NCBI GenBank assembly: GCA_014803415.1
Contig: JAAVBZ010000043.1
Location: 1 to 59,792, forward strand
DNA from: Lachnospiraceae bacterium
Lineage (GTDB): Bacteria > Bacillota > Clostridia > Lachnospirales > Lachnospiraceae
DNA length: 59,792 nucleotides
Direction: 5' to 3'
This document shows, one piece after another, positions 1 through 59,792 of this stretch. The first letter of the stretch is position 1. Each line of letters starts with the position of its first letter. The translations under genes and the position numbers were made by a program. The notes under the pieces are model-generated. The model searched no databases and had not been told where the DNA came from. It was given only the letters and a program-made list of their open reading frames with translations.

Positions 1-708
1 CTGCAGATTGCGATCCAATATGCGATCTGGACGCAGGTATTTAAAAACCGCGTTTCCATTAATGGATTTGAGAAGGCAGATATGTTTACCTATCTTTTGG
101 TGAGTCAGAGTCTGCTCATGATCTTTTCCTTCCGGAATGCACCGGAAAGAATGATTTCCCAAAAAATAAGGCAGGGGGATATTGCGCTGGAATTAGTCCA
201 TCCGGTTCAGTTTACGCTGGCCAGATTCTTTGAAAATCTGGGAGACAGTGTGATGAACATCGGGCTTGCCTTTTTGTTTGTTGTGGTATGTGCCTGTGTC
301 TTTCCTGATTTTATCGTCCCCAAAAGCATAGGCACTGTACTTATGTTTTTGTTAAGTGTGTGCTTCAGCTATCTGATCATGTTTTTTATCAGTGCCATGG
401 CAGGTTATCTGACCTTCTTTACCATGAATTTTTGGGGGATATACAATGCTAAAAAAGCGATCGTGGATTTCTTGTCCGGAGCGCTGATCCCGATTGCGTT
501 ATTTCCGGAATCGGTCCGGTGGATATTTTCATATCTGCCCTTTCAGAACATTGTGTATACGCCCGTTATGATTTTTCTGGAAAAATATACGATGCGGGAA
601 TGTGGGGTACAGCTGCTGATACAGTGCATCTGGGTGATTGTCCTGATGTGTCTGAATGAGTGGATCTACAAAGTTTCGGTACGGAGGATATCAGTAAATG
701 GCGGTTAG
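1..708 (+). CDS. ABC-2 type exporter permease, 5' end outside window
   Basis: This is an integral membrane subunit of an ABC exporter of the ABC-2 / DUF990 type. The reading frame is open from base 1 (LQIAIQYAIWTQVFK before the first Met at 82), so the gene starts to the left of the window. About six hydrophobic segments are visible, and the stretch GDIALELVHPVQF is typical of this family, in which permeases come as a pair served by one ATPase. It overlaps the next permease gene by 11 bases, so the two are translationally coupled. The ATPase is expected just upstream, outside the window. The substrate cannot be told from sequence. Confidence 0.85.
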   Translation: MQIAIQYAIWTQVFKNRVSINGFEKADMFTYLLVSQSLLMIFSFRNAPERMISQKIRQGDIALELVHPVQFTLARFFENLGDSVMNIGLAFLFVVVCACVFPDFIVPKSIGTVLMFLLSVCFSYLIMFFISAMAGYLTFFTMNFWGIYNAKKAIVDFLSGALIPIALFPESVRWIFSYLPFQNIVYTPVMIFLEKYTMRECGVQLLIQCIWVIVLMCLNEWIYKVSVRRISVNGG

Positions 709-1498
709 GAAATTCTTTTCTTTATATGGGGCTATGCTGTTAAAAAACCTGCGCGAAAGTACAGCCTATAAATTTGATTTTTTTCTTGGAATTTTGGCGC
801 ATCTGCTGATACAGGCATCCTCTCTGCTGTTGGTGATGACAGTCTATACGCATACAGACTCCATGGGCGGGTTTACGTTTGAGCAGAGTCTTATTTTATA
901 TGGGTGTTCCCTGCTTGCGACAGGAATTGAGGAGTTTTTTCTGCATAATGTGTGGTCTATCAGCAGGCATGTGAACATGGGGACTCTGGACAGCATACTG
1001 CTCCGTCCGGTTAAACCTATCCTGATGCTTGTCATGGATGGAACCAGCATTCATGGTTTTATTTTGGGAATCTGTGGAGCGGTTTGTCTTATCGCCGGAT
1101 TTGTTCAGGGCGGCATTTCCTTTGGAGGTTGGAAATGTCTGTGGCTTATTTTATGTTCTGTCAGTGGGGCATTTATTATTTTTTCCATCACATTGATCAT
1201 GGAGACGCTGGCCTTTTGGTTCACGGATGTAGTGAATGCAGTCGTTATGGTGGATAACCTGCGTCAGTTTGTACGGTATCCGATCACCATTTACCAGCCA
1301 ATTATCAGAAATATTTTGATTTTTATTATTCCGTATGCATTTACCTCCTTTTTTCCGGCAGCCCTTATGCTGGATATGGAAGAGTATTCGCATTATGCAT
1401 ATTTTACACCGCTTATCGCATTCGGTATGGTGGTAATTGCAAGTCTGTTCTTTCAATTTGGATTGAAATTTTATCATAGTTCAGGTGGCGGGCAGTAA
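698..1498 (+). CDS. ABC-2 type exporter permease (DUF990-like), second subunit
   Basis: This 266-residue polytopic membrane protein is the second permease of the exporter begun upstream. A short amphipathic N-terminus (KNLRESTAYKFDFFLGIL) is followed by about six membrane segments. The motif MGTLDSILLRPVKPI parallels the GDIALELVHPVQF motif of its neighbour, so the two are distant paralogues and probably form a heterodimer. It starts inside the end of the preceding gene. No terminator-like hairpin with a T tract is obvious after the stop. Family known, substrate unknown. Confidence 0.85.
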   Translation: MAVRKFFSLYGAMLLKNLRESTAYKFDFFLGILAHLLIQASSLLLVMTVYTHTDSMGGFTFEQSLILYGCSLLATGIEEFFLHNVWSISRHVNMGTLDSILLRPVKPILMLVMDGTSIHGFILGICGAVCLIAGFVQGGISFGGWKCLWLILCSVSGAFIIFSITLIMETLAFWFTDVVNAVVMVDNLRQFVRYPITIYQPIIRNILIFIIPYAFTSFFPAALMLDMEEYSHYAYFTPLIAFGMVVIASLFFQFGLKFYHSSGGGQ

Positions 1499-1540
1499 TT
1501 TTCCGAAAATTTCAAACTGGTACTGTCAAAAATTATTAAA

Positions 1541-1578
1541 TTGGCAGTTTCTATAATGCCATTTTCTTATATAATGGC
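1541..1578 (+). promoter_or_regulatory. dyad-rich leader before the ECF S-component gene
   Basis: The 140-base gap before the ECF gene holds two small interleaved dyads: TGGCA (1542-1546) with TGCCA (1557-1561), and GCCATT (1558-1563) with AATGGC (1573-1578). They overlap two TATAAT-like hexamers at 1552 and 1570. This could be a promoter with an operator, but no -35 box sits at an ideal distance from either hexamer and no known riboswitch was recognised. A ribosome site (GGAG) lies just before the start of the next gene. Confidence 0.3.
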
Positions 1579-1640
1579 TATACATAGAAGTACTTCCAAG
1601 GTAAAAACGTCAGATTAAAATAGAAATGGAGAAATGAGTT

Positions 1641-2222
1641 ATGAACATGTTAAAAGACATAAAAGCTTTGGCCGTTGCTGCTCTGATGGCAGCATTCACC
1701 TGCATCGCCACCATGATTATCCGGATACCTACCCCCACTCTGGGTTACATACATCCCGGGGACTGTCTGGTCCTGCTTTGCGGCATAATCTTAGGACCGG
1801 TTGCAGGCCCTCTCTCAGCAGGAATCGGTTCTATGTTTGCGGATATCTTATCAGGATATGTCATCTATGCTATTCCGACCCTAATTATTAAAGGCGTCAC
1901 AGCGCTCATAGCCTCCCTGCTGTTCCGACGGCTGAAACAAGTATGGCATGCAAATCAAATATTTCTTTTTATTGCTGCCGGAATTCCCGCTGAACTAAAT
2001 ATGATATTCGGTTATTTTTTCAATAAGATCATTCAAACTATGTTTCTTGCAGGAAACTACAGTTCGGAAACCTTGGCCATAGGATTTACCAGCGCACTCA
2101 GCGGTATTTTCACTAACTGCGTTCAGGGCGCTGCCGGTATTATTTTAGGAATTCTGCTGCTTCCCGTGCTATCTCAAATACCTGATGTGCGCATCTGGAT
2201 GACGCCCAAAGTCCAAAGGTAA
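1641..2222 (+). CDS. ECF transporter S component
   Basis: This 193-residue membrane protein is a substrate-binding S subunit of an energy-coupling-factor vitamin or precursor importer. About six hydrophobic helices are present. The first carries the small-residue pattern AVAALMAAFTC that S components use to dock onto EcfT, and GYIHPGDCLVLLCG followed by GPLSAGIGSMFADILSGY is the conserved core of this S-component group. No ATPase or EcfT gene is adjacent, so it probably uses a shared ECF module encoded elsewhere. The ligand cannot be assigned; the leader carries dyads but no riboswitch I can name. Confidence 0.85.
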   Translation: MNMLKDIKALAVAALMAAFTCIATMIIRIPTPTLGYIHPGDCLVLLCGIILGPVAGPLSAGIGSMFADILSGYVIYAIPTLIIKGVTALIASLLFRRLKQVWHANQIFLFIAAGIPAELNMIFGYFFNKIIQTMFLAGNYSSETLAIGFTSALSGIFTNCVQGAAGIILGILLLPVLSQIPDVRIWMTPKVQR

Positions 2223-2251
2223 ATTTTTTCATAGCGATAGCAGGATTGTGA

Positions 2252-2641
2252 TCACTCTAAATCATATCCTGCTGCCGCCAGCACAGATAACGCCTTTTCA
2301 AAATTCTCTGCTTTTACAAGGATATAATCCGTATTAAAAGTTGATACTGCAAATATTCCAATTTTAGCTTCTGCCAGTATTGCGGATATCTTGGAAAGAA
2401 TGCCGATCAAAGAGAAATCAAGAACACCCTCTATTCGAAACGCTCTCCAGCCGTCATCCCGTTCTGTGACATTGGCAGGTACCTGACCTGTTTCACATAC
2501 AAGAGAATTTTCTTCATCTGTTTTCCCGATAAAACAATACTCCTGTGTCAGGTCCGTCTGTGTATAATCTTCGACTTTGCAGACGGAAAACTCTCTGTTG
2601 ATACTTTTTATTTTTAGCGGCATATTTAATGAGGCTTTCAT
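2252..2641 (-). CDS. ACT domain-containing protein
   Basis: This 129-residue soluble protein belongs to the small stand-alone ACT-domain family. The C-terminal half (about residues 65-129) reads FRIEGVLDFSLIGILSKISAILAEAKIGIF, then VSTFNTDYILVK, the beta-alpha-beta ACT fold that usually binds an amino acid. The N-terminal half is a degenerate first ACT-like unit. It converges with the ECF gene across a 29-base gap. No enzyme domain is attached, so a sensing or amino-acid-binding role is inferred only from the family. Confidence 0.8.
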   Translation of the reverse strand: MKASLNMPLKIKSINREFSVCKVEDYTQTDLTQEYCFIGKTDEENSLVCETGQVPANVTERDDGWRAFRIEGVLDFSLIGILSKISAILAEAKIGIFAVSTFNTDYILVKAENFEKALSVLAAAGYDLE

Positions 2642-2683
2642 CCTTTATAGATCCTTTCCCTGCCTGTACTTTTCACAATTTTT

Positions 2684-3610
2684 TTAAAAATTAAATTCTA
2701 AAATAACATGTTTATTCAGGTGATACAGTGTTTTATCCTTTTCCATTTTATATAGATTAATTTTGTTAGCTTCACAATATTCTTTAACAGCTTTTTCAAA
2801 ATCCCGTTTTGCTTCACATCCCAAAATAACAGAACTGGGACGGATCATTTCAAGCAGTGCACCTTTTTTATCCGTGTTCCACTTATCTCCACAAACTTCT
2901 TTCTCTCGTATAATGCGCCACTCTCTTTCATAGCTCCATTCTGATGATTTTGTGGTAATACTTTGAATAAAAATATTTAATGAATCTTTTTCAATAGTTT
3001 CTATCTGAAGCGAACGAAAACATACTCTGTCATCAGAATATATAATAGGAACCGGCGTAAAACCTAATTGCTTACTTATCTCCAGCAGATCATATTCCAC
3101 ACACATTCCACAATGATTATTCGCATAATGAGCCCACATTAACAAAGATTCATCTGACTCACTTAAGCATGATATGCCTGTTGTTTCTCTAAAAGCTCCA
3201 AACGTAGATCCCAATACCTTCAGCTGCTGCCTCATCGTTTCCCTAAGCTCACGCCACGCCGGACTCCCCGGGCGGATCTGTCTCTTATCTGGAAGCATTT
3301 CTAATACATCATTAAACATCTCTTTCTCATCTATTGAAATATCACAATCAAAAACATCATTAAAATTACATGGCGCTGAATACCACATTTTATTTGCCTT
3401 GACAGTTTCAAAGTTTAGTATAGTATTACTGTAATATTTATAAAGGAAAGCTGGTGCAGAACATAAGTAATAATATCCAATTTGACTATAAACTCGTTCT
3501 GCTTCCGATGGCCCGCCAGTTATTCCAGCAATAAGAGCTGAGCGTAATGCATCCTTCCAATCATCATTATTATTTTCTTTTTGAAAATCATTCATTTCCC
3601 TGCTTATCAT
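2684..3610 (-). CDS. DUF2971 domain protein
   Basis: This 308-residue soluble protein matches the DUF2971 family, which is often found in accessory and phage-defence regions and has no settled biochemical role. Diagnostic segments are FLYKYYS near residue 56, NDVFDCDI near 85, and LMWAHYANNHCGMCVEYD near 157-174, followed by EWRIIRE near 229. It overlaps the end of a truncated wHTH reading frame at its 5' end. The neighbouring fragments suggest this part of the chromosome has been rearranged. Family assignment is firm, function unknown. Confidence 0.75.
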   Translation of the reverse strand: MISREMNDFQKENNNDDWKDALRSALIAGITGGPSEAERVYSQIGYYYLCSAPAFLYKYYSNTILNFETVKANKMWYSAPCNFNDVFDCDISIDEKEMFNDVLEMLPDKRQIRPGSPAWRELRETMRQQLKVLGSTFGAFRETTGISCLSESDESLLMWAHYANNHCGMCVEYDLLEISKQLGFTPVPIIYSDDRVCFRSLQIETIEKDSLNIFIQSITTKSSEWSYEREWRIIREKEVCGDKWNTDKKGALLEMIRPSSVILGCEAKRDFEKAVKEYCEANKINLYKMEKDKTLYHLNKHVILEFNF

Positions 3611-3719
3611 AAATCACCCAGCGCCCTTTTCCATTTTCACGGCGTAAATAGCCCTTTTCCTGTAGCGCAACCGTCTTTGTCTTTATCATTCTTTCTGATT
3701 TTCCTACCATTAAGGCTAA
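3588..3719 (-). pseudogene. C-terminal winged-helix remnant of an AlbA-type ATP-binding regulator
   Basis: A short reading frame, too small for a real gene, encodes LALMVGKSERMIKTKTVAL followed by QEKGYLRRENGKGRWVIY and a stop. This is the winged-helix tail found at the C-terminus of AlbA_2 / RecG-like ATP-binding transcription regulators (established family pattern). An in-frame TAA stands just upstream, so everything before the wing is gone. Its stop lies inside the start of the DUF2971 gene. Confidence 0.6.
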
Positions 3720-3725
3720 TTATTT

Positions 3726-3848
3726 CTATAATCCACATGTAAATACCTGTCTTTCTTCATAATAACTCTCAATTCTTTTTTGTGCTGCATCCGGTCCGCC
3801 TTGTTTAATATATTCTTCTAAGTCATGTTTCCAGCCATCACTGGTCAT
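3726..3848 (-). CDS. small protein of unknown function (40 aa)
   Basis: The proposed start is the ATG at 3848 because a clean GGAGG site lies 7 bases before it. The longer frame back to 3926 would overlap the flavodoxin gene and has no such site. The product is MTSDGWKHDLEEYIKQGG and then a charged helical tail ending VFTCGL. It is hydrophilic with no signal peptide. It lies directly downstream of the flavodoxin-fold gene on the same strand and may be co-transcribed. I do not recognise the family. Confidence 0.4.
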   Translation of the reverse strand: MTSDGWKHDLEEYIKQGGPDAAQKRIESYYEERQVFTCGL

Positions 3849-3909
3849 GCTAAAACCTCCATATACTTTGCTAAGCTTCTCCTCTGCCCAAACAAATATG
3901 AAATTTGAA

Positions 3910-4464
3910 TTAACCATTATTTGCAAAAAAATCTAAAATACTATTGATTCCCAAAAGTGCGTTTTCGTCATCAATTGCAGGTCTTTCATTGGTGTTATGG
4001 CTATATACTGCATCATGAATATTATAGCAGTTCATATGATGCAAGAGCGTACATGCGGTACTATAAGCTGTATCTATATGACCATCACCACCCCCAACTA
4101 ATATAACTGCTCCCTTTTTAGATTTTGTGATCGGTTCTTCCTTTCTAAAAAATCTGGCACAAAAATATGTTTGAAGTCTACTTCCAACATCTAATAGTTT
4201 TCCAGTCAGTTCCGAAAAATAGAGCGGTGAAGCGATCAAAATGTTATCACACTCCTGTATGTATTTATATACCTCTTGCATTTCATCATTTATTGCACAT
4301 CCATTATTCTTCCAACAATACCGGCAATCAAGGCAAGGTGAAATATTGCACCTGTAGGCATCTACAATTCTGTACTCCCCTGCAATTTCTTCGGTGATTT
4401 TGTTAATAAGGCTGCCGGTATCACCATTTATTCTTGGAGAGCCGTTTAATATCAAAGTTTTCAT
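3910..4464 (-). CDS. flavodoxin-fold NAD(P)H-dependent FMN reductase-like protein
   Basis: This 184-residue protein starts with the FMN phosphate-binding loop LILNGSPRINGDTGSL, then a cysteine cluster (C39, C44, C47, C50, C56 in NISPCLDCRYCWKNNGC) of the type seen in iron-sulfur flavoproteins, then IASPLYFSELTGKLL, the second FMN-contact loop. It is probably a cytosolic redox protein binding FMN and perhaps an Fe-S centre; the electron partner is unknown. It is followed by a 40-residue gene and preceded by a broken GNAT gene, all on the same strand as the quinone reductase upstream. Confidence 0.8.
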   Translation of the reverse strand: MKTLILNGSPRINGDTGSLINKITEEIAGEYRIVDAYRCNISPCLDCRYCWKNNGCAINDEMQEVYKYIQECDNILIASPLYFSELTGKLLDVGSRLQTYFCARFFRKEEPITKSKKGAVILVGGGDGHIDTAYSTACTLLHHMNCYNIHDAVYSHNTNERPAIDDENALLGINSILDFFANNG

Positions 4465-4476
4465 TAATAATCTCCG

Positions 4477-4563
4477 CTATATTCCATGATCATCAGTCAT
4501 ATATGCGATCCTTAATTCTGTCAATTGGTCAATATCTTCCATTGTAGCTTTGGTGTAAATCAT
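4477..4563 (-). pseudogene. GNAT acetyltransferase N-terminal remnant
   Basis: A 28-codon frame beginning MIYTKATMEDIDQLTELRI and ending MTDDHGI before a stop matches the first helix-strand unit of GNAT N-acetyltransferases. The acetyl-CoA-binding remainder is absent. It has a GGAG site a few bases before its ATG. It is read here as a deletion remnant between two flavodoxin-fold genes. Confidence 0.6.
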
Positions 4564-4595
4564 TTGTTAGCTCCCATAAATATACAAACCAGAAT

Positions 4596-5195
4596 TTAAT
4601 CCCCTAAATTTCTCGCCAATTCATAAGCGCTTGCAGAAAATCTGCCAATTCTTTCTGATCTGTTTTGGTCATTTCCATAACCTCTGGTCATTTGATCAAA
4701 TACATATACTTCACATTTCTTTGCACGATTTCTGATACGATCTCCAACCATAACTGTTTTCATCGCTTCCAGCTGAGTCTTTCGTATCTCATCCTCCAAC
4801 GATCCACCCATAGTAACCAGAAACACTGCCTTTTCCAGAATCTTCATAGAAGGGTTATCTCCATAGGCAAATCCGTAAGTCCACACTCTCTGAAACCAAC
4901 CTTCCAGCATAGCCGGTGAAGCCGTCCAAAAATCCGGATAAATAAATACAATAGCATCCGCTGCATTAATCTTTTCCTGTTCTTTTAATACATCAGCCGC
5001 AACCGGCATATCCAGATTATAAAATCCTTCTCTTACATATTCCTCTTCGGACATAACCGGATTAAATCCGTCTGCATACAAATCAGATACCATATACTTG
5101 TGACCTGTTTCCCTAAGTCCCCTGATAAATGATTCCTTTATCTCATAGGTAAAACTGTTTTTACTGGGATGACAATAGACTATAAATACATTCAT
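4596..5195 (-). CDS. NAD(P)H:quinone oxidoreductase, flavodoxin-2 family
   Basis: This 199-residue cytosolic flavoenzyme has the family start FIVYCHPSKNSFTYEIKESF (FAD/FMN phosphate loop), then DLYADGFNPVMS, and PDFWTASPAMLEGWFQRVW, the conserved flavin and dimer-interface segment of MdaB/KefF-type quinone reductases. Length is normal for the family. It begins 20 bases after the membrane hydrolase gene, so it belongs to the minus-strand operon that starts near 8.6 kb. The substrate is unknown; a role in quinone or azo-compound reduction is inferred from the family. Confidence 0.85.
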   Translation of the reverse strand: MNVFIVYCHPSKNSFTYEIKESFIRGLRETGHKYMVSDLYADGFNPVMSEEEYVREGFYNLDMPVAADVLKEQEKINAADAIVFIYPDFWTASPAMLEGWFQRVWTYGFAYGDNPSMKILEKAVFLVTMGGSLEDEIRKTQLEAMKTVMVGDRIRNRAKKCEVYVFDQMTRGYGNDQNRSERIGRFSASAYELARNLGD

Positions 5196-5215
5196 TTTTT
5201 ACTCCACTATATGCA

Positions 5216-6778
5216 TTATTTTGAAAGATCATCAATCAAATCCATCAACACACGCGCAAACTCTTCCGGATTTTCCTGCGGAACTGTATGTCCCCATCCC
5301 TCAATCAGCTCCATTTGTTTATTTGGTGCTTCAATAGCATCGTAATAATCTTTCGTACGATCAACAGGCGTTATCCAATCACAGGATCCTGATATGAAAC
5401 CAACAGGAATCTGGAATTCTGTTCCATAATCATATACATCTTCCTCGTTAATATAATCAAACAAAGAACTATTTAGCCGGACAAACTTTTCAAGATTAAG
5501 CTGAAGCAGATACCATCTGATATCATCAACTCCCATATATGGTGAAATGTAAGCATCTAAAATATAGTTCCTCGTCATTGGCACCTGATGATATAAATCT
5601 GCCAGCGAACGTATAGCTAACATATTTTCAACAGTAGGATCTTTCAGATATACACTTAGAGCCTGCTCGATTTCAGTGGTATCTGCTCCTTGCTCAACTG
5701 CTTTTTCCAACGCATCATTGTATGCGTATAGATCAGATCCCAGCGCTCCCATCTGCCCTACGCCAATATATTTTGACACCTTCTCCGGATGCGTGATGGC
5801 ATACTTACTTCCCACCATTGTTCCAAAAGAATGTCCCACAAGAATTACCTTGTCCTGTCCCAGACGTTCTCTGGTATAATCCACTAACTCATCCAGATCC
5901 TCCTGAATCTGCTGAAAAGTAGCAGTATGGTTATCTGGATCCTTATCTTTATTTTTGAAATAAGTTCTTCCGCATCCACGTTGATTCCATGTAACTACCG
6001 TATAATTTTCTTTCAAATAATTTGAAAAATAAAATGTTTCCATAGTGTCCGGGCTTGCCGGACCGCCATGGATCCAGATTATTACCGGATTACTTCTGTC
6101 CTCACCCCGCATCACATAATACTGCTCCTGACCGCCTAATTCAATGTATCCCTCTTCTTCAATACCATTCTCACTTTTTACAGAATGCATGATCCAATGA
6201 TAGTTTTTGGCTCCAATCGTAACTGAGATCACAACAAAGATCAGAACCAACACGAAAAGAATAACTCCACGCAGCAGTCGTATCGATACACTTTTTTTCT
6301 GAGATAAATATACCTCTTTACGATGTCCAAGGTGAATTCCTATATGGCCAATCCCCAAAATAGTTACCGCAATTATCATGAAAAGATTGCAGCCGTATAT
6401 TCCAAGAAACAAAAAAGCAAGTACCGGTAAAGTCGCCCCCGCAACAGGAACCCCACAAAAAGAAGAATAAAAATCCTTCATGCTCTTCTCGCTCTTAAAA
6501 TACCGGACCCAGTAGCATTCATATCCTATCATTGCAATAAAAGCAAGCACCAGCCAGACCGACCAAATATTTAACGGGCGAAGATTGAAATCAGAAAAAA
6601 TTAACGCTATACCGCAAACAAGCACTTCGCCTGTTCTTTCCAAATACAATAATATTTTATTTTCATTTTTGACATATATATCGTAATTTTGGGGCTTGTT
6701 TTTTGTCCAATAAAAATTGGGGATAAACAGCATCAGCAAAAATATAAATCCAACATATGAAAACCCAAAATGTAACAT
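5216..6778 (-). CDS. membrane-anchored alpha/beta hydrolase (proline-iminopeptidase-like)
   Basis: This is a two-part 520-residue protein. Residues 1-190 contain about six hydrophobic helices. Residues 205-520 form an alpha/beta hydrolase: HGGPAS at 237-242 (oxyanion region of proline iminopeptidase-like enzymes), nucleophile S317 in GHSFG (315-319), a probable acid D467 in SCDW, and H497 in GWGHT. The catalytic domain follows the last helix; which side of the membrane it faces cannot be read with certainty. It sits in an operon with a quinone reductase and a DUF89 protein. The substrate is unknown; peptidase or esterase are both possible. Confidence 0.8.
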   Translation of the reverse strand: MLHFGFSYVGFIFLLMLFIPNFYWTKNKPQNYDIYVKNENKILLYLERTGEVLVCGIALIFSDFNLRPLNIWSVWLVLAFIAMIGYECYWVRYFKSEKSMKDFYSSFCGVPVAGATLPVLAFLFLGIYGCNLFMIIAVTILGIGHIGIHLGHRKEVYLSQKKSVSIRLLRGVILFVLVLIFVVISVTIGAKNYHWIMHSVKSENGIEEEGYIELGGQEQYYVMRGEDRSNPVIIWIHGGPASPDTMETFYFSNYLKENYTVVTWNQRGCGRTYFKNKDKDPDNHTATFQQIQEDLDELVDYTRERLGQDKVILVGHSFGTMVGSKYAITHPEKVSKYIGVGQMGALGSDLYAYNDALEKAVEQGADTTEIEQALSVYLKDPTVENMLAIRSLADLYHQVPMTRNYILDAYISPYMGVDDIRWYLLQLNLEKFVRLNSSLFDYINEEDVYDYGTEFQIPVGFISGSCDWITPVDRTKDYYDAIEAPNKQMELIEGWGHTVPQENPEEFARVLMDLIDDLSK

Positions 6779-6800
6779 AGAAACTGCCCTTTCTCCCTCA

Positions 6801-7643
6801 CTATTCTTCTATGAAAATACCTGTATACTTCGGCACATTAAATCTACTTGTAAATAATTCACATTTACATAAAAAAGCATAAAAAATATGCCTGCCGCAT
6901 TGACTAAGCGATTCATAATTTCCCTGACCTTTTGCCAGGATCACATCTGCATTATCTACAATTTGTTTTACATGCTCAGGCAGCATAGCATATATTGTTC
7001 CGGCAATGGGAAAACCATTTGAAATTATCTCTGCATGATCATCTATGCCAACATATTTTGCATCCTCTTCTGTCACATCATTCAGAACTTCCCCGCCACG
7101 AACCAAAACCCGCATCTTAAGATGCGGAAACCTTCTGCTCAGTTGCTGCAAAAAGAGCTTATCCAATACAATCTCTCCACAATTATCAGCAAGCAGCAAA
7201 AAATTACCTGCCATTTCACATTGCTTTAAGAATGAATTCATCACATCAATATCTCTGTCATAGATTTCTGCCTTATCCAGAAGAGAAAGCAGTCTCTCTT
7301 CTTCTATCTCGTTCAGTGCGCCAAAGTCTATATAATTACCGGCACGTGCATAGGCCAAAGCCTGCATCAGCGGGTTTTCAGAAGCTTCTATGTTATTTCT
7401 AATAGCATCTTCCATGGACAGCACCAGATCATTATATTTTTTTCTCTCTTCACGAAAAGAAGCCTGTTTGCCAAAATACTTTTCATAGACCTGATTAAAT
7501 AAATAAACCATATATGGCGAGGTATCATCTTCTTTTCTCTTTTCCAAAAGACTTTTTACCTCATCAAGATATCTCTCATTATCTGTTAATCTCTTCTGTT
7601 TATTGTATAAGCATTCCGCACAGCTCTCTGGTATTCTCATCAC
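6801..7643 (-). CDS. ARMT1-like / DUF89 domain protein
   Basis: This 280-residue protein has the DUF89 (damage-control phosphatase, ARMT1-like) pattern. There is an N-terminal C8-x-x-C11 pair, LLADNCGEIVLDKL (D153, N154, G156, E157, the metal and phosphate site), the following VLVRGGEVLND, and the C-terminal ILAKGQGNYESL. Families of this type remove phosphate from damaged or unwanted sugar and cofactor phosphates using a divalent metal. It lies 19 bases after one hydrolase gene and 22 before the next, as part of one operon. The true substrate is unknown. Confidence 0.85.
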   Translation of the reverse strand: MMRIPESCAECLYNKQKRLTDNERYLDEVKSLLEKRKEDDTSPYMVYLFNQVYEKYFGKQASFREERKKYNDLVLSMEDAIRNNIEASENPLMQALAYARAGNYIDFGALNEIEEERLLSLLDKAEIYDRDIDVMNSFLKQCEMAGNFLLLADNCGEIVLDKLFLQQLSRRFPHLKMRVLVRGGEVLNDVTEEDAKYVGIDDHAEIISNGFPIAGTIYAMLPEHVKQIVDNADVILAKGQGNYESLSQCGRHIFYAFLCKCELFTSRFNVPKYTGIFIEE

Positions 7644-7662
7644 TGAACTTCCTCACATCATA

Positions 7663-8583
7663 TTATTTTTCGCACTGTTCCTTTATCCAGCCTGTTAAGC
7701 CCTTTGGGAAACGCTCATCATATGGCGTTCCGTCTATGTACATGAGATTAGCCTGTGCCTGATTGATCAAACAATGCTGTCCCATTTCAAATCCAAAATT
7801 GAGGGATGCCACACCGCCGTCTCCATTTTTTACCCATTCCGGGAAATACAGCGTACAATTTTTCATGCTTTTAAGATCTTCTATTCTGGGAGTTACATGC
7901 TCTTCAAAGCTGCATAACTCATCTCTTTTTCCATGCATGACTAAAGTGATCACCCCTGCATCTGCTATTCGATCCAGTTCATTTTTTGCAGGAATATATC
8001 CCGATGCAATTGGAACGCAGATATCAAATAATTCCGTAAATTTTTCTGTCATGATCCATGTCATCCATCCGCCGGATGAGCCGCCGGAAATGAGTGTTTT
8101 TGAGATATTATCTTTGTGTACAGACTGAATTTCTCTAATCATATTTGCAAGCGGTTCAAAGTAATCCTCTGACCAGGAACCCTGCATTTCGCCATCTACC
8201 CATTTTTCATTTGCAAGAGGTACAAGAATAAATGCACCGCCGCCCAGGGCCTCCTGATAGCCCGGTGTAGCAAACTGTTCTCCTCCGCTATGGCCTACCG
8301 CATTTATTCCATCTGCACAGTTAAATCCATGAATCCAGATAAGAAGCGGATATTTGCCATCCGGCTTTGCACCGTGCTTCAAGGGATCGTACAGATAATA
8401 AGTAATGTCGCCTGTTTTCTCACTTGGATACACACACTTATCATATTTCAACCTCTCTTTTCCTCCTACGTAAGAAGGTGCATAGCTCACAAAATCACCT
8501 TGTTCCAATTCGTCTTCCCAGGGTGCCTTTACATGATCTACCTTTGTTTCTTCGTTAAATACCATTTCTTTTATTTCTGCCAT
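7663..8583 (-). CDS. alpha/beta hydrolase, esterase-like
   Basis: This is a 306-residue cytosolic hydrolase, with no signal peptide. The oxyanion segment PLLIWIHGFNCADG is near residue 80-92, and the nucleophile elbow GGSSGGWM is near 167-174 with S170 in G-x-S-x-G. An acid D is in VMHGKRDELC, and a plausible catalytic histidine is in EMGQHCLIN near the C-terminus. It resembles the PHB-depolymerase/acetyl-esterase branch more than lipases. It is the first gene of the minus-strand operon, with a good promoter upstream. Substrate not determinable. Confidence 0.8.
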   Translation of the reverse strand: MAEIKEMVFNEETKVDHVKAPWEDELEQGDFVSYAPSYVGGKERLKYDKCVYPSEKTGDITYYLYDPLKHGAKPDGKYPLLIWIHGFNCADGINAVGHSGGEQFATPGYQEALGGGAFILVPLANEKWVDGEMQGSWSEDYFEPLANMIREIQSVHKDNISKTLISGGSSGGWMTWIMTEKFTELFDICVPIASGYIPAKNELDRIADAGVITLVMHGKRDELCSFEEHVTPRIEDLKSMKNCTLYFPEWVKNGDGGVASLNFGFEMGQHCLINQAQANLMYIDGTPYDERFPKGLTGWIKEQCEK

Positions 8584-8636
8584 TTGCTTTTCCTCCCTGA
8601 AGCTTTTCCGTTAAAAAGCGGATACCTTTTTTATAT

Positions 8637-8665
8637 AAAATATCACAGAATTATATATTCGCCAA
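8637..8665 (-). promoter_or_regulatory. promoter for the 8.6-3.7 kb hydrolase/redox operon
   Basis: Reading on the minus strand, TTGGCG (8665-8660) and TATTTT (8642-8637) are separated by 17 bases. It lies about 55 bases before the esterase start, which has a GGAGG ribosome site. Confidence 0.5.
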
Positions 8666-8715
8666 TATAATGTCCTATGTTCTAAGGTTCTTCATTCACC
8701 TATCTTTCATCACCT

Positions 8716-9249
8716 CTACTGCTTTATTAAATATTTTACTGGTACTTTTTTGGTAAGCCATACTCCATTCTTCGACAAATAAAACTTATATCCGTCTTTA
8801 TACATTTCATCTGCTTTTATGATATAAAGAACTGATTTCCCATGACGCTTTCCAACCTTCACCGCAGTTTCCTCATCTTTTGACAAATGCACATATAATC
8901 TGCTCATAGGTATAAGCCCCTGTTCATCAATAGAAGATACATATTTTTCACCTATTCCATGCCATAGCTTTACCGGCGGTTCCACCTCGTCAAGCTCCAC
9001 ATCAACTGGTATGGAATGACCTTGATTAGCTCTGATCAATGTCTTATCTTCACTAAAAGAATATCTCTGTTTCTCATCCGTATCGACAATCTCTTCCAGA
9101 ATATCCATATTGATCTCATGGGTTTTTGCAATTCCTGCAATCAGCTCATCTACATTAGCCCAGCCATGTTCATCCAGACTGATACCTATTGTTTCCGGCT
9201 TATGACGAAGAATCAAACTTATGAATTTGCTTGTACCTGTTAAACTCAA
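8716..9249 (-). CDS. kptA: RNA 2'-phosphotransferase (Tpt1/KptA family)
   Basis: KptA removes an internal RNA 2'-phosphate with NAD+, giving ADP-ribose 1'',2''-cyclic phosphate. The product is 177 residues, full length for the family. Visible family residues are R15-H16 in LILRHKP, HGWANVDELI (28-37), R73 in IRANQGHS (73-79), and R117 in SRLYVHLS. These fit the Arg-His-Arg-Arg set of Tpt1 enzymes. The usual H-G-T motif reads HGIG at 97-100, a substitution worth noting. It follows the 459-residue gene by 12 bases, probably in one transcript. Bacteria lack the eukaryal tRNA-splicing substrate, so the native target is unknown. Confidence 0.9.
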   Translation of the reverse strand: MSLTGTSKFISLILRHKPETIGISLDEHGWANVDELIAGIAKTHEINMDILEEIVDTDEKQRYSFSEDKTLIRANQGHSIPVDVELDEVEPPVKLWHGIGEKYVSSIDEQGLIPMSRLYVHLSKDEETAVKVGKRHGKSVLYIIKADEMYKDGYKFYLSKNGVWLTKKVPVKYLIKQ

Positions 9250-9261
9250 AATATCACCATC

Positions 9262-10641
9262 CTAATCTGTACATTTGCGAATGATCCGCTTGGTCTTTTC
9301 AACAGGCAATGGGACATCCTCTTCTCTGAAATATTCAATGTTCACTACCTTTACAACCGCTTCGTGGTTATCCCTGCCCGCCGGAACAATCACAAAATCA
9401 CCAATTTTAATACTGTCATCCTCGGTCAGATAATAATAACTCTTATATCCGTCATCAAAGGTAACACTACAAAAAATGTATTCCGATTTACATCGTTTTA
9501 TTTTTCCGTAAACTGACGGGTCTAAAATTTCTCCCATTCCATAAAATCGAATAAAATTATATACTGTTTCCGCAAAATCTCTAAAATCTTTTGGCAGACC
9601 TTTTTTATCATAACTGCCTGTGATGATGCGTTGAGGACTCTTCTCATAGTCTATAGTTATAACGTAATCCTTTGTTTCGTTCGGTATTTCTATTACATCA
9701 TCGGGATTACCCTCAATATGTGAGAACAGACCCTCTGCATCGAAGTTTTCAAGCAGATTTTCAATGTCGCTCTCAATCTCATACTTGCGAGAAACTTTGC
9801 ATCCCATACCGATATTCTGAATATGCTCCAGTGTCCCTGTTTTTCTATCAATAATCAATTGCTCAAAATAATCCTGTGTAACATATTTACAAGCAACATC
9901 CCCCGGCACTTCCTTGGGCTTGATTTGGGTAACCCTGTGATAATCCAGTGTGATCCTATTTATCACATCCGGTCTGTAATTTCCATCAAAAACATACAGA
10001 TCAGCCATACCAACAGTATCTCGAACAAGATCGGATAAATCTGTGCCATCGTAATTGAAGTCAGCACAAAGTGAACCTTTGAATTTATATGTGATACCTT
10101 CGGTATTGGTCAGTTCCATTAGCCAATCACCGATATCCGTAGCAAAAATCTCTATATATTCATTTCCAAAATAAGCTGCAATCACATCCAACAATCTGCC
10201 TGCTGCTGTCTTTTCTATGGTGAAATTCTTACTTCTTGCTTTTTCGTATTTCTCGCCATCACAGCCAAAATTATATCCTGAAAACCATACGCCGCCTTCA
10301 CGATCGATGGTAATGTGCTGTTCTACTTCTTCATCCGGTTCCGGCATCAAACTAAAGCAGATACTGTTTGATACAATACGCATCTTTTTCAGCGTGCCTT
10401 GAAAGATAATTGGATTATCTCCGGAAAGCAATTCATCAATAATTCTATCCAGTGCCTCGTGGTTATGAACGGCATTTCCATACTTCTCAGAAAAAGCTTT
10501 CCCACAATCCATTTTAAAACCGAGCGCAGCACAATCATCAGCCATATAATGGTCAACCAACTCTACATAATTGATATTCTGATCTCTAAATTTTTCACAC
10601 CATTTCACAGCAAAATCATGTATCTGTTTCATATCAGCCAC
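9262..10641 (-). CDS. 459-aa protein of unknown function, kptA partner
   Basis: This is a large soluble protein with no signal peptide or membrane segment, which I do not recognise with certainty. The N-terminal 50 residues are rich in acidic residues and Cys (DDCAALGFKMDCGKAF). A middle region contains repeated beta-rich segments. The C-terminal 60 residues (YYYLTEDDSIKIGDFVIVPAG, then VVKVVNIEYF) resemble the small beta-barrel with a FIVPAG loop seen at the N-terminus of PriA-like proteins. It ends 12 bases before kptA on the same strand, so a shared role is likely but not shown. Confidence 0.6.
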   Translation of the reverse strand: MADMKQIHDFAVKWCEKFRDQNINYVELVDHYMADDCAALGFKMDCGKAFSEKYGNAVHNHEALDRIIDELLSGDNPIIFQGTLKKMRIVSNSICFSLMPEPDEEVEQHITIDREGGVWFSGYNFGCDGEKYEKARSKNFTIEKTAAGRLLDVIAAYFGNEYIEIFATDIGDWLMELTNTEGITYKFKGSLCADFNYDGTDLSDLVRDTVGMADLYVFDGNYRPDVINRITLDYHRVTQIKPKEVPGDVACKYVTQDYFEQLIIDRKTGTLEHIQNIGMGCKVSRKYEIESDIENLLENFDAEGLFSHIEGNPDDVIEIPNETKDYVITIDYEKSPQRIITGSYDKKGLPKDFRDFAETVYNFIRFYGMGEILDPSVYGKIKRCKSEYIFCSVTFDDGYKSYYYLTEDDSIKIGDFVIVPAGRDNHEAVVKVVNIEYFREEDVPLPVEKTKRIIRKCTD

Positions 10642-10699
10642 TATAGTACACCTCCAGCCGCTTAGTTACCATTAATTCTTCCTACAAAATTTCCCTAAA

Positions 10700-11113
10700 T
10701 CATACATTATAACTAATATATTCTGGTATTTCCCCCTCCACTTGATATTGTTGAAATACATGAGACAAAATACGAAGTGCCATCATGTCTATGTGTCTTG
10801 CATCATTTGTTGTATACCAACAATGACTACAATTCTTTATAACAACGATACCTTCTTCTATCATTTTTTCATATTCCACTAAAATAGGAATACGCTTTGT
10901 AATCAATTTTCTCTTTCCGTTTGGCATTTTTTTCATTTTCTTATGAATTTCAGGTTCTACAAAACAACTTCTAGGAATCAGGATACTGCCATCATATATA
11001 TGATTTTCATTTCTAAATTTTTTATCATTCAAATTATACCCACCATACTCATAAATGATTGTTTCATTATCTTCAAACACTTTATTAGCATGTGCACCAA
11101 TCCCGCGACTCAT
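10700..11113 (-). CDS. 137-aa protein of unknown function
   Basis: This is a soluble, basic protein beginning MSRGIGAHANKVFEDNETII, with YGGYNL, a phenylalanine/arginine-rich middle and a tail with HCWYTTNDARHIDMMAL. It has no signal peptide, membrane helix or recognisable catalytic motif. It is 58 bases upstream of the 459-residue gene on the same strand and may head the same transcript. I cannot assign a family. Confidence 0.5.
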   Translation of the reverse strand: MSRGIGAHANKVFEDNETIIYEYGGYNLNDKKFRNENHIYDGSILIPRSCFVEPEIHKKMKKMPNGKRKLITKRIPILVEYEKMIEEGIVVIKNCSHCWYTTNDARHIDMMALRILSHVFQQYQVEGEIPEYISYNV

Positions 11114-11628
11114 AAAATATTACCCCATGTCAATTCAACACATTTCAAATTCATGCCAAAGCCTTGCATAAGCTGTAATTTTTCTTGGCCATAAGCTATG
11201 CTCTTTGCTTGGCTTGAACACCATATTTTCGATATATTTACATTATACCTTTTTCTATTAACAGGTAAAAGAAGAATATATGTAAAACAAAGGCCAGCAG
11301 CTTATTCCATCGTTAGCCCAAGCAAATTCAGAAAACTATCCAATTTGGAAACAAAAAAGCGGCTGGCTCCAGTAATGCCCTGAATCCCACCCAACCTTTT
11401 ACGTCCCTTCTTCCACAATTATCTAAAATTTCTATTGCTTCTTCAATGAGTTTGGCATACACTACAATTGAAGAAATCAATGATTTCATTTGGGCTGGTC
11501 GTAAGACCCAGGTCCATCAATGGCGGGGAAGTTCCCCGCCATTTTTTACAAATCCGCCATTTCAAAGCTGAACATGAAGCTTTCCTATCTGAATCTTGAT
11601 AGTGGCGTTCATGCAATTTGCAAGAACT
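11114..11628. other. 515-base intergenic region without a supported gene
   Basis: No convincing gene is visible on either strand; only short open frames of low-complexity, stop-rich sequence occur. It contains the strong hairpin terminator at 11519-11547 but no plus-strand gene that the terminator would serve. This suggests leftover sequence from a lost element between the kptA cluster and the ABC exporter. Confidence 0.5.
11519..11547 (+). terminator. strong rho-independent terminator
   Basis: AATGGCGGGGAA (11519-11530) is the exact reverse complement of TTCCCCGCCATT (11532-11543), followed by a T run on the plus strand. It is orphaned: no plus-strand gene precedes it within 1 kb. Confidence 0.75.
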
Positions 11629-12339
11629 CTAAGTCTTACGAAGGTATCGTTTTAATAAAACACAGATCCATGTGATCAATAAAACAAATGCAGGCAGCAT
11701 ATAAAGCGACGCATTCTCGCAAATAGATTTTCCCATCCAAAAAGAAGGCAGCAAAAATAGTACATATTGTACATCGCTTTTTATGAAAAATGGGATTGCT
11801 GCGCCGGAAATCAAAAGCGTAGACAATTTTGATACTGCCATACCCTCCAGTTTATTTGATGAAAACGTTAATATCAGCAAGGCGCTGATAATTCCCTGCA
11901 GTGTTCCTCCTGCCGCAAGTAATATAATATCAGCCGCGGAAAGAGAAGTCAGCTTGAATACAGGCAGCAGGACAACGGTTACAAGAAAAGCAACAGCAGA
12001 AGGAATACATAACCTTGCAGCCAGATAGCCGTTTCTCCCTAAAGGTGTAACAAATAGATACGCCGCCGTCTTTTCATCCACTTCTTCCAGAGAAACCATT
12101 GCCGAAACAAAGCAAAACATTGCGGGTGACAGCATGGCAAAGAATATATCGATCAGCGCATAGTAGGGGGAGAGGATTGCCGATACATGAAACCAGTCCG
12201 TTAAAACAGCTTCTAAAAGAGGTATGCCAAACCGAAAGGAAAGTCCTGCAAGAACCGGAGCAAGACAGGCGGCAAATAGCATCCTGTCCCGCCGCATATA
12301 TGCCAACATTTGAAAGAAGCTTAACCAAATAGCTCTCAT
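11629..12339 (-). CDS. ABC exporter permease (second subunit of TetR-controlled exporter)
   Basis: This 236-residue membrane protein has about six hydrophobic helices. I place the start at the ATG at 12339 (MRAIWLSFFQMLAYMRRDRML) because it overlaps the stop of the upstream permease in an ATGA. The longer open frame back to 12570 encodes no sensible sequence. The fold and operon position fit ABC-2-type permeases of drug or peptide exporters, and the region LEEVDEKTAAYLFVTPLGRNGYL is a typical cytoplasmic loop. It is the last gene of the operon. Confidence 0.8.
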   Translation of the reverse strand: MRAIWLSFFQMLAYMRRDRMLFAACLAPVLAGLSFRFGIPLLEAVLTDWFHVSAILSPYYALIDIFFAMLSPAMFCFVSAMVSLEEVDEKTAAYLFVTPLGRNGYLAARLCIPSAVAFLVTVVLLPVFKLTSLSAADIILLAAGGTLQGIISALLILTFSSNKLEGMAVSKLSTLLISGAAIPFFIKSDVQYVLFLLPSFWMGKSICENASLYMLPAFVLLITWICVLLKRYLRKT

Positions 12340-13016
12340 AGCTTCACACCTCCCATACTGTTCCACATTTTCAAGACACAATATTTGGAAAGAACTAATA
12401 GAATTGCCATCAGTGCTATTACAATAAAAATTCCGATCGCGGATGGCGCATAGCCTGAAACCATTTCCATGCAAACATTGATAGGATAATATCGGAACCC
12501 GGCCGGAGTAATTTTGAACAAATGCAGTATTGCAGGGACAAAACAGACAACCTCTATTGGCACAGTCCATAAAATAAACTGATTAAGGCTGATTATCTTG
12601 GTTGCAATAATAATACCTAAAAGCGTAAATATCACGCTGGATATAACTGTACCAAGCAGTACAATATGTAAATTATCCTCACCTGCGGCTAACGCCAATA
12701 TAGCGGCGACAACAAGCGAAATAGCAGACAATGAACTGACTTTCGCAATAATGTATTCCATTACCCGAACAGGAGAAACTGCAAATGCACATGGCGTATG
12801 CTGGCTTTTTTCCAAAAGGACAATTGCACCCATGAAGAACAAGCCCATTGACGCCGGATCAGAAAAAATCAAAATAGCCGCAGTTTTTTCTTTCCAGCTC
12901 TCTGGGACGGCCATAAGAGCAATTGCATAGATCAGCGTTAAAACAGCATACAAAAAGTAAAAACCATATTTTGCCTGGAAACGCATATCTAATAAAAACA
13001 AACTTTTTAATCTCAT
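12336..13016 (-). CDS. ABC exporter permease (first subunit)
   Basis: This 226-residue polytopic protein has six predicted helices. The first cytoplasmic segment (KSLFLLDMRFQAKYGFYFLYAVL) and the loop EKSQHTPCAFAVSPVRVMEYI are characteristic of fluoroquinolone/bacitracin-type ABC-2 permeases. Its start overlaps the ATPase stop by four bases and its stop overlaps the next permease by four, so the three genes are translationally coupled. It probably pairs with the 11.6 kb permease as a heterodimer. Confidence 0.8.
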   Translation of the reverse strand: MRLKSLFLLDMRFQAKYGFYFLYAVLTLIYAIALMAVPESWKEKTAAILIFSDPASMGLFFMGAIVLLEKSQHTPCAFAVSPVRVMEYIIAKVSSLSAISLVVAAILALAAGEDNLHIVLLGTVISSVIFTLLGIIIATKIISLNQFILWTVPIEVVCFVPAILHLFKITPAGFRYYPINVCMEMVSGYAPSAIGIFIVIALMAILLVLSKYCVLKMWNSMGGVKL

Positions 13017-13858
13017 AGCAGCGTCCTCCCCGTAATCTCTATAAAAATGTCATTTAAAGTTGGCTCGCTGCTATGAATGGACTGCAGACGATTTTCAGCT
13101 ATCAAACCTTTTAATCGTTCATCAGAAGATACATGTTCAAGAAGGCAGCTTGCACTATGCTCCCCATTCTCAATCCATGTATAAGTTACGGTTGCCGCAC
13201 CTTTTGACATGATCAGATCATGCGGACTGTCAAGGGCGCATATTTTACCACCCACAATAAATGCTACTCTGTCACAAAGCTCGGCTGCGTCCTGCATATT
13301 ATGTGTTGTCAAAAGAATCGTTTTCCCCTTGGCCTTTTCCGCTAAAATCATATCTTTCATCATACGGCTGTTTGTGGGATCAAGTCCGCTGGTGGGCTCA
13401 TCAAGGCAGAGTAGCCGCGGGTCATGCAGCAATGCTTTTATAAAGTTCAAGCGGGATTTCATGCCCTTTGAATAATCGGATACGCACTTATCCCCGTCGT
13501 GCTCTAATCCTACCATTTCCAAGAGTTCTTCAATCGGACGCGGCTTTTTTTCATACAATGATGAGAAAAACCTCAGATTTTCTTTAGCGGTCAATTTCTC
13601 ATACATGGTTGAAAATTCAAAATCAACTCCTATATCCTCATAAAAACGCTTTGTGCGTTCCCTGCACTCAACGCCGTTTACCATAGCAGAACCCTGGTAA
13701 TTGGTAAGCAGCCCTATTAGTATTTTTTGCAGTGTGCTTTTACCTGCCCCAGATGGTCCTAAAAATCCAAAGATTTCACCCGAAGCAACAGAAAAGCTCA
13801 TATCAGAAATAAACGGCTGCTTCGTATAGCTGAATGAAAGATTGTTGACTTGTATCAT
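13013..13858 (-). CDS. ABC exporter ATP-binding protein
   Basis: This 281-residue ATPase has Walker A GPSGAGKST at 34-42, the ABC signature YSKGMKSRLNF, Walker B LLCLDEPTSGLD, and the switch histidine in LLTTHNMQDAAE. The roughly 60-residue C-terminal extension is usual for drug and lipid exporter ATPases. It is the first gene of the exporter operon, and an AGGGAGGAG site precedes the ATG. Expression should be governed by the TetR operator in its promoter. Confidence 0.92.
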   Translation of the reverse strand: MIQVNNLSFSYTKQPFISDMSFSVASGEIFGFLGPSGAGKSTLQKILIGLLTNYQGSAMVNGVECRERTKRFYEDIGVDFEFSTMYEKLTAKENLRFFSSLYEKKPRPIEELLEMVGLEHDGDKCVSDYSKGMKSRLNFIKALLHDPRLLCLDEPTSGLDPTNSRMMKDMILAEKAKGKTILLTTHNMQDAAELCDRVAFIVGGKICALDSPHDLIMSKGAATVTYTWIENGEHSASCLLEHVSSDERLKGLIAENRLQSIHSSEPTLNDIFIEITGRTLL

Positions 13859-13872
13859 ATGCTCCTCCCTGT

Positions 13873-13903
13873 ACTATATGACCAAATTTAATTTAATAGT
13901 CAA
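13873..13903 (-). promoter_or_regulatory. ABC-exporter promoter with TetR operator in the spacer
   Basis: On the minus strand, TTGACT (13903-13898) and TATAGT (13878-13873) are separated by 19 bases. The spacer region is filled by TGACCAAA - 8 bases - AATAGTCA (13879-13902). The same half-site and the same 8-8-8 geometry occur before tetR, where the palindrome is perfect, so this is a likely operator for the same repressor. Confidence 0.65.
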
Positions 13904-13918
13904 TTAAAATTTTATTTT

Positions 13919-13941
13919 AAGTCCGGCTACCAGCCGGACTT
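13919..13941 (-). terminator. stem-loop after tetR
   Basis: AAGTCCGGCT and AGCCGGACTT pair perfectly around a three-base loop, just after the tetR stop. It is followed on the minus strand by an A-rich and then T-rich tract rather than an immediate U run, so termination may be partial. Confidence 0.5.
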
Positions 13942-13942
13942 C

Positions 13943-14533
13943 TTAGATAAACTGTGTTACTATTCCATAGATTAAAACACGCAGTGCCTCATCATAATGT
14001 TCTTCGCCAATCTCCGCTTTATGTAGCGTTGCAAAATAGATTGCATGGAATGCGGCACTAATAACCTTTATGTCTACTTCTTTTTTTACAGGAAGTAGAG
14101 CAAGCATTTTTTCAATCGTATCCTCATCATCCTGAAAATGCTCCTCTACTATTTCCCGTGGCAGTTTACGTACAAGCAATTCTACTTCATTTACATCGAG
14201 CATTTTTAAAATCTGCATTTTCTCTGACATTTTATAGAATTCAAAAATCACATCGGTCAGCTTTCCCGCTGAAAATTCTGTATCAGTAATACCAGAGATG
14301 GCCTGATATAACTCACGATTGATGTTCTCCTGCTGTTCCTGAATAACCTCAAACAAAAGCAATTCCTTTGATTTATAAAAAAGATAGAAAGTTCCTTTGG
14401 GAATATTGACCCGCTTTACGATCTCATCAACTGTCGTGTGGCGAACGCCATATCTTGCAAGACATTTTGCTGCTTCTTCTTTTAATCGTTTCTTTATATA
14501 TTCTTTTTCTTGCTCGGAATAACTCTTTGGCAC
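13943..14533 (-). CDS. TetR/AcrR-family repressor of the ABC exporter
   Basis: I chose the GTG at 14533 as start because AGAGGTGA stands just before it and the product (196 aa) is then family length. The longer frame to 14755 runs through its own promoter. The N-terminal HTH is TVDEIVKRVNIPKGTFYLFY with the standard following KSKELL, and the rest is an all-helical ligand and dimer domain. The perfect TGACCAAA palindrome at 14550-14573 overlaps its start site, and a matched imperfect copy lies in the exporter promoter. Autoregulation plus exporter control is therefore the likely arrangement; the inducer is unknown. Confidence 0.88.
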   Translation of the reverse strand: MPKSYSEQEKEYIKKRLKEEAAKCLARYGVRHTTVDEIVKRVNIPKGTFYLFYKSKELLLFEVIQEQQENINRELYQAISGITDTEFSAGKLTDVIFEFYKMSEKMQILKMLDVNEVELLVRKLPREIVEEHFQDDEDTIEKMLALLPVKKEVDIKVISAAFHAIYFATLHKAEIGEEHYDEALRVLIYGIVTQFI

Positions 14534-14549
14534 TGTCTTCACCTCTATT

Positions 14550-14573
14550 TGACCAAATTTGTCTGTTTGGTCA
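14550..14573 (-). promoter_or_regulatory. tetR operator palindrome
   Basis: TGACCAAA (14550-14557) and TTTGGTCA (14566-14573) form a perfect palindrome with an 8-base centre. It begins at the last base of the tetR -10 box, so a bound repressor would block transcription start. Confidence 0.75.
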
Positions 14574-14601
14574 TTATAACAATTAAGAGAGTTTCTGTCA
14601 A
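14573..14601 (-). promoter_or_regulatory. tetR promoter, consensus
   Basis: TTGACA (14601-14596) and TATAAT (14578-14573) are both perfect consensus and separated by 17 bases, read on the minus strand. Confidence 0.85.
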
Positions 14602-14720
14602 GTTTGGGGGATTCATTTGAAATTAGCTCCCGGAAGCTGCTCTTTTTCAGACCAATCCTTAATAAAAAATACAAACGCATTTGTTCCGGCATCTTCCTTA
14701 AACGCATCGAATTCGATACG

Positions 14721-14885
14721 TTAAAAATCCGGACTTTTCCTATACTGTAATACATATCCAGTAAACCTGTAATAATTGATTTCTGCCAGCACTTTCTTTA
14801 CTCTTTCTTCATCCTCTATTATCATACCATGAGATTTCAATTTTTCTATTTGTTCTTCAAAGGTCAATGGCTTTTTTAACTCCAT
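14721..14885 (-). pseudogene. truncated Abi_2 family gene (54 codons left)
   Basis: The frame starts MELKKPLTFEEQIEKLKSHG and continues ERVKKVLAEINYYRFTGYVLQYR, the N-terminal signature of Abi_2 (AbiD/AbiF-type abortive-infection) proteins. It then hits a stop. The C-terminal HEPN part is missing; the sequence downstream is the tetR promoter region. A GGAGG site precedes the ATG, and a leader with a rho-independent-type hairpin (14905-14953) lies upstream, the same layout as the intact Abi gene at 19.2 kb. Confidence 0.75.
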
Positions 14886-14904
14886 AACTTATCCTCCAAT
14901 GTAA

Positions 14905-14953
14905 AAAAGCTGAGCACTTAGCCCAGCTTGGTCCCCAATGTCAAAAGACTTCG
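14905..14953 (-). ncRNA. Abi leader RNA with terminator hairpin, copy A
   Basis: On the minus strand a conserved 5' segment (CGAAGTCTTTTGACATTGG) is followed by GGACC and the hairpin AAGCTGGGC-TAAGT-GCTCAGCTT and a run of six T. It ends 20 bases before the start of the broken Abi gene. A 49-base near-copy (two mismatches) exists at 20270-20318. The layout fits the small RNAs with terminators that precede AbiF-type HEPN genes; whether this matches a known RNA family needs a covariance search. Confidence 0.55.
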
Positions 14954-15081
14954 AGCAACTCTGTTAATAATAGTAGATCCAGTTAACGCATTGTCTGCAA
15001 CCCAATTTCATAAAATTTTGAAAATTTCTTCCCACTTTTTTCAGTATTCTGATTTAAATCTTTTGTCATATATATCATCCT

Positions 15082-15762
15082 TTATTCTGAAACTAACTCC
15101 ATAATATTTTCCAGTGAATCTGTTATCTTCCAAGGCCTAAACTCATTTTTCTCACAACGGAAATTGTGTTTTCTATCAATTAATATTGTCTTCATTCCTA
15201 CTTTACCGGGACCACAAATATCATCCATATAACTATCTCCGACAAAAACGGCATCTTCTTTATCACACATCTCTTTTCTCAAAATATAATGATAAAATTC
15301 CGAATCAGGTTTATATTTGCATATCATTTCTGAAGTATATACCTCATCAACCACCAGTCTGTTTCTTTCTAAATCTTGATATAGCGGATTATTATCAGTG
15401 GTTGAACCAATTACTACTTTATACTTTTTTCGAAGATTTTCTATGGATGACAAAGTCTCATCGAAACATTTCCTTTTTCCTAAAGTATCAAGCATTATAT
15501 TAACATCACTACCAGCATCCCGGCATATATCGTATTTCAAATAAAGCTGTTTTAAGTCACATTTAAAAATAGCCTCTTCATTTATAAACAGGTTTGCATT
15601 GGCATTATTCATATTAATACGATGTTGCATTTTCCATTCTTTATAAAATTCTTGCGGATTAATATCTTTATCTTGTAATGCCAAAATTTTTTTCACAGCA
15701 TCTAATGAACCAGTCCCAGTGGAGATCAATGTTCCATACGCGTCAAAAATAATTAGTTTCAT
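15082..15762 (-). CDS. HAD-superfamily hydrolase
   Basis: The start is taken at the ATG at 15762 because AGGAGG lies 8 bases upstream. The product is 226 residues. Motif I is FDAYGTLIST (D7 nucleophile, with Tyr instead of the second Asp, as in haloacid-dehalogenase-type members), motif II IGSTTDN, and motifs III/IV KYKPDSEFYHYIL and VFVGDSYMDDICGPGKVGM. It probably dephosphorylates a small metabolite in the cytosol; substrate unknown. It is isolated among accessory genes. Confidence 0.85.
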   Translation of the reverse strand: MKLIIFDAYGTLISTGTGSLDAVKKILALQDKDINPQEFYKEWKMQHRINMNNANANLFINEEAIFKCDLKQLYLKYDICRDAGSDVNIMLDTLGKRKCFDETLSSIENLRKKYKVVIGSTTDNNPLYQDLERNRLVVDEVYTSEMICKYKPDSEFYHYILRKEMCDKEDAVFVGDSYMDDICGPGKVGMKTILIDRKHNFRCEKNEFRPWKITDSLENIMELVSE

Positions 15763-15866
15763 ACAGCGGCCTCCTGTACTATGCAAAAACAGTTACAAAT
15801 ATGAGTATTTGAACAATCTCCAATTTAAGGCTTATCCCTAAAGATGGCAGGTCAACCCCCATCACT

Positions 15867-16970
15867 TCAACTCTCTTGATATCGGAAGCGATACTTACCT
15901 TTCCCATGTCCGGACACCGGCTCAATAATTCCGTGCCCTGCCATTTCCATTAAAAGATCAGATGCTCTGGATGCTTTAATGTCAATTACTTTCATCACAT
16001 CTGACCGTCCAAAAATCGCATGATCCGGAAACGCCTCACGAAGCTTCAAAATATGATTTACCGTTTTAGACTGAAAAACATTTTCAATGTCCGCTTTTAA
16101 CGTGTCAATGTCCAGTTTTTTTCTTTCAATGTCCGGTTTTTCTATCTCTTTAAAAGTGCCGCTGATGTGCAATGTCCGGTTGTGAAGTGGGTGGCTCTCA
16201 TTCAGCAAGAGATTGCGGAGAAATACCTCAAGGAACTCCGTGGTCTCATAAATACCATTTTTCAGGTCATTGTAATTAGCCCTGACCAGCGAATTCCGAA
16301 AATACCATGCATTCTCAGCAAAAATGTCGTTCGTTACGTCAAAGCCCAGCGTACGTAAATACTTGATAAAGAATACTGCCGTCGTTCTGGTATTGCCCTC
16401 ACTAAACGCGTGAATTTGCCACAGTCTGGATACGAATACTGCAAGGTGATGGATAATCTCATCCATCGAGAGATTCTTATAGGAAAACTTCTTCTCCTCT
16501 GAGAAATCATAATCAAGCGTCGCTCGCAGCTCTGTGGCGCTGCCGTAGAGCACAGTCGCTCCATTCAAAACCCATTCCTTTTTCGTGATATTGTAATCCC
16601 GAATGTGCCCGGCATGAGAATAGATACCGGTAAACAGCTTTCTGTGAATGGCAAGATACTCGTTCGGCGTAAAGCTGAAGGCTTGCTCAGAAAGAAGAGC
16701 GGCTATTCGGGCGGAAACCTTGTCTGCCTCCTCGGTGCGGTCTAAGGCATCATGGGCAGAATTTTCCTCATAATAGGTCTGCAAAAGCTCATTTACCTCT
16801 TCAAAGGAAATTTCGCCTTCGATATTCCGAACGGCAATATGCACCAGATATTCAGATGTTTTCAGTCCGTCAACCGCCTGCAGGCCGATGGCCGTATGCC
16901 AAGCGTATCCCTTATCACGTTTTCCCAGTTCGGATTCTTTGATATATTCTTCGAATGGATCTTTGTTCAC
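15867..16970 (-). CDS. Fic-domain protein with C-terminal HTH
   Basis: This 367-residue protein has the Fic catalytic core HAFSEGNTRTT starting at H187, the motif that carries out AMP (or other NMP) transfer to protein hydroxyls. The usual HPFxxGNGR reads HAFSEGNTR here. Upstream, residues 120-150 (AGHIRDYNITKKEWVLNG) are the substrate flap. The C-terminal 100 residues form a winged helix (FGRSDVMKVIDIKASRASDL), implying self-regulation or DNA binding. An N-terminal helix (RTEEADKVSARIAALL) may be the inhibitory segment, though the S/TxxxE(G/N) motif is not clear. No separate antitoxin gene is adjacent. Confidence 0.85.
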   Translation of the reverse strand: MNKDPFEEYIKESELGKRDKGYAWHTAIGLQAVDGLKTSEYLVHIAVRNIEGEISFEEVNELLQTYYEENSAHDALDRTEEADKVSARIAALLSEQAFSFTPNEYLAIHRKLFTGIYSHAGHIRDYNITKKEWVLNGATVLYGSATELRATLDYDFSEEKKFSYKNLSMDEIIHHLAVFVSRLWQIHAFSEGNTRTTAVFFIKYLRTLGFDVTNDIFAENAWYFRNSLVRANYNDLKNGIYETTEFLEVFLRNLLLNESHPLHNRTLHISGTFKEIEKPDIERKKLDIDTLKADIENVFQSKTVNHILKLREAFPDHAIFGRSDVMKVIDIKASRASDLLMEMAGHGIIEPVSGHGKGKYRFRYQES

Positions 16971-17008
16971 TCTATATCACCTCATATTATAAAGTAGCAG
17001 TAAAATAA

Positions 17009-18790
17009 TCATTTGCAGATTATGTCACCCGTCAGGGAATCAACTTGAAAAGTATCCACTCCGACCATTTCTTTTTTACCATAGTCAAATCCATAAGTAT
17101 AAAATTCATATACATTTTCATCAACTTGGGATAAATGCAAAAAATAAGGTATCCCATCTATTTCAATCCGGTAAGCGTATTCCGGCATTTCGCATCCCAG
17201 AATATCCTCATAAACTGCAAGAACATCTTCATCAAAAAATATTTTATCACAGGAATAAGTTCCATAATATTGCTCATAAATCATATCCAGCGCCTGCCCG
17301 GTGGAAATGGCATTTTCGTCTCCTGATGTTTCCTTGCGTTGGCCTTTGACAGCCTCTAAAGACATTTCCGGATAAAGATAATAGGGATTTACGATGGTAA
17401 TCCATTTGTATCCGTCCTCTCCCTCATCATAAGGAGGCCTGTCGTAATACACAAAAACATCTGATAAGGAATTTCCCCACCGTTTCACATATTCTCCCTT
17501 ATCATTAGCGGCATATCTCCATGTATAAACTGTAAAACTATCATTCTCAAAATCATACACACCAAAGCAATTCTCTCTTTTTATCATGCTGTCTTCTGAC
17601 TCTTGGTCCTCTTCTTCCCAATTTTGCTTTTGATCGGATGTATATAGTACATACTGCCACTCTTCATTCTGATATTCGTATACCGCCACATCAGTCAACA
17701 GATTGCTCTGACTCTCAAAGCAATACTTTACAAAAACTTTTCCATCTCTCATGGTAAATCCCCGGAAGGAATTTTCCGGTCCATAGTCGTTAGAAAGCGA
17801 AAGCGCTTTCAGCGGTTCCTCATATCCCTCTTCACTTCCCAAATACAGATAAAGACGGCGCTGTATAGGAACTGACGCTATTTCCTCATCAATCCTTCCT
17901 ACTACAACTCCCAAATCATCAATTCCATCCCCATTGAAATCCCCAATACACCAATCTTCCGTTTCATTATCAAATTCATCACTTTTTTCCAGCAAGGGAT
18001 TATAGACTTCAAATGCTTTTTCCAGCTCATCCTTCCACGCTTCCCGGTCTTCATCAGAAGTAATAAACACATCTGCCGCTCTTTTTCGCAAAACTTGCAA
18101 AGGATCACCCGGATTCCCGCTAATTGCCAAATTATCCAGTTCCGGAAGATATTCTATTCCAGCGTAATCCTCTATTTCATTATTATTCAAATTTAAATCC
18201 GTCAGGCCGATGCAATGTAAAAGAGGAACTATATCCTTTATACTGCAATCAGAAATATCCAGGCGCCGCAAAGCTTCCATCTGTTTCACGAAAGAAATAT
18301 CCATAAGATGCTCATCATGAATGGTCAATTCCTCTAACTCCTCCATGTTTTCCAGATACCCATAATCAAGCACCATCTGCTTTTCACACTCTGGCTGCAC
18401 ATCAATATAGAGCTGCTCCAAATTGGGCAGAAGAGCCAAATCATCTAAAACGACTATAGGTTCTTCATCCTTTGTAAGAGAAAGTTGCAAAACAGTAATT
18501 GCTTCCAGATGTTCTCTATCCGGTTTCCCATCACATGCTTTGCTGATTTTTTCCTTCATTGTGGCATCTGCAAAGACAACGCTATCGCCAGAAATTTCTC
18601 CTTCTTCCGTTTGTACAGATTCATCTGCCTGTTTACTACTTTCAGCGTGCCGTTCATTCTCAACATTTCCTTCACTCTGTCCGCATCCCCAAAGCAAACT
18701 AATCAAAAACAGACAGACAGCCATTTTTCCAATGACTCCTTTTTTCAATAGTATTTTTAGCTTTTTTTCTCTGATTGTTCCAAATTTCAT
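17009..18790 (-). CDS. lipoprotein with leucine-rich repeats
   Basis: This 593-residue exported protein has a basic N-terminus, a hydrophobic stretch and lipobox LLWGC with the acylated C36. An acidic linker is followed by leucine-rich repeats of about 22 residues (roughly 95-230: LPNLEQLYIDV, MEELEELTIHD, LTDLNLNNNEIEDY). Next comes a calcium-loop-like CIGDFNGDGIDDLGVVVG near 285, as in VCBS/FG-GAP units, and a beta-rich C-terminus. It is anchored outside the membrane; binding partner unknown. It shares its domain style and an upstream DNA repeat with the larger lipoprotein at 20.3 kb. Confidence 0.75.
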   Translation of the reverse strand: MKFGTIREKKLKILLKKGVIGKMAVCLFLISLLWGCGQSEGNVENERHAESSKQADESVQTEEGEISGDSVVFADATMKEKISKACDGKPDREHLEAITVLQLSLTKDEEPIVVLDDLALLPNLEQLYIDVQPECEKQMVLDYGYLENMEELEELTIHDEHLMDISFVKQMEALRRLDISDCSIKDIVPLLHCIGLTDLNLNNNEIEDYAGIEYLPELDNLAISGNPGDPLQVLRKRAADVFITSDEDREAWKDELEKAFEVYNPLLEKSDEFDNETEDWCIGDFNGDGIDDLGVVVGRIDEEIASVPIQRRLYLYLGSEEGYEEPLKALSLSNDYGPENSFRGFTMRDGKVFVKYCFESQSNLLTDVAVYEYQNEEWQYVLYTSDQKQNWEEEDQESEDSMIKRENCFGVYDFENDSFTVYTWRYAANDKGEYVKRWGNSLSDVFVYYDRPPYDEGEDGYKWITIVNPYYLYPEMSLEAVKGQRKETSGDENAISTGQALDMIYEQYYGTYSCDKIFFDEDVLAVYEDILGCEMPEYAYRIEIDGIPYFLHLSQVDENVYEFYTYGFDYGKKEMVGVDTFQVDSLTGDIICK

Positions 18791-18824
18791 GTTGTATAAT
18801 TCCTACTTTTATGATGCTTCGATT

Positions 18825-18911
18825 TATTTTGTGATGTGCTATTTACAATGAAAATTCTACTAACTGCAATTTTACCATAGTTTTATGCTTCCGGGTAGAT
18901 TTTCCGAAAAT
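18825..18911 (+). repeat. dispersed 87-bp repeat, copy 1
   Basis: About 87 bases, from TATTTTGTGAT to GATTTTCCGAAAAT, recur at 35155-35241 in the same orientation with roughly seven mismatches. On the minus strand both copies end a short open frame in ENLPGSIKL[W/F] and stop, so the repeat may be the 3' end of a decayed mobile-element gene or a non-autonomous element. Confidence 0.7.
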
Positions 18912-19062
18912 GAAATAAACAGAAGAATCAACTCTTCTGAGCCTTTAATTAGCAATTCTCTGATTGTCGCTATCTCTTGCAACCACATCTGCTTTGTGAA
19001 TACATTGCCGTCATCTGCATCTTTTCCCTTGAAAAATTGGAAAAAATTCTCATTCATATTCT
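18902..19062. repeat. repeat shared with 22781-22838
   Basis: The two ends of this stretch (CGAAAATGAAATAAACAG at the left and AATTGGAAAAAATTCTCATT at the right) recur next to each other at 22781-22838, with the roughly 100 bases in between missing. Both stretches lie upstream of large lipoprotein genes. The minus strand here carries a 61-codon frame (MNENFFQFF to SIKLW) that I do not regard as a proven gene. Confidence 0.55.
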
Positions 19063-19137
19063 CTTTTTACTTGCAATAAACTATAATATGGTATATACTT
19101 GTTCAGTATTTATCTACGCTAAATCAGCATTATGTCA

Positions 19138-19165
19138 TTGACATTTTGCCAATATGTGGTATGAT
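19138..19165 (+). promoter_or_regulatory. promoter of the Abi leader RNA and gene
   Basis: TTGACA (19138-19143) and TATGAT (19160-19165) are separated by 16 bases, with an extended TG at 19157-19158. A transcript would start near 19172. Confidence 0.75.
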
Positions 19166-19171
19166 ACTTAT

Positions 19172-19223
19172 ACAAGAGATTGCCAGTTTGTCCTCCGGTG
19201 TCCTTCGGGCCCGGGGGCTTTTT
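19172..19223 (+). ncRNA. small leader RNA ending in a terminator, before the Abi gene
   Basis: The stretch between the promoter and the Abi ribosome site can form a very stable hairpin: CCTCCGG (19192-19198) pairs with CCGGGGG (19211-19217) and encloses a CC-TTCG-GG tetraloop stem. A T run follows at 19219-19223. The likely RNA is about 50 bases and ends before the GGAGG of the Abi gene, so the toxin gene would be read only by readthrough. AbiF-family genes are known to be preceded by a structured RNA; membership here is inferred from position and layout. Confidence 0.65.
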
Positions 19224-19239
19224 ATATACAGGAGGTATC

Positions 19240-20205
19240 ATGGCAGATAAATCATACAAATCGTATCGACAACAATTGAATATCCTACGCTCAAGAGGCA
19301 TGGTGATTGGAAAGGGTTCACAGGGTTCACGTGTAATGCGCATACTTGAGCGCGAAAACTATTACAATGTCATCAACGGATATAAGGAATTGTTCCTTGC
19401 ATCTAAGGTCACTGCTACCGCAGATGAAGTTTATAAAACAGGCACTACATTTGACGAAGTTTATGCTTTATATAACTTTGATAGAGAGCTTCGGAACATA
19501 TATCTAAAATATCTTCTTAAACTGGAAAACACTTTTAAGACGGTAATTGCGCATGAATTTTCTGCTAAATATGGTCATGACAACTATCTCAAAATAGAGA
19601 ATTTTGATAACTCCACTGAGCGAAATATATCTTCTTCAATTAAGCTTATAGGAGATATCCAACAGGAAATTGCTCGACAAATGAGTAAACATCATCAGGT
19701 AGTAACCCATTACATGACTGAGCATGGCTACATTCCTCTGTGGGTCCTGGTTAACGTACTTACCTTTGGTAAAATCGAAAATTTCTACAAAAACATGAAG
19801 CCTGCAGATAAAACAACCGTTGCTAAACAATTTAATCTGCAGCCCGATGAACTTGCCAAATTTATGCATATGCTTGCGCTTGCCCGTAATAAATGTGCTC
19901 ATGATGAACGATTCTTTGATATTAAATTCAAAGAAAGAATTCATACAAAAAGTATTAAGAATTTCTCTGTTCTGGGAATTGTACGTGCCGCAGACGGCTC
20001 TTATACTTATGGAACAAACGATGCATACGCCCTGGCTATAATGTTCGCGTTATTACTAAGCAAATCTGACTCAAATGATTTTATCTCATCTATGAGAACT
20101 GCTTTTGGCAAACTTCAAAAACAGCTACATACCATTCCAGCCACAGATATCATGTCCATAATGGGTTATGATGCAAATTGGACGAACTTAGCTAACTTAA
20201 TATGA
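19240..20205 (+). CDS. Abi_2 / AbiF-like HEPN abortive-infection protein
   Basis: This is a 321-residue cytosolic protein of the Abi_2 (AbiD/AbiF) family, which stops phage spread by killing or arresting the cell. The start is the ATG at 19240 after GGAGG; the longer frame to 19180 runs through the leader hairpin. The N-terminus (SYRQQLNILRSRGMVI, then ILERENYYNVINGYKELF) matches the family, and LYNFDRELRNIYLKYLLKLE follows. The HEPN RNase motif is R216-N-K-C-A-H221 (Rx4H). It stands alone on the plus strand with its own promoter and terminator RNA, which probably acts as the antitoxin or attenuator. The family is firm; activity is inferred. Confidence 0.85.
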   Translation: MADKSYKSYRQQLNILRSRGMVIGKGSQGSRVMRILERENYYNVINGYKELFLASKVTATADEVYKTGTTFDEVYALYNFDRELRNIYLKYLLKLENTFKTVIAHEFSAKYGHDNYLKIENFDNSTERNISSSIKLIGDIQQEIARQMSKHHQVVTHYMTEHGYIPLWVLVNVLTFGKIENFYKNMKPADKTTVAKQFNLQPDELAKFMHMLALARNKCAHDERFFDIKFKERIHTKSIKNFSVLGIVRAADGSYTYGTNDAYALAIMFALLLSKSDSNDFISSMRTAFGKLQKQLHTIPATDIMSIMGYDANWTNLANLI

Positions 20206-20269
20206 TATACATTTTGGTTACCTTGATATTCTCTGCAGCATCAGTCTCAATCACCACATTACCGTAAAC

Positions 20270-20318
20270 AAAAGCTGGGCACTTAGCCCAGCTTGGTCTC
20301 CAATGTCAAAAGACTTCG
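20270..20318 (-). ncRNA. Abi leader-type RNA, orphan copy B
   Basis: A near-identical copy (two changes in 49 bases) of the leader at 14905-14953. On the minus strand it ends in a perfect 9-bp hairpin AAGCTGGGC-TAAGT-GCCCAGCTT with a short T run. It begins 10 bases after the stop of the LysM lipoprotein gene and has no Abi gene behind it on its strand. It may be a stand-alone antitoxin-like RNA, or simply the terminator of the lipoprotein gene. Confidence 0.5.
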
Positions 20319-20327
20319 GATATCTAT

Positions 20328-22643
20328 TTACTCAAATTGCTCCCTCGCCGCTTCGAACAGATTATGAAGGTAAGGATACTCCCACCTATCCGCACCTACA
20401 TTGGGAGCTGCGCCATCGCCCCATCCCATGCCTGGCTCGCCGCCGTAATCCGTGAAACTGGCCGCCATATAACGGACTGTATTCACCAGCACGGTGTTCG
20501 GCTCCTGCTTGCGCACGCCGATCACTTCTGCCATATTGTTTTTGCCAAACTTAAAGAAATCCACATATTCCAGAATTTCTTCCCCTGTATCATACTCGAA
20601 GTAATACCCATACAGGTCGCATCCATCCTCCATATAACTCTTTTCAAAAGTGAGGTTCGAAACTCTTCCCGGACAAAGTTCCTCACTGCACCGTATCGCC
20701 TCCGCCCGAAATGCTTCCCAATCCTCCGGATTATGGAATGGATTTTCTCCCACGGGATTCGTTACCGGCAGGCTGTGGATCTGGTTCTCTTCCTCCCAAG
20801 ATGCATACGTCACATCGCCATTCAGGAAATAATGGGCAAACCCATCCGGCTCCTCAATCTGGAAACTCCCTTCAGAGCGCAGACCACCCCTGGAATATGG
20901 ATCTTTACGGATATAAAAAATCTCCGGCATAAATACTGTCTCGCCTACCAGCAGATAATTCGGATCCTTGGGTGCATCCTCAGCCCGCACGATTGTCGTC
21001 CACTTGTATCCGGTTCCGTAAAAACGCTCGCTGATACGCCAGAGGCTGTCTCCTTCCTGCACCTCATATTCCAGCATCTCATCGCCCGTAAGTTTGATAT
21101 AGTCATCCCCTTCTGCCCACTCCGGCAGCTCCTGAATAAGCGCAAAAGAATCTCTCCTTTCTCGCTGGGTCTTTTCCTCCTGCTCTTCCTCCGTTAAGCC
21201 GTTTGCCACCGCCCGTCTGCTGTTTTCCACCTCTTTTTCCGTCTTGCGCACAAACTGTTCTGTCTGAGTATCCCAGAGCAGATAAGAAGGCGGCGTATAA
21301 TCCTCCTCCTCCGCTTTTGCACCGCTCATATGAACCGGCGCACCAATCCTCATATCTGCGTAACCGTCACCGTTTAAGTCCGGATAGGTAATGGTATCCG
21401 GCAGCTCAATACTCAAAGATACTCTGCGCTCCTGCAGTACTTCGCCGGTTTCCATATCCGTCACTGTCATGTCATAGGGTTCGTCCATACAAAAGCCGTT
21501 CAAAAGATAATAGCGAAGCGCGGTATCCTCTTCCTCTGCGGACGTTTCGTCTTCACCCGTATAATCCTCGTCTTCGCTTTCCTCCAGGGATTTAGCAGCG
21601 GAAATAATGGAATCTTTCCTGAATTCATATACATAATCGGAAAAAGAAGTATCTTCTTCCTCATCATCTTCCGCAAGTGAAAAATGCAGGGAAAGCATCC
21701 TGCCATTCTCCGTAAGCGGCAGCTCGTAATCAGCCTCCACAAGCAGGCCAAAATACCGCATGATCCCTTCGTCTCCGGCGGACTCCCAATTCTCATCGAT
21801 TCCACGGACCTCCAAAAAGCTGCGCTTCGGGTTCTCCAGTTCGGTCAGCCGCTCATCATGGTCGATCCAGTACAGGTTTTCCTCATCCAACCCCCAGCCA
21901 CTCCAGGAAGCGCCATCGCTGTAGCACTGGAAAACATCATCAAACACATATTCCAGAGTTTCGTCGTCATCTTCTGACGGCATGTTCAACAGGGTAAGTC
22001 CGTATGCTGTCCGGTCCTTCACATAAAGATTGACCCTTGAATCCCGGCTATTCAGACAGAAAAACTCATAGCCGTCTTCCTCTTTCAGCGTTTCCTGTAT
22101 GTAGTAAAACAACTTCCCGTTGTCTGTGCTCCATGCTGTCAGAGGATGCTCTTCCGTATCAAATTTCCCTTTCAGAGTATAGTACAGATCGAGGGCGTGG
22201 TCGTTCTCTGTCATGGAAAAGGTATAGTACAGAAAATGAAGCGAGTTATCATCCGTTTCCTGTATAGCCGCCTCATTTAGCACTGTCTCCATTTCCGCTA
22301 GAGAATTGTAAAACCGCCATGTCACATCCGCTTCTCCCGCGAACTGAAAAGCTGGCGGCTCATCCCAATCGGTTTCCAGCCTTTCCCCCTCATAATCCTT
22401 TATCGTAATTTCCGCACTGGCATAAGGGCTTTCGGAAGTATGTTCATACAAATATCCGCTAAGCTCCTGCACCTCACAGCTGTCATGTTCCTCCGGCCAC
22501 TCTTTCGATTTCTCCTTTGTTTCAGCAATTTGCGTTTCTTCCCCTCTTTCTGACGGTACACCACAGGCTGCAAGCAACAAACCAAGTGCAGCTATACTGA
22601 TGATGCAGTTTCTTTTGATATTTCGATATAAATCTATTGCCAT
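20328..22643 (-). CDS. large lipoprotein with a LysM domain
   Basis: This 771-residue secreted protein has signal peptide and lipobox LLAAC with C27. A long acidic, serine/glutamate-rich region with beta strands follows, including DLNGDGYADMRIGAPVHMSG near residue 420-440 (integrin-like calcium loop). A LysM unit lies at about 522-572 (EYEVQEGDSLWRISERFYGTG, then LLVGETVFMPE), which would bind peptidoglycan. The C-terminal 200 residues are unassigned. It is anchored to the membrane and probably reaches the wall. It is not in an obvious operon and ends at the orphan Abi-type RNA. Confidence 0.8.
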   Translation of the reverse strand: MAIDLYRNIKRNCIISIAALGLLLAACGVPSERGEETQIAETKEKSKEWPEEHDSCEVQELSGYLYEHTSESPYASAEITIKDYEGERLETDWDEPPAFQFAGEADVTWRFYNSLAEMETVLNEAAIQETDDNSLHFLYYTFSMTENDHALDLYYTLKGKFDTEEHPLTAWSTDNGKLFYYIQETLKEEDGYEFFCLNSRDSRVNLYVKDRTAYGLTLLNMPSEDDDETLEYVFDDVFQCYSDGASWSGWGLDEENLYWIDHDERLTELENPKRSFLEVRGIDENWESAGDEGIMRYFGLLVEADYELPLTENGRMLSLHFSLAEDDEEEDTSFSDYVYEFRKDSIISAAKSLEESEDEDYTGEDETSAEEEDTALRYYLLNGFCMDEPYDMTVTDMETGEVLQERRVSLSIELPDTITYPDLNGDGYADMRIGAPVHMSGAKAEEEDYTPPSYLLWDTQTEQFVRKTEKEVENSRRAVANGLTEEEQEEKTQRERRDSFALIQELPEWAEGDDYIKLTGDEMLEYEVQEGDSLWRISERFYGTGYKWTTIVRAEDAPKDPNYLLVGETVFMPEIFYIRKDPYSRGGLRSEGSFQIEEPDGFAHYFLNGDVTYASWEEENQIHSLPVTNPVGENPFHNPEDWEAFRAEAIRCSEELCPGRVSNLTFEKSYMEDGCDLYGYYFEYDTGEEILEYVDFFKFGKNNMAEVIGVRKQEPNTVLVNTVRYMAASFTDYGGEPGMGWGDGAAPNVGADRWEYPYLHNLFEAAREQFE

Positions 22644-22706
22644 AAATATTGTCCTTTTCAGTCTTCCCTTTTTCTGATAAATATTTTACAATTACTTCTT
22701 TCCTTT

Positions 22707-22749
22707 CGGCTTTTATCGGCTTTTTATCGGTTTTTTATCGGCTTTTTCT
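22707..22749 (+). repeat. short tandem repeat, CGGCTTTTTAT x4
   Basis: Four tandem 10-11-base units of CGG(C/T)TTTT(T)AT lie upstream of the LysM lipoprotein. The units are too short and too few to be a CRISPR array; they may be slippage-prone or part of the promoter region. Confidence 0.7.
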
Positions 22750-22843
22750 TCTGACCTATAAAAACAGACCACAAATCCCTCCGGAAATGAAATGAGCAGA
22801 AGAATCATCCAATTGGAAAAAATTCTCATTCATATTGCTTGTA

Positions 22844-24088
22844 TTAGCACTTTTTCTCACTTTCTGAGATGATAATGTCTTTTGTGTCCATTGCGGTAAA
22901 CCGCTGTCTCGAAACAGAGAATTTAATCTTATTTAGATCTTCTCCAAGCTGAAAGCTTCTAAATAAATCTATTTTTCGCTCGTATCCTTCACCGATCAAC
23001 GCAATTCTATGTTCATCCATCTTAGAATCCAATCCGTATAATCCTTCAACATATGACCTTGCCGGGAGCTTTGTCACATCAAGGCAATTTCGGTCACTTA
23101 CAAGCTTAAGCATTTTCATTTCATCACTGGCAAAGCTCTCTGTTTTTATGCTAAGTAGATCTCTGTCATTGGCCGGAACACTGTCCTGAACAAATAAACA
23201 TTTGCCACTATCATAAATTGGTGCCGGACTGATAAATTTCAGGTTTTCAGAATCTCTTAATATTGATACATTGCTTAAATGTCTGTCTCTTCCTGATAAA
23301 ACAAAGTCAGACAAAATCATATAATCCATAAACTGCCTGAGCATATCAGTATCCATCCCATACTTACCACAAACATTTATAAAATGTTCAAAAGTGGAAA
23401 TATCATTCAATTGTTTTTCTGATGTGACAACATCATATGCTGATATCAGTTCTTTGCTCTGAGATGTAAACAATTTTGAATAACAGCCATAATCATATTC
23501 CCGCCCATTAATCTTAATCAATTTATACTCTGTATAAGCATCAAAACCCTGCAGCTTATGCAGTTTTGATGCAATCACTTCATTGATACTTTCTGCGGAA
23601 AATTGATCACGATTTCCCTTGATCATTCCCCTTTCCCCATTCAATATTGTCCAGCTTTTTTCCAAACTGCCCTGTAAGGAACCATTTGGCGTATAGTGCG
23701 GTATTTTATCTTTTTCCTCAGTTTCTCCTTCGCCAATTGATATGTCTCCATGAAATTCATTAACAAATAAATTTACATCTTTCCATGTAAGACCGGAATC
23801 CATCGGTGATATCCAATAGCAATCCGTTAATGACAACCCTAAATTTTTTAGTAAAAAATCTTCTGGTCCAAGAAGTCCCTTCTTTTCAAGCATATTTCTT
23901 ATATGTCCCTGACTAATCGGCACAGACCGCCTTTTCCACCATTGTTTCAGCCAGTCATGATTATTTAGATCGTGAAGCGGAGCAAGCTCTGGATTGATCA
24001 GATCCTGATGAAATTTATACACACTTCCATCCTCAAGAAAATCTACAAGTGTTACAATTTCATCTTTTCGTTTCAGTACATAAAGCAT
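22844..24088 (-). CDS. HipA-like serine/threonine kinase toxin
   Basis: I place the start at ATG 24088 (MLYVLKRKDEIVTLVDF), with GGAGG 7 bases before it, giving 414 residues. The catalytic part is at the C-terminal half: SGRDRHLSNVSIL (catalytic D and N) and APIYDSGKCLF, where DSG takes the DFG-like metal site of HipA kinases. The N-terminal half holds the short HipA-type domain. HipA toxins phosphorylate glutamyl-tRNA synthetase in E. coli; the target here is unknown. The gene overlaps the XRE gene by 29 bases, as usual for hipBA. Confidence 0.75.
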   Translation of the reverse strand: MLYVLKRKDEIVTLVDFLEDGSVYKFHQDLINPELAPLHDLNNHDWLKQWWKRRSVPISQGHIRNMLEKKGLLGPEDFLLKNLGLSLTDCYWISPMDSGLTWKDVNLFVNEFHGDISIGEGETEEKDKIPHYTPNGSLQGSLEKSWTILNGERGMIKGNRDQFSAESINEVIASKLHKLQGFDAYTEYKLIKINGREYDYGCYSKLFTSQSKELISAYDVVTSEKQLNDISTFEHFINVCGKYGMDTDMLRQFMDYMILSDFVLSGRDRHLSNVSILRDSENLKFISPAPIYDSGKCLFVQDSVPANDRDLLSIKTESFASDEMKMLKLVSDRNCLDVTKLPARSYVEGLYGLDSKMDEHRIALIGEGYERKIDLFRSFQLGEDLNKIKFSVSRQRFTAMDTKDIIISESEKKC

Positions 24089-24488
24089 ATGCTTCCTCCA
24101 TTTCAAAATCTATCAGATGCTTTTCCATCTCCCACAGGGCAATACTATCTATAAACAATGTTGCCTCCTTTTTTACAGGACATAATTCGTATTCATGTTC
24201 TTTATGATCATATTCAAAATACAGGAAATATTTTTTATTTTTCCTGCTGACAACACCGTCTACATTGTACCGCTCTGAACGGACAACAATCTTTTCCCTA
24301 CATAGTTCATACAATGCATCCATGGAAACTCCCAATGATTTTGCAAGAGCATACAATATTCCTGCCTTCACGTTTGCAATCTCAACTTTACAATTTATAA
24401 TATCATTTAAAGTACTGTATGGTATTTTACTACTCTTTGAAATACTATATATGGAAATGCTGTGCGTTTCTAAATATGTTTTTAGCAT
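24060..24488 (-). CDS. XRE-family HTH protein, HipB-like antitoxin
   Basis: This 142-residue protein has an N-terminal XRE HTH (SIYSISKSSKIPYSTLNDII with CKVEIANVKAGILYALAKSLGVSMDALYELC) and a beta-rich C-terminal half ending MEKHLIDFEMEEAYALC. The C-terminal part is longer than classic HipB and may cover the kinase. The gene sits in front of the HipA-like gene and behind a perfect 44-bp palindrome that includes its promoter, so it is probably the antitoxin and autorepressor. Name by analogy only. Confidence 0.75.
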   Translation of the reverse strand: MLKTYLETHSISIYSISKSSKIPYSTLNDIINCKVEIANVKAGILYALAKSLGVSMDALYELCREKIVVRSERYNVDGVVSRKNKKYFLYFEYDHKEHEYELCPVKKEATLFIDSIALWEMEKHLIDFEMEEAYALCTETKR

Positions 24489-24500
24489 AACAAATCACCT

Positions 24501-24544
24501 CTCCTTGCATATTATACCGCTGTAGCGGTATAATATGCAAGGAG
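24501..24544 (-). promoter_or_regulatory. perfect 44-bp palindrome with back-to-back promoters
   Basis: Two 21-base arms (left arm CTCCTTGCATATTATACCGCT) are exact reverse complements around a two-base centre. On each strand it contains TTGCAT and TATAAT 18 bases apart, so it reads as a promoter in both directions. The minus-strand one serves the XRE/HipA pair, whose ribosome site (AGGTGAT) follows at once. It is a strong candidate operator for the XRE protein; the RNA made from it could also fold. Confidence 0.8.
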
Positions 24545-24636
24545 TATTTACATTTTCACATGGCAAGTTTCTTTTTCTAAAATTGATGCATGCACAAAAT
24601 AAGATTTTCCCCTTCTCTAATGTTCAAAGAAAGGGG

Positions 24637-25656
24637 TCAAGATGCCTTATTAAGCATATCGTGAATATATGTTTGCAAACCCTCTTCTGTATCTATACTA
24701 TATTTCCGGTTTATCATAATATAATACTTCATGATCCTTTCTTTAGGCAAAAGCTCACTGGAAGGAATACTATCACCGTATCTCTTTCTTGCCTCAAACC
24801 ATGGATCCTCATTGTGCGTAATCTTCTCCAACACTTTCCCGCCATACATGCCAAAAGTATTTACAACAAGATCAATCACGCGCTTTTCATCATCCGTCAG
24901 CGCTTCCTCTGTCCCTTCCAATAATGCGAAACGCGCATCATCAATTGGATTATATTTAAAATCCCTGAACAGATCATACACCTCCGGATAAACAGGGCCG
25001 TGAATCCATGCTCTGCAGTCTTCCGCAAAGATCGGCTTTCCATACAGAGCAGAATAAATACCCTGAATGAAATACAACAACTTCTGCAGCATGAGTGGGG
25101 TTACTTCTTCCAACTTTTCAAACACATATGCAATCACCCTCAGTATTTTATCTGAAACAGAGAACAGGCTCTCTATACTGTCTGCTGCAGCAATCGCCTT
25201 TTTGTAAGCTGCATCTGTCAGCTTTTCCCGGTTTTCCATGAGTTTCTGCTTCATATATGCCGGAGATGTCAACGCTGCTTTTACAACATCCGAATACTCT
25301 CTGGATGGAACCTGTCCTTCCAGATATCTTGGTATGGTCACCTCTCCAAATCCCAGTGTCAGTGACAATGGTGCTTTCCCAATCTTATAAATCTTCATGA
25401 GCTTTTCGATATCCTCAATTGACACAATGCCTTCTGCTGTTCGATACTGCTCATCAATTTCCCGAACATTCTTATCAATAAGACCAGGAATGTTCATTTC
25501 TTCACCGCACTCAGCACAAATAGCCACTGTGATACTAAATGTATAATTCTTATCCCTCATATTTTTTACAATGCTCTTCTTTTGCAAAGAATATCTGGTC
25601 TCTTTTCTGCACTCTATGCAGAAATCTCTTCTTTCCTTTTCTGTAATAATAGTCAT
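24637..25656 (-). CDS. MqsA-type zinc finger/HTH fused to Panacea (DUF4065) antitoxin
   Basis: This 339-residue protein has an N-terminal zinc ribbon with C13-x-x-C16 and C47-x-x-C50 (MqsA-like). A central HTH follows (about 70-110: SIEDIEKLMKIYKIGKAPLS, then FGEVTIPRYLEGQVPSREY). The C-terminal Panacea domain, about 165-290, contains PLMLQKLLYFIQGIYSALYG and the AWIHGPVYPEVYDLFRDF motif. Panacea domains neutralise many unrelated toxins. It lies 18 bases after the small toxin-like gene on the same strand, so the toxin comes first, as in mqsRA. Confidence 0.85.
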   Translation of the reverse strand: MTIITEKERRDFCIECRKETRYSLQKKSIVKNMRDKNYTFSITVAICAECGEEMNIPGLIDKNVREIDEQYRTAEGIVSIEDIEKLMKIYKIGKAPLSLTLGFGEVTIPRYLEGQVPSREYSDVVKAALTSPAYMKQKLMENREKLTDAAYKKAIAAADSIESLFSVSDKILRVIAYVFEKLEEVTPLMLQKLLYFIQGIYSALYGKPIFAEDCRAWIHGPVYPEVYDLFRDFKYNPIDDARFALLEGTEEALTDDEKRVIDLVVNTFGMYGGKVLEKITHNEDPWFEARKRYGDSIPSSELLPKERIMKYYIMINRKYSIDTEEGLQTYIHDMLNKAS

Positions 25657-25674
25657 TTCTAATTCGCCTCCTGA

Positions 25675-25932
25675 TTATTTAAAATAGTATGTAAGTGGAT
25701 GCTTCTGCTCATGTTCAAAGCCTTTATGCTCATTCTGCAGAATCCCCGAAAAATCCATTGCAGTAAGATTCAATATGATTTCCTTCGCCTTTGCTTCATC
25801 AATAACATAATCCAAAAACAGATTAATGTTATCCTGTCGTCTGGCATTTCGGTCAAGCCTGTATCTATCATTCTCAACAGCTTTTTTCACCTCGGAAAGA
25901 TACTGCTCTATGTCTTTTTTATCTATGTTCAA
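25675..25932 (-). CDS. MqsR/RelE-like toxin, apparently shortened
   Basis: The product is 85 residues. The start is read as TTG at 25932 because GGAGGAGAA precedes it; no ATG fits. The N-terminal part (QYLSEVKKAVENDRYRLDRN, then RRQDNINLFLDYVIDEAKAKE) looks like the toxins that accompany MqsA/Panacea antitoxins. The sequence then jumps from NEHKGFEHE to QKHPLTYYFK and stops. From memory of the family, a roughly 30-residue core (with a LYVFGK-type strand) belongs between these, so the toxin may be inactive by internal deletion. This needs an alignment to confirm. Confidence 0.45.
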   Translation of the reverse strand: MNIDKKDIEQYLSEVKKAVENDRYRLDRNARRQDNINLFLDYVIDEAKAKEIILNLTAMDFSGILQNEHKGFEHEQKHPLTYYFK

Positions 25933-25983
25933 ACTTTCTCCTCCACAGAATAAATGATGTATTTTTTCATTTTTTCTATCATC

Positions 25984-26012
25984 ATGATAACACAATGATT
26001 GCTTTTTGTCAA
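25984..26012 (-). promoter_or_regulatory. promoter of the toxin/Panacea operon
   Basis: Read on the minus strand, TTGACA (26012-26007) and TATCAT (25989-25984) are separated by 17 bases. It lies about 50 bases before the toxin-like gene. Confidence 0.75.
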
Positions 26013-26089
26013 TATCCAATCATTAGTGAAACAGGAAAATATCACCTTTATAAAACTATTGGCTTCTCCATACTTTAAGAGAATAGGGG

Positions 26090-26133
26090 AAGTATCAAAA
26101 ACTGTCCTGCGAGCAGGACAGTTTTTGATACTT
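26090..26133. terminator. perfect 44-bp hairpin, bidirectional terminator
   Basis: Two exact 21-base arms meet around GA. A GC-rich tip (CTGTCCTGC/GCAGGACAG) sits on A/T tracts that give U runs on both strands. It separates the toxin operon from the 26.1 kb frame. Confidence 0.75.
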
Positions 26134-26145
26134 ATATATGTAATT

Positions 26146-26454
26146 CTATGAATAATCAGGAAGTGTATAAATTTGTCTTGAATTAATAATATTTGCTTCG
26201 CAAATATTCCCATTCATTTCCCAATTTCCCGCAACAACAAAAATTCTCCTAAATACTCTTTCAAATATTCGCTGGAATACATTATTCTTTAAACATATTA
26301 ACTTAATTGCAATGAAATTATTATGCTCATCGTCCAACCAATATTTTGCATAATATAAGTTGTTTTCTCTGTCATATCTCCAGAACTGACATTCCGCCAA
26401 ATGATTTCCTTGAATATAGTTAAAGTAAATATGCCTTGTTCTTCTGTCAATCAA
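26146..26454 (-). CDS. unidentified 102-aa frame, possibly a gene fragment
   Basis: The frame opens at a TTG (26454) and can be read further back (QLYNGIQIANLL) without another start before an in-frame TAA near 26530, which suggests a lost 5' end. The product is aromatic and basic (HIYFNYIQGNHLAECQFWRY) and recalls beta-sheet toxin or immunity proteins, but I cannot name it. No ribosome site stands before the TTG. Confidence 0.3.
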   Translation of the reverse strand: MIDRRTRHIYFNYIQGNHLAECQFWRYDRENNLYYAKYWLDDEHNNFIAIKLICLKNNVFQRIFERVFRRIFVVAGNWEMNGNICEANIINSRQIYTLPDYS

Positions 26455-26632
26455 TAAATTAGCAATTTGTATGCCGTTATATAATTGATATATGCTTCTT
26501 TGTTTTGTTCCTAATAAATCCTTTAAGATAAATTATATTGCAATCTGATATGATCACTTTTCTCGACAGAGATTATTTGCTGTCTTCTTCTATGGAAACT
26601 TGTGATTGCTCGCTGTTTTCTTGTGCAAATTT

Positions 26633-27274
26633 TTACCTGTGCCCTACTAATCTCCCCTGATCCATTTCATATACTTCATCACATAATATCTCTATATCCT
26701 CTTTATTGTGGCTTGCCAGTATGATAGTTTTGCCTTCATCCTTAAGCCGCATCAAAATCTCCCTGACATCCTCTACACCCTGATTGTCCAGGCCGTTCAT
26801 CGGCTCATCCAGAATCAATATCTCGGGATTTTCCATGATAGCCTGTGCTATGCCCAGACGCTGCTTCATTCCCAATGAGTATTTTCCAACCTTTTTATTG
26901 CTGCACGGATCAAGCCCAACCTTTTCCATGCTCTCCCTGATTTCCTCCCCGCCAATCACATTGCGTATGCTTGCCAGATATTCAAGATTCTTAAATCCGT
27001 TATATCCATTTAAAAATCCGGGAGTTTCTATGATAATTCCGATATTGTCCGCAAAATCCTTGTCCTTGCCAATCTCTTTTCCGCACACAACGACCCGCCC
27101 GCGGGTTGGCTTTAAATAGCCTATGATCAGTTTAAATAAAACTGTTTTTCCGGAACCGTTTCTCCCGACAAATCCGTAGATTTTTCCCCGCTCAAAACTT
27201 AAATTGATATTTTCAAGTATCGTGACATCACCGAATTTTTTTGTTAAATTCTCAATACTGATAATCTCTGCCAT
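26633..27274 (-). CDS. ABC exporter ATPase (BcrA/lantibiotic-immunity type)
   Basis: This 213-residue ATPase has Walker A GRNGSGKT at 37-44, signature YSLGMKQRLG, Walker B ILILDEPMNGLD, and switch histidine LASHNKEDIE. It lacks the C-terminal extension of many exporters and ends QGRLVGHR, which fits the small ATPases of bacitracin- and lantibiotic-type exporters. It is last in the operon, after three permease genes. It should energise the three permeases; cargo unknown. Confidence 0.9.
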   Translation of the reverse strand: MAEIISIENLTKKFGDVTILENINLSFERGKIYGFVGRNGSGKTVLFKLIIGYLKPTRGRVVVCGKEIGKDKDFADNIGIIIETPGFLNGYNGFKNLEYLASIRNVIGGEEIRESMEKVGLDPCSNKKVGKYSLGMKQRLGIAQAIMENPEILILDEPMNGLDNQGVEDVREILMRLKDEGKTIILASHNKEDIEILCDEVYEMDQGRLVGHR

Positions 27275-27337
27275 ATAAAAATTCCTTTCTGATTAATAGC
27301 CCCATCTCTGCACTACAGGGCCCATGAAAATCCCATC

Positions 27338-27982
27338 CTACCTTTGGATGTCCTGTGTTGTTCTTTCCAGTAAAAGACTTCCGATCAAATATCCGATCAC
27401 GAGCAATATCCCCTGTATTATCAGTGAAGGTACCACAGAAACTCCCATCTCACCGAAGTACCATTCGCTCTGGAAATACATTCCCCACATTCCGTACATA
27501 AACTGGGCTGCTCTAATAGACTGGAAGCCTGCAAGAAAGGTAACTACTTCAAGCAGCAGCAAGAATGCCGGAGCAAGTGTCCTGAACTTCGTCAAATCAA
27601 GAACAATGAAAAAAGACATTATTGTAATGACATGTACGAACCATAAAACAAACACTTTCCATACTTCACCGTAAAAATTCACGGCTCTCAATATATCAAC
27701 CGCAATTGCTGCAAGAAACAAAACTGCTGCCATAGATATGCCATAGAGCAGATTTCTGAAAAATTTGTGCCGCCACCATATTTTAACTGTCTCATAACGG
27801 CAGCAGGAAAGCGGTTCTATTTTTTTCCATTTTTCCATGCAGAATCCTTCTGCTAACAGGCATATGCCAATCGGCAAAAGCCATCTTGTAAGCTCAATGA
27901 GCATTTTTTCAATATCAACTGCCCAACTGAAACCGTCTTCTGACACGCCGCCAAAAAAAATGAAAACAATACTTTGCTCCAT
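27338..27982 (-). CDS. ABC exporter permease, third subunit
   Basis: This 214-residue membrane protein starts at ATG 27982 (MEQSIVFIFFGGVS); its ATG shares one base with the stop of the gene before it, and GGAGG is present. The longer frame to 28090 is spurious. It has about five to six hydrophobic helices and no motif that identifies cargo. It follows two related permease genes and precedes the ATPase, so it belongs to the same complex or its maturation. Confidence 0.7.
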   Translation of the reverse strand: MEQSIVFIFFGGVSEDGFSWAVDIEKMLIELTRWLLPIGICLLAEGFCMEKWKKIEPLSCCRYETVKIWWRHKFFRNLLYGISMAAVLFLAAIAVDILRAVNFYGEVWKVFVLWFVHVITIMSFFIVLDLTKFRTLAPAFLLLLEVVTFLAGFQSIRAAQFMYGMWGMYFQSEWYFGEMGVSVVPSLIIQGILLVIGYLIGSLLLERTTQDIQR

Positions 27983-28803
27983 TATGATCCTCCCTCCGTT
28001 CTTGCCTGGATATCCACTTTTCTTATGACAAATAATAACAATGCTGTCATGACTAGAATGAGAGCCAGAAAGATGCAGGGATACCTCCAATGACTGCCCG
28101 CGCCGTCAACATACTGCACCGGAGACCGGTGCAGCACGTTGATAAAGGAAAGGAAAACACCTCCCAGATGCACCACCGCTACTGCCACTAATCCCCAAAA
28201 ATCTCCAAGCGCAAGACTGCAGACATACAAAAGCACTCCGATAAAAGTCAGATAACAAAGCATATATAAAAAGGTAATTCCAAAAGCCTGCAAAACGGTC
28301 ATGTGTTTCATCATTGCCATGCCCTCAAAGTAAACATTATATTTCCTTGCAATCGCGTCCGAAGTGTTCGTTACCAGCAGATAGACAGGACTGCTCCAGA
28401 TCCGGCCGAAAAATCCATAAGGAATGCTGACTCCAACGGAAAATACCGCAAAACATGTTGTATACAGAAATGCCTGAATGAAAACATATAACACCATGCC
28501 CATACTCCAGACATGCCTGCCGCTGCGGTACAGAATCATACTGGTATTCCCTTTGACAAAGGGTGCATCCGCAAGGATCAACAGATACCCTGTGACCCAG
28601 AAGATGCCAGCTGTGCTTTGATTCTCCATGACAATAAAGGCTTCCAAAATGTTGACTGGTTCTTTGATTTCAATTGTGTATCTCAAAAAGTCGTATAAAC
28701 CCATCGCAAGAAGCGTCAGCCCCAGTATATATCCCATAATTACCCTGATGTGACATATTTCCTGCCTTAAAATCCCCTTAGTAATCAATATGACCTTACT
28801 CAT
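27982..28803 (-). CDS. ABC exporter permease, second subunit
   Basis: This 273-residue protein is polytopic. The start is at 28803 (MSKVILITKGILRQEICHIR), inside the last bases of the upstream permease; an internal frame to 28848 would add a non-native 15-residue tail. Hydrophobic helices alternate with short loops, consistent with ABC-2 permeases of peptide exporters. It is translationally coupled on both sides. The exported substrate may be a peptide sensed by the adjacent AgrC-like kinase, which is inference. Confidence 0.75.
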   Translation of the reverse strand: MSKVILITKGILRQEICHIRVIMGYILGLTLLAMGLYDFLRYTIEIKEPVNILEAFIVMENQSTAGIFWVTGYLLILADAPFVKGNTSMILYRSGRHVWSMGMVLYVFIQAFLYTTCFAVFSVGVSIPYGFFGRIWSSPVYLLVTNTSDAIARKYNVYFEGMAMMKHMTVLQAFGITFLYMLCYLTFIGVLLYVCSLALGDFWGLVAVAVVHLGGVFLSFINVLHRSPVQYVDGAGSHWRYPCIFLALILVMTALLLFVIRKVDIQARTEGGS

Positions 28804-29545
28804 CCCGACATCTCCTTCTAAATCCTGCCATGGCGGCAGACGCAGCAATAAGAAGCCAGACGCACTCCATCATAACCGACCTCAGATGCCCTAAGTCATC
28901 CCCCCGCACCAGCAAGGCAGGATTCAGGATACTCCTTCCCGCCAAAATACAGAAAGACTGATGCAGGACAAAGGGCGCGATCAGCGACACATATTTATTT
29001 GGCATCCACACTGCAAATGCCAATCCAATAAGCGCCCACGCTGCTCCGAACAGAAAACCCAGCAATACCTTGACTGCCACCATCGCGTTTACCCCATAGG
29101 TTTGACCTAGAGCCACCATTGGAATCGTTGTGTCTGCCCGCAAAAAGAATTCGTCAGTTATCCACTCTGTCTCCAGATACACAGCAGCAAGACATACCAG
29201 CAGATAAGGAATCGCAACAATAGTTCCACCCGACAGCGCCACACTGATGATTCGTACCTGCGCATATTTTTGCGGTTTCATTCGGGAAAGAATCAGCCTA
29301 TAATACCCGCTCTCATATTCCTCGCAGAAATTTGACGCATACCCAAGTACCGGAAATACAGGAAGCAATATTGTAAAACCTGAGGCTGCCAGTATATTGA
29401 TAATCGCAAAATAAACGCTTCCTGAACCGAGTGATTCCGTAACAAAGTTATACGCAAGCAGCGCGCTGAGTCCACAAAATCCGGCTGCAAATCCCATGTT
29501 CATAAAACTTCGTTTGATATCCTGTAATAAAAATTTCCTAATCAT
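28796..29545 (-). CDS. ABC exporter permease, first subunit
   Basis: This 249-residue membrane protein begins MIRKFLLQDIKRSFMNMGF and has six hydrophobic helices. The loop SNFCEEYESGYYRLILSRMKP is a typical cytoplasmic coupling segment of ABC-2 permeases. Its stop overlaps the start of the next permease by eight bases, and its start overlaps the end of the lipoprotein gene by eight. The overlaps suggest coordinated synthesis of lipoprotein plus three permeases. Confidence 0.75.
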   Translation of the reverse strand: MIRKFLLQDIKRSFMNMGFAAGFCGLSALLAYNFVTESLGSGSVYFAIINILAASGFTILLPVFPVLGYASNFCEEYESGYYRLILSRMKPQKYAQVRIISVALSGGTIVAIPYLLVCLAAVYLETEWITDEFFLRADTTIPMVALGQTYGVNAMVAVKVLLGFLFGAAWALIGLAFAVWMPNKYVSLIAPFVLHQSFCILAGRSILNPALLVRGDDLGHLRSVMMECVWLLIAASAAMAGFRRRCRDE

Positions 29546-30695
29546 TTATTAACTCACCTGTAATTGCATTTATGCATATTGTGGAAGGCCCGGCGTAGTG
29601 CCCGTCAATATAATCGTCAAGCGGCATATAGATATGCCATATAGGTATAAGCACGAGTTCCGGTTTATATTCGATTTCTTCCGGCTTTGGCGCCGGATTG
29701 GGCACAGGGTAGTATTTAAGTTCTGCTCTGTTATAGGTCATTGTCCCGTCCGCCTCTATCATGCCGCTGTCAAGATACTGTTCAAGTATTTTTGCAACCT
29801 GATCAAATGAAATGATCTCAACGGGTTCTTTCTCCACAGCCTTGCCGAGAAAATCCATAAGGCTCAGATCCGCTACGCCATCCATGGAAACAAATGCAAA
29901 TCCAGTTGGGGAAACCTGACCAAAAGAATACGAATTATATCCGATATCCACCTTTATTCCATTATAGGCAGGCGAAAACTGGAACTCATAATAGCTGTAG
30001 TCACTGCCTTCATTATAATATATCTTATCAAAAGCAATCTCGCTCACTCCCACTGCTTTGAGTTTTTCTAAAAGAATTTCCGCTGCTTTTTCTGCCGAAA
30101 AGCTTCCATCGCCCATTTTGTCCGGTGTTATGAGTGTGGTCGTGGTATCACCTCTGAAAATGGCCAAACATTTTTCCCTTAAATCACTATCAACATAGTG
30201 CCCCCATGTATGATGTGTAAACGACGCCGTCTTATTTCCGTCGCTTAATTCCAGTGCACTGTGGTCACCAAATAGTGAATAGAAAACCGGTTCATCTCCC
30301 GTGGTATTAGCTATCTCGTTTGCCTCTAATTCTTTGCCTAATTCCTCAGATGTGTCCACTATATTGCCGCTTGCGCTGTCAAGAAATGCAGTAAGTCTGT
30401 CCATGTCAAGATTATCATTAGGCTTAAGTGTAATCTGATACACGTTTTCAGGAATGGCGGGTATTTGAGCGCTTATGTTCATTTGGTTGTTGGTCGTCCC
30501 TATTGTTCCCTCATAGTCGTCGGCTGACCGCTGCCCTGATGTCTCCGCTGTAATGCCTGAAATCTGCTGGTCATTTGCACCTTGCGCGTGCTGAATGCCA
30601 TTACTCTCTGATGTCTCCGGTACCTTTTGGCAGCCGGAAAGCGCTGACACACATAAAGCTACTGCCATCGTCATAAATAGTATATTTTTTCTCAT
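29538..30695 (-). CDS. secreted lipoprotein of the LytTR-ABC operon
   Basis: This 385-residue protein has a signal peptide (MRKNILFMTMAVALCVSAL) and lipobox LSGC. The start at 30695 is preferred because it gives the compact signal peptide; the frame to 30737 adds 14 untypical residues. The mature part is soluble and acidic with repeated beta strands; no catalytic motif is seen. It lies between the two-component system and the exporter genes and overlaps the first permease. It may capture substrate or signal outside the membrane. Confidence 0.7.
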   Translation of the reverse strand: MRKNILFMTMAVALCVSALSGCQKVPETSESNGIQHAQGANDQQISGITAETSGQRSADDYEGTIGTTNNQMNISAQIPAIPENVYQITLKPNDNLDMDRLTAFLDSASGNIVDTSEELGKELEANEIANTTGDEPVFYSLFGDHSALELSDGNKTASFTHHTWGHYVDSDLREKCLAIFRGDTTTTLITPDKMGDGSFSAEKAAEILLEKLKAVGVSEIAFDKIYYNEGSDYSYYEFQFSPAYNGIKVDIGYNSYSFGQVSPTGFAFVSMDGVADLSLMDFLGKAVEKEPVEIISFDQVAKILEQYLDSGMIEADGTMTYNRAELKYYPVPNPAPKPEEIEYKPELVLIPIWHIYMPLDDYIDGHYAGPSTICINAITGELIND

Positions 30696-30754
30696 GCTTT
30701 GACCTCCTGTAGTAGATTGATGACTGACACACTTCACATGTCATGACAAAAAAT

Positions 30755-30776
30755 ATACCACAAAGGTCTGTGGTAT
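30755..30776 (-). terminator. terminator after the sensor kinase
   Basis: ATACCACA and TGTGGTAT pair around a six-base loop and are followed on the minus strand by ATTTTTTG. It lies between the kinase and the lipoprotein, so the exporter genes are either read through or have their own promoter just downstream; I see no clear one. Confidence 0.7.
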
Positions 30777-30825
30777 TTTGACTTCTGGCGAAATCCGACC
30801 ATGTTTTTGCCGAAATTAGCCCTTA

Positions 30826-32079
30826 TTACATCTCTTTTACATACATTATAATATCTGTTTCAAACTTTCCACCCGCACATGTAAAATCTATATCTCCATG
30901 ATATTTTTCAACTATTACCCGCACATTACGCAAGCCTATTCCGTGATTTGACACGTCTTCCTTTGTTGTTTCCAAACGCTGTGCTTTTCCTTCAGCAATA
31001 CCTCGACAACTGTTCCAAATATTGATAAAAAGAACTCCTTTATCAAGCTTAATTGCTATTTTCAGCTCTTTTTCTTCTGTCTGACTTGCCGCCTCTATTG
31101 CATTGTCAAGCAGATTGCCCAATACCACATTTAAGTCAAAAGAGTGCAGTATCAGTTTTTCCGGTATGTTTATCTTTGCCTCTACCGTATTCAGAACATC
31201 GTTTGCCCTTTGTAGCTTATAGTTCAATAAGCTGTCTATTGTATCATTTCCTGTTGAAATATACTCCAGCGGATTCGCCATAAAATCCTGCATAGAGTTA
31301 AGATAATTTTCAGCTTCTTCCCAATCCTTTTTCTGTATAAGCATTTGGAGCGCCAGCATATGGTTTTTCATATCATGCTTTAACGCTTTGATACGGCTCT
31401 GGGATTCCATGATCACATCCAACTGGTTTTTGTATGCGTATGTCTGCTGTTTGTATATGTCGTTTTCTCTTACGTTTCTATAGTTTTCCACCATCATATG
31501 ATAGAGGAAAAACACGCTCAGGTTGATGATAAGAGTGGAAACGCATATCAGTAACGCCTCCGCACCCCCGGATCTCCCATACAGCAAAACACACAAAATA
31601 AATACGCTTGTCGCGGGAATTACTATTAAAATATAGGTCTGTCTTTTGTCAAAGGCCATTTCTTTACTATCTGCCGGGTAGGATATATGGCTTATAACTG
31701 TGACACTGATCAAGAGCAAAAGCGTTTGAATTGCCTGCGGTTGGATTGCAAACTCCTGTCCAAAAGCAAAATACACCGTAAGAGAGCACGCCATATCTAT
31801 ACTGAATATCATCAACGATACCCAAAGATGTTTTTTCCATGCCCCCTGATAAAAAAGCGTAAGTCCTATAATCCCCAGACAATTGCATACCGCATATATG
31901 ACAGATACACCAAAAATACTGTATATAGCAGTGGTCAACAGATAATAGAAGATAAAGCCGGCCTGTAATTTTTTCTCATCTGCATCATCTGCGGGAAGAA
32001 ACAGCTCCATCATTTTCTTTATTAACAGAACCCTTAAAATATTTACGATCAGCTCAGATATAACATTATAATTCACCAT
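30826..32079 (-). CDS. sensor histidine kinase, AgrC/GHKL type
   Basis: This 417-residue membrane kinase has about six N-terminal helices (residues 1-195), then a coiled linker, the phospho-acceptor H235 in LKHDMKNHMLALQ, and a GHKL ATPase domain with NLLDNAIEAA (N box) and NHGIGLRNVR (G box). This is the class that senses peptides (AgrC, ComD). The start overlaps the regulator stop by 14 bases. Activity should lead to phosphorylation of the LytTR regulator upstream. The signal is unknown, and no obvious small peptide gene sits next to it. Confidence 0.9.
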   Translation of the reverse strand: MVNYNVISELIVNILRVLLIKKMMELFLPADDADEKKLQAGFIFYYLLTTAIYSIFGVSVIYAVCNCLGIIGLTLFYQGAWKKHLWVSLMIFSIDMACSLTVYFAFGQEFAIQPQAIQTLLLLISVTVISHISYPADSKEMAFDKRQTYILIVIPATSVFILCVLLYGRSGGAEALLICVSTLIINLSVFFLYHMMVENYRNVRENDIYKQQTYAYKNQLDVIMESQSRIKALKHDMKNHMLALQMLIQKKDWEEAENYLNSMQDFMANPLEYISTGNDTIDSLLNYKLQRANDVLNTVEAKINIPEKLILHSFDLNVVLGNLLDNAIEAASQTEEKELKIAIKLDKGVLFINIWNSCRGIAEGKAQRLETTKEDVSNHGIGLRNVRVIVEKYHGDIDFTCAGGKFETDIIMYVKEM

Positions 32080-32794
32080 CTATTTCCGCTCTCCGATATT
32101 GTTTTATTTTGCTTCTTGTGGTTTTTCTGTAGGGCTTGCTGATGCTTAAAATTGTTCCATCTGTCATTTTTACGGATTCGTAGTAGTATTCGCTGACATA
32201 TTGCTGATTAATGATGTAGGACTGGTGAATCATTACAAAATCAGCTGGAAGCTTTCCCAAAATGTTTTTTAACTTCCCGTAAAAGTCTTCTTCGCCGTTC
32301 TTTGTCATCAATCTGATTTTTTTGTCCATGCTCATAAAGTAGGCAATATCCTTTGTTGGGATCCTGAGTATTGAACTTCCCTTTTGATACTCAAAGTAAA
32401 TGTCGGAACTTCGCTTTTGTTTAAGGCTTCTATTAAAGACTTCCTTTAGCTGTTCATTCGATACAGGTTTTATTAAAAAATCAAGAGGCTGAATTTTGAA
32501 CAATTGCATCGCATAGCTTTGCTTTGAGGAAATGTACACTATATGGGTTTGTATGTCCTCCTTCTCGCCTCGAATGAACTTGCCTACTGATATACCGTTT
32601 TCGTGAATCAACTCGATATCCAGAAAAATCAAGTCCAATTGTATGCCATTCTTCAGATCATTCATTATACTTTCACCGGAGTACCACACTTCAATGTCTA
32701 CTTTCACTGACAATTCTTTTGCAATATGGTAAATTTGTTCTTCTAATCCAGAGCAAAGTTCTTTATCGTCGTCACAGATTCCAATCCTGTACAT
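32066..32794 (-). CDS. LytTR-family response regulator (AgrA-like)
   Basis: This 242-residue regulator has a receiver domain with IGICDDDKELC and phospho-accepting D59 in LIFLDIEL. The LytTR DNA-binding domain occupies about 130-240 (STR-rich, with IHQSYIINQQYVSEYYY and SISKPYRKTTRSKIKQY). It is the first gene of the operon with its own TATAAT promoter. It probably activates the lipoprotein and ABC exporter genes and its own operon; binding sites were not identified. Confidence 0.92.
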   Translation of the reverse strand: MYRIGICDDDKELCSGLEEQIYHIAKELSVKVDIEVWYSGESIMNDLKNGIQLDLIFLDIELIHENGISVGKFIRGEKEDIQTHIVYISSKQSYAMQLFKIQPLDFLIKPVSNEQLKEVFNRSLKQKRSSDIYFEYQKGSSILRIPTKDIAYFMSMDKKIRLMTKNGEEDFYGKLKNILGKLPADFVMIHQSYIINQQYVSEYYYESVKMTDGTILSISKPYRKTTRSKIKQYRRAEIDGEL

Positions 32795-32835
32795 ACAGCG
32801 CTTCCTCCCTACAAAGCATGAATTACCACTACATC

Positions 32836-32864
32836 ATTATAGAATGTAACCATTTAAACAACAA
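32836..32864 (-). promoter_or_regulatory. promoter of the LytTR operon
   Basis: On the minus strand TTGTTG (32864-32859) and TATAAT (32841-32836) are 17 bases apart; the transcript would start about 35 bases before the regulator ATG, which has GGGAGGA. Confidence 0.7.
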
Positions 32865-32910
32865 GCATTGTTTATTACAGTGCATCTTAGCAATTGACAC
32901 CAGCCATTTA

Positions 32911-33006
32911 TCATTTTAAATAGGGAAAGGTAAAGTGGTAGTCAGTCTGCTCTCCAGCATTATAATTCACTACAGTTTCCATTTCATACTTTGTTAAATT
33001 TGACAT
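32911..33006 (-). pseudogene. truncated small gene of ICE-like type (31 aa)
   Basis: The frame MSNLTKYEMETVVNYNAGEQ is followed by TDYHFTFPYLK and stop, with a GGAGG site before the ATG. The first 19 residues resemble a common integrative-element ORF (TxYExETxxNYNxxE), after which homologues continue for many more residues. It seems to be a 3'-truncated relic. The function is unknown. Confidence 0.45.
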
Positions 33007-33038
33007 AATTTCTCATCCTCCTTTTATGCTTCTGTATC

Positions 33039-33067
33039 AAAAAAGGACTGCTATTCGCAATCCTTTT
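33039..33067 (-). terminator. rho-independent terminator
   Basis: An 11-bp stem (AAAAGGATTGC with GCAGTCCTTTT, one G-U) around GAATA is followed by T residues on the minus strand. Confidence 0.7.
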
Positions 33068-33131
33068 CCTCATGGGTTTTCGTCCTGTATTTGATAAAAA
33101 TCACTCCCTTCTTGATAAATGGGCATACGAA

Positions 33132-33159
33132 AAGCACCTACCATTTTCGATAGATGCTT
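33132..33159 (-). terminator. terminator after the second Fic gene
   Basis: On the minus strand AAGCATCTATC and GGTAGGTGCTT pair around a six-base loop and are followed by TT. It lies 70 bases after the Fic stop. Confidence 0.55.
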
Positions 33160-33178
33160 AACCTTATTGATATAACCG

Positions 33179-33209
33179 TTCCCTTAATTTATTATTCTTT
33201 TTAAGGGAA
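33179..33209 (-). promoter_or_regulatory. inverted TTCCCTTAA / TTAAGGGAA pair downstream of Fic
   Basis: TTCCCTTAA (33179-33187) and TTAAGGGAA (33201-33209) are exact inverted half-sites 13 bases apart. The same motif occurs several times in the promoter region of the Fic gene, so the gene is bracketed by copies. Confidence 0.5.
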
Positions 33210-33229
33210 TGAGCACTTGTTTGAGGGAA

Positions 33230-34276
33230 TCACTTCAACCTGTAATAGCAGGTATTCTTCCCAGAGCCTTCTCGTTTCAATTCACCGGATGCGACCAACT
33301 TACGGAAAGCGCCTTCGATGGAACTTATACTGAGAGACGGACAAAGTTCACGAATGTCCTGCTTGGTAAAACGACCGATTTTATTCATTGTGGCACGCCT
33401 TACTGTTTCCAAAGCTGGCCGTTTTGTTTCTACCAACGCAAAGCGGTCTTCAAAATCCTTGTAGGCTGCAAGAACAGTTCCAAGCAGATATTTTATAAAT
33501 GGAACATCGTCCTCAGTGCCATCATGCCATCCATTTTGTGCCTGACCGAGTGCGTCATAATAGAGGTCTTTGTTTTTAGCAATTTTAGCCTCAAGAGAAA
33601 TATACTTCCCAACATAAAAGCCGTTTCGATATAACAATAATGTTGTGAGTAGTCGACTCATCCTACCGTTGCCATTGTTAAAGGGATGAATACACAGAAA
33701 ATCGTGAATAAATACAGGAATCGCAATCAACGGTTCGACTTCCATATTTCCGATGACACGATTGTATTCCTCACAGATTCTGTCCAATGCTTCAGGTATT
33801 TCATAAGGGGCAAGCGGAGTAAATAAGGTCTCCACATGACCGTCCGGACAAGTAGCACTGATGTAGTTCTGCATACTTTTAGTTCTGCCTGCCATAGGAT
33901 TATTCATATGGCTGTAAAGAATTTTATGAAGTTGCAAAATATAATTCTGTGAAATGGGAACCACATCAAAACTTTCGTGAAGGATATTTAGCACATCACG
34001 GTAACCTGCGATTTCCTGTTCATCACGGTTTTTAGGTGTTGTTTTTTCTTTCACCAACTGCTTAATACGGGTACTTGTTGTTACAATACCTTCAATAGCA
34101 TTGGATGCTTCGGTACTTTGTATCTTTGCAATCTCAACCAGCTTTTCAAGTTCTTCCGGTCTTTGTTTTAAGCACATTTCCTGTTTTCCAGCTCCTTTAT
34201 ATATTGCCGCAATCAGACTCAGGATATCTGAATCCCACTTTTGATTCTTAATCTCAGAATAATTAAAAGTTCTCAT
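33230..34276 (-). CDS. Fic-domain protein with self-inhibitory helix
   Basis: This 348-residue protein has the complete Fic motif HPFNNGNGRMSR starting at H197 and the flap YISATCPDGHVETLFTPL. The class II inhibitory motif is S58-N-A-I-E62-G63, so activity is held off in cis. The C-terminal winged helix (SLSISSIEGAFRKLVASGELKREG) suits DNA binding. It probably adenylylates a protein on Ser, Thr or Tyr. The promoter region and the sequence after the stop share the TAAGGGAA motif, suggesting autoregulation through the C-terminal domain. No partner gene is adjacent. Confidence 0.9.
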   Translation of the reverse strand: MRTFNYSEIKNQKWDSDILSLIAAIYKGAGKQEMCLKQRPEELEKLVEIAKIQSTEASNAIEGIVTTSTRIKQLVKEKTTPKNRDEQEIAGYRDVLNILHESFDVVPISQNYILQLHKILYSHMNNPMAGRTKSMQNYISATCPDGHVETLFTPLAPYEIPEALDRICEEYNRVIGNMEVEPLIAIPVFIHDFLCIHPFNNGNGRMSRLLTTLLLYRNGFYVGKYISLEAKIAKNKDLYYDALGQAQNGWHDGTEDDVPFIKYLLGTVLAAYKDFEDRFALVETKRPALETVRRATMNKIGRFTKQDIRELCPSLSISSIEGAFRKLVASGELKREGSGKNTCYYRLK

Positions 34277-34294
34277 AACCTCACCTCCGAGTTA

Positions 34295-34378
34295 TCCCCT
34301 TAAATTGTAGTAACAAATAAGGGAAAGTCAATGGTCTAAGGGAAAGTTCCCTTAATAATATTGTATATTTAAGGGAAA
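34295..34378 (-). promoter_or_regulatory. Fic promoter with repeated TAAGGGAA operators
   Basis: The promoter is TTGACT (34331-34326) - 16 bases - TACAAT (34309-34304) on the minus strand. Sites related to TTCCCTTA occur at 34295-34304 (half), 34317-34326 (inside the spacer), 34337-34354 (perfect TAAGGGAA-AG-TTCCCTTA palindrome) and 34369-34378. The spacing suggests cooperative binding by a repressor, most simply the Fic protein's own wing. Confidence 0.65.
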
Positions 34379-34441
34379 ATATTCCGGTTATAAACATGCT
34401 CAGGCCGCGCCCTGACTTTCATCTGTTTTTCATATAAACGC

Positions 34442-34555
34442 TTACAAACCTTCATTGTCTGAAAACTCATAAGAATACTTTATACCCGCATCTTTGCACA
34501 AACTATTAATGCGCTTAAACCCGCTTCCGAACTGTCCAATTAACTTATTTAAGTA
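34442..34555 (-). pseudogene. remnant of an AlbA-type ATP-binding regulator
   Basis: A short frame reads LNKLIGQFGSGFKRINSLC, then KDAGIKYSYEFSDNEGL and stop. The G-x-G-xxRI-xxLC-xxAG pattern is the C-terminal end of AlbA_2 / RecG-like ATP-binding proteins. No start or upstream domain remains. It abuts the IstB fragment. Confidence 0.5.
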
Positions 34556-35083
34556 CAGAATTTTGGAAATAGCGACATTACGTATGCCGGCAGACTTCTT
34601 GATACAGGAACCATCGAACGGCTTGCCGAGTGTAGCTGGATCGAGGAAGGAAGAAACCTTCTTATTACCAGAAGCACAGGCTCAGGGAAAACATATATTT
34701 CCAATGCACTGTGCATAAGTGCACTCAGAAAGTTCCACACGGTCAAGTATATAAAAGCGAGCACCTTGATCTATGAACTGGAGCAGGCAGAGGTTACCGG
34801 TGAGTATCTGAGCTGCACACAGAAGATATCAGCATTTGATCTTCTGGTGATCGATGACTTCGGCTTCATGGAACTTGACATTGATAAATGTCGAAATCTC
34901 TTTGAAGTAATAGACAGCAGAGACTGCCACCGTTCTACCATGGTGATCTCACAGTTCCTTGTTGGTAGTTGGTATGAAATATTTAAGGATAGTACCTATG
35001 CAAATGCCTGCATGGATCGCATCATCCATAATGCATACCGGCTTGAATTTAACGGAAGGAATATGAGAAATCCTTCCAAGTAA
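34553..35083 (+). pseudogene. 5'-truncated IstB (IS21-family helper ATPase)
   Basis: The frame is open from 34553 after a TAA and has no start codon with a ribosome site. It encodes the C-terminal two thirds of IstB: DITYAGRLLDTGTIERLAEC, SWIEEGRNLLITRSTGSGKT (Walker A with R for the first G), then FDLLVIDDFGFMEL (Walker B), RSTMVISQFLVGSWYEIF, and a normal C-terminus. The N-terminal ~60-80 residues and the IstA transposase are missing, so this is a dead IS21 remnant. The TGGTCA..TTCGACCGAATT tail that usually ends such elements follows. Confidence 0.8.
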
Positions 35084-35154
35084 CTTGTAAGCCAGGCCCA
35101 AGTGGTCAGACTGAAGCGCACTAGCGGTCAATTCGACCGAATTTAGCATCGACC

Positions 35155-35241
35155 TATTTTGTGATCTGCTATTTGCAATGAAAATTCTACTAACTGCAAT
35201 TCTAAAATAGTTTTATGCTTCCGGGTAGATTTTCCGGAAAT
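35155..35241 (+). repeat. dispersed 87-bp repeat, copy 2
   Basis: This matches 18825-18911 with about seven differences. It lies between the IstB remnant and the silent hsdS, just outside the invertible segment. On the minus strand a short frame ends in NLPGSIKLF. Confidence 0.7.
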
Positions 35242-35295
35242 ACATTATTTTCTATTTGCATATTAATCTTAAGCGGAAATAGAAAAAAAGAATTC

Positions 35296-35390
35296 ATAAT
35301 TTGCATTATGAGAAGTTCCAGGACGGGACTGTAAAATGTATTGAGGATGAGATACCTTTTGAAGTACCGGAGGGGTGGGAGTGGTGCAGA
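35296..35390. repeat. inversion repeat IR1, left copy (95 bp)
   Basis: Identical, in inverted orientation, to 39501-39595 over 95 bases, from ATAATTTGCATTATGAG to GAGTGGTGCAGA. It encodes the conserved start of the first HsdS target domain (HYEKFQDGTVKCIEDE and following). Confidence 0.95.
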
Positions 35391-36665
35391 GTTAGAAACA
35401 TTTCTTCTGTAAAAGGTGGAAAGCGTTTGCCTAAGGGTATGATGTTTTCTGATATAATTACTAATCATGCATATATTCGTGTTACTGACATGAAAAACCG
35501 TTCTATAAATAAAATAGGATTGAAATACATTTCTGATGAGGTCTTTTCTTCAATAAAGGCATATACTATTTCGAAAGATGATTTATATGTAACAATAGCT
35601 GGGACAATAGGTGTTGTTGGCGAAATCCCTGATGAGTTAAATGGCTCAAATTTGACAGAAAATGCAGTTAAAGTATGTAATATATTTATTAACAAAACAT
35701 ATCTTTGCTATATTTTATTGAGTACATTTGTTCAAGAGCAATTTCAAGATAAAACACATCAAGTAGCAATGCCAAAGCTAGCTCTTGAAAGAATATTGAG
35801 TACACTCATACCTATTGCACCTATAAGAAAACAAAGTGATATTGTACAAACCGTCGAAAATGTAATGTATATTATAGATGAAATTGAGATAAATAAAAAT
35901 GAGTTGGAAACAAAAATAATGCAAATAAAATCTAAAATTCTAGATTTTGCTATCCGTGGTAAACTTGTTCCACAAAATCCAGACGATGAATCGGCATCAG
36001 TTCTACTAGATCGTATACGAGTAGAAAAAGAAGAACTCATCAAACAAGGCAAAATCAAGCGAGATAAACAGGAATCCATCATCTTTCGTGGTGATGATAA
36101 CTCTTATTATGAGAAGATAGGCGATACTATTGAAAACATCGATTCAATTATTCCGTTTAACATTCCGGATAATTGGGAATTTATTCGGTTTAAAGAGCTA
36201 TGGGAATTGATTTCGGGAAGAGATTTATCACCTGCAGAATACAATGAAAAAAATATAGGTATTCCATATATTACAGGTGCAAGCAATTTTAACAAGGGAA
36301 ATATAGAATTAGTCAGATGGACATCAAATCCGCAAGTCATCACGCATACTGGTGACTTGCTCATTACATGTAAAGGTACAATAGGTGAAATGGCATTTAA
36401 TTATTTTGGAGATGCGCATATTGCACGTCAAATTATGGCAATTCGTAATATTTTTAACCTGAATGCTGAATATTTGTCATTATGTATTTTTTATTACATA
36501 AATACTATTAAGAGGTCTGCTAAAGGATTAATCCCTGGTATATCAAGAGAGGATATTCTAAATCTAATCCTTCCACTGCCACCAGTAGATTATCAAAATG
36601 AAGTTGCTTTATATATCAAAAAAACAAATGATGTGTTGCATTTAATGGAGAAGAGTCTCATCTGA
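35301..36665 (+). CDS. hsdS: silent HsdS cassette (specificity subunit without N-terminus)
   Basis: This is the second specificity gene, pointing opposite to the active one. It starts exactly at the 95-bp repeat, has no ribosome site, promoter or N-terminal helix, and should not be expressed where it is. It holds two different target-recognition domains: TRD1 about codons 30-190 (RVRNISSVKGGKRLPKG and on), a central conserved helix region with the 68-bp repeat, and TRD2 (RFKELWELISGRDLSPAEY and on) to the stop. Inversion at the repeats would bring it behind the expressed N-terminus. The central AIRGKLVPQNPDDESASVLL is the standard HsdS spacer. Confidence 0.9.
   Translation: MHYEKFQDGTVKCIEDEIPFEVPEGWEWCRVRNISSVKGGKRLPKGMMFSDIITNHAYIRVTDMKNRSINKIGLKYISDEVFSSIKAYTISKDDLYVTIAGTIGVVGEIPDELNGSNLTENAVKVCNIFINKTYLCYILLSTFVQEQFQDKTHQVAMPKLALERILSTLIPIAPIRKQSDIVQTVENVMYIIDEIEINKNELETKIMQIKSKILDFAIRGKLVPQNPDDESASVLLDRIRVEKEELIKQGKIKRDKQESIIFRGDDNSYYEKIGDTIENIDSIIPFNIPDNWEFIRFKELWELISGRDLSPAEYNEKNIGIPYITGASNFNKGNIELVRWTSNPQVITHTGDLLITCKGTIGEMAFNYFGDAHIARQIMAIRNIFNLNAEYLSLCIFYYINTIKRSAKGLIPGISREDILNLILPLPPVDYQNEVALYIKKTNDVLHLMEKSLI
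36045..36112. repeat. inversion repeat IR2, left copy (68 bp)
   Basis: Identical, inverted, to 38770-38837 over 68 bases, from CAAGGCAAAATCAAGCG to CTCTTATTATGA. It lies between TRD1 and TRD2 in both hsdS alleles. Confidence 0.95.
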
Positions 36666-37240
36666 GGTTCTTCTCCAACGTATACATAATGGAAAATGCT
36701 ACAGTTAATGGTGCAATTATTCTTAGTTGCTCATTGCACGGCGGAATTGGAACAAGCATTTCTTTTAAGGTAAGTGGTTTAGGTTCTTATTGATTAGTAG
36801 ACCCTTTACCCTTCTGTTCTAATTCACACTGATTCGCGTTTATAAATATATATATAATTTTATTATACTATGTATGCGAATAACTGTAACATGAATGAGA
36901 ATCTGAGACTATTGATAGGTTTAAACAATTGTCTTCAGAATGATAAATTCCAACACATCCTAATGTACCAATTCCAGTAGAATTAATCACAATATCACCG
37001 TCTAGTACATGTTCGTCAAATGGATATTTTCCCAATATACTTTCGTCAAAATACTGTACCTATCTAACATCAATTCCATTATATTTTGTATTGCATTTTT
37101 GTGCAAAAACGAGTGTATTGCTCTCATCAATATATTTGGGGCTTTTTTCTCTATGGATTTCTTTTATACAACAGTTATCTTATCCACTCCCACGCAACAG
37201 GTGTTTCATGGGGTATTTCTTCGTCTATACAACATGTTTC
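36665..37240 (-). pseudogene. decayed third hsdS half-gene
   Basis: Minus-strand frames, broken by stops and frameshifts, match a target-recognition domain end to end. CIDEEIPHETPVAWEWIR (37235-37181, then a stop), KYIDESNTLVFAQKCNTKY, FDEHVLDGDIVINSTG followed by IGTLGCVGIYHSEDN, and finally KEMLVPIPPCNEQLRII with FSIMYTLEKNL near 36665-36760 are all recognisable. No start or intact reading frame remains. It lies between the silent hsdS and the recombinase, so it is a retired cassette of the same shuffling locus. Confidence 0.75.
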
Positions 37241-37344
37241 ACTACCTATCTTCTTGTAATAAGAGAAACACAGAATTTTGTATCATATTATAATTCCAAT
37301 TAACAAAGAATTTCGCTATCACTAATATCAATTGGAGGTATAAG

Positions 37345-38148
37345 ATGAAAGAATCATTTGAAAATTATTTGAAAAAGGAAAATCTATCGCAACATACGAT
37401 TTCAGTGTATTTATGGACAGTGAACTATTATCTAACTAATTATAAGGACTTTAATATCGAGAATCTTCACGCATATAAAGGATACTTAATGGAATTTTTT
37501 AATCCCAAAACGGTAAATCTTAGAATTCAAGCCATCAATAAATATCTAGGTTATATTGGGAAGGAAAAATTACGGTTAAGTGCGGTTAAAATCCAACAAA
37601 AGACGTTTCTTGAAAACGTAGTAAGCAATGCAGATTATGCATTTTTAAAGAAACAACTGAAAAAAGATGGTAATATGCAGTGGTACTTTGTTGTATGGTA
37701 TTTGGGTGCTACTGGAGCAAGAGTGAGTGAACTTATTCGCATTAAGATTGAGCATGTCAATTTTGGATATTTCGATTTATACAGTAAAGGTGGCAAGCTT
37801 CGCCGATTATATATTCCAAAGATGCTTAGGGAAGAAACGCAGAAATGGCTATCAGAAGAACAACGCACGACCGGCTATTTGTTTTTGAATCGTTTCGGGG
37901 AGCGTATTACTGCTCGCGGAATATCCCAACAGCTTAAAAATTATGCTGACAAATATGGCTTGGATTCCAAAGTAATATATCCACACTCGTTCAGACATTT
38001 GTATGCGAAAAACTTTTTGGAAAAGTACAATGATATTGCATTGCTTGCCGATTTGATGGGGCATGAGAGCATAGAAACGACAAGAATCTATCTGAGAAGA
38101 ACTGCTACAGAGCAGCAATCCTTGATTGATAAGATTGTTACATGGTAA
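37345..38148 (+). CDS. tyrosine recombinase, HsdS invertase
   Basis: This 267-residue site-specific recombinase has an N-terminal SAM-like core-binding domain (residues 1-85) and a catalytic domain with R126 in TGARVSELIRI, probable K151 near SKGGKLRRL, H214-S-F-R217, H240 in LMGHESIETT, and the nucleophile Y249. Recombinases of this kind beside hsdS in other Firmicutes invert hsdS segments through inverted repeats. It lies inside both repeat pairs, so it flips with the DNA. It has a GGAGG site, and a bidirectional terminator separates it from the convergent hsdS. Confidence 0.9.
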   Translation: MKESFENYLKKENLSQHTISVYLWTVNYYLTNYKDFNIENLHAYKGYLMEFFNPKTVNLRIQAINKYLGYIGKEKLRLSAVKIQQKTFLENVVSNADYAFLKKQLKKDGNMQWYFVVWYLGATGARVSELIRIKIEHVNFGYFDLYSKGGKLRRLYIPKMLREETQKWLSEEQRTTGYLFLNRFGERITARGISQQLKNYADKYGLDSKVIYPHSFRHLYAKNFLEKYNDIALLADLMGHESIETTRIYLRRTATEQQSLIDKIVTW

Positions 38149-38153
38149 TAGTT

Positions 38154-38179
38154 CAGCCGCCCTCGAGAGAAGGCGGCTG
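38154..38179. terminator. terminator between recombinase and hsdS
   Basis: CAGCCGCC pairs with GGCGGCTG around a 10-base loop; T residues follow on the plus strand. It sits between convergent genes and can serve both. Confidence 0.75.
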
Positions 38180-38183
38180 TTTG

Positions 38184-39788
38184 TTAAGATAGTGCTCCTA
38201 ATATTTCATCAAAATTTTGCCAAGCCCTTTCTGTTATTCTTGTTATTCTTTGCTGTTCCGCATATGGAGATATTGGAATTAATGTTCTTCGAATATGTTC
38301 CAAATGCAAATTGGGAACGCCGATTCCCTTTAAGGATTTATTAAAATATTCTTGGACATAACTGCAACCTATGACATTTAAAATATATTGTGAATCAATC
38401 AATCTACCTGCAATTCTAATGAGAGCAAGACTAACATAGATATCAAAAATAACATCTCTATCTACAATCGCAGCAACCCCTGTAGTGCCATTTTTGGCAA
38501 GAAGAATATCTCCTTTTATTGGTGCTAAACGATTATACAATTCTGTATGCAATGACTCGGGTATATACATAATATTTTCCCAATCAATTTTTCCGGTAGT
38601 TACATTTTTGGACGATAGAAAAATATACCCTCTATCGCAGTATTGAGGTGTTTTATGTGTACCGTCTGTTAATATTGAGGATACATTTTGTAATCTAGTC
38701 CACTCCCATCCTTCTGGTAATTCAAAAGGAAGTTCATCATCTATGCAAACTGTATTTCCGTTAATGGTTTCATAATAAGAGTTATCATCACCACGAAAGA
38801 TGATGGATTCCTGTTTATCTCGCTTGATTTTGCCTTGCTTTATCAGTTTCTCTTTCTCTGCTCGAATACTTTCTAAGAGAATTGAAGCGGGTTCGTCATT
38901 CGGCTCTTGTTTTACAAGCTGCCCTCGGATGGCGAGGTCAAGAATCTTTGTTTTTGCATTACCAATTAAACAATGTAGTTCCTCTTTGCGCGCGCTCATA
39001 TCATCTACTAATGCTAATATTTTTTCAACAGATAAAGCGATATTTATTTGTTCTTTTAATGGTGGCAACACACATAAATATGTCATAGCTATTGAAATTG
39101 TAATGGTGTCAACGGTTGTTCCTTTCGAGTTACGTATCATTTGCTGTTGTAAAAACGATGATTCAAACATTATTTTTGCATATTTTGAATCTATTATTTT
39201 GTTTATATTCTGAAAACATATTACGGATGCATCTTTGTAATAAAAACGATCCTCCTTCTTTACTATATACACTTTGCCGATTGTACCAACTGCCGATACC
39301 ATCAAATCGTTTTCTTGAGGTATCCCATAATTTTGAATCATATCTTGATAATGTTCTTCAGCTATAAATAGTTCATTTTCAACATAGTTATTTTCTGCAA
39401 GTTTAACAATTTCTCTAGCACGATAAAACGGAACACCTTCTGTTTTCCAATCAGACTGGAGCACTCTTTTAGCAGAGCAAACAGAAAATAAGTCATTTAA
39501 TCTGCACCACTCCCACCCCTCCGGTACTTCAAAAGGTATCTCATCCTCAATACATTTTACAGTCCCGTCCTGGAACTTCTCATAATGCAAATTATCCTCA
39601 CCCACAAAGATAATCGTATCGTTCTTTATATCCTTTGCTTTCAGCTTTCCACCCCTTACCATCTGCTGTTTTTCGGCACGAACTCTCTCAAGAAGAACCG
39701 ATGCCGGTTCATCATTCGGATCTTGTGGAACTAACTTTCCGCGAATAGCCAAATCCAAAATTTTCTGGCGCAGCGCTTTTGTATTCAT
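38184..39788 (-). CDS. hsdS: type I restriction-modification specificity subunit HsdS (expressed allele)
   Basis: This 534-residue subunit sets the DNA sequence cut or methylated by the HsdRMS complex. The N-terminal helix and linker (MNTKALRQKILDLAIRGKLV, DEPASVLLERVRAEKQQMV) precede TRD1 (about 88-250). The central conserved helices (DLAIRGQLVKQEPNDEPASILL) are at about 283-305, and TRD2 is at about 345-500. The central and N-terminal copies of the same helix show the usual pseudo-twofold design. The start abuts the hsdM stop. The gene contains one copy of each inversion repeat. Confidence 0.95.
   Translation of the reverse strand: MNTKALRQKILDLAIRGKLVPQDPNDEPASVLLERVRAEKQQMVRGGKLKAKDIKNDTIIFVGEDNLHYEKFQDGTVKCIEDEIPFEVPEGWEWCRLNDLFSVCSAKRVLQSDWKTEGVPFYRAREIVKLAENNYVENELFIAEEHYQDMIQNYGIPQENDLMVSAVGTIGKVYIVKKEDRFYYKDASVICFQNINKIIDSKYAKIMFESSFLQQQMIRNSKGTTVDTITISIAMTYLCVLPPLKEQINIALSVEKILALVDDMSARKEELHCLIGNAKTKILDLAIRGQLVKQEPNDEPASILLESIRAEKEKLIKQGKIKRDKQESIIFRGDDNSYYETINGNTVCIDDELPFELPEGWEWTRLQNVSSILTDGTHKTPQYCDRGYIFLSSKNVTTGKIDWENIMYIPESLHTELYNRLAPIKGDILLAKNGTTGVAAIVDRDVIFDIYVSLALIRIAGRLIDSQYILNVIGCSYVQEYFNKSLKGIGVPNLHLEHIRRTLIPISPYAEQQRITRITERAWQNFDEILGALS
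38770..38837. repeat. inversion repeat IR2, right copy (68 bp)
   Basis: Exact inverted copy of 36045-36112. Recombination here would swap only TRD2 of the active hsdS with that of the silent one. Confidence 0.95.
39501..39595. repeat. inversion repeat IR1, right copy (95 bp)
   Basis: Exact inverted copy of 35296-35390, inside the active hsdS. Recombination here would swap everything behind the HsdS N-terminus, both TRDs, in a 4.3-kb inversion. Confidence 0.95.
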
Positions 39789-41233
39789 TAGACATCTTCC
39801 TCCAAATCTCCAATCAAACTTTTAAGAGCTGCAACTGCACTATTGATATTTGAGGCTTTTTCTTCAATTTCAGCAAAAAGCTCTGCAAGCGTTCTGTCAT
39901 CTGCACCGTTCTCAGAGCGAATCCATGTAATATCCAAACTTGTCTTATTTCTAGTAAGAATATCCTTCTCATAATCAAACTTTCTCCAACGTCCATTAGG
40001 ATTTTCATCAGACCATGTTTCCTTACGTTCTTCCATGTGTCCTGTGCAATAACATTCAACAAACTCATCAAAATGTCTTCTTGTAAGAGGATTTGTTTTA
40101 CCAAAAGACGGCATATTAGAACGAAGATCATAAATCCATACAGATTTCGTATTTCCCTTATCTTTAGTCCCTTTATGAAAAAAAAGAACATTTGTCTTAA
40201 CTCCCTGCGCATAAAAAATTCCTGTTGGAAGCCTCAAAATGGTATGAAGATTACATTTTTCCATTAAATCTCTACGGATTTTCTCACCGTCATTATCCGC
40301 AAATAATACATTGTCCGGCAGAACGACTGCTGCTCTCGCCTTTCCATCAGTATTGAGTGAACGATAAATATGCTGCAAAAAATTAAGCTGTTTATTACTT
40401 GTCATATAAGTCAGATCATCCCTGCTGGCACGTTCACCACCTTTCTTTGTTCCGAATGGAGGGTTTGTAAGCACAACATCATAATTCTTTAACACTTTAC
40501 CTTGATTAGATAAAGTATCACAAAGGTATATTTCACCCTCGATATCATGAAGCATAGCGTTCATCAGAGCAAGCCTGTGAGTTTCATGCACAAGTTCTGC
40601 ACCTGTGAATGCCTCATATTTTTGAAAATGTTGTTCATCTTCCGATAAACCAAATAAATCGTTTGTATGTTCTTTCACATATCTGTCAGCGGCAATCATA
40701 AATCCATATGTGCCACATGCAGGGTCATTACACTTTTCTCCCAGCTGCGGCGCAATAAGTTCCGTCATAACATCAATAAGAACACGTGGCGTAAAATACT
40801 GTCCCGCACCGGATTTTTTCTCGTTGGCGTTTTTCTCCAGTAGACCTTCATACAAATTTCCAAGTCCTTCTTCCTTAGCACTGTACCAATCAAGGTCATC
40901 AATGCTTGTAATAATTTTTTTCAGATTCGCCGGCTCGTCAATCTTACTGCTTGCACCGGAATAAATATGTTGAATTCTACCACTGCCGTTTTCACCCAGC
41001 TCCTGCAAAAGTGTTGCATAGAATTTTTTCAATTCAATACCATCTTTACTACATAGCCTGTCCCATCTGTATTCTGCCGGAATATTTTTTTCTGTCTTTG
41101 TTTCCTTTGCCATCTTCAGAAAAAGAATATAAGTAAGCTCTGTCACATAATCCTGATAGGTAATGCCGTCATCCCGAAGCACATTGCACAGATTCCAGAG
41201 CTTTGCCACAATTTCATTATTTGTCATTTTCAA
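39788..41233 (-). CDS. hsdM: type I DNA adenine methyltransferase HsdM
   Basis: This 481-residue subunit methylates adenine in the HsdS-chosen sequence using S-adenosylmethionine. The N-terminal helical HsdM domain (1-140) includes SGAGQYFTPRVLIDVM. SAM motif I reads DPACGTYGFMI at 170-180, with Tyr in place of the usual Gly, and catalytic motif IV NPPFG is at 257-261. A TGKARAAVVLPDNVLF segment follows. It sits 13 bases after hsdR, with hsdS downstream; its stop touches the hsdS start. Full length and intact. Confidence 0.95.
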   Translation of the reverse strand: MKMTNNEIVAKLWNLCNVLRDDGITYQDYVTELTYILFLKMAKETKTEKNIPAEYRWDRLCSKDGIELKKFYATLLQELGENGSGRIQHIYSGASSKIDEPANLKKIITSIDDLDWYSAKEEGLGNLYEGLLEKNANEKKSGAGQYFTPRVLIDVMTELIAPQLGEKCNDPACGTYGFMIAADRYVKEHTNDLFGLSEDEQHFQKYEAFTGAELVHETHRLALMNAMLHDIEGEIYLCDTLSNQGKVLKNYDVVLTNPPFGTKKGGERASRDDLTYMTSNKQLNFLQHIYRSLNTDGKARAAVVLPDNVLFADNDGEKIRRDLMEKCNLHTILRLPTGIFYAQGVKTNVLFFHKGTKDKGNTKSVWIYDLRSNMPSFGKTNPLTRRHFDEFVECYCTGHMEERKETWSDENPNGRWRKFDYEKDILTRNKTSLDITWIRSENGADDRTLAELFAEIEEKASNINSAVAALKSLIGDLEEDV

Positions 41234-41246
41234 TATCTCCTAATTT

Positions 41247-44200
41247 TTACATTGCCACATACATTGCATCATTAATCTCTGTAATAAATTCATCCAATTT
41301 ATTTCCAAACGCTTTATTTACAACATCATATCCACCTTTATTTACAAAGGCTACCGATTCAAAAGTTTCTTTATTCAATATTGTTTCCTTAAGCAACTGC
41401 AATTCAATACGATCAAGCCAGCCAAGCTGCACTTTTGTCAGTTCTGGATGCGCTTTCTTTACTCTTAACAATGCATTGTGAATTCTTTCATCTTTACTGA
41501 TAAGAGCATCCCCAATACTTCGCTGCCTAATAAAACTGATAATGTCTGCGGCTATATCCTCATTTGTCATATTTTTCCATGCAGTATTAAGCATCGTCTC
41601 ACTAAAATGATTCCGATCCAAGATTAGCTTAAGTTCTTTTAAAGATTGCCTTGTTAAGTCTTGAGGTCTCGTTGTAATAATTTTGAGTGCGGCTATTTCA
41701 TTAAGATGCGTATCTATAAAATCACGGAATTCTTTCAGATAATCCTCCGGTTTTGTCGCGTTACCATATCCTCGTTCATGTGCTCTAATCTCATCCTCAG
41801 CATTACTGATCGCTTTCCCATGCTGTCGCGGCATACGTTTAACATATCGAAAAGCAGATTTGTTTTTCCTGAGCAAATCTTCTGCTTTATCTACATCCAT
41901 ATTTTTTAAGTGCTTCAAATATTCGTGTATTTCAAATCCTGTTATCTGTGCAAACTGTTCTCTACACTCCTTGCTCATCCCCGACTGATAACGCCTAATT
42001 TTTGCAATCATCAAATCTACCTGATTCTGTCTCTGTTCCTTGGTTTCTAACGCACCAAAACCATCTATTATCTCTTCAAAAGTAACATTCGTATTTACAA
42101 CGACCGGCTTCATGTTTGTAACCGGCTCCAATGCATTATATACGCCTACGGCATCATAAATTTCAAAATGCGTTTTTCCTATATCATCACATAGCCTTGT
42201 AGCCCGACCCAACATCTGTTCAAATAGAATCCTTGACTTAATTCTTCTAAGAAAAACAAGATTCTCGATTTCCTTCACATCAATTCCTGTTGTCAACAAA
42301 TCAACTGTCACAACAATATTGGGATATGCCTCACTCTTAAACCTTCTGATCACTTCATAGATTTTCTTTTGATTTCCATTTTCTATCGAACCTGTAATCT
42401 TCATGATTGCTTCTGGGCTTATTCCCTGCTCAGCATAAATTTCTTGAAGGATTCTTGTAACCATGTCAGCATGAGCATCATCTACGGCAAATATAAGTGT
42501 CTTACCTTTCTCGTTAGGATCTATGTATTTGGTAATTTCAGCAAGGACCGTTTTATTAAAATTCTCAGTAATAACCTCCTTATTAAATTTATCTACTTCA
42601 AATTTTAAATCATCATCCAATTGGTCTGAATTCAGAATTTGTCTTGTAATCGGGTCATAAATTGGAACCGTAGATCCCGCTTCAAAAGTAATGCCTTCCT
42701 CACTCAATTTTGTCTTAATAATATGTGGTGCATCATGATCTACAAGATATCCGTCAACGACCGCCGTTCTATAATCATATGTATAGACAGGACTGCCAAA
42801 AATTTCTGTTGTCTGCAACGCTGGTGTTGCCGTAAGTGCAATTTTAACTGCATCAAAATAATCAATCACAGAACGATACTTGCTTCTGTAATCATCCTGA
42901 TCTCTGTATAATATCTCCTCATCGGCCATTTCGCGGTCGAGCAAGTATCCACGATGAGCTTCATCAACAATAATCAAATCATAATCCGTTGATCCAAGTC
43001 TACAATCAGAACCATCATATAGCACACGTTTTACAAGGCTCTGTACAGTACTTATATGAACCTTGGTATCTTTTTCAAATTCCTTATTCTTTAACTCCTT
43101 TACATCATAAATTTGATTCAAGGTGAGAAGATCTTTAATTTTAACTTCCCTAAATGTATCCATTGTCTGGTTTCCAAGAGAATTTCTATCAACTAAGTAA
43201 AGAATTCTCTTGAATCTTTTAGCCACCAGAAATCTGTATATCATCCCAAGAACGGTCCTGGTTTTTCCCGTACCAGTGGCCATAGCAAGTAGCACTGTTT
43301 TCTTATGATCGTTAATAATTGCATTTTCTGCTGCTTTAATAGCCTCAATCTGATAATAATGCAAACTGAGACCGTTAGGATTTTCAAGATCCTCATACCC
43401 CGTAGCAATGAGTTTTTTATTTGCTTCCACAACGTTTTTTTGCAAATCAAGAATCATTTCTTCAGGTCTAGGCCATGCAGCTACTGCAGTCGGCACATTA
43501 AAAGGTTCTCTTGTATCCAACCCCCATATCCCAGATTTTTCTTTATATTGTTCAAGATACGGACGACCATTCGTAGCATATACAAACGGAACATAATATT
43601 CTTGAAATTTCTTCAACACATATTTCTGATCCTGCACTTTAATGTTCTTCGCATAATCTTTTGCTTGCACATTTAATGCGCCAAAAACATCCGTATCTAT
43701 TTTTTTTGCTTCCACAATTCCTACAAGCATCTCACCGATAAATAAAGCATAATCAGCATATCCCCCATTTCCAAGACTACTATCGGTAGGCCATTCTGCA
43801 ATTGCTTTATATGTATTCTTCTCTGGCCTGCTTCCTTTAGAATAACGAATAACTTGTGTATCAGCATCCCATCCTGCCCGCCGGAGTTGTTCATCAATCA
43901 ACTCTCTCGTCTGTGCTTCTGAAAGATGTACATTTATCGCTTTTTGATATGCTATTGCCTTTCTCTTGGTATCTGTCTTGCCATTTTTTCTTATAATTTC
44001 AATTTCTGCTTCCAATTTGGCATATTTTGCTTCAAGTTCCTTATTCTCTTTTTCCAACATTTCTGCTCTGAACACCATATCAACAGGCTCTACATAAGGT
44101 ACCGGCTCATATGTATAGTCTCCATATGTCTGCATGAACCATGTGCCAAGATAAAATGTCAGCCGTAAATTATCTTTTGCTCTCTTTAAATCATCTTCCC

Positions 44201-44489
44201 CGCTATGCGTAGCATCATTTCTCATCTTCCGAATCACATAAAGTGTATCATCTATATCTTTGGGTAAAAGATCATATTTCTTAAGGATTCTAATACGGTT
44301 GGCATGCGTATTATCATAATCTGGTTCCGCAATCCCATCATATGCAAGCATATACTTTACAATTCTTTCCGCAAATATCCCCTGCTTAATCATAGAAGTA
44401 TTTGGATCGGAATATACATAGTTTTCCGCCAATTCTCCCATGTTTCCCAGATCTTCCCAATGCGATTTTAAAAATGTAAAATTTCCCAC
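41247..44489 (-). CDS. hsdR: type I restriction endonuclease subunit HsdR
   Basis: This 1080-residue translocase-nuclease starts with a helical DUF4145-like region (1-125) and a coiled coil. The nuclease fold follows, with D246 (GYADYALF) and E260-A-K262 in VEAKK. The helicase motor has ATGTGKT at 404-410, VDEAH at 508-512, and RIKSRILFEQMLGRATR (motif VI region). The C-terminus is the EcoEI-type helical domain. It cuts unmodified DNA after ATP-driven translocation. It is the first gene of hsdRMS, with a promoter 120 bases upstream. Confidence 0.95.
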   Translation of the reverse strand: MGNFTFLKSHWEDLGNMGELAENYVYSDPNTSMIKQGIFAERIVKYMLAYDGIAEPDYDNTHANRIRILKKYDLLPKDIDDTLYVIRKMRNDATHSGEDDLKRAKDNLRLTFYLGTWFMQTYGDYTYEPVPYVEPVDMVFRAEMLEKENKELEAKYAKLEAEIEIIRKNGKTDTKRKAIAYQKAINVHLSEAQTRELIDEQLRRAGWDADTQVIRYSKGSRPEKNTYKAIAEWPTDSSLGNGGYADYALFIGEMLVGIVEAKKIDTDVFGALNVQAKDYAKNIKVQDQKYVLKKFQEYYVPFVYATNGRPYLEQYKEKSGIWGLDTREPFNVPTAVAAWPRPEEMILDLQKNVVEANKKLIATGYEDLENPNGLSLHYYQIEAIKAAENAIINDHKKTVLLAMATGTGKTRTVLGMIYRFLVAKRFKRILYLVDRNSLGNQTMDTFREVKIKDLLTLNQIYDVKELKNKEFEKDTKVHISTVQSLVKRVLYDGSDCRLGSTDYDLIIVDEAHRGYLLDREMADEEILYRDQDDYRSKYRSVIDYFDAVKIALTATPALQTTEIFGSPVYTYDYRTAVVDGYLVDHDAPHIIKTKLSEEGITFEAGSTVPIYDPITRQILNSDQLDDDLKFEVDKFNKEVITENFNKTVLAEITKYIDPNEKGKTLIFAVDDAHADMVTRILQEIYAEQGISPEAIMKITGSIENGNQKKIYEVIRRFKSEAYPNIVVTVDLLTTGIDVKEIENLVFLRRIKSRILFEQMLGRATRLCDDIGKTHFEIYDAVGVYNALEPVTNMKPVVVNTNVTFEEIIDGFGALETKEQRQNQVDLMIAKIRRYQSGMSKECREQFAQITGFEIHEYLKHLKNMDVDKAEDLLRKNKSAFRYVKRMPRQHGKAISNAEDEIRAHERGYGNATKPEDYLKEFRDFIDTHLNEIAALKIITTRPQDLTRQSLKELKLILDRNHFSETMLNTAWKNMTNEDIAADIISFIRQRSIGDALISKDERIHNALLRVKKAHPELTKVQLGWLDRIELQLLKETILNKETFESVAFVNKGGYDVVNKAFGNKLDEFITEINDAMYVAM

Positions 44490-44611
44490 TTTTATACTCC
44501 TTCTTATAATATTTTATTATGAGAAGTTTGTATCTAAAAAAATAAAGATTTCATGATACTTCTCAATCATTCTTCAGTCTCTATAAATTGTACACATTCA
44601 TTCTATATATC

Positions 44612-44640
44612 ACTATATCATTTTTTTACATATTTCTCAA
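44612..44640 (-). promoter_or_regulatory. hsdR promoter
   Basis: On the minus strand TTGAGA (44640-44635) and TATAGT (44617-44612) are separated by 17 bases. The leader of about 120 bases contains an imperfect dyad (GAGAAGT..GTATC / GATACTTCTC) near 44520-44570. Confidence 0.6.
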
Positions 44641-44739
44641 TTTCAATTGGGATTTGGTTCGTAAATCAGTTTTAATACAACAATAATATCAAATCTGTCT
44701 GCTCTATTTTTCTGATGGACATATCGGTTACTTGGAATT

Positions 44740-45078
44740 TTATGGCTTTGGCAGATTATACTTCCCCCTCTCCACAATACCACATTTCTGCTTTATCTGT
44801 GCAAGAAATAAAATACTAACTTTCAATCCCGTATGCTCCAATACAAAATCCTTGATTTTCTTATAAGTTGCCTTGCTCTTCACCGTCAAATCCATCTCAT
44901 TCAAATCCAGTTTTACCTCAATATGCTGCTCGGCATGAAGTTTAGACAACAAACACACCGTCTCCACATGGCATGAAAGGATAGGAAGTATGTCTACAGT
45001 ATGCGGAAACTTATCGACCGCCATTTTGCCTTTTCCATCTGTATGTGAAAATATATCGACTTCAACAGCTATTATCAC
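44740..45078 (-). pseudogene. duplicated rlmD 3' end with C-terminal extension, decayed
   Basis: The 112-codon frame (GTG start overlapping the UDG-like stop) resembles the tail of RlmD as it occurs in Lachnospiraceae. MAVDKFPHTV is followed by an eight-residue insertion and HVETVCLLSKLHAEQHIEV, then LDLNEMDLTVKSKATYKKIK and FLAQIKQKCGIVERGKYNLPKP. Homologues continue further (from memory of the family), so the end is cut. It is not a functional methyltransferase: the catalytic domain is absent. The HVETV segment carries the att-like 14-mer at 44957-44970. Confidence 0.7.
44957..44970 (+). other. att-like site 1 (rlmD tail sequence)
   Basis: ACCGTCTCCACATG is identical to 52266-52279 inside the real rlmD gene; on the minus strand it encodes HVET in both places. 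It marks the left edge of the cargo modules. Confidence 0.55.
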
Positions 45079-45629
45079 TGTAGCAATTGATTTATTACTT
45101 TTTCTACACCTTCTATGTAATCTTCAATACGTTTTCTTTTATAAACATAAATGTAAGATGGATGATGTATTGGAACATAATATGTCCCTTTATACTCTTT
45201 ATAATGATATTCAAAATCATCCCATTTTTCAAATTCAATTTTAAGATGCTTACCTACTGATGAATATACTTTTTCACCTAGTAAAAAAACAATTTTAGGT
45301 GACATTGTATGTATTTCACTAATCAGGTGTTCAAAACAACTATCAATTTCTTTTCGATTAGGATAACGTAATTTTTGTTGTTCTGTTAAAGGAAGGCATT
45401 TTACTAGGTTCGTTTTATAAGTACTAATCTCTTCACATATTTCTTCTATCTTTTGTATTAACATCCCAGTATTAGTCTCTGGTGACAAAGGTACTTCCTC
45501 ATCAGATGACATTCTTTTTGCAGAAAGGCCAACCCAGAAAACTTGACACTCTTTTTCTGAATCTAATAATGGTTTTTGATTAAAACATAAACCACACTTT
45601 TGACATTTACGTATTTGTTCAATCATCAT
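45075..45629 (-). CDS. uracil-DNA-glycosylase-superfamily protein (family-4-like)
   Basis: This 184-residue protein has the four-cysteine pattern of Fe-S family 4 UDGs (C9/C12 at the N-terminus, C78 and C98). TNLVKCLPLT occupies the place of the usual NVVKCRP segment, and HHPSYIYVYKRK is at the C-terminus. The catalytic first loop is weak: VFWVGLSAKRMSSDEEVPLSPETNTG lacks the typical GEAPG..ED, so base removal may be altered or lost. It overlaps the radical SAM gene by four bases and is last of the three-gene operon. DNA or nucleotide substrate is inferred only. Confidence 0.75.
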   Translation of the reverse strand: MMIEQIRKCQKCGLCFNQKPLLDSEKECQVFWVGLSAKRMSSDEEVPLSPETNTGMLIQKIEEICEEISTYKTNLVKCLPLTEQQKLRYPNRKEIDSCFEHLISEIHTMSPKIVFLLGEKVYSSVGKHLKIEFEKWDDFEYHYKEYKGTYYVPIHHPSYIYVYKRKRIEDYIEGVEKVINQLLQ

Positions 45630-46957
45630 TCTTCCTCTGTAAGTCTCTGCGTTTTAATAATATACTCATTTAACAATTCATCTGACTCTGCGCTATAATT
45701 CCCAAAATCAAAATTAAACTGTGATCTTCCATCAAAACAGCTTATTGTTTCATTAAACTTACATCCATGGATAATTCCTATTTCTTTCATTATTTCGTTA
45801 TATAATTGCGTACCATGATAAGGTCTAAACTGAAACACACTTGTTCTAAATACCCCTTGGGTTTTTAAAGATATTTTCTTTATTTTAGCAGCCAATTCAA
45901 ACGTCTTTTGAAAATCTTCCTTTGTTTCCTTTGGAAAACCATAAATAAAGTATCCTTTTAGATCAATACCATTCTGCAATATTTCTTCTGAAACTCTTAT
46001 TATGTCATCCAGTCTACCTAATTTGTTGATTTTCTTCCTTATAGGTTCAGAACCAGATTCAATTCCAATAAATAATTCTTTGCAATTTCCATTTCGAAGT
46101 TCTTTTACTTTATCAATTGCACCTATCAAAGATAATACATGTACCATTCCCCGCCAACTTAATTGTGGATACTGAGAAAATATATTATTTGCCATATCTA
46201 TACTCTTGCCACTACGCAAAAATAAATCATCTAGAATCCGAACACTCTTTATATCTGGATATGCTGACACTATATCTCTAATTTCCGTTATAACACTATC
46301 TTCTGTTCGGATTCTGGTTGTTACATCTTTATTTAAGCTCTTAGCCCCTCCACAAAACGCACAATCAAATACACATCCTCTTGATGTAATAATGGCTATT
46401 TCCTTTTCACCGTAATGATTAACAATTATCTCATCCCCTAAATATTTCCTATTCAAATATATATTGGAAATATCTTTAGGAAAATATATAGAGCTCTTAT
46501 TAACTCTAAATACATATTTTTGACCATTTTGTACTTCCGGTGCTTGAGTGCAACCTCCCAAAACAAGCTCTGGTATTATATACTCCCCCTCACCTATGAT
46601 AATGTTTAATTTATTTTTCACATCCCATTGCAACAATTCTTGGTAAATATTCCGGACAACCTGTCCTCCAATAAAACATTCACAATCAATTTCAATATTT
46701 TCAATAATATATTTTACCATTGCATAGTTTTGCGTAAAAATATTAATGCCGATACAATCAGGTTTAACCTTATTAATAAGATTCACTATCTCTGAAACTG
46801 ATTTTGATTCTTTTACGCAATCTACAATTTCAACATTAATACCTGCCTTCTCCAAATATGTTGCAATATACCCTAAACCTAACGGTGACAGATACTGTTC
46901 TTTTTCTTTTGTGGCATCCCAAAAGATGGGAGAATTGAATAAAACAAACTTTTTCAT
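45626..46957 (-). CDS. B12-binding-type radical SAM protein
   Basis: The start is at ATG 46957 (MKKFVLFNSPIFWDATKEKE, GGAGG before it), giving 443 residues. Residues 1-140 form a cobalamin-binding-like Rossmann domain (SPLGLGYIATYLEKAGINVE, IGINIFTQNY), without the DxHxxG histidine. The radical SAM cluster is C195-V-F-D-C199-A-F-C202 in TSRGCVFDCAFCGGA, followed by KSVRILDDLFL and ELFIGIESGSEPIRKKINK. Such enzymes methylate or rearrange unreactive carbon centres. It overlaps the kinase-like gene by ATGA and the UDG-like gene by four bases, so all three are translationally coupled. Confidence 0.88.
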   Translation of the reverse strand: MKKFVLFNSPIFWDATKEKEQYLSPLGLGYIATYLEKAGINVEIVDCVKESKSVSEIVNLINKVKPDCIGINIFTQNYAMVKYIIENIEIDCECFIGGQVVRNIYQELLQWDVKNKLNIIIGEGEYIIPELVLGGCTQAPEVQNGQKYVFRVNKSSIYFPKDISNIYLNRKYLGDEIIVNHYGEKEIAIITSRGCVFDCAFCGGAKSLNKDVTTRIRTEDSVITEIRDIVSAYPDIKSVRILDDLFLRSGKSIDMANNIFSQYPQLSWRGMVHVLSLIGAIDKVKELRNGNCKELFIGIESGSEPIRKKINKLGRLDDIIRVSEEILQNGIDLKGYFIYGFPKETKEDFQKTFELAAKIKKISLKTQGVFRTSVFQFRPYHGTQLYNEIMKEIGIIHGCKFNETISCFDGRSQFNFDFGNYSAESDELLNEYIIKTQRLTEEE

Positions 46958-47574
46958 GTAATCCTCCAATTATCAACAATATATGAAGCTACTTTTTCCA
47001 CATTGAATTCTAGATTGTCATTATTGTAAATACGCATAACATTTATCTTTTCTTTTTCTAACTCGACAATCCCTTTTTCCATGTAATAAAGTTCACTATT
47101 TGATTGATTTCCTTTTTCAAATCTAGTCAATACGTTTCGCTCAGCTAATCTCTCCTGTAAAATATTTTCTTCAGCAAATACTGCCAATTGCAAATCCGGT
47201 TTAATGATTTCAGCATTTGAATTTAAAATAAATATGTCGCTTACACCATCCATTTGCTGCAAGATCAAAGAAGATAGGACGTATCTATCTGTAATAACCA
47301 ACTTTCTTTTCTTTAATTCAGGAATAATTTCATTCATTAAATGTTCATATCTATCCGCCGCGACTAAACAAGCTAAACTTATCCCATAATGCCCCTCGGC
47401 AAACCTTCTTATAAATCTACCTAGCTTTGTATCCGTAGGCTCTTTCGTAGTATACACAATATAACCTAATGATTCCATTTTTTCTTTAATAGCTTCTATA
47501 AGTGTAGATTTGCCTACACCATTTGGTCCGTCTATGGCCACAAAAAAGCCATCCAAATTACTTTTTTCCAGCAT
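46954..47574 (-). CDS. thymidylate-kinase-like P-loop kinase
   Basis: This 206-residue protein of the dTMP-kinase fold has P-loop GPNGVGKST at 16-24, the DR-Y motif in KLVITDRYVLSSLILQQMDG, TKEPTDTKLGRFIRRF, and a C-terminal lid region. Its place as the first gene of a radical SAM/UDG-like operon on a mobile module suggests that it phosphorylates a modified pyrimidine or nucleoside for that pathway rather than serving general dTTP synthesis. A GGAG site and a -35/-10 pair lie upstream. Substrate not shown. Confidence 0.85.
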   Translation of the reverse strand: MLEKSNLDGFFVAIDGPNGVGKSTLIEAIKEKMESLGYIVYTTKEPTDTKLGRFIRRFAEGHYGISLACLVAADRYEHLMNEIIPELKKRKLVITDRYVLSSLILQQMDGVSDIFILNSNAEIIKPDLQLAVFAEENILQERLAERNVLTRFEKGNQSNSELYYMEKGIVELEKEKINVMRIYNNDNLEFNVEKVASYIVDNWRIT

Positions 47575-47615
47575 ATTGTCACTCTCCTTGATAGTTACAA
47601 ACCACTCTGAAATGA

Positions 47616-47648
47616 GATAATAATATTATCTTACTCAACCACCCTCAA
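47616..47648 (-). promoter_or_regulatory. promoter of the kinase/radical SAM/UDG operon
   Basis: On the minus strand TTGAGG (47648-47643) and TATTAT (47625-47620) are 17 bases apart. GATAAT-AAT-ATTATC (47616-47630) is a palindrome that covers the -10 box and could be an operator. Confidence 0.55.
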
Positions 47649-47665
47649 AGACCAGCCAATTTGCT

Positions 47666-48860
47666 CTAATTTTTCTTGTGTTTTTTATCTACAAAATCAA
47701 TCGGTATCGCAAGACAAATCAAAGCCCTTGCACGGGTCATTGCGACATACTGACATTTTAATCTCTTTTGATGAGCAGAATTCTTATTAGGTGGCGTGCC
47801 GCACAAATATTTTATTATCGATTTCATATTATGTGTATGTAAATATGTTTCTAAAATTAAAGTAGCTAAATGGGTTCTCCCCTTCACAGAATGAATGCTA
47901 CCGAATTCTATATCTATAAACCGATTTGTATGTAAATCGGTTTATAAATAATGATTTGGCAGTAATTTAATATCTGTCTCCTCTTCCAAGGGTTCCTTTT
48001 CTTTAGCTTTTTCTATCCACCGACCAAATTTTTTTATTTTATCATAAGAAGTGATATTAAATAGATTTAAAATCTGTTTTATGGTTTTAACCATGCTTTT
48101 CCATTCATCTTTGCCAATTGCCCCTGAAAATTTGCCAACTCCATAAGCATCCTTCTAAAATTATTTTTTGGTCATCAAATAATAGCTTAAGCAACGCTGC
48201 CATTGCATTTCCCGTAGCAGCAATATAATTACATTCTTTAGCTTTATTAATTAATCTTCTGATTCCTTTACATATCCATTCAACCTGTGCTGCTTTTTCT
48301 CCGGTGTTTTCAAATTCATATATTCCCATCCTAAAATATTCAATCAAATATTGAGGTAAAATTCTTTTATCTGATTTCTTTGCCTCATAGGTACTCCGGT
48401 AATCATAAATACCTTTCGGAAATTGTTTTTCAGAAGTTTCATCCTTTTTAACATGAATCATTCCTACAACATGGCATCCTTCTTTTTCGTACTTACGTAT
48501 TTCTTCATCTGTAAAAGTATCTAAAATAAGTTGTCCAAAATCATCTATAACTTGTGAAGCCCTTTCTTTTTTTAATAAGAATATCGTATGAGTAACGCTT
48601 TTACCTGAGAAAATATTTTCAGTACCATTCATTTGCGCTTTTGATAAAGCAACTGTATTCGCCAACTTTGCTATTGAAGAATCAAATCTTCTGCTTTCAT
48701 TTAAAACTAACGCATTCTCTCTTGGAAAGTTACATAATTCATCATCAACTATTAAATTACTATAGATTGCTTGATTACTGTCTCTATATCCCTGTCTAAT
48801 ACTTTTTATTCCATCATCACTAAAAGTCTTTTTTTATCAATTCCCACTGATTTCAATCCT
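47666..48860 (-). pseudogene. broken UvrD-type helicase (GajB-like)
   Basis: Three reading frames, shifted relative to one another, build one UvrD/Rep-type helicase tail. The upstream part (about 48860-48105) has KSIRQGYRDSNQAIYSNLIV, RENALVLNESRRFDSSIAKL and DDFGQLILDTFTDEEIRKYE. A middle part is NEWKSMVKTIKQILNLFNIT, and the C-terminal part (47666-47960) has FGSIHSVKGRTHLATLILETY and the helicase motif VI QYVAMTRARALICLA. The N-terminal ATP-binding half is gone, and a stop lies in a palindrome at 47915-47946. The layout resembles GajB of Gabija; no GajA gene is present. Confidence 0.75.
47915..47946. repeat. 13-bp-arm palindrome inside the helicase pseudogene
   Basis: TATAAACCGATTT and AAATCGGTTTATA are exact reverse complements around GTATGT. 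It contains the TAA that ends the middle frame of the broken helicase gene. Confidence 0.8.
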
Positions 48861-49148
48861 TTCTCAATGCTTTTAACGGTCAATCCGTAACATCAACTCG
48901 ACACTCTCCACATGAGTACCAAATTAAAACATATACACACAACCACAGAAATATGAACAATATCTTTCAGTACAAATACCGTTCATACAACCCTTTTCCC
49001 ATAGAACCATAAGCAATGTCTATTTTATAATCCTTTAGCTAACTGACCTTCTATAAGAAAGCATTACTACCGTCACGATATAAATAAAACTCCATTTTAA
49101 TCATGCAATTTATTCTCATCTAATAAAATCACGAAAAATACCTATCTA
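48861..49148. other. short non-coding junction between cargo modules
   Basis: There are no genes here. The only notable item is the second att-like rlmD tail at 48901-48914 with flanking HVESVEL codons. The rest is AT-rich and matches nothing I recognise. Confidence 0.5.
48901..48914 (+). other. att-like site 2
   Basis: ACACTCTCCACATG differs at two bases from the 14-mers at 44957 and 52266 and keeps the core TCTCCACATG. On the minus strand it reads HVESVELM, an rlmD-like tail, directly between the two cargo cassettes. Confidence 0.45.
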
Positions 49149-50711
49149 TTACAACTTTAATATTAATTCTCCATCATCATAAAAACCGATACCATTTCCA
49201 CTCTTGATTCGAGTTTTAATAATCAACTCATCATTACTAAAATGCAATAAATTATATGTATTTCTTCCAATAACATTTATTTTTGATTGCTTAACTCCAC
49301 AACTACCTCCCCCAACAACACTCAGTATACCATCTAAATTTACCTTTTTGCCAAATTGATCAATATATTCTGGTATGATTCTTCTAATCTGTGAATAATA
49401 TGGCTGATGTTGATGCCCATGCAATATAACATTAACTCTATTTGCTATTAAAGTTCTAATCACTAGTTCGGCATCTAACATCATACTTATCTTTTTTTCA
49501 TTTGTACTAACTTCTTCAATATAATTAACTGGTAATAAATGATGATGACATACTGCACAAATCATATCTATATCTTTATTAGCATTTAGATATTTCTCTA
49601 TTTTACCTAACTGTTGATCACCAACATATCCAAATCCTGCATTCGACATAGATTCTAATCTACAGCTATTTAATCCAATAATACATATAACTTTTCCATC
49701 TACTTTAAATTTACCAATACGCATAAAAGATTTCTCAGGAAGAACATTATAAAATGAATGATAGAAATTGTAATAATTTAACTCTGCATTTGAATCAATA
49801 TTTCCATTTTCATCTACCCACTCTATATCGTGATTACCAGGAACAATGATAATTTGTTTATTACTTAATCCAAAATAATTTTTCAACTTTCGTAAAAAAT
49901 CTAAAGCATTAGAAAATTCATGTGGATTTGCTTGCCACGTTAAATCACCGCTAATAATTATAATAGCGATATCTGCTGTGGAAATTCCTTGTACCTTTAA
50001 ATCTTCTAAAATCACCTCACACAACTCTTGCTTTGCGACTAAATCTTGTTTCCCTCCTAACGGATTTTTAAATCCATGATTATCTCCAAAATGAATATCT
50101 GATAAATGTAATATATATTTACCTTTAGTAGGCCAAACTCCGTTCGAAATATTTAAGGCATAGTAATCATTCTGTGCAACAAAATCTTCTACTTTATTTA
50201 TAAACCAAAGACTAATATTTTTTTCTAAAAAATCAACATCTCTTACTATTTGACCAATTTCTGATTCTGATAAACACGAACTACTATTTGGAATACATCT
50301 ATTAGATTTTGAAAAAACATATTGTGAAAGTTTCTGAAGTCCATTAGCTACTTTTTGAATCTCCCCCAATTCAAACCATGCCGGTAATTGTTCTGTAGAA
50401 TAATATTTTGGACAAAGTTCAATATTATCTGGAATTTTTTTTGCTCCTCCTAAATCATAATGGATTCTATAGAGCGCAGCTTCATATAATTCATAAGTTC
50501 CTGAATTAACGATAAACACTTTACTTATAGATGAATTCCTCTTCATCTCTTCCGCTATTTCAAACAAATATGGATCTGGCATCTGCTCAGAACCTTTCTT
50601 CCACCATCCCCATAAAACTCTTCCTTTTTCTTTTACCACCTTATTATGCTCATCAATAGTATTTATACTAGGTGTAATATCTCTGTATCGTAATAAAATA
50701 ATATCTAACAT
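49149..50711 (-). CDS. metallophosphoesterase with unknown N-terminal domain
   Basis: This 520-residue protein has calcineurin-like metal sites in the C-terminal two thirds: D205-I-H207 in HLSDIHFGD, GD at 255-256, GNHD at 292-295, a histidine in VCHHHLL, and HGHQHQPYY near 434. The N-terminal ~190 residues are an unassigned domain with the motif GRVLWGWWKKGSEQMPD near 30-46 and a region of alpha/beta character. It overlaps the methyltransferase-like gene by seven bases, with GGAGGGG before the ATG. It probably cleaves a phosphodiester (nucleotide, nucleic acid or a signal); the actual substrate is unknown. Confidence 0.85.
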   Translation of the reverse strand: MLDIILLRYRDITPSINTIDEHNKVVKEKGRVLWGWWKKGSEQMPDPYLFEIAEEMKRNSSISKVFIVNSGTYELYEAALYRIHYDLGGAKKIPDNIELCPKYYSTEQLPAWFELGEIQKVANGLQKLSQYVFSKSNRCIPNSSSCLSESEIGQIVRDVDFLEKNISLWFINKVEDFVAQNDYYALNISNGVWPTKGKYILHLSDIHFGDNHGFKNPLGGKQDLVAKQELCEVILEDLKVQGISTADIAIIIISGDLTWQANPHEFSNALDFLRKLKNYFGLSNKQIIIVPGNHDIEWVDENGNIDSNAELNYYNFYHSFYNVLPEKSFMRIGKFKVDGKVICIIGLNSCRLESMSNAGFGYVGDQQLGKIEKYLNANKDIDMICAVCHHHLLPVNYIEEVSTNEKKISMMLDAELVIRTLIANRVNVILHGHQHQPYYSQIRRIIPEYIDQFGKKVNLDGILSVVGGGSCGVKQSKINVIGRNTYNLLHFSNDELIIKTRIKSGNGIGFYDDGELILKL

Positions 50712-51895
50712 CTTACCCCTCCAAATATTTCAAACAATATTTTTTTACTTAAATTATCCATATCAATAGATTCTAAGACATTTTTAATATCTATTCCATT
50801 CTCAACTTTCTCCTTTATTCCTCTTAAAATAAACAATAATTTTTCTGTAGACTCTACGATATATCCCTGTCCCCTTGAAGTCAACATATTTGCCAACTTC
50901 AATTCTTGGTTTCGTCTACTTGGATTCTTTAAATATGCAACATTTTTTGCTAAATATCGAATTGCAACATTTTCATATCTATTACTTTCATTTATATTGA
51001 TAAAAATTCTTATATTGAATATATCTACTTCATGCCACTTATTCAAATCTATTTCTTCATCTGTCATTATATATTTATAATCCTTTATTCCATTTGCTAT
51101 AATCAAATCTGCTTTCTTCCATAATTCTTCTAATATAACACCATGATTTTGTAATTCACCATTCTCAAATGTTGGTATCTCATACTCAATAAAATCAGAT
51201 ACTACCAAATAGTCTTTTGCACACTCTCTAATCTTACTTAATAAATATTTCCTTTGTCCTTCCGCATTTGGTCTAGTTAATTCTTGAAATAAAGGAAATA
51301 TTATTATACCTCCCTCTTGATTCAACATTTTATAAGATTGAGAAATCCATCTGTCATAATATTCAATATACCACGGCGGATCTAAAAAAATAAAGTCGTA
51401 ACTTTCCTCAAATCCAAAATTCAATTTATTTATGTTTGCATAAATAATCTTATTACTGTGGTCATAAGTATAATTTTCTTTTAGCTTATTTACTACATAA
51501 TAATCCAAATCTATCAATGTCAAATAAGCATTTTTAACATTTTTGGCAAAATATTCAAACAATCTCGGCATTCCTAAAAATAATATTCTTTTATTTTCCC
51601 ATGAATATAGAGCTACTATTTTTTTACAAGTAGGTATGGAAAAATACCATGAACATAAGACAGGATTATTATCTATTTTTTCTGTAATAAATTCTTTAGT
51701 ATAATTAGCATTTGACCTTTCATATATAAATACTTGCTTCTCTGCTTGCAAATTTTTTTTTGACTTAAGAATCTGCAATACATCTATTGGATAAGCTCCT
51801 TTACATTCTCTAACTATTTCTTGAAATGTAAGTTTATTATGTTGTAATGCCCAGTCAATTCTATTTTCAAGTTTATGATAATAATTTTCATTCAT
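50705..51895 (-). CDS. methyltransferase-fold protein with DPPW motif
   Basis: This 396-residue protein has a probable SAM-binding motif KRILFLGMPRLFEYFAKN (101-118), an acidic strand LIDLDYYV, and the catalytic-like LDPPWYIEYYDRWI with D172-P-P-W175, the motif IV of N6-adenine or amino-group methyltransferases. The N-terminal 90 residues have a helical segment reminiscent of an HTH, and the C-terminus is helical. It is the first gene of a two-gene operon and ends inside the metallophosphoesterase start. It could modify nucleic acid or a nucleotide; the substrate is not known. Confidence 0.7.
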   Translation of the reverse strand: MNENYYHKLENRIDWALQHNKLTFQEIVRECKGAYPIDVLQILKSKKNLQAEKQVFIYERSNANYTKEFITEKIDNNPVLCSWYFSIPTCKKIVALYSWENKRILFLGMPRLFEYFAKNVKNAYLTLIDLDYYVVNKLKENYTYDHSNKIIYANINKLNFGFEESYDFIFLDPPWYIEYYDRWISQSYKMLNQEGGIIIFPLFQELTRPNAEGQRKYLLSKIRECAKDYLVVSDFIEYEIPTFENGELQNHGVILEELWKKADLIIANGIKDYKYIMTDEEIDLNKWHEVDIFNIRIFININESNRYENVAIRYLAKNVAYLKNPSRRNQELKLANMLTSRGQGYIVESTEKLLFILRGIKEKVENGIDIKNVLESIDMDNLSKKILFEIFGGVRC

Positions 51896-51942
51896 ATAAT
51901 TACCCTATTTCCTTTTAAATAAGCACAACATATCTTAAATAT

Positions 51943-51972
51943 ATTATACGCTTATATCCCCAGTTACCCCAA
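51943..51972 (-). promoter_or_regulatory. promoter of the methyltransferase/phosphoesterase pair
   Basis: Read on the minus strand, TTGGGG (51972-51967) and TATAAT (51948-51943) are 18 bases apart, about 50 bases before the gene. Confidence 0.45.
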
Positions 51973-51979
51973 TAATTTC

Positions 51980-52262
51980 ATCTAAAGAAATTTATTTCAT
52001 TATCTATTATCTCAAAATGTGCCAAAGCATCTTTTATTGCTTCTATTTTCTCTGCTGTTAAATGTTTCAACTCCTTTACCACATTAGGAGCATACATACA
52101 TCGGTAATCCTAAATTTCGCTTCTATGTACTTTTTAATCATCTTATATGTAACTCGCTCTTTCGGCTCTCTTCGCAATATTATCAAGTGGCACTTTGCCC
52201 TCACCCTCGCCAAACTCCACTTTTACATCAATAACACTATCGAACTTATGCGGGAAAGCATT
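51980..52262 (-). pseudogene. decayed C-terminal extension of rlmD
   Basis: Frames interrupted by frameshifts and a deletion read HKFDSVIDVKVEFGEGEGKV, PLDNIAKRAERA, KERVTYKMIKKYIEAKF and NVVKELKHLTAEKIEAIKDA then LAHFEII. From memory, this is the known tail found after RlmD in Lachnospiraceae, which normally continues the rlmD frame. Here a two-base insertion near 52252 separates it from rlmD. It borders the methyltransferase module. Confidence 0.7.
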
Positions 52263-53683
52263 ACAACCGTCTCCACATGCACCGTCATCCCGAACTGGTC
52301 CACCCCTCTTACCTTCTTCACCTCATACCCGCCGTCGCACAGCACCTTCAGATCCCTTGCCAGGGTAGCGCTGTCGCAGCTCACATATACGATCCGATCC
52401 GGCTGCATTTTCAGCATTGTTTCAAGGCAGGCCCCATCGCAGCCCTTCCTGGGCGGATCCACCACGATCACATCTGCGGAAATTCCTTCCTTTTCATATT
52501 TCTCCGGCAGAACTTCCTCTGCTTTTCCCACATAGAACTGTACATTTTCAATATTATTGTTCTTTGCATTTTCCCTGGCGTCCTCTATTGCCTGAGGCAC
52601 GATCTCCACGCCGTATACCTGTCTGGCCTTTCCTGCCAGAAACAGGGAGATTGTTCCGATTCCGCAGTACAGATCCCACACATTTTCCTTCCCGGTAAGT
52701 CCTGCGTACGCAAGAGCCAGACTGTACAGCTTCTCTGTCTGAACCGGATTGACTTGATAAAAGGACAGAGGGGAAATGGAAAAAGTAATGCCCTTATCCG
52801 TTGGTGCAAAGTCATTTAAAGTATCCCTTACATGAATGGTATCCCTGATACTCTCTTTTCCCCAAATGGTATGGACTTCCTTACCCATAATAACATTCGT
52901 GTTTTCCATATTGATACTGACAGATATGCTTGTCATTCCCGAAATGGCAGCAAGCTCCTTCGTCAGTTTCTCCTGACTTGGTAGATACTGCTTCAGAGCC
53001 TGATTTCCCTTCCCATTGATCACCAGACAGACCATCAGCTCCCCGCTGGTAAATCCTTTCCGAATGAGCGCATGACGGATCAATCCTTTTCCTGTGGTTT
53101 CATCGTATGCACTTACATGATTCTCCTTCATGTACTGCAGGATGATCTCCAGAATTTCCTTATTTTCCTCCGCCCCCAGGTAGCAGTCCGTATTGGCGAT
53201 AATAGAATGAGTCCTGCCTGCGTAAAAGCCCGCAACAGGATTTCCTTCCTTGTCAATTCCGATAGGATACTGAGCCTTATTTCTGTACCGGAAAGGATAT
53301 TCCATTCCTACGATTGGCTCCATCACGCTGTCCACAAATTCTGGTGCAAATCCGCCGATGCGGACAAGATTATTTTTGATCTTGGATTCTTTGAACTGAA
53401 GCTGCCTTTCATAGTCCATTGCCTGAATCTGACAGCCGCCGCACTGTCTGTGGATAGGGCAGACCGGCTCCACACGAAAAGGAGAAGGTTCTATCACCTT
53501 CTCTAACCTCGCAAAGCTGTAATTTTTCTTTACCTTGGTGACGCGTACCTGCGCCACATCGCCGATAATAGCATCTTTAACAAAAAAGGGATAGCCCTCA
53601 ATCTTTCCTATCCCTTCTCCTTCATTGCTGATGTCCTGTATTTCTACTGTAACTATGTCGTTCTTTTTATATTCCATATCCAT
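52223..53683 (-). CDS. rlmD: 23S rRNA (uracil-1939-C5)-methyltransferase
   Basis: This 486-residue enzyme has an N-terminal TRAM RNA-binding barrel (1-60) and Fe-S cysteines C75, C81, C84 in CPIHRQCGGC (a fourth is probably in NTDCYLGA). The SAM motif is VWDLYCGIGTISLFLA, followed by VDPPRKGCDG, the nucleophile region YVSCDSATLARD and VDQFGMTVHVETVVM. The last eight residues (ISSIVLLM) differ from the family because a frameshift follows HVETVVMLSR; catalytic residues are intact, so function is probably kept. Its 3' end carries the att-like 14-mer used as the island boundary. Confidence 0.93.
   Translation of the reverse strand: MDMEYKKNDIVTVEIQDISNEGEGIGKIEGYPFFVKDAIIGDVAQVRVTKVKKNYSFARLEKVIEPSPFRVEPVCPIHRQCGGCQIQAMDYERQLQFKESKIKNNLVRIGGFAPEFVDSVMEPIVGMEYPFRYRNKAQYPIGIDKEGNPVAGFYAGRTHSIIANTDCYLGAEENKEILEIILQYMKENHVSAYDETTGKGLIRHALIRKGFTSGELMVCLVINGKGNQALKQYLPSQEKLTKELAAISGMTSISVSINMENTNVIMGKEVHTIWGKESIRDTIHVRDTLNDFAPTDKGITFSISPLSFYQVNPVQTEKLYSLALAYAGLTGKENVWDLYCGIGTISLFLAGKARQVYGVEIVPQAIEDARENAKNNNIENVQFYVGKAEEVLPEKYEKEGISADVIVVDPPRKGCDGACLETMLKMQPDRIVYVSCDSATLARDLKVLCDGGYEVKKVRGVDQFGMTVHVETVVMLSRISSIVLLM
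52266..52279 (+). other. att-like site 3, inside rlmD
   Basis: ACCGTCTCCACATG within the HVETV codons of rlmD, identical to 44957-44970. rlmD (rum) 3' ends are known integration sites of conjugative elements in streptococci. Confidence 0.55.
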
Positions 53684-53704
53684 ACCCGTATATACTGTAA
53701 ACGA

Positions 53705-54649
53705 TTATTCCATTCTGGTTCCCTTCAGATTGGAATCGAACAGCCTGTTAAAACCAAGCCAGTTAGTATCTGTTGTATTTTCCATGATCTCTGTAAAAGT
53801 CTGCAGCTTGGCGTCCGTGTTATCCGCATAGCTTAAAGCCACTGCCTCCATAATGGCAGGCTTTTTCGGGGAACCGAATTCATATTCTCCATGGTGAGCC
53901 AGAATACAGTGCTTTAATTCATTGGCAAGCACCGGCGGAAATCCCGGTATCTGACGGATCTTTTCTCCCACCATTTCCACGCCTATCACAATATGGCCCA
54001 GGAACTGTCCGTCGTCGGTATAGTCATTTTGGGGAAAAAGGGAGATTTCCTTTGTTTTTCCCATATCATGACAGATAGCCGCTGCGATCAGCAGATCCTT
54101 TTTCAGTAAAGGATAGGCTGTGCAATAGTAATCGCATAATCTGGTGACGCTTAATGTATGCTGCAGAAGCCCGCCTACAAATCCATGGTGAATGGTTTTC
54201 GCTGCCGAGGACTGTTTAAATGCTTTGATGAAATTCTCATCCTTTTTAAAGAATTCCTCCAAAAGCTGTTTCAGATATTTGTTTTCAATTCTGTCAATAT
54301 ATCCAAGCAGTTCCGTGTACATTTCTTCAATATTGAATTTGCTCACAGGAAGGTAGTCTGCCGGATCATACTCTCCTTCCTGGCATTTTCGGATCCTCTT
54401 TACATTTACCTGCAAAGTTCCCTGAAAATTGTTGATCTCTCCGTAAACCTCAATATAATCAAGAGAATCAAACTCTGCGATCCCCGCGTTATTGGGATCC
54501 CAGATCTTAGCGTCTATGGTTCCTGTTTTGTCCTGAAGAACAGCAGTATCGTAAGGCTTTCCGTTCTTTGTCACTGCCGAAGTTTTATGTTTACAGAGAT
54601 AAATATCAAAAACTCTGTCTCCGTCACTGTAATCTTTAATAAATTTCAT
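53705..54649 (-). CDS. 3'-5' exoribonuclease, YhaM family
   Basis: This 314-residue RNase has an N-terminal OB-fold (1-95: DRVFDIYLCKHKTSAVTKNG, DAKIWDPNN) and an HD domain with HHGFVGGLLQHTLSVTRLC, AAICHDMGKTKEIS, and CILAHHGEYEFGSPKKPA. YhaM proteins trim single-stranded RNA and DNA from the 3' end. It is 21 bases upstream of rlmD on the minus strand, probably the same transcript, joining RNA turnover and rRNA modification. Full length, no anomalies. Confidence 0.92.
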   Translation of the reverse strand: MKFIKDYSDGDRVFDIYLCKHKTSAVTKNGKPYDTAVLQDKTGTIDAKIWDPNNAGIAEFDSLDYIEVYGEINNFQGTLQVNVKRIRKCQEGEYDPADYLPVSKFNIEEMYTELLGYIDRIENKYLKQLLEEFFKKDENFIKAFKQSSAAKTIHHGFVGGLLQHTLSVTRLCDYYCTAYPLLKKDLLIAAAICHDMGKTKEISLFPQNDYTDDGQFLGHIVIGVEMVGEKIRQIPGFPPVLANELKHCILAHHGEYEFGSPKKPAIMEAVALSYADNTDAKLQTFTEIMENTTDTNWLGFNRLFDSNLKGTRME

Positions 54650-54672
54650 TTACTTAAACCTTTCTCTTCCTT

Positions 54673-55986
54673 CTATCTCATGGAAAGCACTGCATTCAGT
54701 TCTATTTCCGTATAGCCCTCAGGCCCCTGCCTTAAAAGTCCGATAGAAATACTCTGTTCCGGATCATATTCCATAAGGCAATTGACCAGTTCCTGATAAG
54801 TAGTGATCTCCTTGTCTTCTATCTGAACGAGGATATCTCCGCTCTGAATGCCCGCCGCCATTGCAGGGGAATCCATATCTATCTCCATAATATATGCGCC
54901 GATAGGAACTTCCAATTCCTCATGGACTTCCTGTGTGACATCTGCTCCATGGATACCAAAATAAGGAATACTCTTATCATTGGACAAGCGCTGAATGACG
55001 CTTCGCAGCTCTGTAATGCCGATAGCTCCGATCAGATTTCTGGTATCACTGGTACCGTTATCCGTATCAATGACCCCTATGAGATTTCCTTTCAGATTGA
55101 TCAGAATGCCAGTAGCGCTGGTACTTCCATAGATATCGGTAGTCATCCGCTTATATCTGGAATCAGGCAGGTTAATAACATTTCCCGATGAAGTAATAAA
55201 TCCATAGCAGACAGAATTTACGCCCATAGGCTGTCCAAGTGCAATAACAGGAGTACCTGCCATGTTGCTTCCTGAAGAACTTCCAAGCGTAATCGCTTTC
55301 ACTTCTTCTAATGTATTTCTGGTCATATCTGACTTAGGTACAGCCAGAACTGCCAGCCCTGTATTACTGTCCTTCTTTTTTAAGAAAGCCTCATATTCCA
55401 TATTGTCGGAAAATGTGATCTTTAAGGAATCTGCTCCCAGGATCGTGTTTACATTGGCAAGGATTAAAAGTTCTTTTCCGTTGTCTGCCACAATAACGCC
55501 TGAGACAATACCTTCATTTTCATAAGTATTGTTAAACCAGTCCACATCGGAGGTAACGCCTGCTACAGTGACCATGGATTTTTGTGCCTCCTTGGCTATA
55601 TCCGACAGGGAACTATAAATAGAACTATAATCCTCTGCTCCCAGCTTTATTTCCGAAAGCACCTGAGCCACCAACTCGTCCTCACGTACCGGCGGCGGCG
55701 TGGGTTCAGGATTCATTTGGGAGTCATCCACGATCATATCTTCCGGAAGGATCTCATTTTCCTCAGGCTCCTCAACAAAGACCACCGTAGAGGGTTCTTC
55801 CTCCGGGTACAGCTTGTTGCTGATCACCGGCTCAAGAATTAAAAAGGTAAGACATGCCACCAGACCGAATATTACCGCCATAGCCGCGGTCACCAATGTA
55901 CGGCGTATCAGCTTCCTTCTGTTCAGGGGACGCTGCTTGATCGTCTCCTTCATAAAATCAGTTTCCTGATTATGCTTCTCTTCCAT
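54673..55986 (-). CDS. membrane PDZ protein with degenerate HtrA-like protease domain
   Basis: This 437-residue protein has a basic cytoplasmic N-terminus, one membrane helix (about 27-52) and an acidic linker. A trypsin-like double barrel (about 125-330) follows, then a PDZ domain (about 340-437: IPYFGIHGADVTQEV, AAGIQSGDILVQIEDKEITT). The catalytic triad appears lost. The position of the HtrA histidine (NHVV) reads LANVNTI, the Asp strand reads NTGLAVLAV, and the GNSGG loop reads YGSTSATGIL. It may therefore bind rather than cut unfolded or substrate proteins. It is the middle of a core operon between GtrA and YhaM. Confidence 0.85.
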   Translation of the reverse strand: MEEKHNQETDFMKETIKQRPLNRRKLIRRTLVTAAMAVIFGLVACLTFLILEPVISNKLYPEEEPSTVVFVEEPEENEILPEDMIVDDSQMNPEPTPPPVREDELVAQVLSEIKLGAEDYSSIYSSLSDIAKEAQKSMVTVAGVTSDVDWFNNTYENEGIVSGVIVADNGKELLILANVNTILGADSLKITFSDNMEYEAFLKKKDSNTGLAVLAVPKSDMTRNTLEEVKAITLGSSSGSNMAGTPVIALGQPMGVNSVCYGFITSSGNVINLPDSRYKRMTTDIYGSTSATGILINLKGNLIGVIDTDNGTSDTRNLIGAIGITELRSVIQRLSNDKSIPYFGIHGADVTQEVHEELEVPIGAYIMEIDMDSPAMAAGIQSGDILVQIEDKEITTYQELVNCLMEYDPEQSISIGLLRQGPEGYTEIELNAVLSMR

Positions 55987-55997
55987 TTAAGGCTCCT

Positions 55998-56417
55998 TTA
56001 ATCTTTCTTTTTAAAAGCAAAGAATCTCTGACCAAAATAGTTTAAGATCACAAATAATCCCATACCGCAGATCATGGCGATATTATCCTGCCACTGTTTC
56101 GAAAAATCAGACAGCAATAGCAGGATCAGCTTTTGGGCTCCGCCATATGCGATCAGATAACATATGGTGATATTTATAATGAATTTAATAATAATAACCG
56201 GTGATCTGTCTTTATTCTGAAACGTAAAATATTTATTTAAAAAATAACTGCAAATGCTTCCTATTACATAATTTGCGGCAGAAGAGATCCAGTAGGACAA
56301 ATGGAATAGATTATAGGCAAGAAACATAACGGCTGTCCCTACCAGTGTATTGACGATCCCTACCAGTATGAATTTGATAAAAGTAATATCAAATTTATCT
56401 TTCAGTTTCTCTATCAT
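55998..56417 (-). CDS. GtrA-like membrane protein
   Basis: This 139-residue protein has four membrane helices and the family pattern FIKFILVGIVNTLVGTAV, SYWISSAANYVIGSICSYFL and NKYFTF, ending VILNYFGQRFFAFK. GtrA proteins help flip or transfer lipid-linked sugars to the cell envelope. The start chosen is ATG 56417 with GGGGGA a few bases before it; the frame could extend to 56438. It precedes the PDZ protein by 11 bases. The glycosyl partner is not visible. Confidence 0.88.
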   Translation of the reverse strand: MIEKLKDKFDITFIKFILVGIVNTLVGTAVMFLAYNLFHLSYWISSAANYVIGSICSYFLNKYFTFQNKDRSPVIIIKFIINITICYLIAYGGAQKLILLLLSDFSKQWQDNIAMICGMGLFVILNYFGQRFFAFKKKD

Positions 56418-56440
56418 TTCTCTTTCCCCCATATACAAAA

Positions 56441-56464
56441 AGAGAGCCTGTTTACTGGCTCTCT
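56441..56464 (-). terminator. terminator after tRNA-Pro
   Basis: AGAGAGCC and GGCTCTCT pair around an eight-base loop; on the minus strand a T run follows (TTTTTG). It lies just before the GtrA gene, so the tRNA is transcribed separately. Confidence 0.8.
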
Positions 56465-56468
56465 ATAG

Positions 56469-56542
56469 TCGGCGCGACAAGATTTGAACTTGCGACCTCT
56501 GCGTCCCGAACGCAGCGCTCTACCAAACTGAGCCACGCGCCG
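56469..56542 (-). tRNA. tRNA-Pro (anticodon CGG)
   Basis: The minus-strand sequence folds as a 74-base tRNA. Acceptor arm CGGCGCG pairs with CGCGCCG and is followed by A, the D arm is GCTCAGTTTGGTAGAGC, the anticodon stem CTGCG/CGCAG carries loop TTCGGGA (anticodon CGG), and the T arm TTCAAATC is standard. The CCA end is not encoded. It reads CCG codons. Confidence 0.95.
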
Positions 56543-56603
56543 AAGTGCTACGACATTACATATCATACAATTTTTCTCTGCAATTGTCAATGTCTGCATG
56601 GAA

Positions 56604-56635
56604 AAAAGGAGCAACGGTTTCACGCTGCTCCTTTT
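56604..56635. terminator. terminator after the small membrane protein genes
   Basis: AAAAGGAGCA (56604-56613) pairs with TGCTCCTTTT (56626-56635); the A/T ends give a U run on both strands. It ends the 57-56.7 kb operon. Confidence 0.8.
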
Positions 56636-56675
56636 GTCTATCTGTTATTTCTGATTATTAATTTGGGGCTCAGTC

Positions 56676-56873
56676 CTAAGCTTCACTTTCGATCGGCACT
56701 GCATCATTTGCATACAGTTCCGATAACTGGTCTTCTAAGTCTTTCTGCTCATCTTTAATTTTATGATGTTTCCAGACAAATGCTACAATCACAACGATCA
56801 GTACGATCAGTGCCAGTAAGTCCCACCAGCAAAAGCCGAGCCTGGTATGTTCTAAAATATATAACATATTCAT
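56676..56873 (-). CDS. small membrane protein (65 aa), paralogue of 56886
   Basis: One membrane helix (LLALIVLIVVIVAFVW) follows a short exposed start MNMLYILEHTRLGFCWWDL; a coiled, acidic tail (KIKDEQKDLEDQLSEL) ends the protein. It parallels the next small gene in layout: aromatic segment, one helix, charged coiled tail. It has a GGAGG site, and the genes lie 12 bases apart in line with the surface protein. The role is unknown; a helper or tether for the surface protein is possible. Confidence 0.6.
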   Translation of the reverse strand: MNMLYILEHTRLGFCWWDLLALIVLIVVIVAFVWKHHKIKDEQKDLEDQLSELYANDAVPIESEA

Positions 56874-56885
56874 TCCTCCTTCTCG

Positions 56886-57098
56886 CTACCTGGAAGTTAC
56901 GGGCTCGCCCGTAACCTCCTGCTGTATGGTTTCAAGTTTCTCTTCTCTGTCCTCTTCGAACTTCTTTTCACGTTTTTTCTGTTTGTAGCTGTGTACGCCA
57001 AGTTCTACCAGAACAATAACTCCTGTAAGGAGCGCCGGCAGTTCCCAGAAGTGCATGCCTAAGCTGTTGTGTGTAAAGTTATATAAATTCATCCACAT
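56886..57098 (-). CDS. small membrane protein (70 aa)
   Basis: The layout is the same as for the 56676 protein: MWMNLYNFTHNSLGMHFWEL, one helix (PALLTGVIVLVELGV), then a basic and acidic coiled tail (KQKKREKKFEEDREEKLETI). It starts 12 bases after the surface protein stop with GGAGG, so the three genes share a transcript. Function not recognised. Confidence 0.6.
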   Translation of the reverse strand: MWMNLYNFTHNSLGMHFWELPALLTGVIVLVELGVHSYKQKKREKKFEEDREEKLETIQQEVTGEPVTSR

Positions 57099-57110
57099 AT
57101 CACTACCTCC

Positions 57111-59792
57111 TTATGCCTGTGCGCTCTTTCCTGTATTAGTATTTTCATCTGTAATGCCAAGCTGTCTCTTCAGAGTTACCTCTGCCAGTTCATCTTTCAT
57201 TTCTTCCAGCTTCTTCTGGTTCTTCTTCATGCTGTGTGTAAACCATGTATAAATGATCAGGGTCAGCAGCATCAGCAGGAAGCTTAAGATACAGCACTTA
57301 TGGTCATCCAGTTCCCTGTTGTCCAAAGGAATTTCATCCTCTGTGATCGGTATCAGTGTTACATTTCCATCATCGTCAACATCTACGATAGCTCCCATAG
57401 GTACAGGATCATCATTTATAGCAACTACTGTAGGTTCTACCGGAATGATTACCGGAATAATTCCGCCAGGTGTAGGCTGAACGGGTATTACCGGAGGCGT
57501 ATCCTGTGTGGGCGTGGGCGTAGGCGTTGCGCTCGGTCCGGGTGTTCCGGTAGGTCCGGGCGTTGGATCGGGATCAGGATCCGGATCTTCACCGCCTGTC
57601 GGAGGTGTTACCACTGCTGTATAGTAAACAACTAATGTAAGATCTCCTTCAGGCATTTTACCTGTTACAAATGGAGCACTCCAAGTATATCCCGATATAG
57701 CAGGCGAATATTCCGTATAACCATCACCAGCTAAGTACTCTTTTACGACAGTAGGTGCCGCAGTACCGCCATTAGTATACTGATAATAAATTGTTAAAGT
57801 ATAAACCTTTTCAACATTAGACGGTCCTACAGGATCTGTTTCTTCATCCGGAACTGGCGTTGGATTACCAGGATCGACTGTTACTTTTGCCTTATTTTTT
57901 ATTCCTACCCCATTTGGATCCGTTTTCCCGATTTCGTTGTTTAAAAAGCAATCTTCTCTTGTTACGGTATACTCACAATTCAAAGTTACTATCTCTGTGG
58001 GTGCTAAAGTAGTAATTGTTACTGTATTTTCCTTAGAATCAAATTTAATTCCTTTCATGTCATCTAATCCAGTAAATACTACTCTTCCTGTTGCGTTGAT
58101 CAGTTCATCACTAACCTTTACATTCTCAAGAGGTACGCTTGCCTCGCTTGTTACAGTAATCTGATAATGAATCACATCATCTACTTCATATACTTTATCA
58201 GGATCTGCATCTGTGATCACCTTATCAACGGTATATTTTGTTGATAATTCTTTTGTTTTCACTTTATCTTCTGCTTCATACTCTTTTCCATTGAGAGTGA
58301 CTGCTGCCTGGTTGATAAATTCACCTGCTATGATATCGCCTATATCAATAGTATAATATACTTTTATCTCTTTTGTTTCACCTGCCGCTATTGTAAATGT
58401 TCTCTCATTAGAACCAGAAATTTTACTCTTGGCATTCTTCCACGCAGCCTTCAATTTACTGGAAATAGTATCATCATTCTCAATATCACCAAAAACAACA
58501 CCTTCTAATTCTTTAAGAGTCACTGTCACAGATTCCTCAAATATATTGGTGATGGAGATTGTAAACTCAACAGTATCACCATATTCGAATCCACCTAATT
58601 TTGGCGTATGAGTTTTGGTTATTACCAGCTCATTTTCTACCGGACCATTTTCATCCGGATCATCGGTTACAGTAATCTTACCAGGCATTAAAGTAATAGT
58701 GTAGTTTCCAGTTACATTCTCATTACCGTCCATGATCACAACAGTACCGGGAACAATATTACTTTCACTTTCACCAACAAGTGTCTGGCTTCCTGAAATC
58801 TTTGCTTCACATGACTGTCCGTCAATCATGCCTTCTACCTGTATATTCGTATCTTCTACAGTTAAAGGACGACCTGTATATTTACCTGTAGCATCACCTG
58901 CTGTGATCGTTACCGGAATAGGATTAATGGTCAGCTTTCCAGGATTAATAGTTACATCAAAGTATGCAGATAAATCTCTTCCAGACTCATCGGTTACAAC
59001 AGGAATTCCATTTCCATCAATACTCTTACTATCAGTAACATTCTTTCCTGATGCGTAAGCTGTTAAGTTGCTTACATAATATGTTTTACCTTCATATACA
59101 ATCGGGATACGTCCATCAGGCATCTGGTCAACAAACCCTTCTACTACATGCTCCTGACCATTATAGTCTTCTGTTGCAGAATTTACTGTTACAGAAATCT
59201 GATGCATTGCAGGTGCTGTCAATGACCAAGTTCCTTCAAACTTCACATCATTAGGCGGCATTGTAAATGATCCGTCTTCTTCCAGAACTGTATCTGTTGT
59301 AGACCAGCCGCTAAATGTCCAAGTTCCTCTAATATCTGTTACAGTTGAGCCTTTCTCATAGGTTTTATCCACAGTTAATGGCGTTCCATATGCCTTCACC
59401 GCTGCTGTCGGCGCTGATTCCGCCCCGTCAGGCACATCTCCGTTGTAGCTGTAACTTACTTCATATTCTGCTGCTGTCGTTAATTCCCAGCTTCCTGTAA
59501 ATGTTACATTATTCGCAGGCATTTCAAACTTTCCATCCACTACTGTCACATCTTCTGTGATCCAGCCGTTGAATGTCCATATGCCTCTTGCATCTGTTAC
59601 CGTGGAATCTACTTCATAAGTTGTATCTACATATGCTTCTAATCCATAGGTTCCTTTTACATCTTTAGGTGCTTCCGCTGCTGTTGTCGGTACATCTCCA
59701 ACATATGTATAAAGGATATCATATGACTTTCTGCCGGTCAGTTCCCAGCTTCCCGTAAACGCTACATTCTTTGCAGGCATCTTGAAGCTTCC
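57111..59792 (-). CDS. large repeat-containing surface protein, 5' end outside window
   Basis: At least 893 residues are visible and the frame is open at the right edge. It starts within tandem SHIRT-like units of about 80-85 residues (YDILYTYVGDVP, YEVSYSYNGDVPDGAESAP, each ending TFTGSWEL or similar). An MBG-like unit (VTITAGDATGKYTGRPLTV), DUF11/CNA-like beta domains (DTVEFTISITNIFEESVTVT) and a MucBP-like segment follow, then a Pro/Thr/Gly/Asp-rich stalk. A C-terminal helix lies after DDHKCC (ILSFLLMLLTLIIYTWF) with a charged tail. There is no LPXTG, so anchoring is by the helix. It is likely an adhesin. Confidence 0.8.
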   Translation of the reverse strand, partial: GSFKMPAKNVAFTGSWELTGRKSYDILYTYVGDVPTTAAEAPKDVKGTYGLEAYVDTTYEVDSTVTDARGIWTFNGWITEDVTVVDGKFEMPANNVTFTGSWELTTAAEYEVSYSYNGDVPDGAESAPTAAVKAYGTPLTVDKTYEKGSTVTDIRGTWTFSGWSTTDTVLEEDGSFTMPPNDVKFEGTWSLTAPAMHQISVTVNSATEDYNGQEHVVEGFVDQMPDGRIPIVYEGKTYYVSNLTAYASGKNVTDSKSIDGNGIPVVTDESGRDLSAYFDVTINPGKLTINPIPVTITAGDATGKYTGRPLTVEDTNIQVEGMIDGQSCEAKISGSQTLVGESESNIVPGTVVIMDGNENVTGNYTITLMPGKITVTDDPDENGPVENELVITKTHTPKLGGFEYGDTVEFTISITNIFEESVTVTLKELEGVVFGDIENDDTISSKLKAAWKNAKSKISGSNERTFTIAAGETKEIKVYYTIDIGDIIAGEFINQAAVTLNGKEYEAEDKVKTKELSTKYTVDKVITDADPDKVYEVDDVIHYQITVTSEASVPLENVKVSDELINATGRVVFTGLDDMKGIKFDSKENTVTITTLAPTEIVTLNCEYTVTREDCFLNNEIGKTDPNGVGIKNKAKVTVDPGNPTPVPDEETDPVGPSNVEKVYTLTIYYQYTNGGTAAPTVVKEYLAGDGYTEYSPAISGYTWSAPFVTGKMPEGDLTLVVYYTAVVTPPTGGEDPDPDPDPTPGPTGTPGPSATPTPTPTQDTPPVIPVQPTPGGIIPVIIPVEPTVVAINDDPVPMGAIVDVDDDGNVTLIPITEDEIPLDNRELDDHKCCILSFLLMLLTLIIYTWFTHSMKKNQKKLEEMKDELAEVTLKRQLGITDENTNTGKSAQA

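Follow-up and report, generated by a model that had tools for sequence, protein, structure and literature searches.

In phase-variable type I restriction-modification (R-M) systems, which are known mostly from pathogens, both restriction and methylome change throughout a population. The closest described locus is that of pneumococcus (SpnIII/Spn556II/cod, with the recombinase PsrA, or CreX). Its repeats of 15, 85 and 298/333 bp have a common 10-bp sequence, ATTATGGGAA, which is preceded by CTCTT in the 15- and 333-bp repeats and by GAAAC in the 85-bp repeat. Inversion at the 15-bp repeat needs CreX. One group found that the 85-bp repeat is unaffected by the loss of CreX and that RecA-independent inversion takes place without it; other authors reported that PsrA inverts at all three repeats in vitro.

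The locus described here comes from a Lachnospiraceae bacterium and lies in the window, the whole stretch of 59,792 bp that was analysed. It is an inverting type I R-M system of the pneumococcal SpnIII/cod type and so of an already known kind, in agreement with the original prediction that recombinase-driven hsdS shuffling is known in other Firmicutes. To judge from its sequence, the locus very probably shuffles hsdS by one recombinase acting at dif-like sites with two overlap types, which would give up to four specificities.

Organization of the locus

The pneumococcal locus and this one have in common hsdR-hsdM-hsdS, a silent two-domain hsdS, a one-domain hsdS, a tyrosine recombinase and nested inverted repeats (Table 1). 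Here hsdR, hsdM and hsdS are all complete and form one operon, in which hsdM has a TTG start codon at 41233 and overlaps the start of hsdS by one base, its last. The solved structures nearest to the expressed HsdS are EcoKI S 2y7c and 3okg. The silent two-domain hsdS is opposite in orientation and start-less: the opening ~65 codons of the expressed copy are missing from it, and homology runs from 35296 on; a short IS21 helper remnant adjoins it. As the four target domains are only 22-28% identical to each other, a domain swap should change specificity. A sigma-70 promoter scan was uninformative (27 found versus 25.1 in shuffles).

Table 1. Features of the locus, in order of position in the window.
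Feature	Position	Strand	Details and evidence
Predicted crossover site 1, silent side	35289..35316	+	Hexamer TTTGCA at 35300-35305; left arm degenerate; arm scan, hexamer comparison
IR1, silent copy	35296..35390	+	95 bp; exact inverted repeat
Silent hsdS	35301..36665	+	454-aa ORF; Pfam Methylase_S; repeat and inversion analysis
IR2, silent copy	36045..36112	+	68 bp; exact inverted repeat
Predicted crossover site 2, silent side	36090..36117	+	GGTGATGATAA-CTCTTA-TTATGAGAAGA; hexamer 36101-36106; arm scan, hexamer comparison, genome pattern search
Third hsdS cassette, decayed	~36664..37265	-	Second target domain only; three-frame translation, tblastn
Third-cassette site remnant	37245..37265	-	Hexamer CTCTTA (37260-37265) and right arm TTACAAGAAG; own letters; missed by arm scan
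Tyrosine recombinase	37345..38148	+	267 aa; Pfam Phage_integrase PF00589; XerA/XerC/XerD-like
hsdS, expressed position	38184..39788	-	534 aa, two target recognition domains; Pfam Methylase_S (two stretches); PADLOC Specificity_I
Predicted crossover site 2, expressed side	38765..38792	-	GGTGATGATAA-CTCTTA-TTATGAAACCA; hexamer 38776-38781; right arm degenerate; arm scan, hexamer comparison, genome pattern search
IR2, expressed copy	38770..38837	-	68 bp; exact inverted repeat
IR1, expressed copy	39501..39595	-	95 bp; exact inverted repeat
Predicted crossover site 1, expressed side	39575..39602	-	GGTGAGGATAA-TTTGCA-TTATGAGAAGT; hexamer 39586-39591; arm scan, hexamer comparison, genome pattern search
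hsdM, methyltransferase subunit	39788..41233	-	481 aa; Pfam N6_Mtase, HsdM_N; PADLOC MTase_I
hsdR, restriction subunit	41247..44489	-	1080 aa; Pfam EcoEI_R_C, ResIII, HSDR_N; NCBIfam NF008521 type I R-M endonuclease, above cut-off

The perfect inverted repeats between active and silent hsdS are nested around the recombinase, before domain 1 (IR1) and between the domains (IR2). Their predicted lengths and coordinates proved exact, and the gene between them is indeed a tyrosine recombinase by its Pfam match. In silico, inversion at IR1 gives an HsdS of 520 aa, at IR2 one of 523 aa and at both one of 531 aa, beside 534 aa in the present state; all are open and the order of the two inversions has no effect on the product. 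The expectation that IR1 swaps both domains and IR2 only the second, for four HsdS combinations, was sound in its logic, every product being in frame.

When mismatches are allowed, the repeats lengthen to 115 nt (93%) and 186 nt (80%). A chance origin was rejected, as no other exact inverted repeat of at least 24 bp was found in the window and the 115-bp outer-repeat query had two matches in the 4.26-Mb genome, both at this locus. The original prediction took the repeats to be specific to this genome, but their functional core is common to many other loci and to the pneumococcal repeats.

In the recombinase, R126, K151, H214, R217, H240 and Y249, which we take to be catalytic, are invariant among 23 aligned sequences, and the gene keeps its place in the locus across phyla. 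It is likely to be the invertase of this locus. A second shuffling locus around another recombinase of the same genome (L113, 41% identical) was considered and rejected: nothing there matched hsdS or hsdM, 16 kb of its surroundings contained no exact inverted repeat as long as 16 bp or longer, and by eye its neighbours look phage-like.

The third cassette, which was absent from the original prediction, precedes the recombinase. It carries a stop 29 codons past its site, a frame change near 37178 and more in-frame stops, and its best four tblastn matches to domains of relatives show 55-59% identity over 172-176 aa. Of the 24 loci compared, only this one has the cassette as a pseudogene; in the other 23, where both sites were found, it is open. 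In the right arm of its site here some letters have changed; if that site still works, the cassette might yield a truncated one-domain HsdS state. The ancestral layout, which is intact in relatives, would have offered three second domains and six combinations, like the pneumococcal locus.

Crossover sites and their central hexamers

Both repeats contain a dif-like 28-mer with an 11-6-11 layout, and the exact site pattern occurs twice in the organism's own genome, both times at this locus. The 6-bp centre with its two 11-bp arms is probably a better candidate for the functional unit than the long repeats. The arm-based scan, with the hexamer masked and the arms trained on the same loci as were tested, gave 182 strong matches in the 445,278 bp lying at most 3 kb from a recombinase versus 8 in 562,081 bp farther off, and 190 in real versus 3 in block-shuffled sequence. 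No site was called in 11 of 80 recombinase loci, five of which have long flanks on both sides (L056, L075, L077, L091 and L092); thus, not every relative uses these sites. Moreover, one copy of each site pair has a degenerate arm, which suggests a recognition less symmetric than in dif. An exact inverted repeat of at least 20 bp spans the recombinase in 38 of the 80 loci, and in 26 of the 36 with at least 2.3 kb on both sides.

The hexamers were compared in 81 loci, which are related and partly exchanged, so that the counts are not independent. Wherever both copies were found, they matched within their class (27/27 for outer and 31/31 for inner sites), as did the third cassette with the left inner (24/24) and the right inner copy (22/22), while outer and inner hexamers matched in 0/31 and 0/32 comparisons. 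None of 20,000 permutations across loci reached any of the four within-class values. Between-copy identity drops to background to the left of ATAA in outer pairs and to the right of TTAT in inner pairs, and full agreement between the right inner and third copies is confined to the hexamer and two positions of TTAT.

Natural inversions in relatives

At these sites, natural inversions distinguish close relatives from one another. Positions 7726-8922 of L033 are the reverse complement of 8922-7726 of L034 (1,197 bp, zero mismatches), within flanks that are collinear at 98.7 and 98.2%. Inverted segments were also present in L110/L111, L094/L102 and L042/L058, making four of the seven locus pairs that passed the filter, and none was found in L091/L092, L100/L104 and L046/L048. 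The hsdM gene lies on one side of the recombinase in 14 and on the other in 19 of the 33 loci with this layout. In the present organism itself, switching is predicted.

Proposed mechanism and alternative explanations

In the explanation that we favor, the recombinase would act on dif-like sites that lie within the repeats where each target domain starts and consist of a 6-bp overlap flanked by two 11-bp arms, the overlap being TTTGCA in outer and CTCTTA in inner sites. Pairing of outer with outer would swap both domains and turn the recombinase over relative to hsdM, and pairing of inner with inner would swap the second domain. Outer and inner sites would not pair with each other, because strand exchange needs matching overlaps; these sites are direct repeats in one gene, and their exchange would delete the first domain. 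We infer that, with two overlaps that cannot substitute for each other, a single recombinase is able to exchange each domain while the gene escapes deletion; a clonal population would then contain as many as four recognition specificities. It is also fairly probable that the same arms with different 6-bp overlaps in the hsdS frame give one recombinase two mutually exclusive channels and prevent deletion, and that this code, present in several phyla with lineage-specific hexamer pairs, explains the pneumococcal 5-bp difference. Among the points that weigh against the favored explanation, hsdS domains have in the course of evolution changed from one position, first or second, to the other: pairs across positions number 8 at an identity of at least 70%, 43 at 60% and 95 at 50%, beside 69 within-pool pairs at 60%, in counts that are not independent and have approximate denominators.

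It is unlikely that the hexamers agree through protein constraint (D-N-L-H-Y-E versus D-N-S-Y-Y-E) and gene conversion, and not through overlap pairing. The site residues are nearly invariant in the HsdS alignment, the outer and inner motifs differ as protein, and certain codons beyond the site match the uniformity of those within it. However, in 36 left inner copies, compared without a formal test, the share of the commonest codon was 0.82-1.00 (median 1.00) at nine site codons versus 0.27-1.00 (median ~0.70) at 24 upstream codons. In third-cassette copies, which have no coding left side, agreement still begins at the hexamer (0.17 at position 10, 1.00 at position 11), and the hexamer variants CTGTTA, CTGCTA, CTCGTA, CTCATA and CGATTA change jointly in all copies of a locus.

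Less likely again is a frozen locus, in which switching no longer takes place, the third cassette has already decayed, and the repeats are maintained by gene conversion or stem from a recent duplication. It would fit a cassette that is a pseudogene here only, of 24 compared, the altered right arm of its site and the IS21 helper remnant beside the silent gene, but the reading frames of the recombinase and of the two-domain hsdS pair are open, all four sites and hexamers are intact and the repeats are perfect. Least likely is that the long repeats exchange by general homologous recombination, or by another route that needs no recombinase, and that the recombinase is incidental. In favor of this are the 95- and 68-bp lengths and the persistence of pneumococcal longer-repeat inversions without CreX and without RecA. 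Against it, the L033/L034 inversion joins sites sharing only ~16 bp, too short for ordinary homologous exchange, the hexamers agree exactly while their flanks are ragged, the recombinase retains its invariant residues and its position across phyla, and CreX is required for the pneumococcal 15-bp inversions.

Comparison with known systems

The four-way inverting type I systems of Streptococcus suis and others, as described in passages of the 2020 REBASE survey (PMC7394358), resemble this locus in having two hsdS genes and four alleles, repeats before the first domain and between the domains and, often, a recombinase in the locus; the survey is concerned with repeat length, and those passages name no core site. 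The Xer/dif recombinases (XerCD, XerA, XerH) belong to the same fold family as the one here. Their site, as PMC5357621 describes it, has an 11-bp half site on either side of a 6-bp centre, in which exchange takes place, and the layout and identity boundaries of the predicted sites fit this 11-6-11 architecture. Unlike in Xer/dif, the recombinase here has 267 aa and would invert coding DNA, with no dimer-resolution role implied, and there are several sites per locus, of two overlap types.

Of these findings, the hexamer code most merits further work. Once a long inverted repeat is reduced to a site of 28 bp whose code can be read, sequence alone could serve to predict which loci are active and which exchanges are permitted. 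In the literature passages inspected, no paper states a central-hexamer code for hsdS inversion; De Ste Croix 2019 comes nearest, with a 10-bp core and a 5-bp difference. In pneumococcus the one-domain cassette gives six alleles, whereas here it has decayed. The inner crossover reads CTCTT + ATTATGAGAA here (36101-36115) and CTCTT + ATTATGGGAA in pneumococcus, one letter apart, and the outer site has TTTGC here versus GAAAC as printed for pneumococcus; the likeness to SpnIII/cod is drawn from the layout and these printed letters. The standing question of which sequence PsrA/CreX recognizes, and why only some repeats respond, thereby becomes directly testable on plasmids.

A predicted shuffling hsdS locus

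Two nested inverted repeats shared by the two hsdS genes of the window were noted originally, and this was borne out: both repeats, of 95 and 68 bp, are exact, and a search of the whole window found no other exact inverted repeat of at least 24 bp. A 115-bp outer-repeat query had no match in its own genome outside this locus. The tyrosine recombinase is closest to XerA, XerC and XerD.

Features of the restriction-modification locus and its repeats
Feature	Position	Strand	Remarks
hsdR	44489-41247	minus	
hsdM	41233-39788	minus	
hsdS, expressed position	39788-38184	minus	534 aa
Silent hsdS ORF	35301-36665	plus	454 aa, without normal beginning; left of the R-M operon genes
Tyrosine recombinase	37345-38148	plus	267 aa
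Decayed second-domain cassette	about 36664-37265	minus	between silent hsdS and recombinase
Outer exact inverted repeat	35296-35390 / 39501-39595		95 bp; joins both hsdS genes
Inner exact inverted repeat	36045-36112 / 38770-38837		68 bp; joins both hsdS genes

Inversion was modelled in silico at the outer pair of repeats, at the inner pair and at both pairs together. The HsdS in expressed position stayed open in every product (520, 523 and 531 aa, against 534 aa at present), so that the four predicted HsdS combinations hold; the four target domains involved share 22-28% identity. The earlier interpretation is right in outline, as was the observation behind it, and this kind of locus is already known. 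What the comparison of sequences adds is a decayed third cassette, a predicted site with a two-hexamer code and natural inversions at that site.

Other elements were noted in the window. At 34766-35083, next to the silent hsdS, lies a 105-aa piece of a helper ATPase of the IS21 type (IstB) that corresponds to the C-terminal portion of its profile. Partly identical stretches in the same orientation at about 18846-18900 and 35176-35231 share 13 24-mers and are perhaps the ends of a small mobile element; the latter stops ~65 bp ahead of the silent hsdS. The restriction locus is also adjoined by a Fic-domain protein (33230-34276; Pfam PF02661, PADLOC SoFic profile), and a DUF3800-XI RNA was matched in Rfam at 11491-11537 (68 bits, cut-off 37.8).

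The predicted site and its two hexamers

Recombinase relatives with 64-95% identity were found at 80 loci (L-numbers below) from Bacillota and Bacteroidota, with single loci in records labelled Spirochaetota, Synergistota, Myxococcota and Mycoplasmatota, labels which may be wrong as many of the 80 loci are metagenome bins. A convergent scan started from the window's sites, with the centre masked, gave the consensus GGTGAGGATAA-NNNNNN-TTATGAGAAGT. This predicted site is built like dif, described as two 11-bp half sites around a 6-bp centre in which exchange occurs (PMC5357621). The exact pattern occurs twice in its own genome, both times within this locus; three mismatches add three matches, one of them here, while the backward control gave two. 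Exact matches were present in 3 of 295 genomes of the order, including its own, and in four stretches of viral contigs, and all six beyond the window (L120-L125) lie within hsdS-like genes.

Sites were classed by position as outer (before the first target domain) or inner (between domains), left or right of the recombinase, or third (that of the third cassette). The central hexamer is identical within outer pairs (27/27), inner pairs (31/31), left-inner/third pairs (24/24) and right-inner/third pairs (22/22), and in no locus does an outer hexamer agree with an inner one (0/31 and 0/32). The window's third site, included in both third-site counts, was placed by hand (without it, 23/23 and 21/21), as was the left inner site of L072 in the inner and outer/inner counts. 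With hexamers shuffled among loci, none of 20,000 trials attained any of the four class matches. Hexamer sets vary by lineage and change together: most Bacillota pair TTTGCA or TTTACA with CTCTTA, further pairs include TCGCCA with CTGCTA and TTGCTA with CTGTTA, and Bacteroidales have TTCCCA or TTCTCA adjoining the recombinase and CAAGTA elsewhere. Identity between copies falls to background immediately to the left of the centre where outer pairs are compared, and immediately to its right for inner pairs; the interval common to the copies is the centre with its inner arm letters, which places the predicted crossover in or beside the hexamer.

Because the two site classes are directly repeated within each hsdS, recombination of an outer with an inner site would remove the first domain. 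In Cre, Flp and Xer enzymes exchange overlaps must match. If this applies here, the differing hexamers would bar that deletion and leave the useful inversions possible. Cross-locus domain pairs within and between position classes are consistent with such separation, numbering 19 and 0 at 80% identity or more, 53 and 8 at 70%, 121 and 43 at 60%, and 212 and 95 at 50%; recent exchange has therefore kept strongly to its class, but over long periods the separation is incomplete. Because inner inversion turns the recombinase over together with the domains, second domains on its right are predicted to make up a pool of their own, distinct from that of the left and third domains. Indeed, second-domain pairs within and between these pools number 36 (26 left/third, 10 right) and 0 at 70%, 69 and 7 at 60%, and 110 and 40 at 50%.

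Some recombinase loci deserve separate mention. L062 has one in-frame stop in the recombinase frame (9001-9798) and keeps all five sites. L071, L081, L091 and L092 form a recombinase sub-clade in Lacrimispora, Hungatella and [Clostridium] aerotolerans, with no recognisable hsdM or HsdS N-terminus in their surroundings (the right flank of L081 being only 69 bp); three of them have a TACATA-centred pair and similar half-sites beside the recombinase, which may point to another target.

Natural inversions among relatives

The recombinases of L033 and L034 are each 95% identical to that of the window. Between these loci, 7726-8922 (1,197 bp) is oppositely oriented with zero mismatches, and outside this segment the two are collinear, with identities of 98.7 and 98.2%. 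The inverted block overlaps the collinear sequence at 8907-8922, the 16 bp common to left inner and third site, and the crossover therefore lies within those 16 bp; on both sides the inversion reaches outward as far as the hexamer's first base. An identical segment between flanks differing by 1.3-1.8% suggests a recent cassette exchange between lineages. A 1,068-bp inversion distinguishes L110 from L111; it ends at the hexamer CAAGTA on one side and 7 bp past the hexamer on the other. L094 and L102 have the right arms of both inner sites swapped, and L042 and L058 disagree as to which side of the recombinase is the hsdM side. In all, inversion was seen in 4 of the 7 locus pairs passing the similarity filter.

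Of 43 loci with recognisable hsdM, 22 have it left of the recombinase, 20 have it right and 1 has it elsewhere; in a reduced set of 33 loci, omitting L112, L056 and eight loci with both hsdS on one side of the recombinase, the counts are 14 and 19. Such a distribution is what free inversion would predict.

The same-side loci (L087, L093, L094, L095, L102, L108, L110, L111) are Bacteroidales loci and one Clostridia locus, in which the invertase therefore lies outside the inverted segment; the site adjoining the recombinase, where called, mostly has an outer-type hexamer. In L051, L053, L054, L057 and others, recombinase (78-80%) and HsdS N-terminus (85-86%) resemble those of the window, with HsdM only 44-46% identical. 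The hsdS/recombinase cassette thus seems to have more than one R-M family as its partner.

The third cassette and the pneumococcal locus

In the window, the third cassette has a stop 29 codons past its site, followed by more stops; the best four relatives' domains match it at 55-59% identity, with a frame change near 37178. Of the 24 loci where left inner and third sites were both found, 23 keep it open over 164-204 codons, the window being the sole exception. Intact relatives, with two first and three second domains, have the layout of the pneumococcal locus, in which hsdSB is described as a one-domain gene and both hsdSA and hsdSC as two-domain genes (PMC4948785).

All three pneumococcal repeats are reported to share the 10-bp ATTATGGGAA; the letters ahead of it are CTCTT in two of them (15 and 333 bp) and GAAAC in the third (85 bp) (PMC6620402). 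The window's inner site reads CTCTT + ATTATGAGAA and its outer site TTTGC + ATTATGAGAA, a resemblance by which its locus belongs to the pneumococcal kind. We infer that these five letters and the next A would be the exchange overlap. According to the same report, the pneumococcal recombinase CreX (PsrA) is needed for inversion at the 15-bp repeat, and in the hands of one group CreX made no difference at the 85-bp repeat (PMC6620402), a result that the overlap reading does not by itself settle. That reading fits a requirement described for pneumococcus: the 15 bp together with the sequence just upstream of them, and IR1-like sequences within the longer repeats (PMC7096588).
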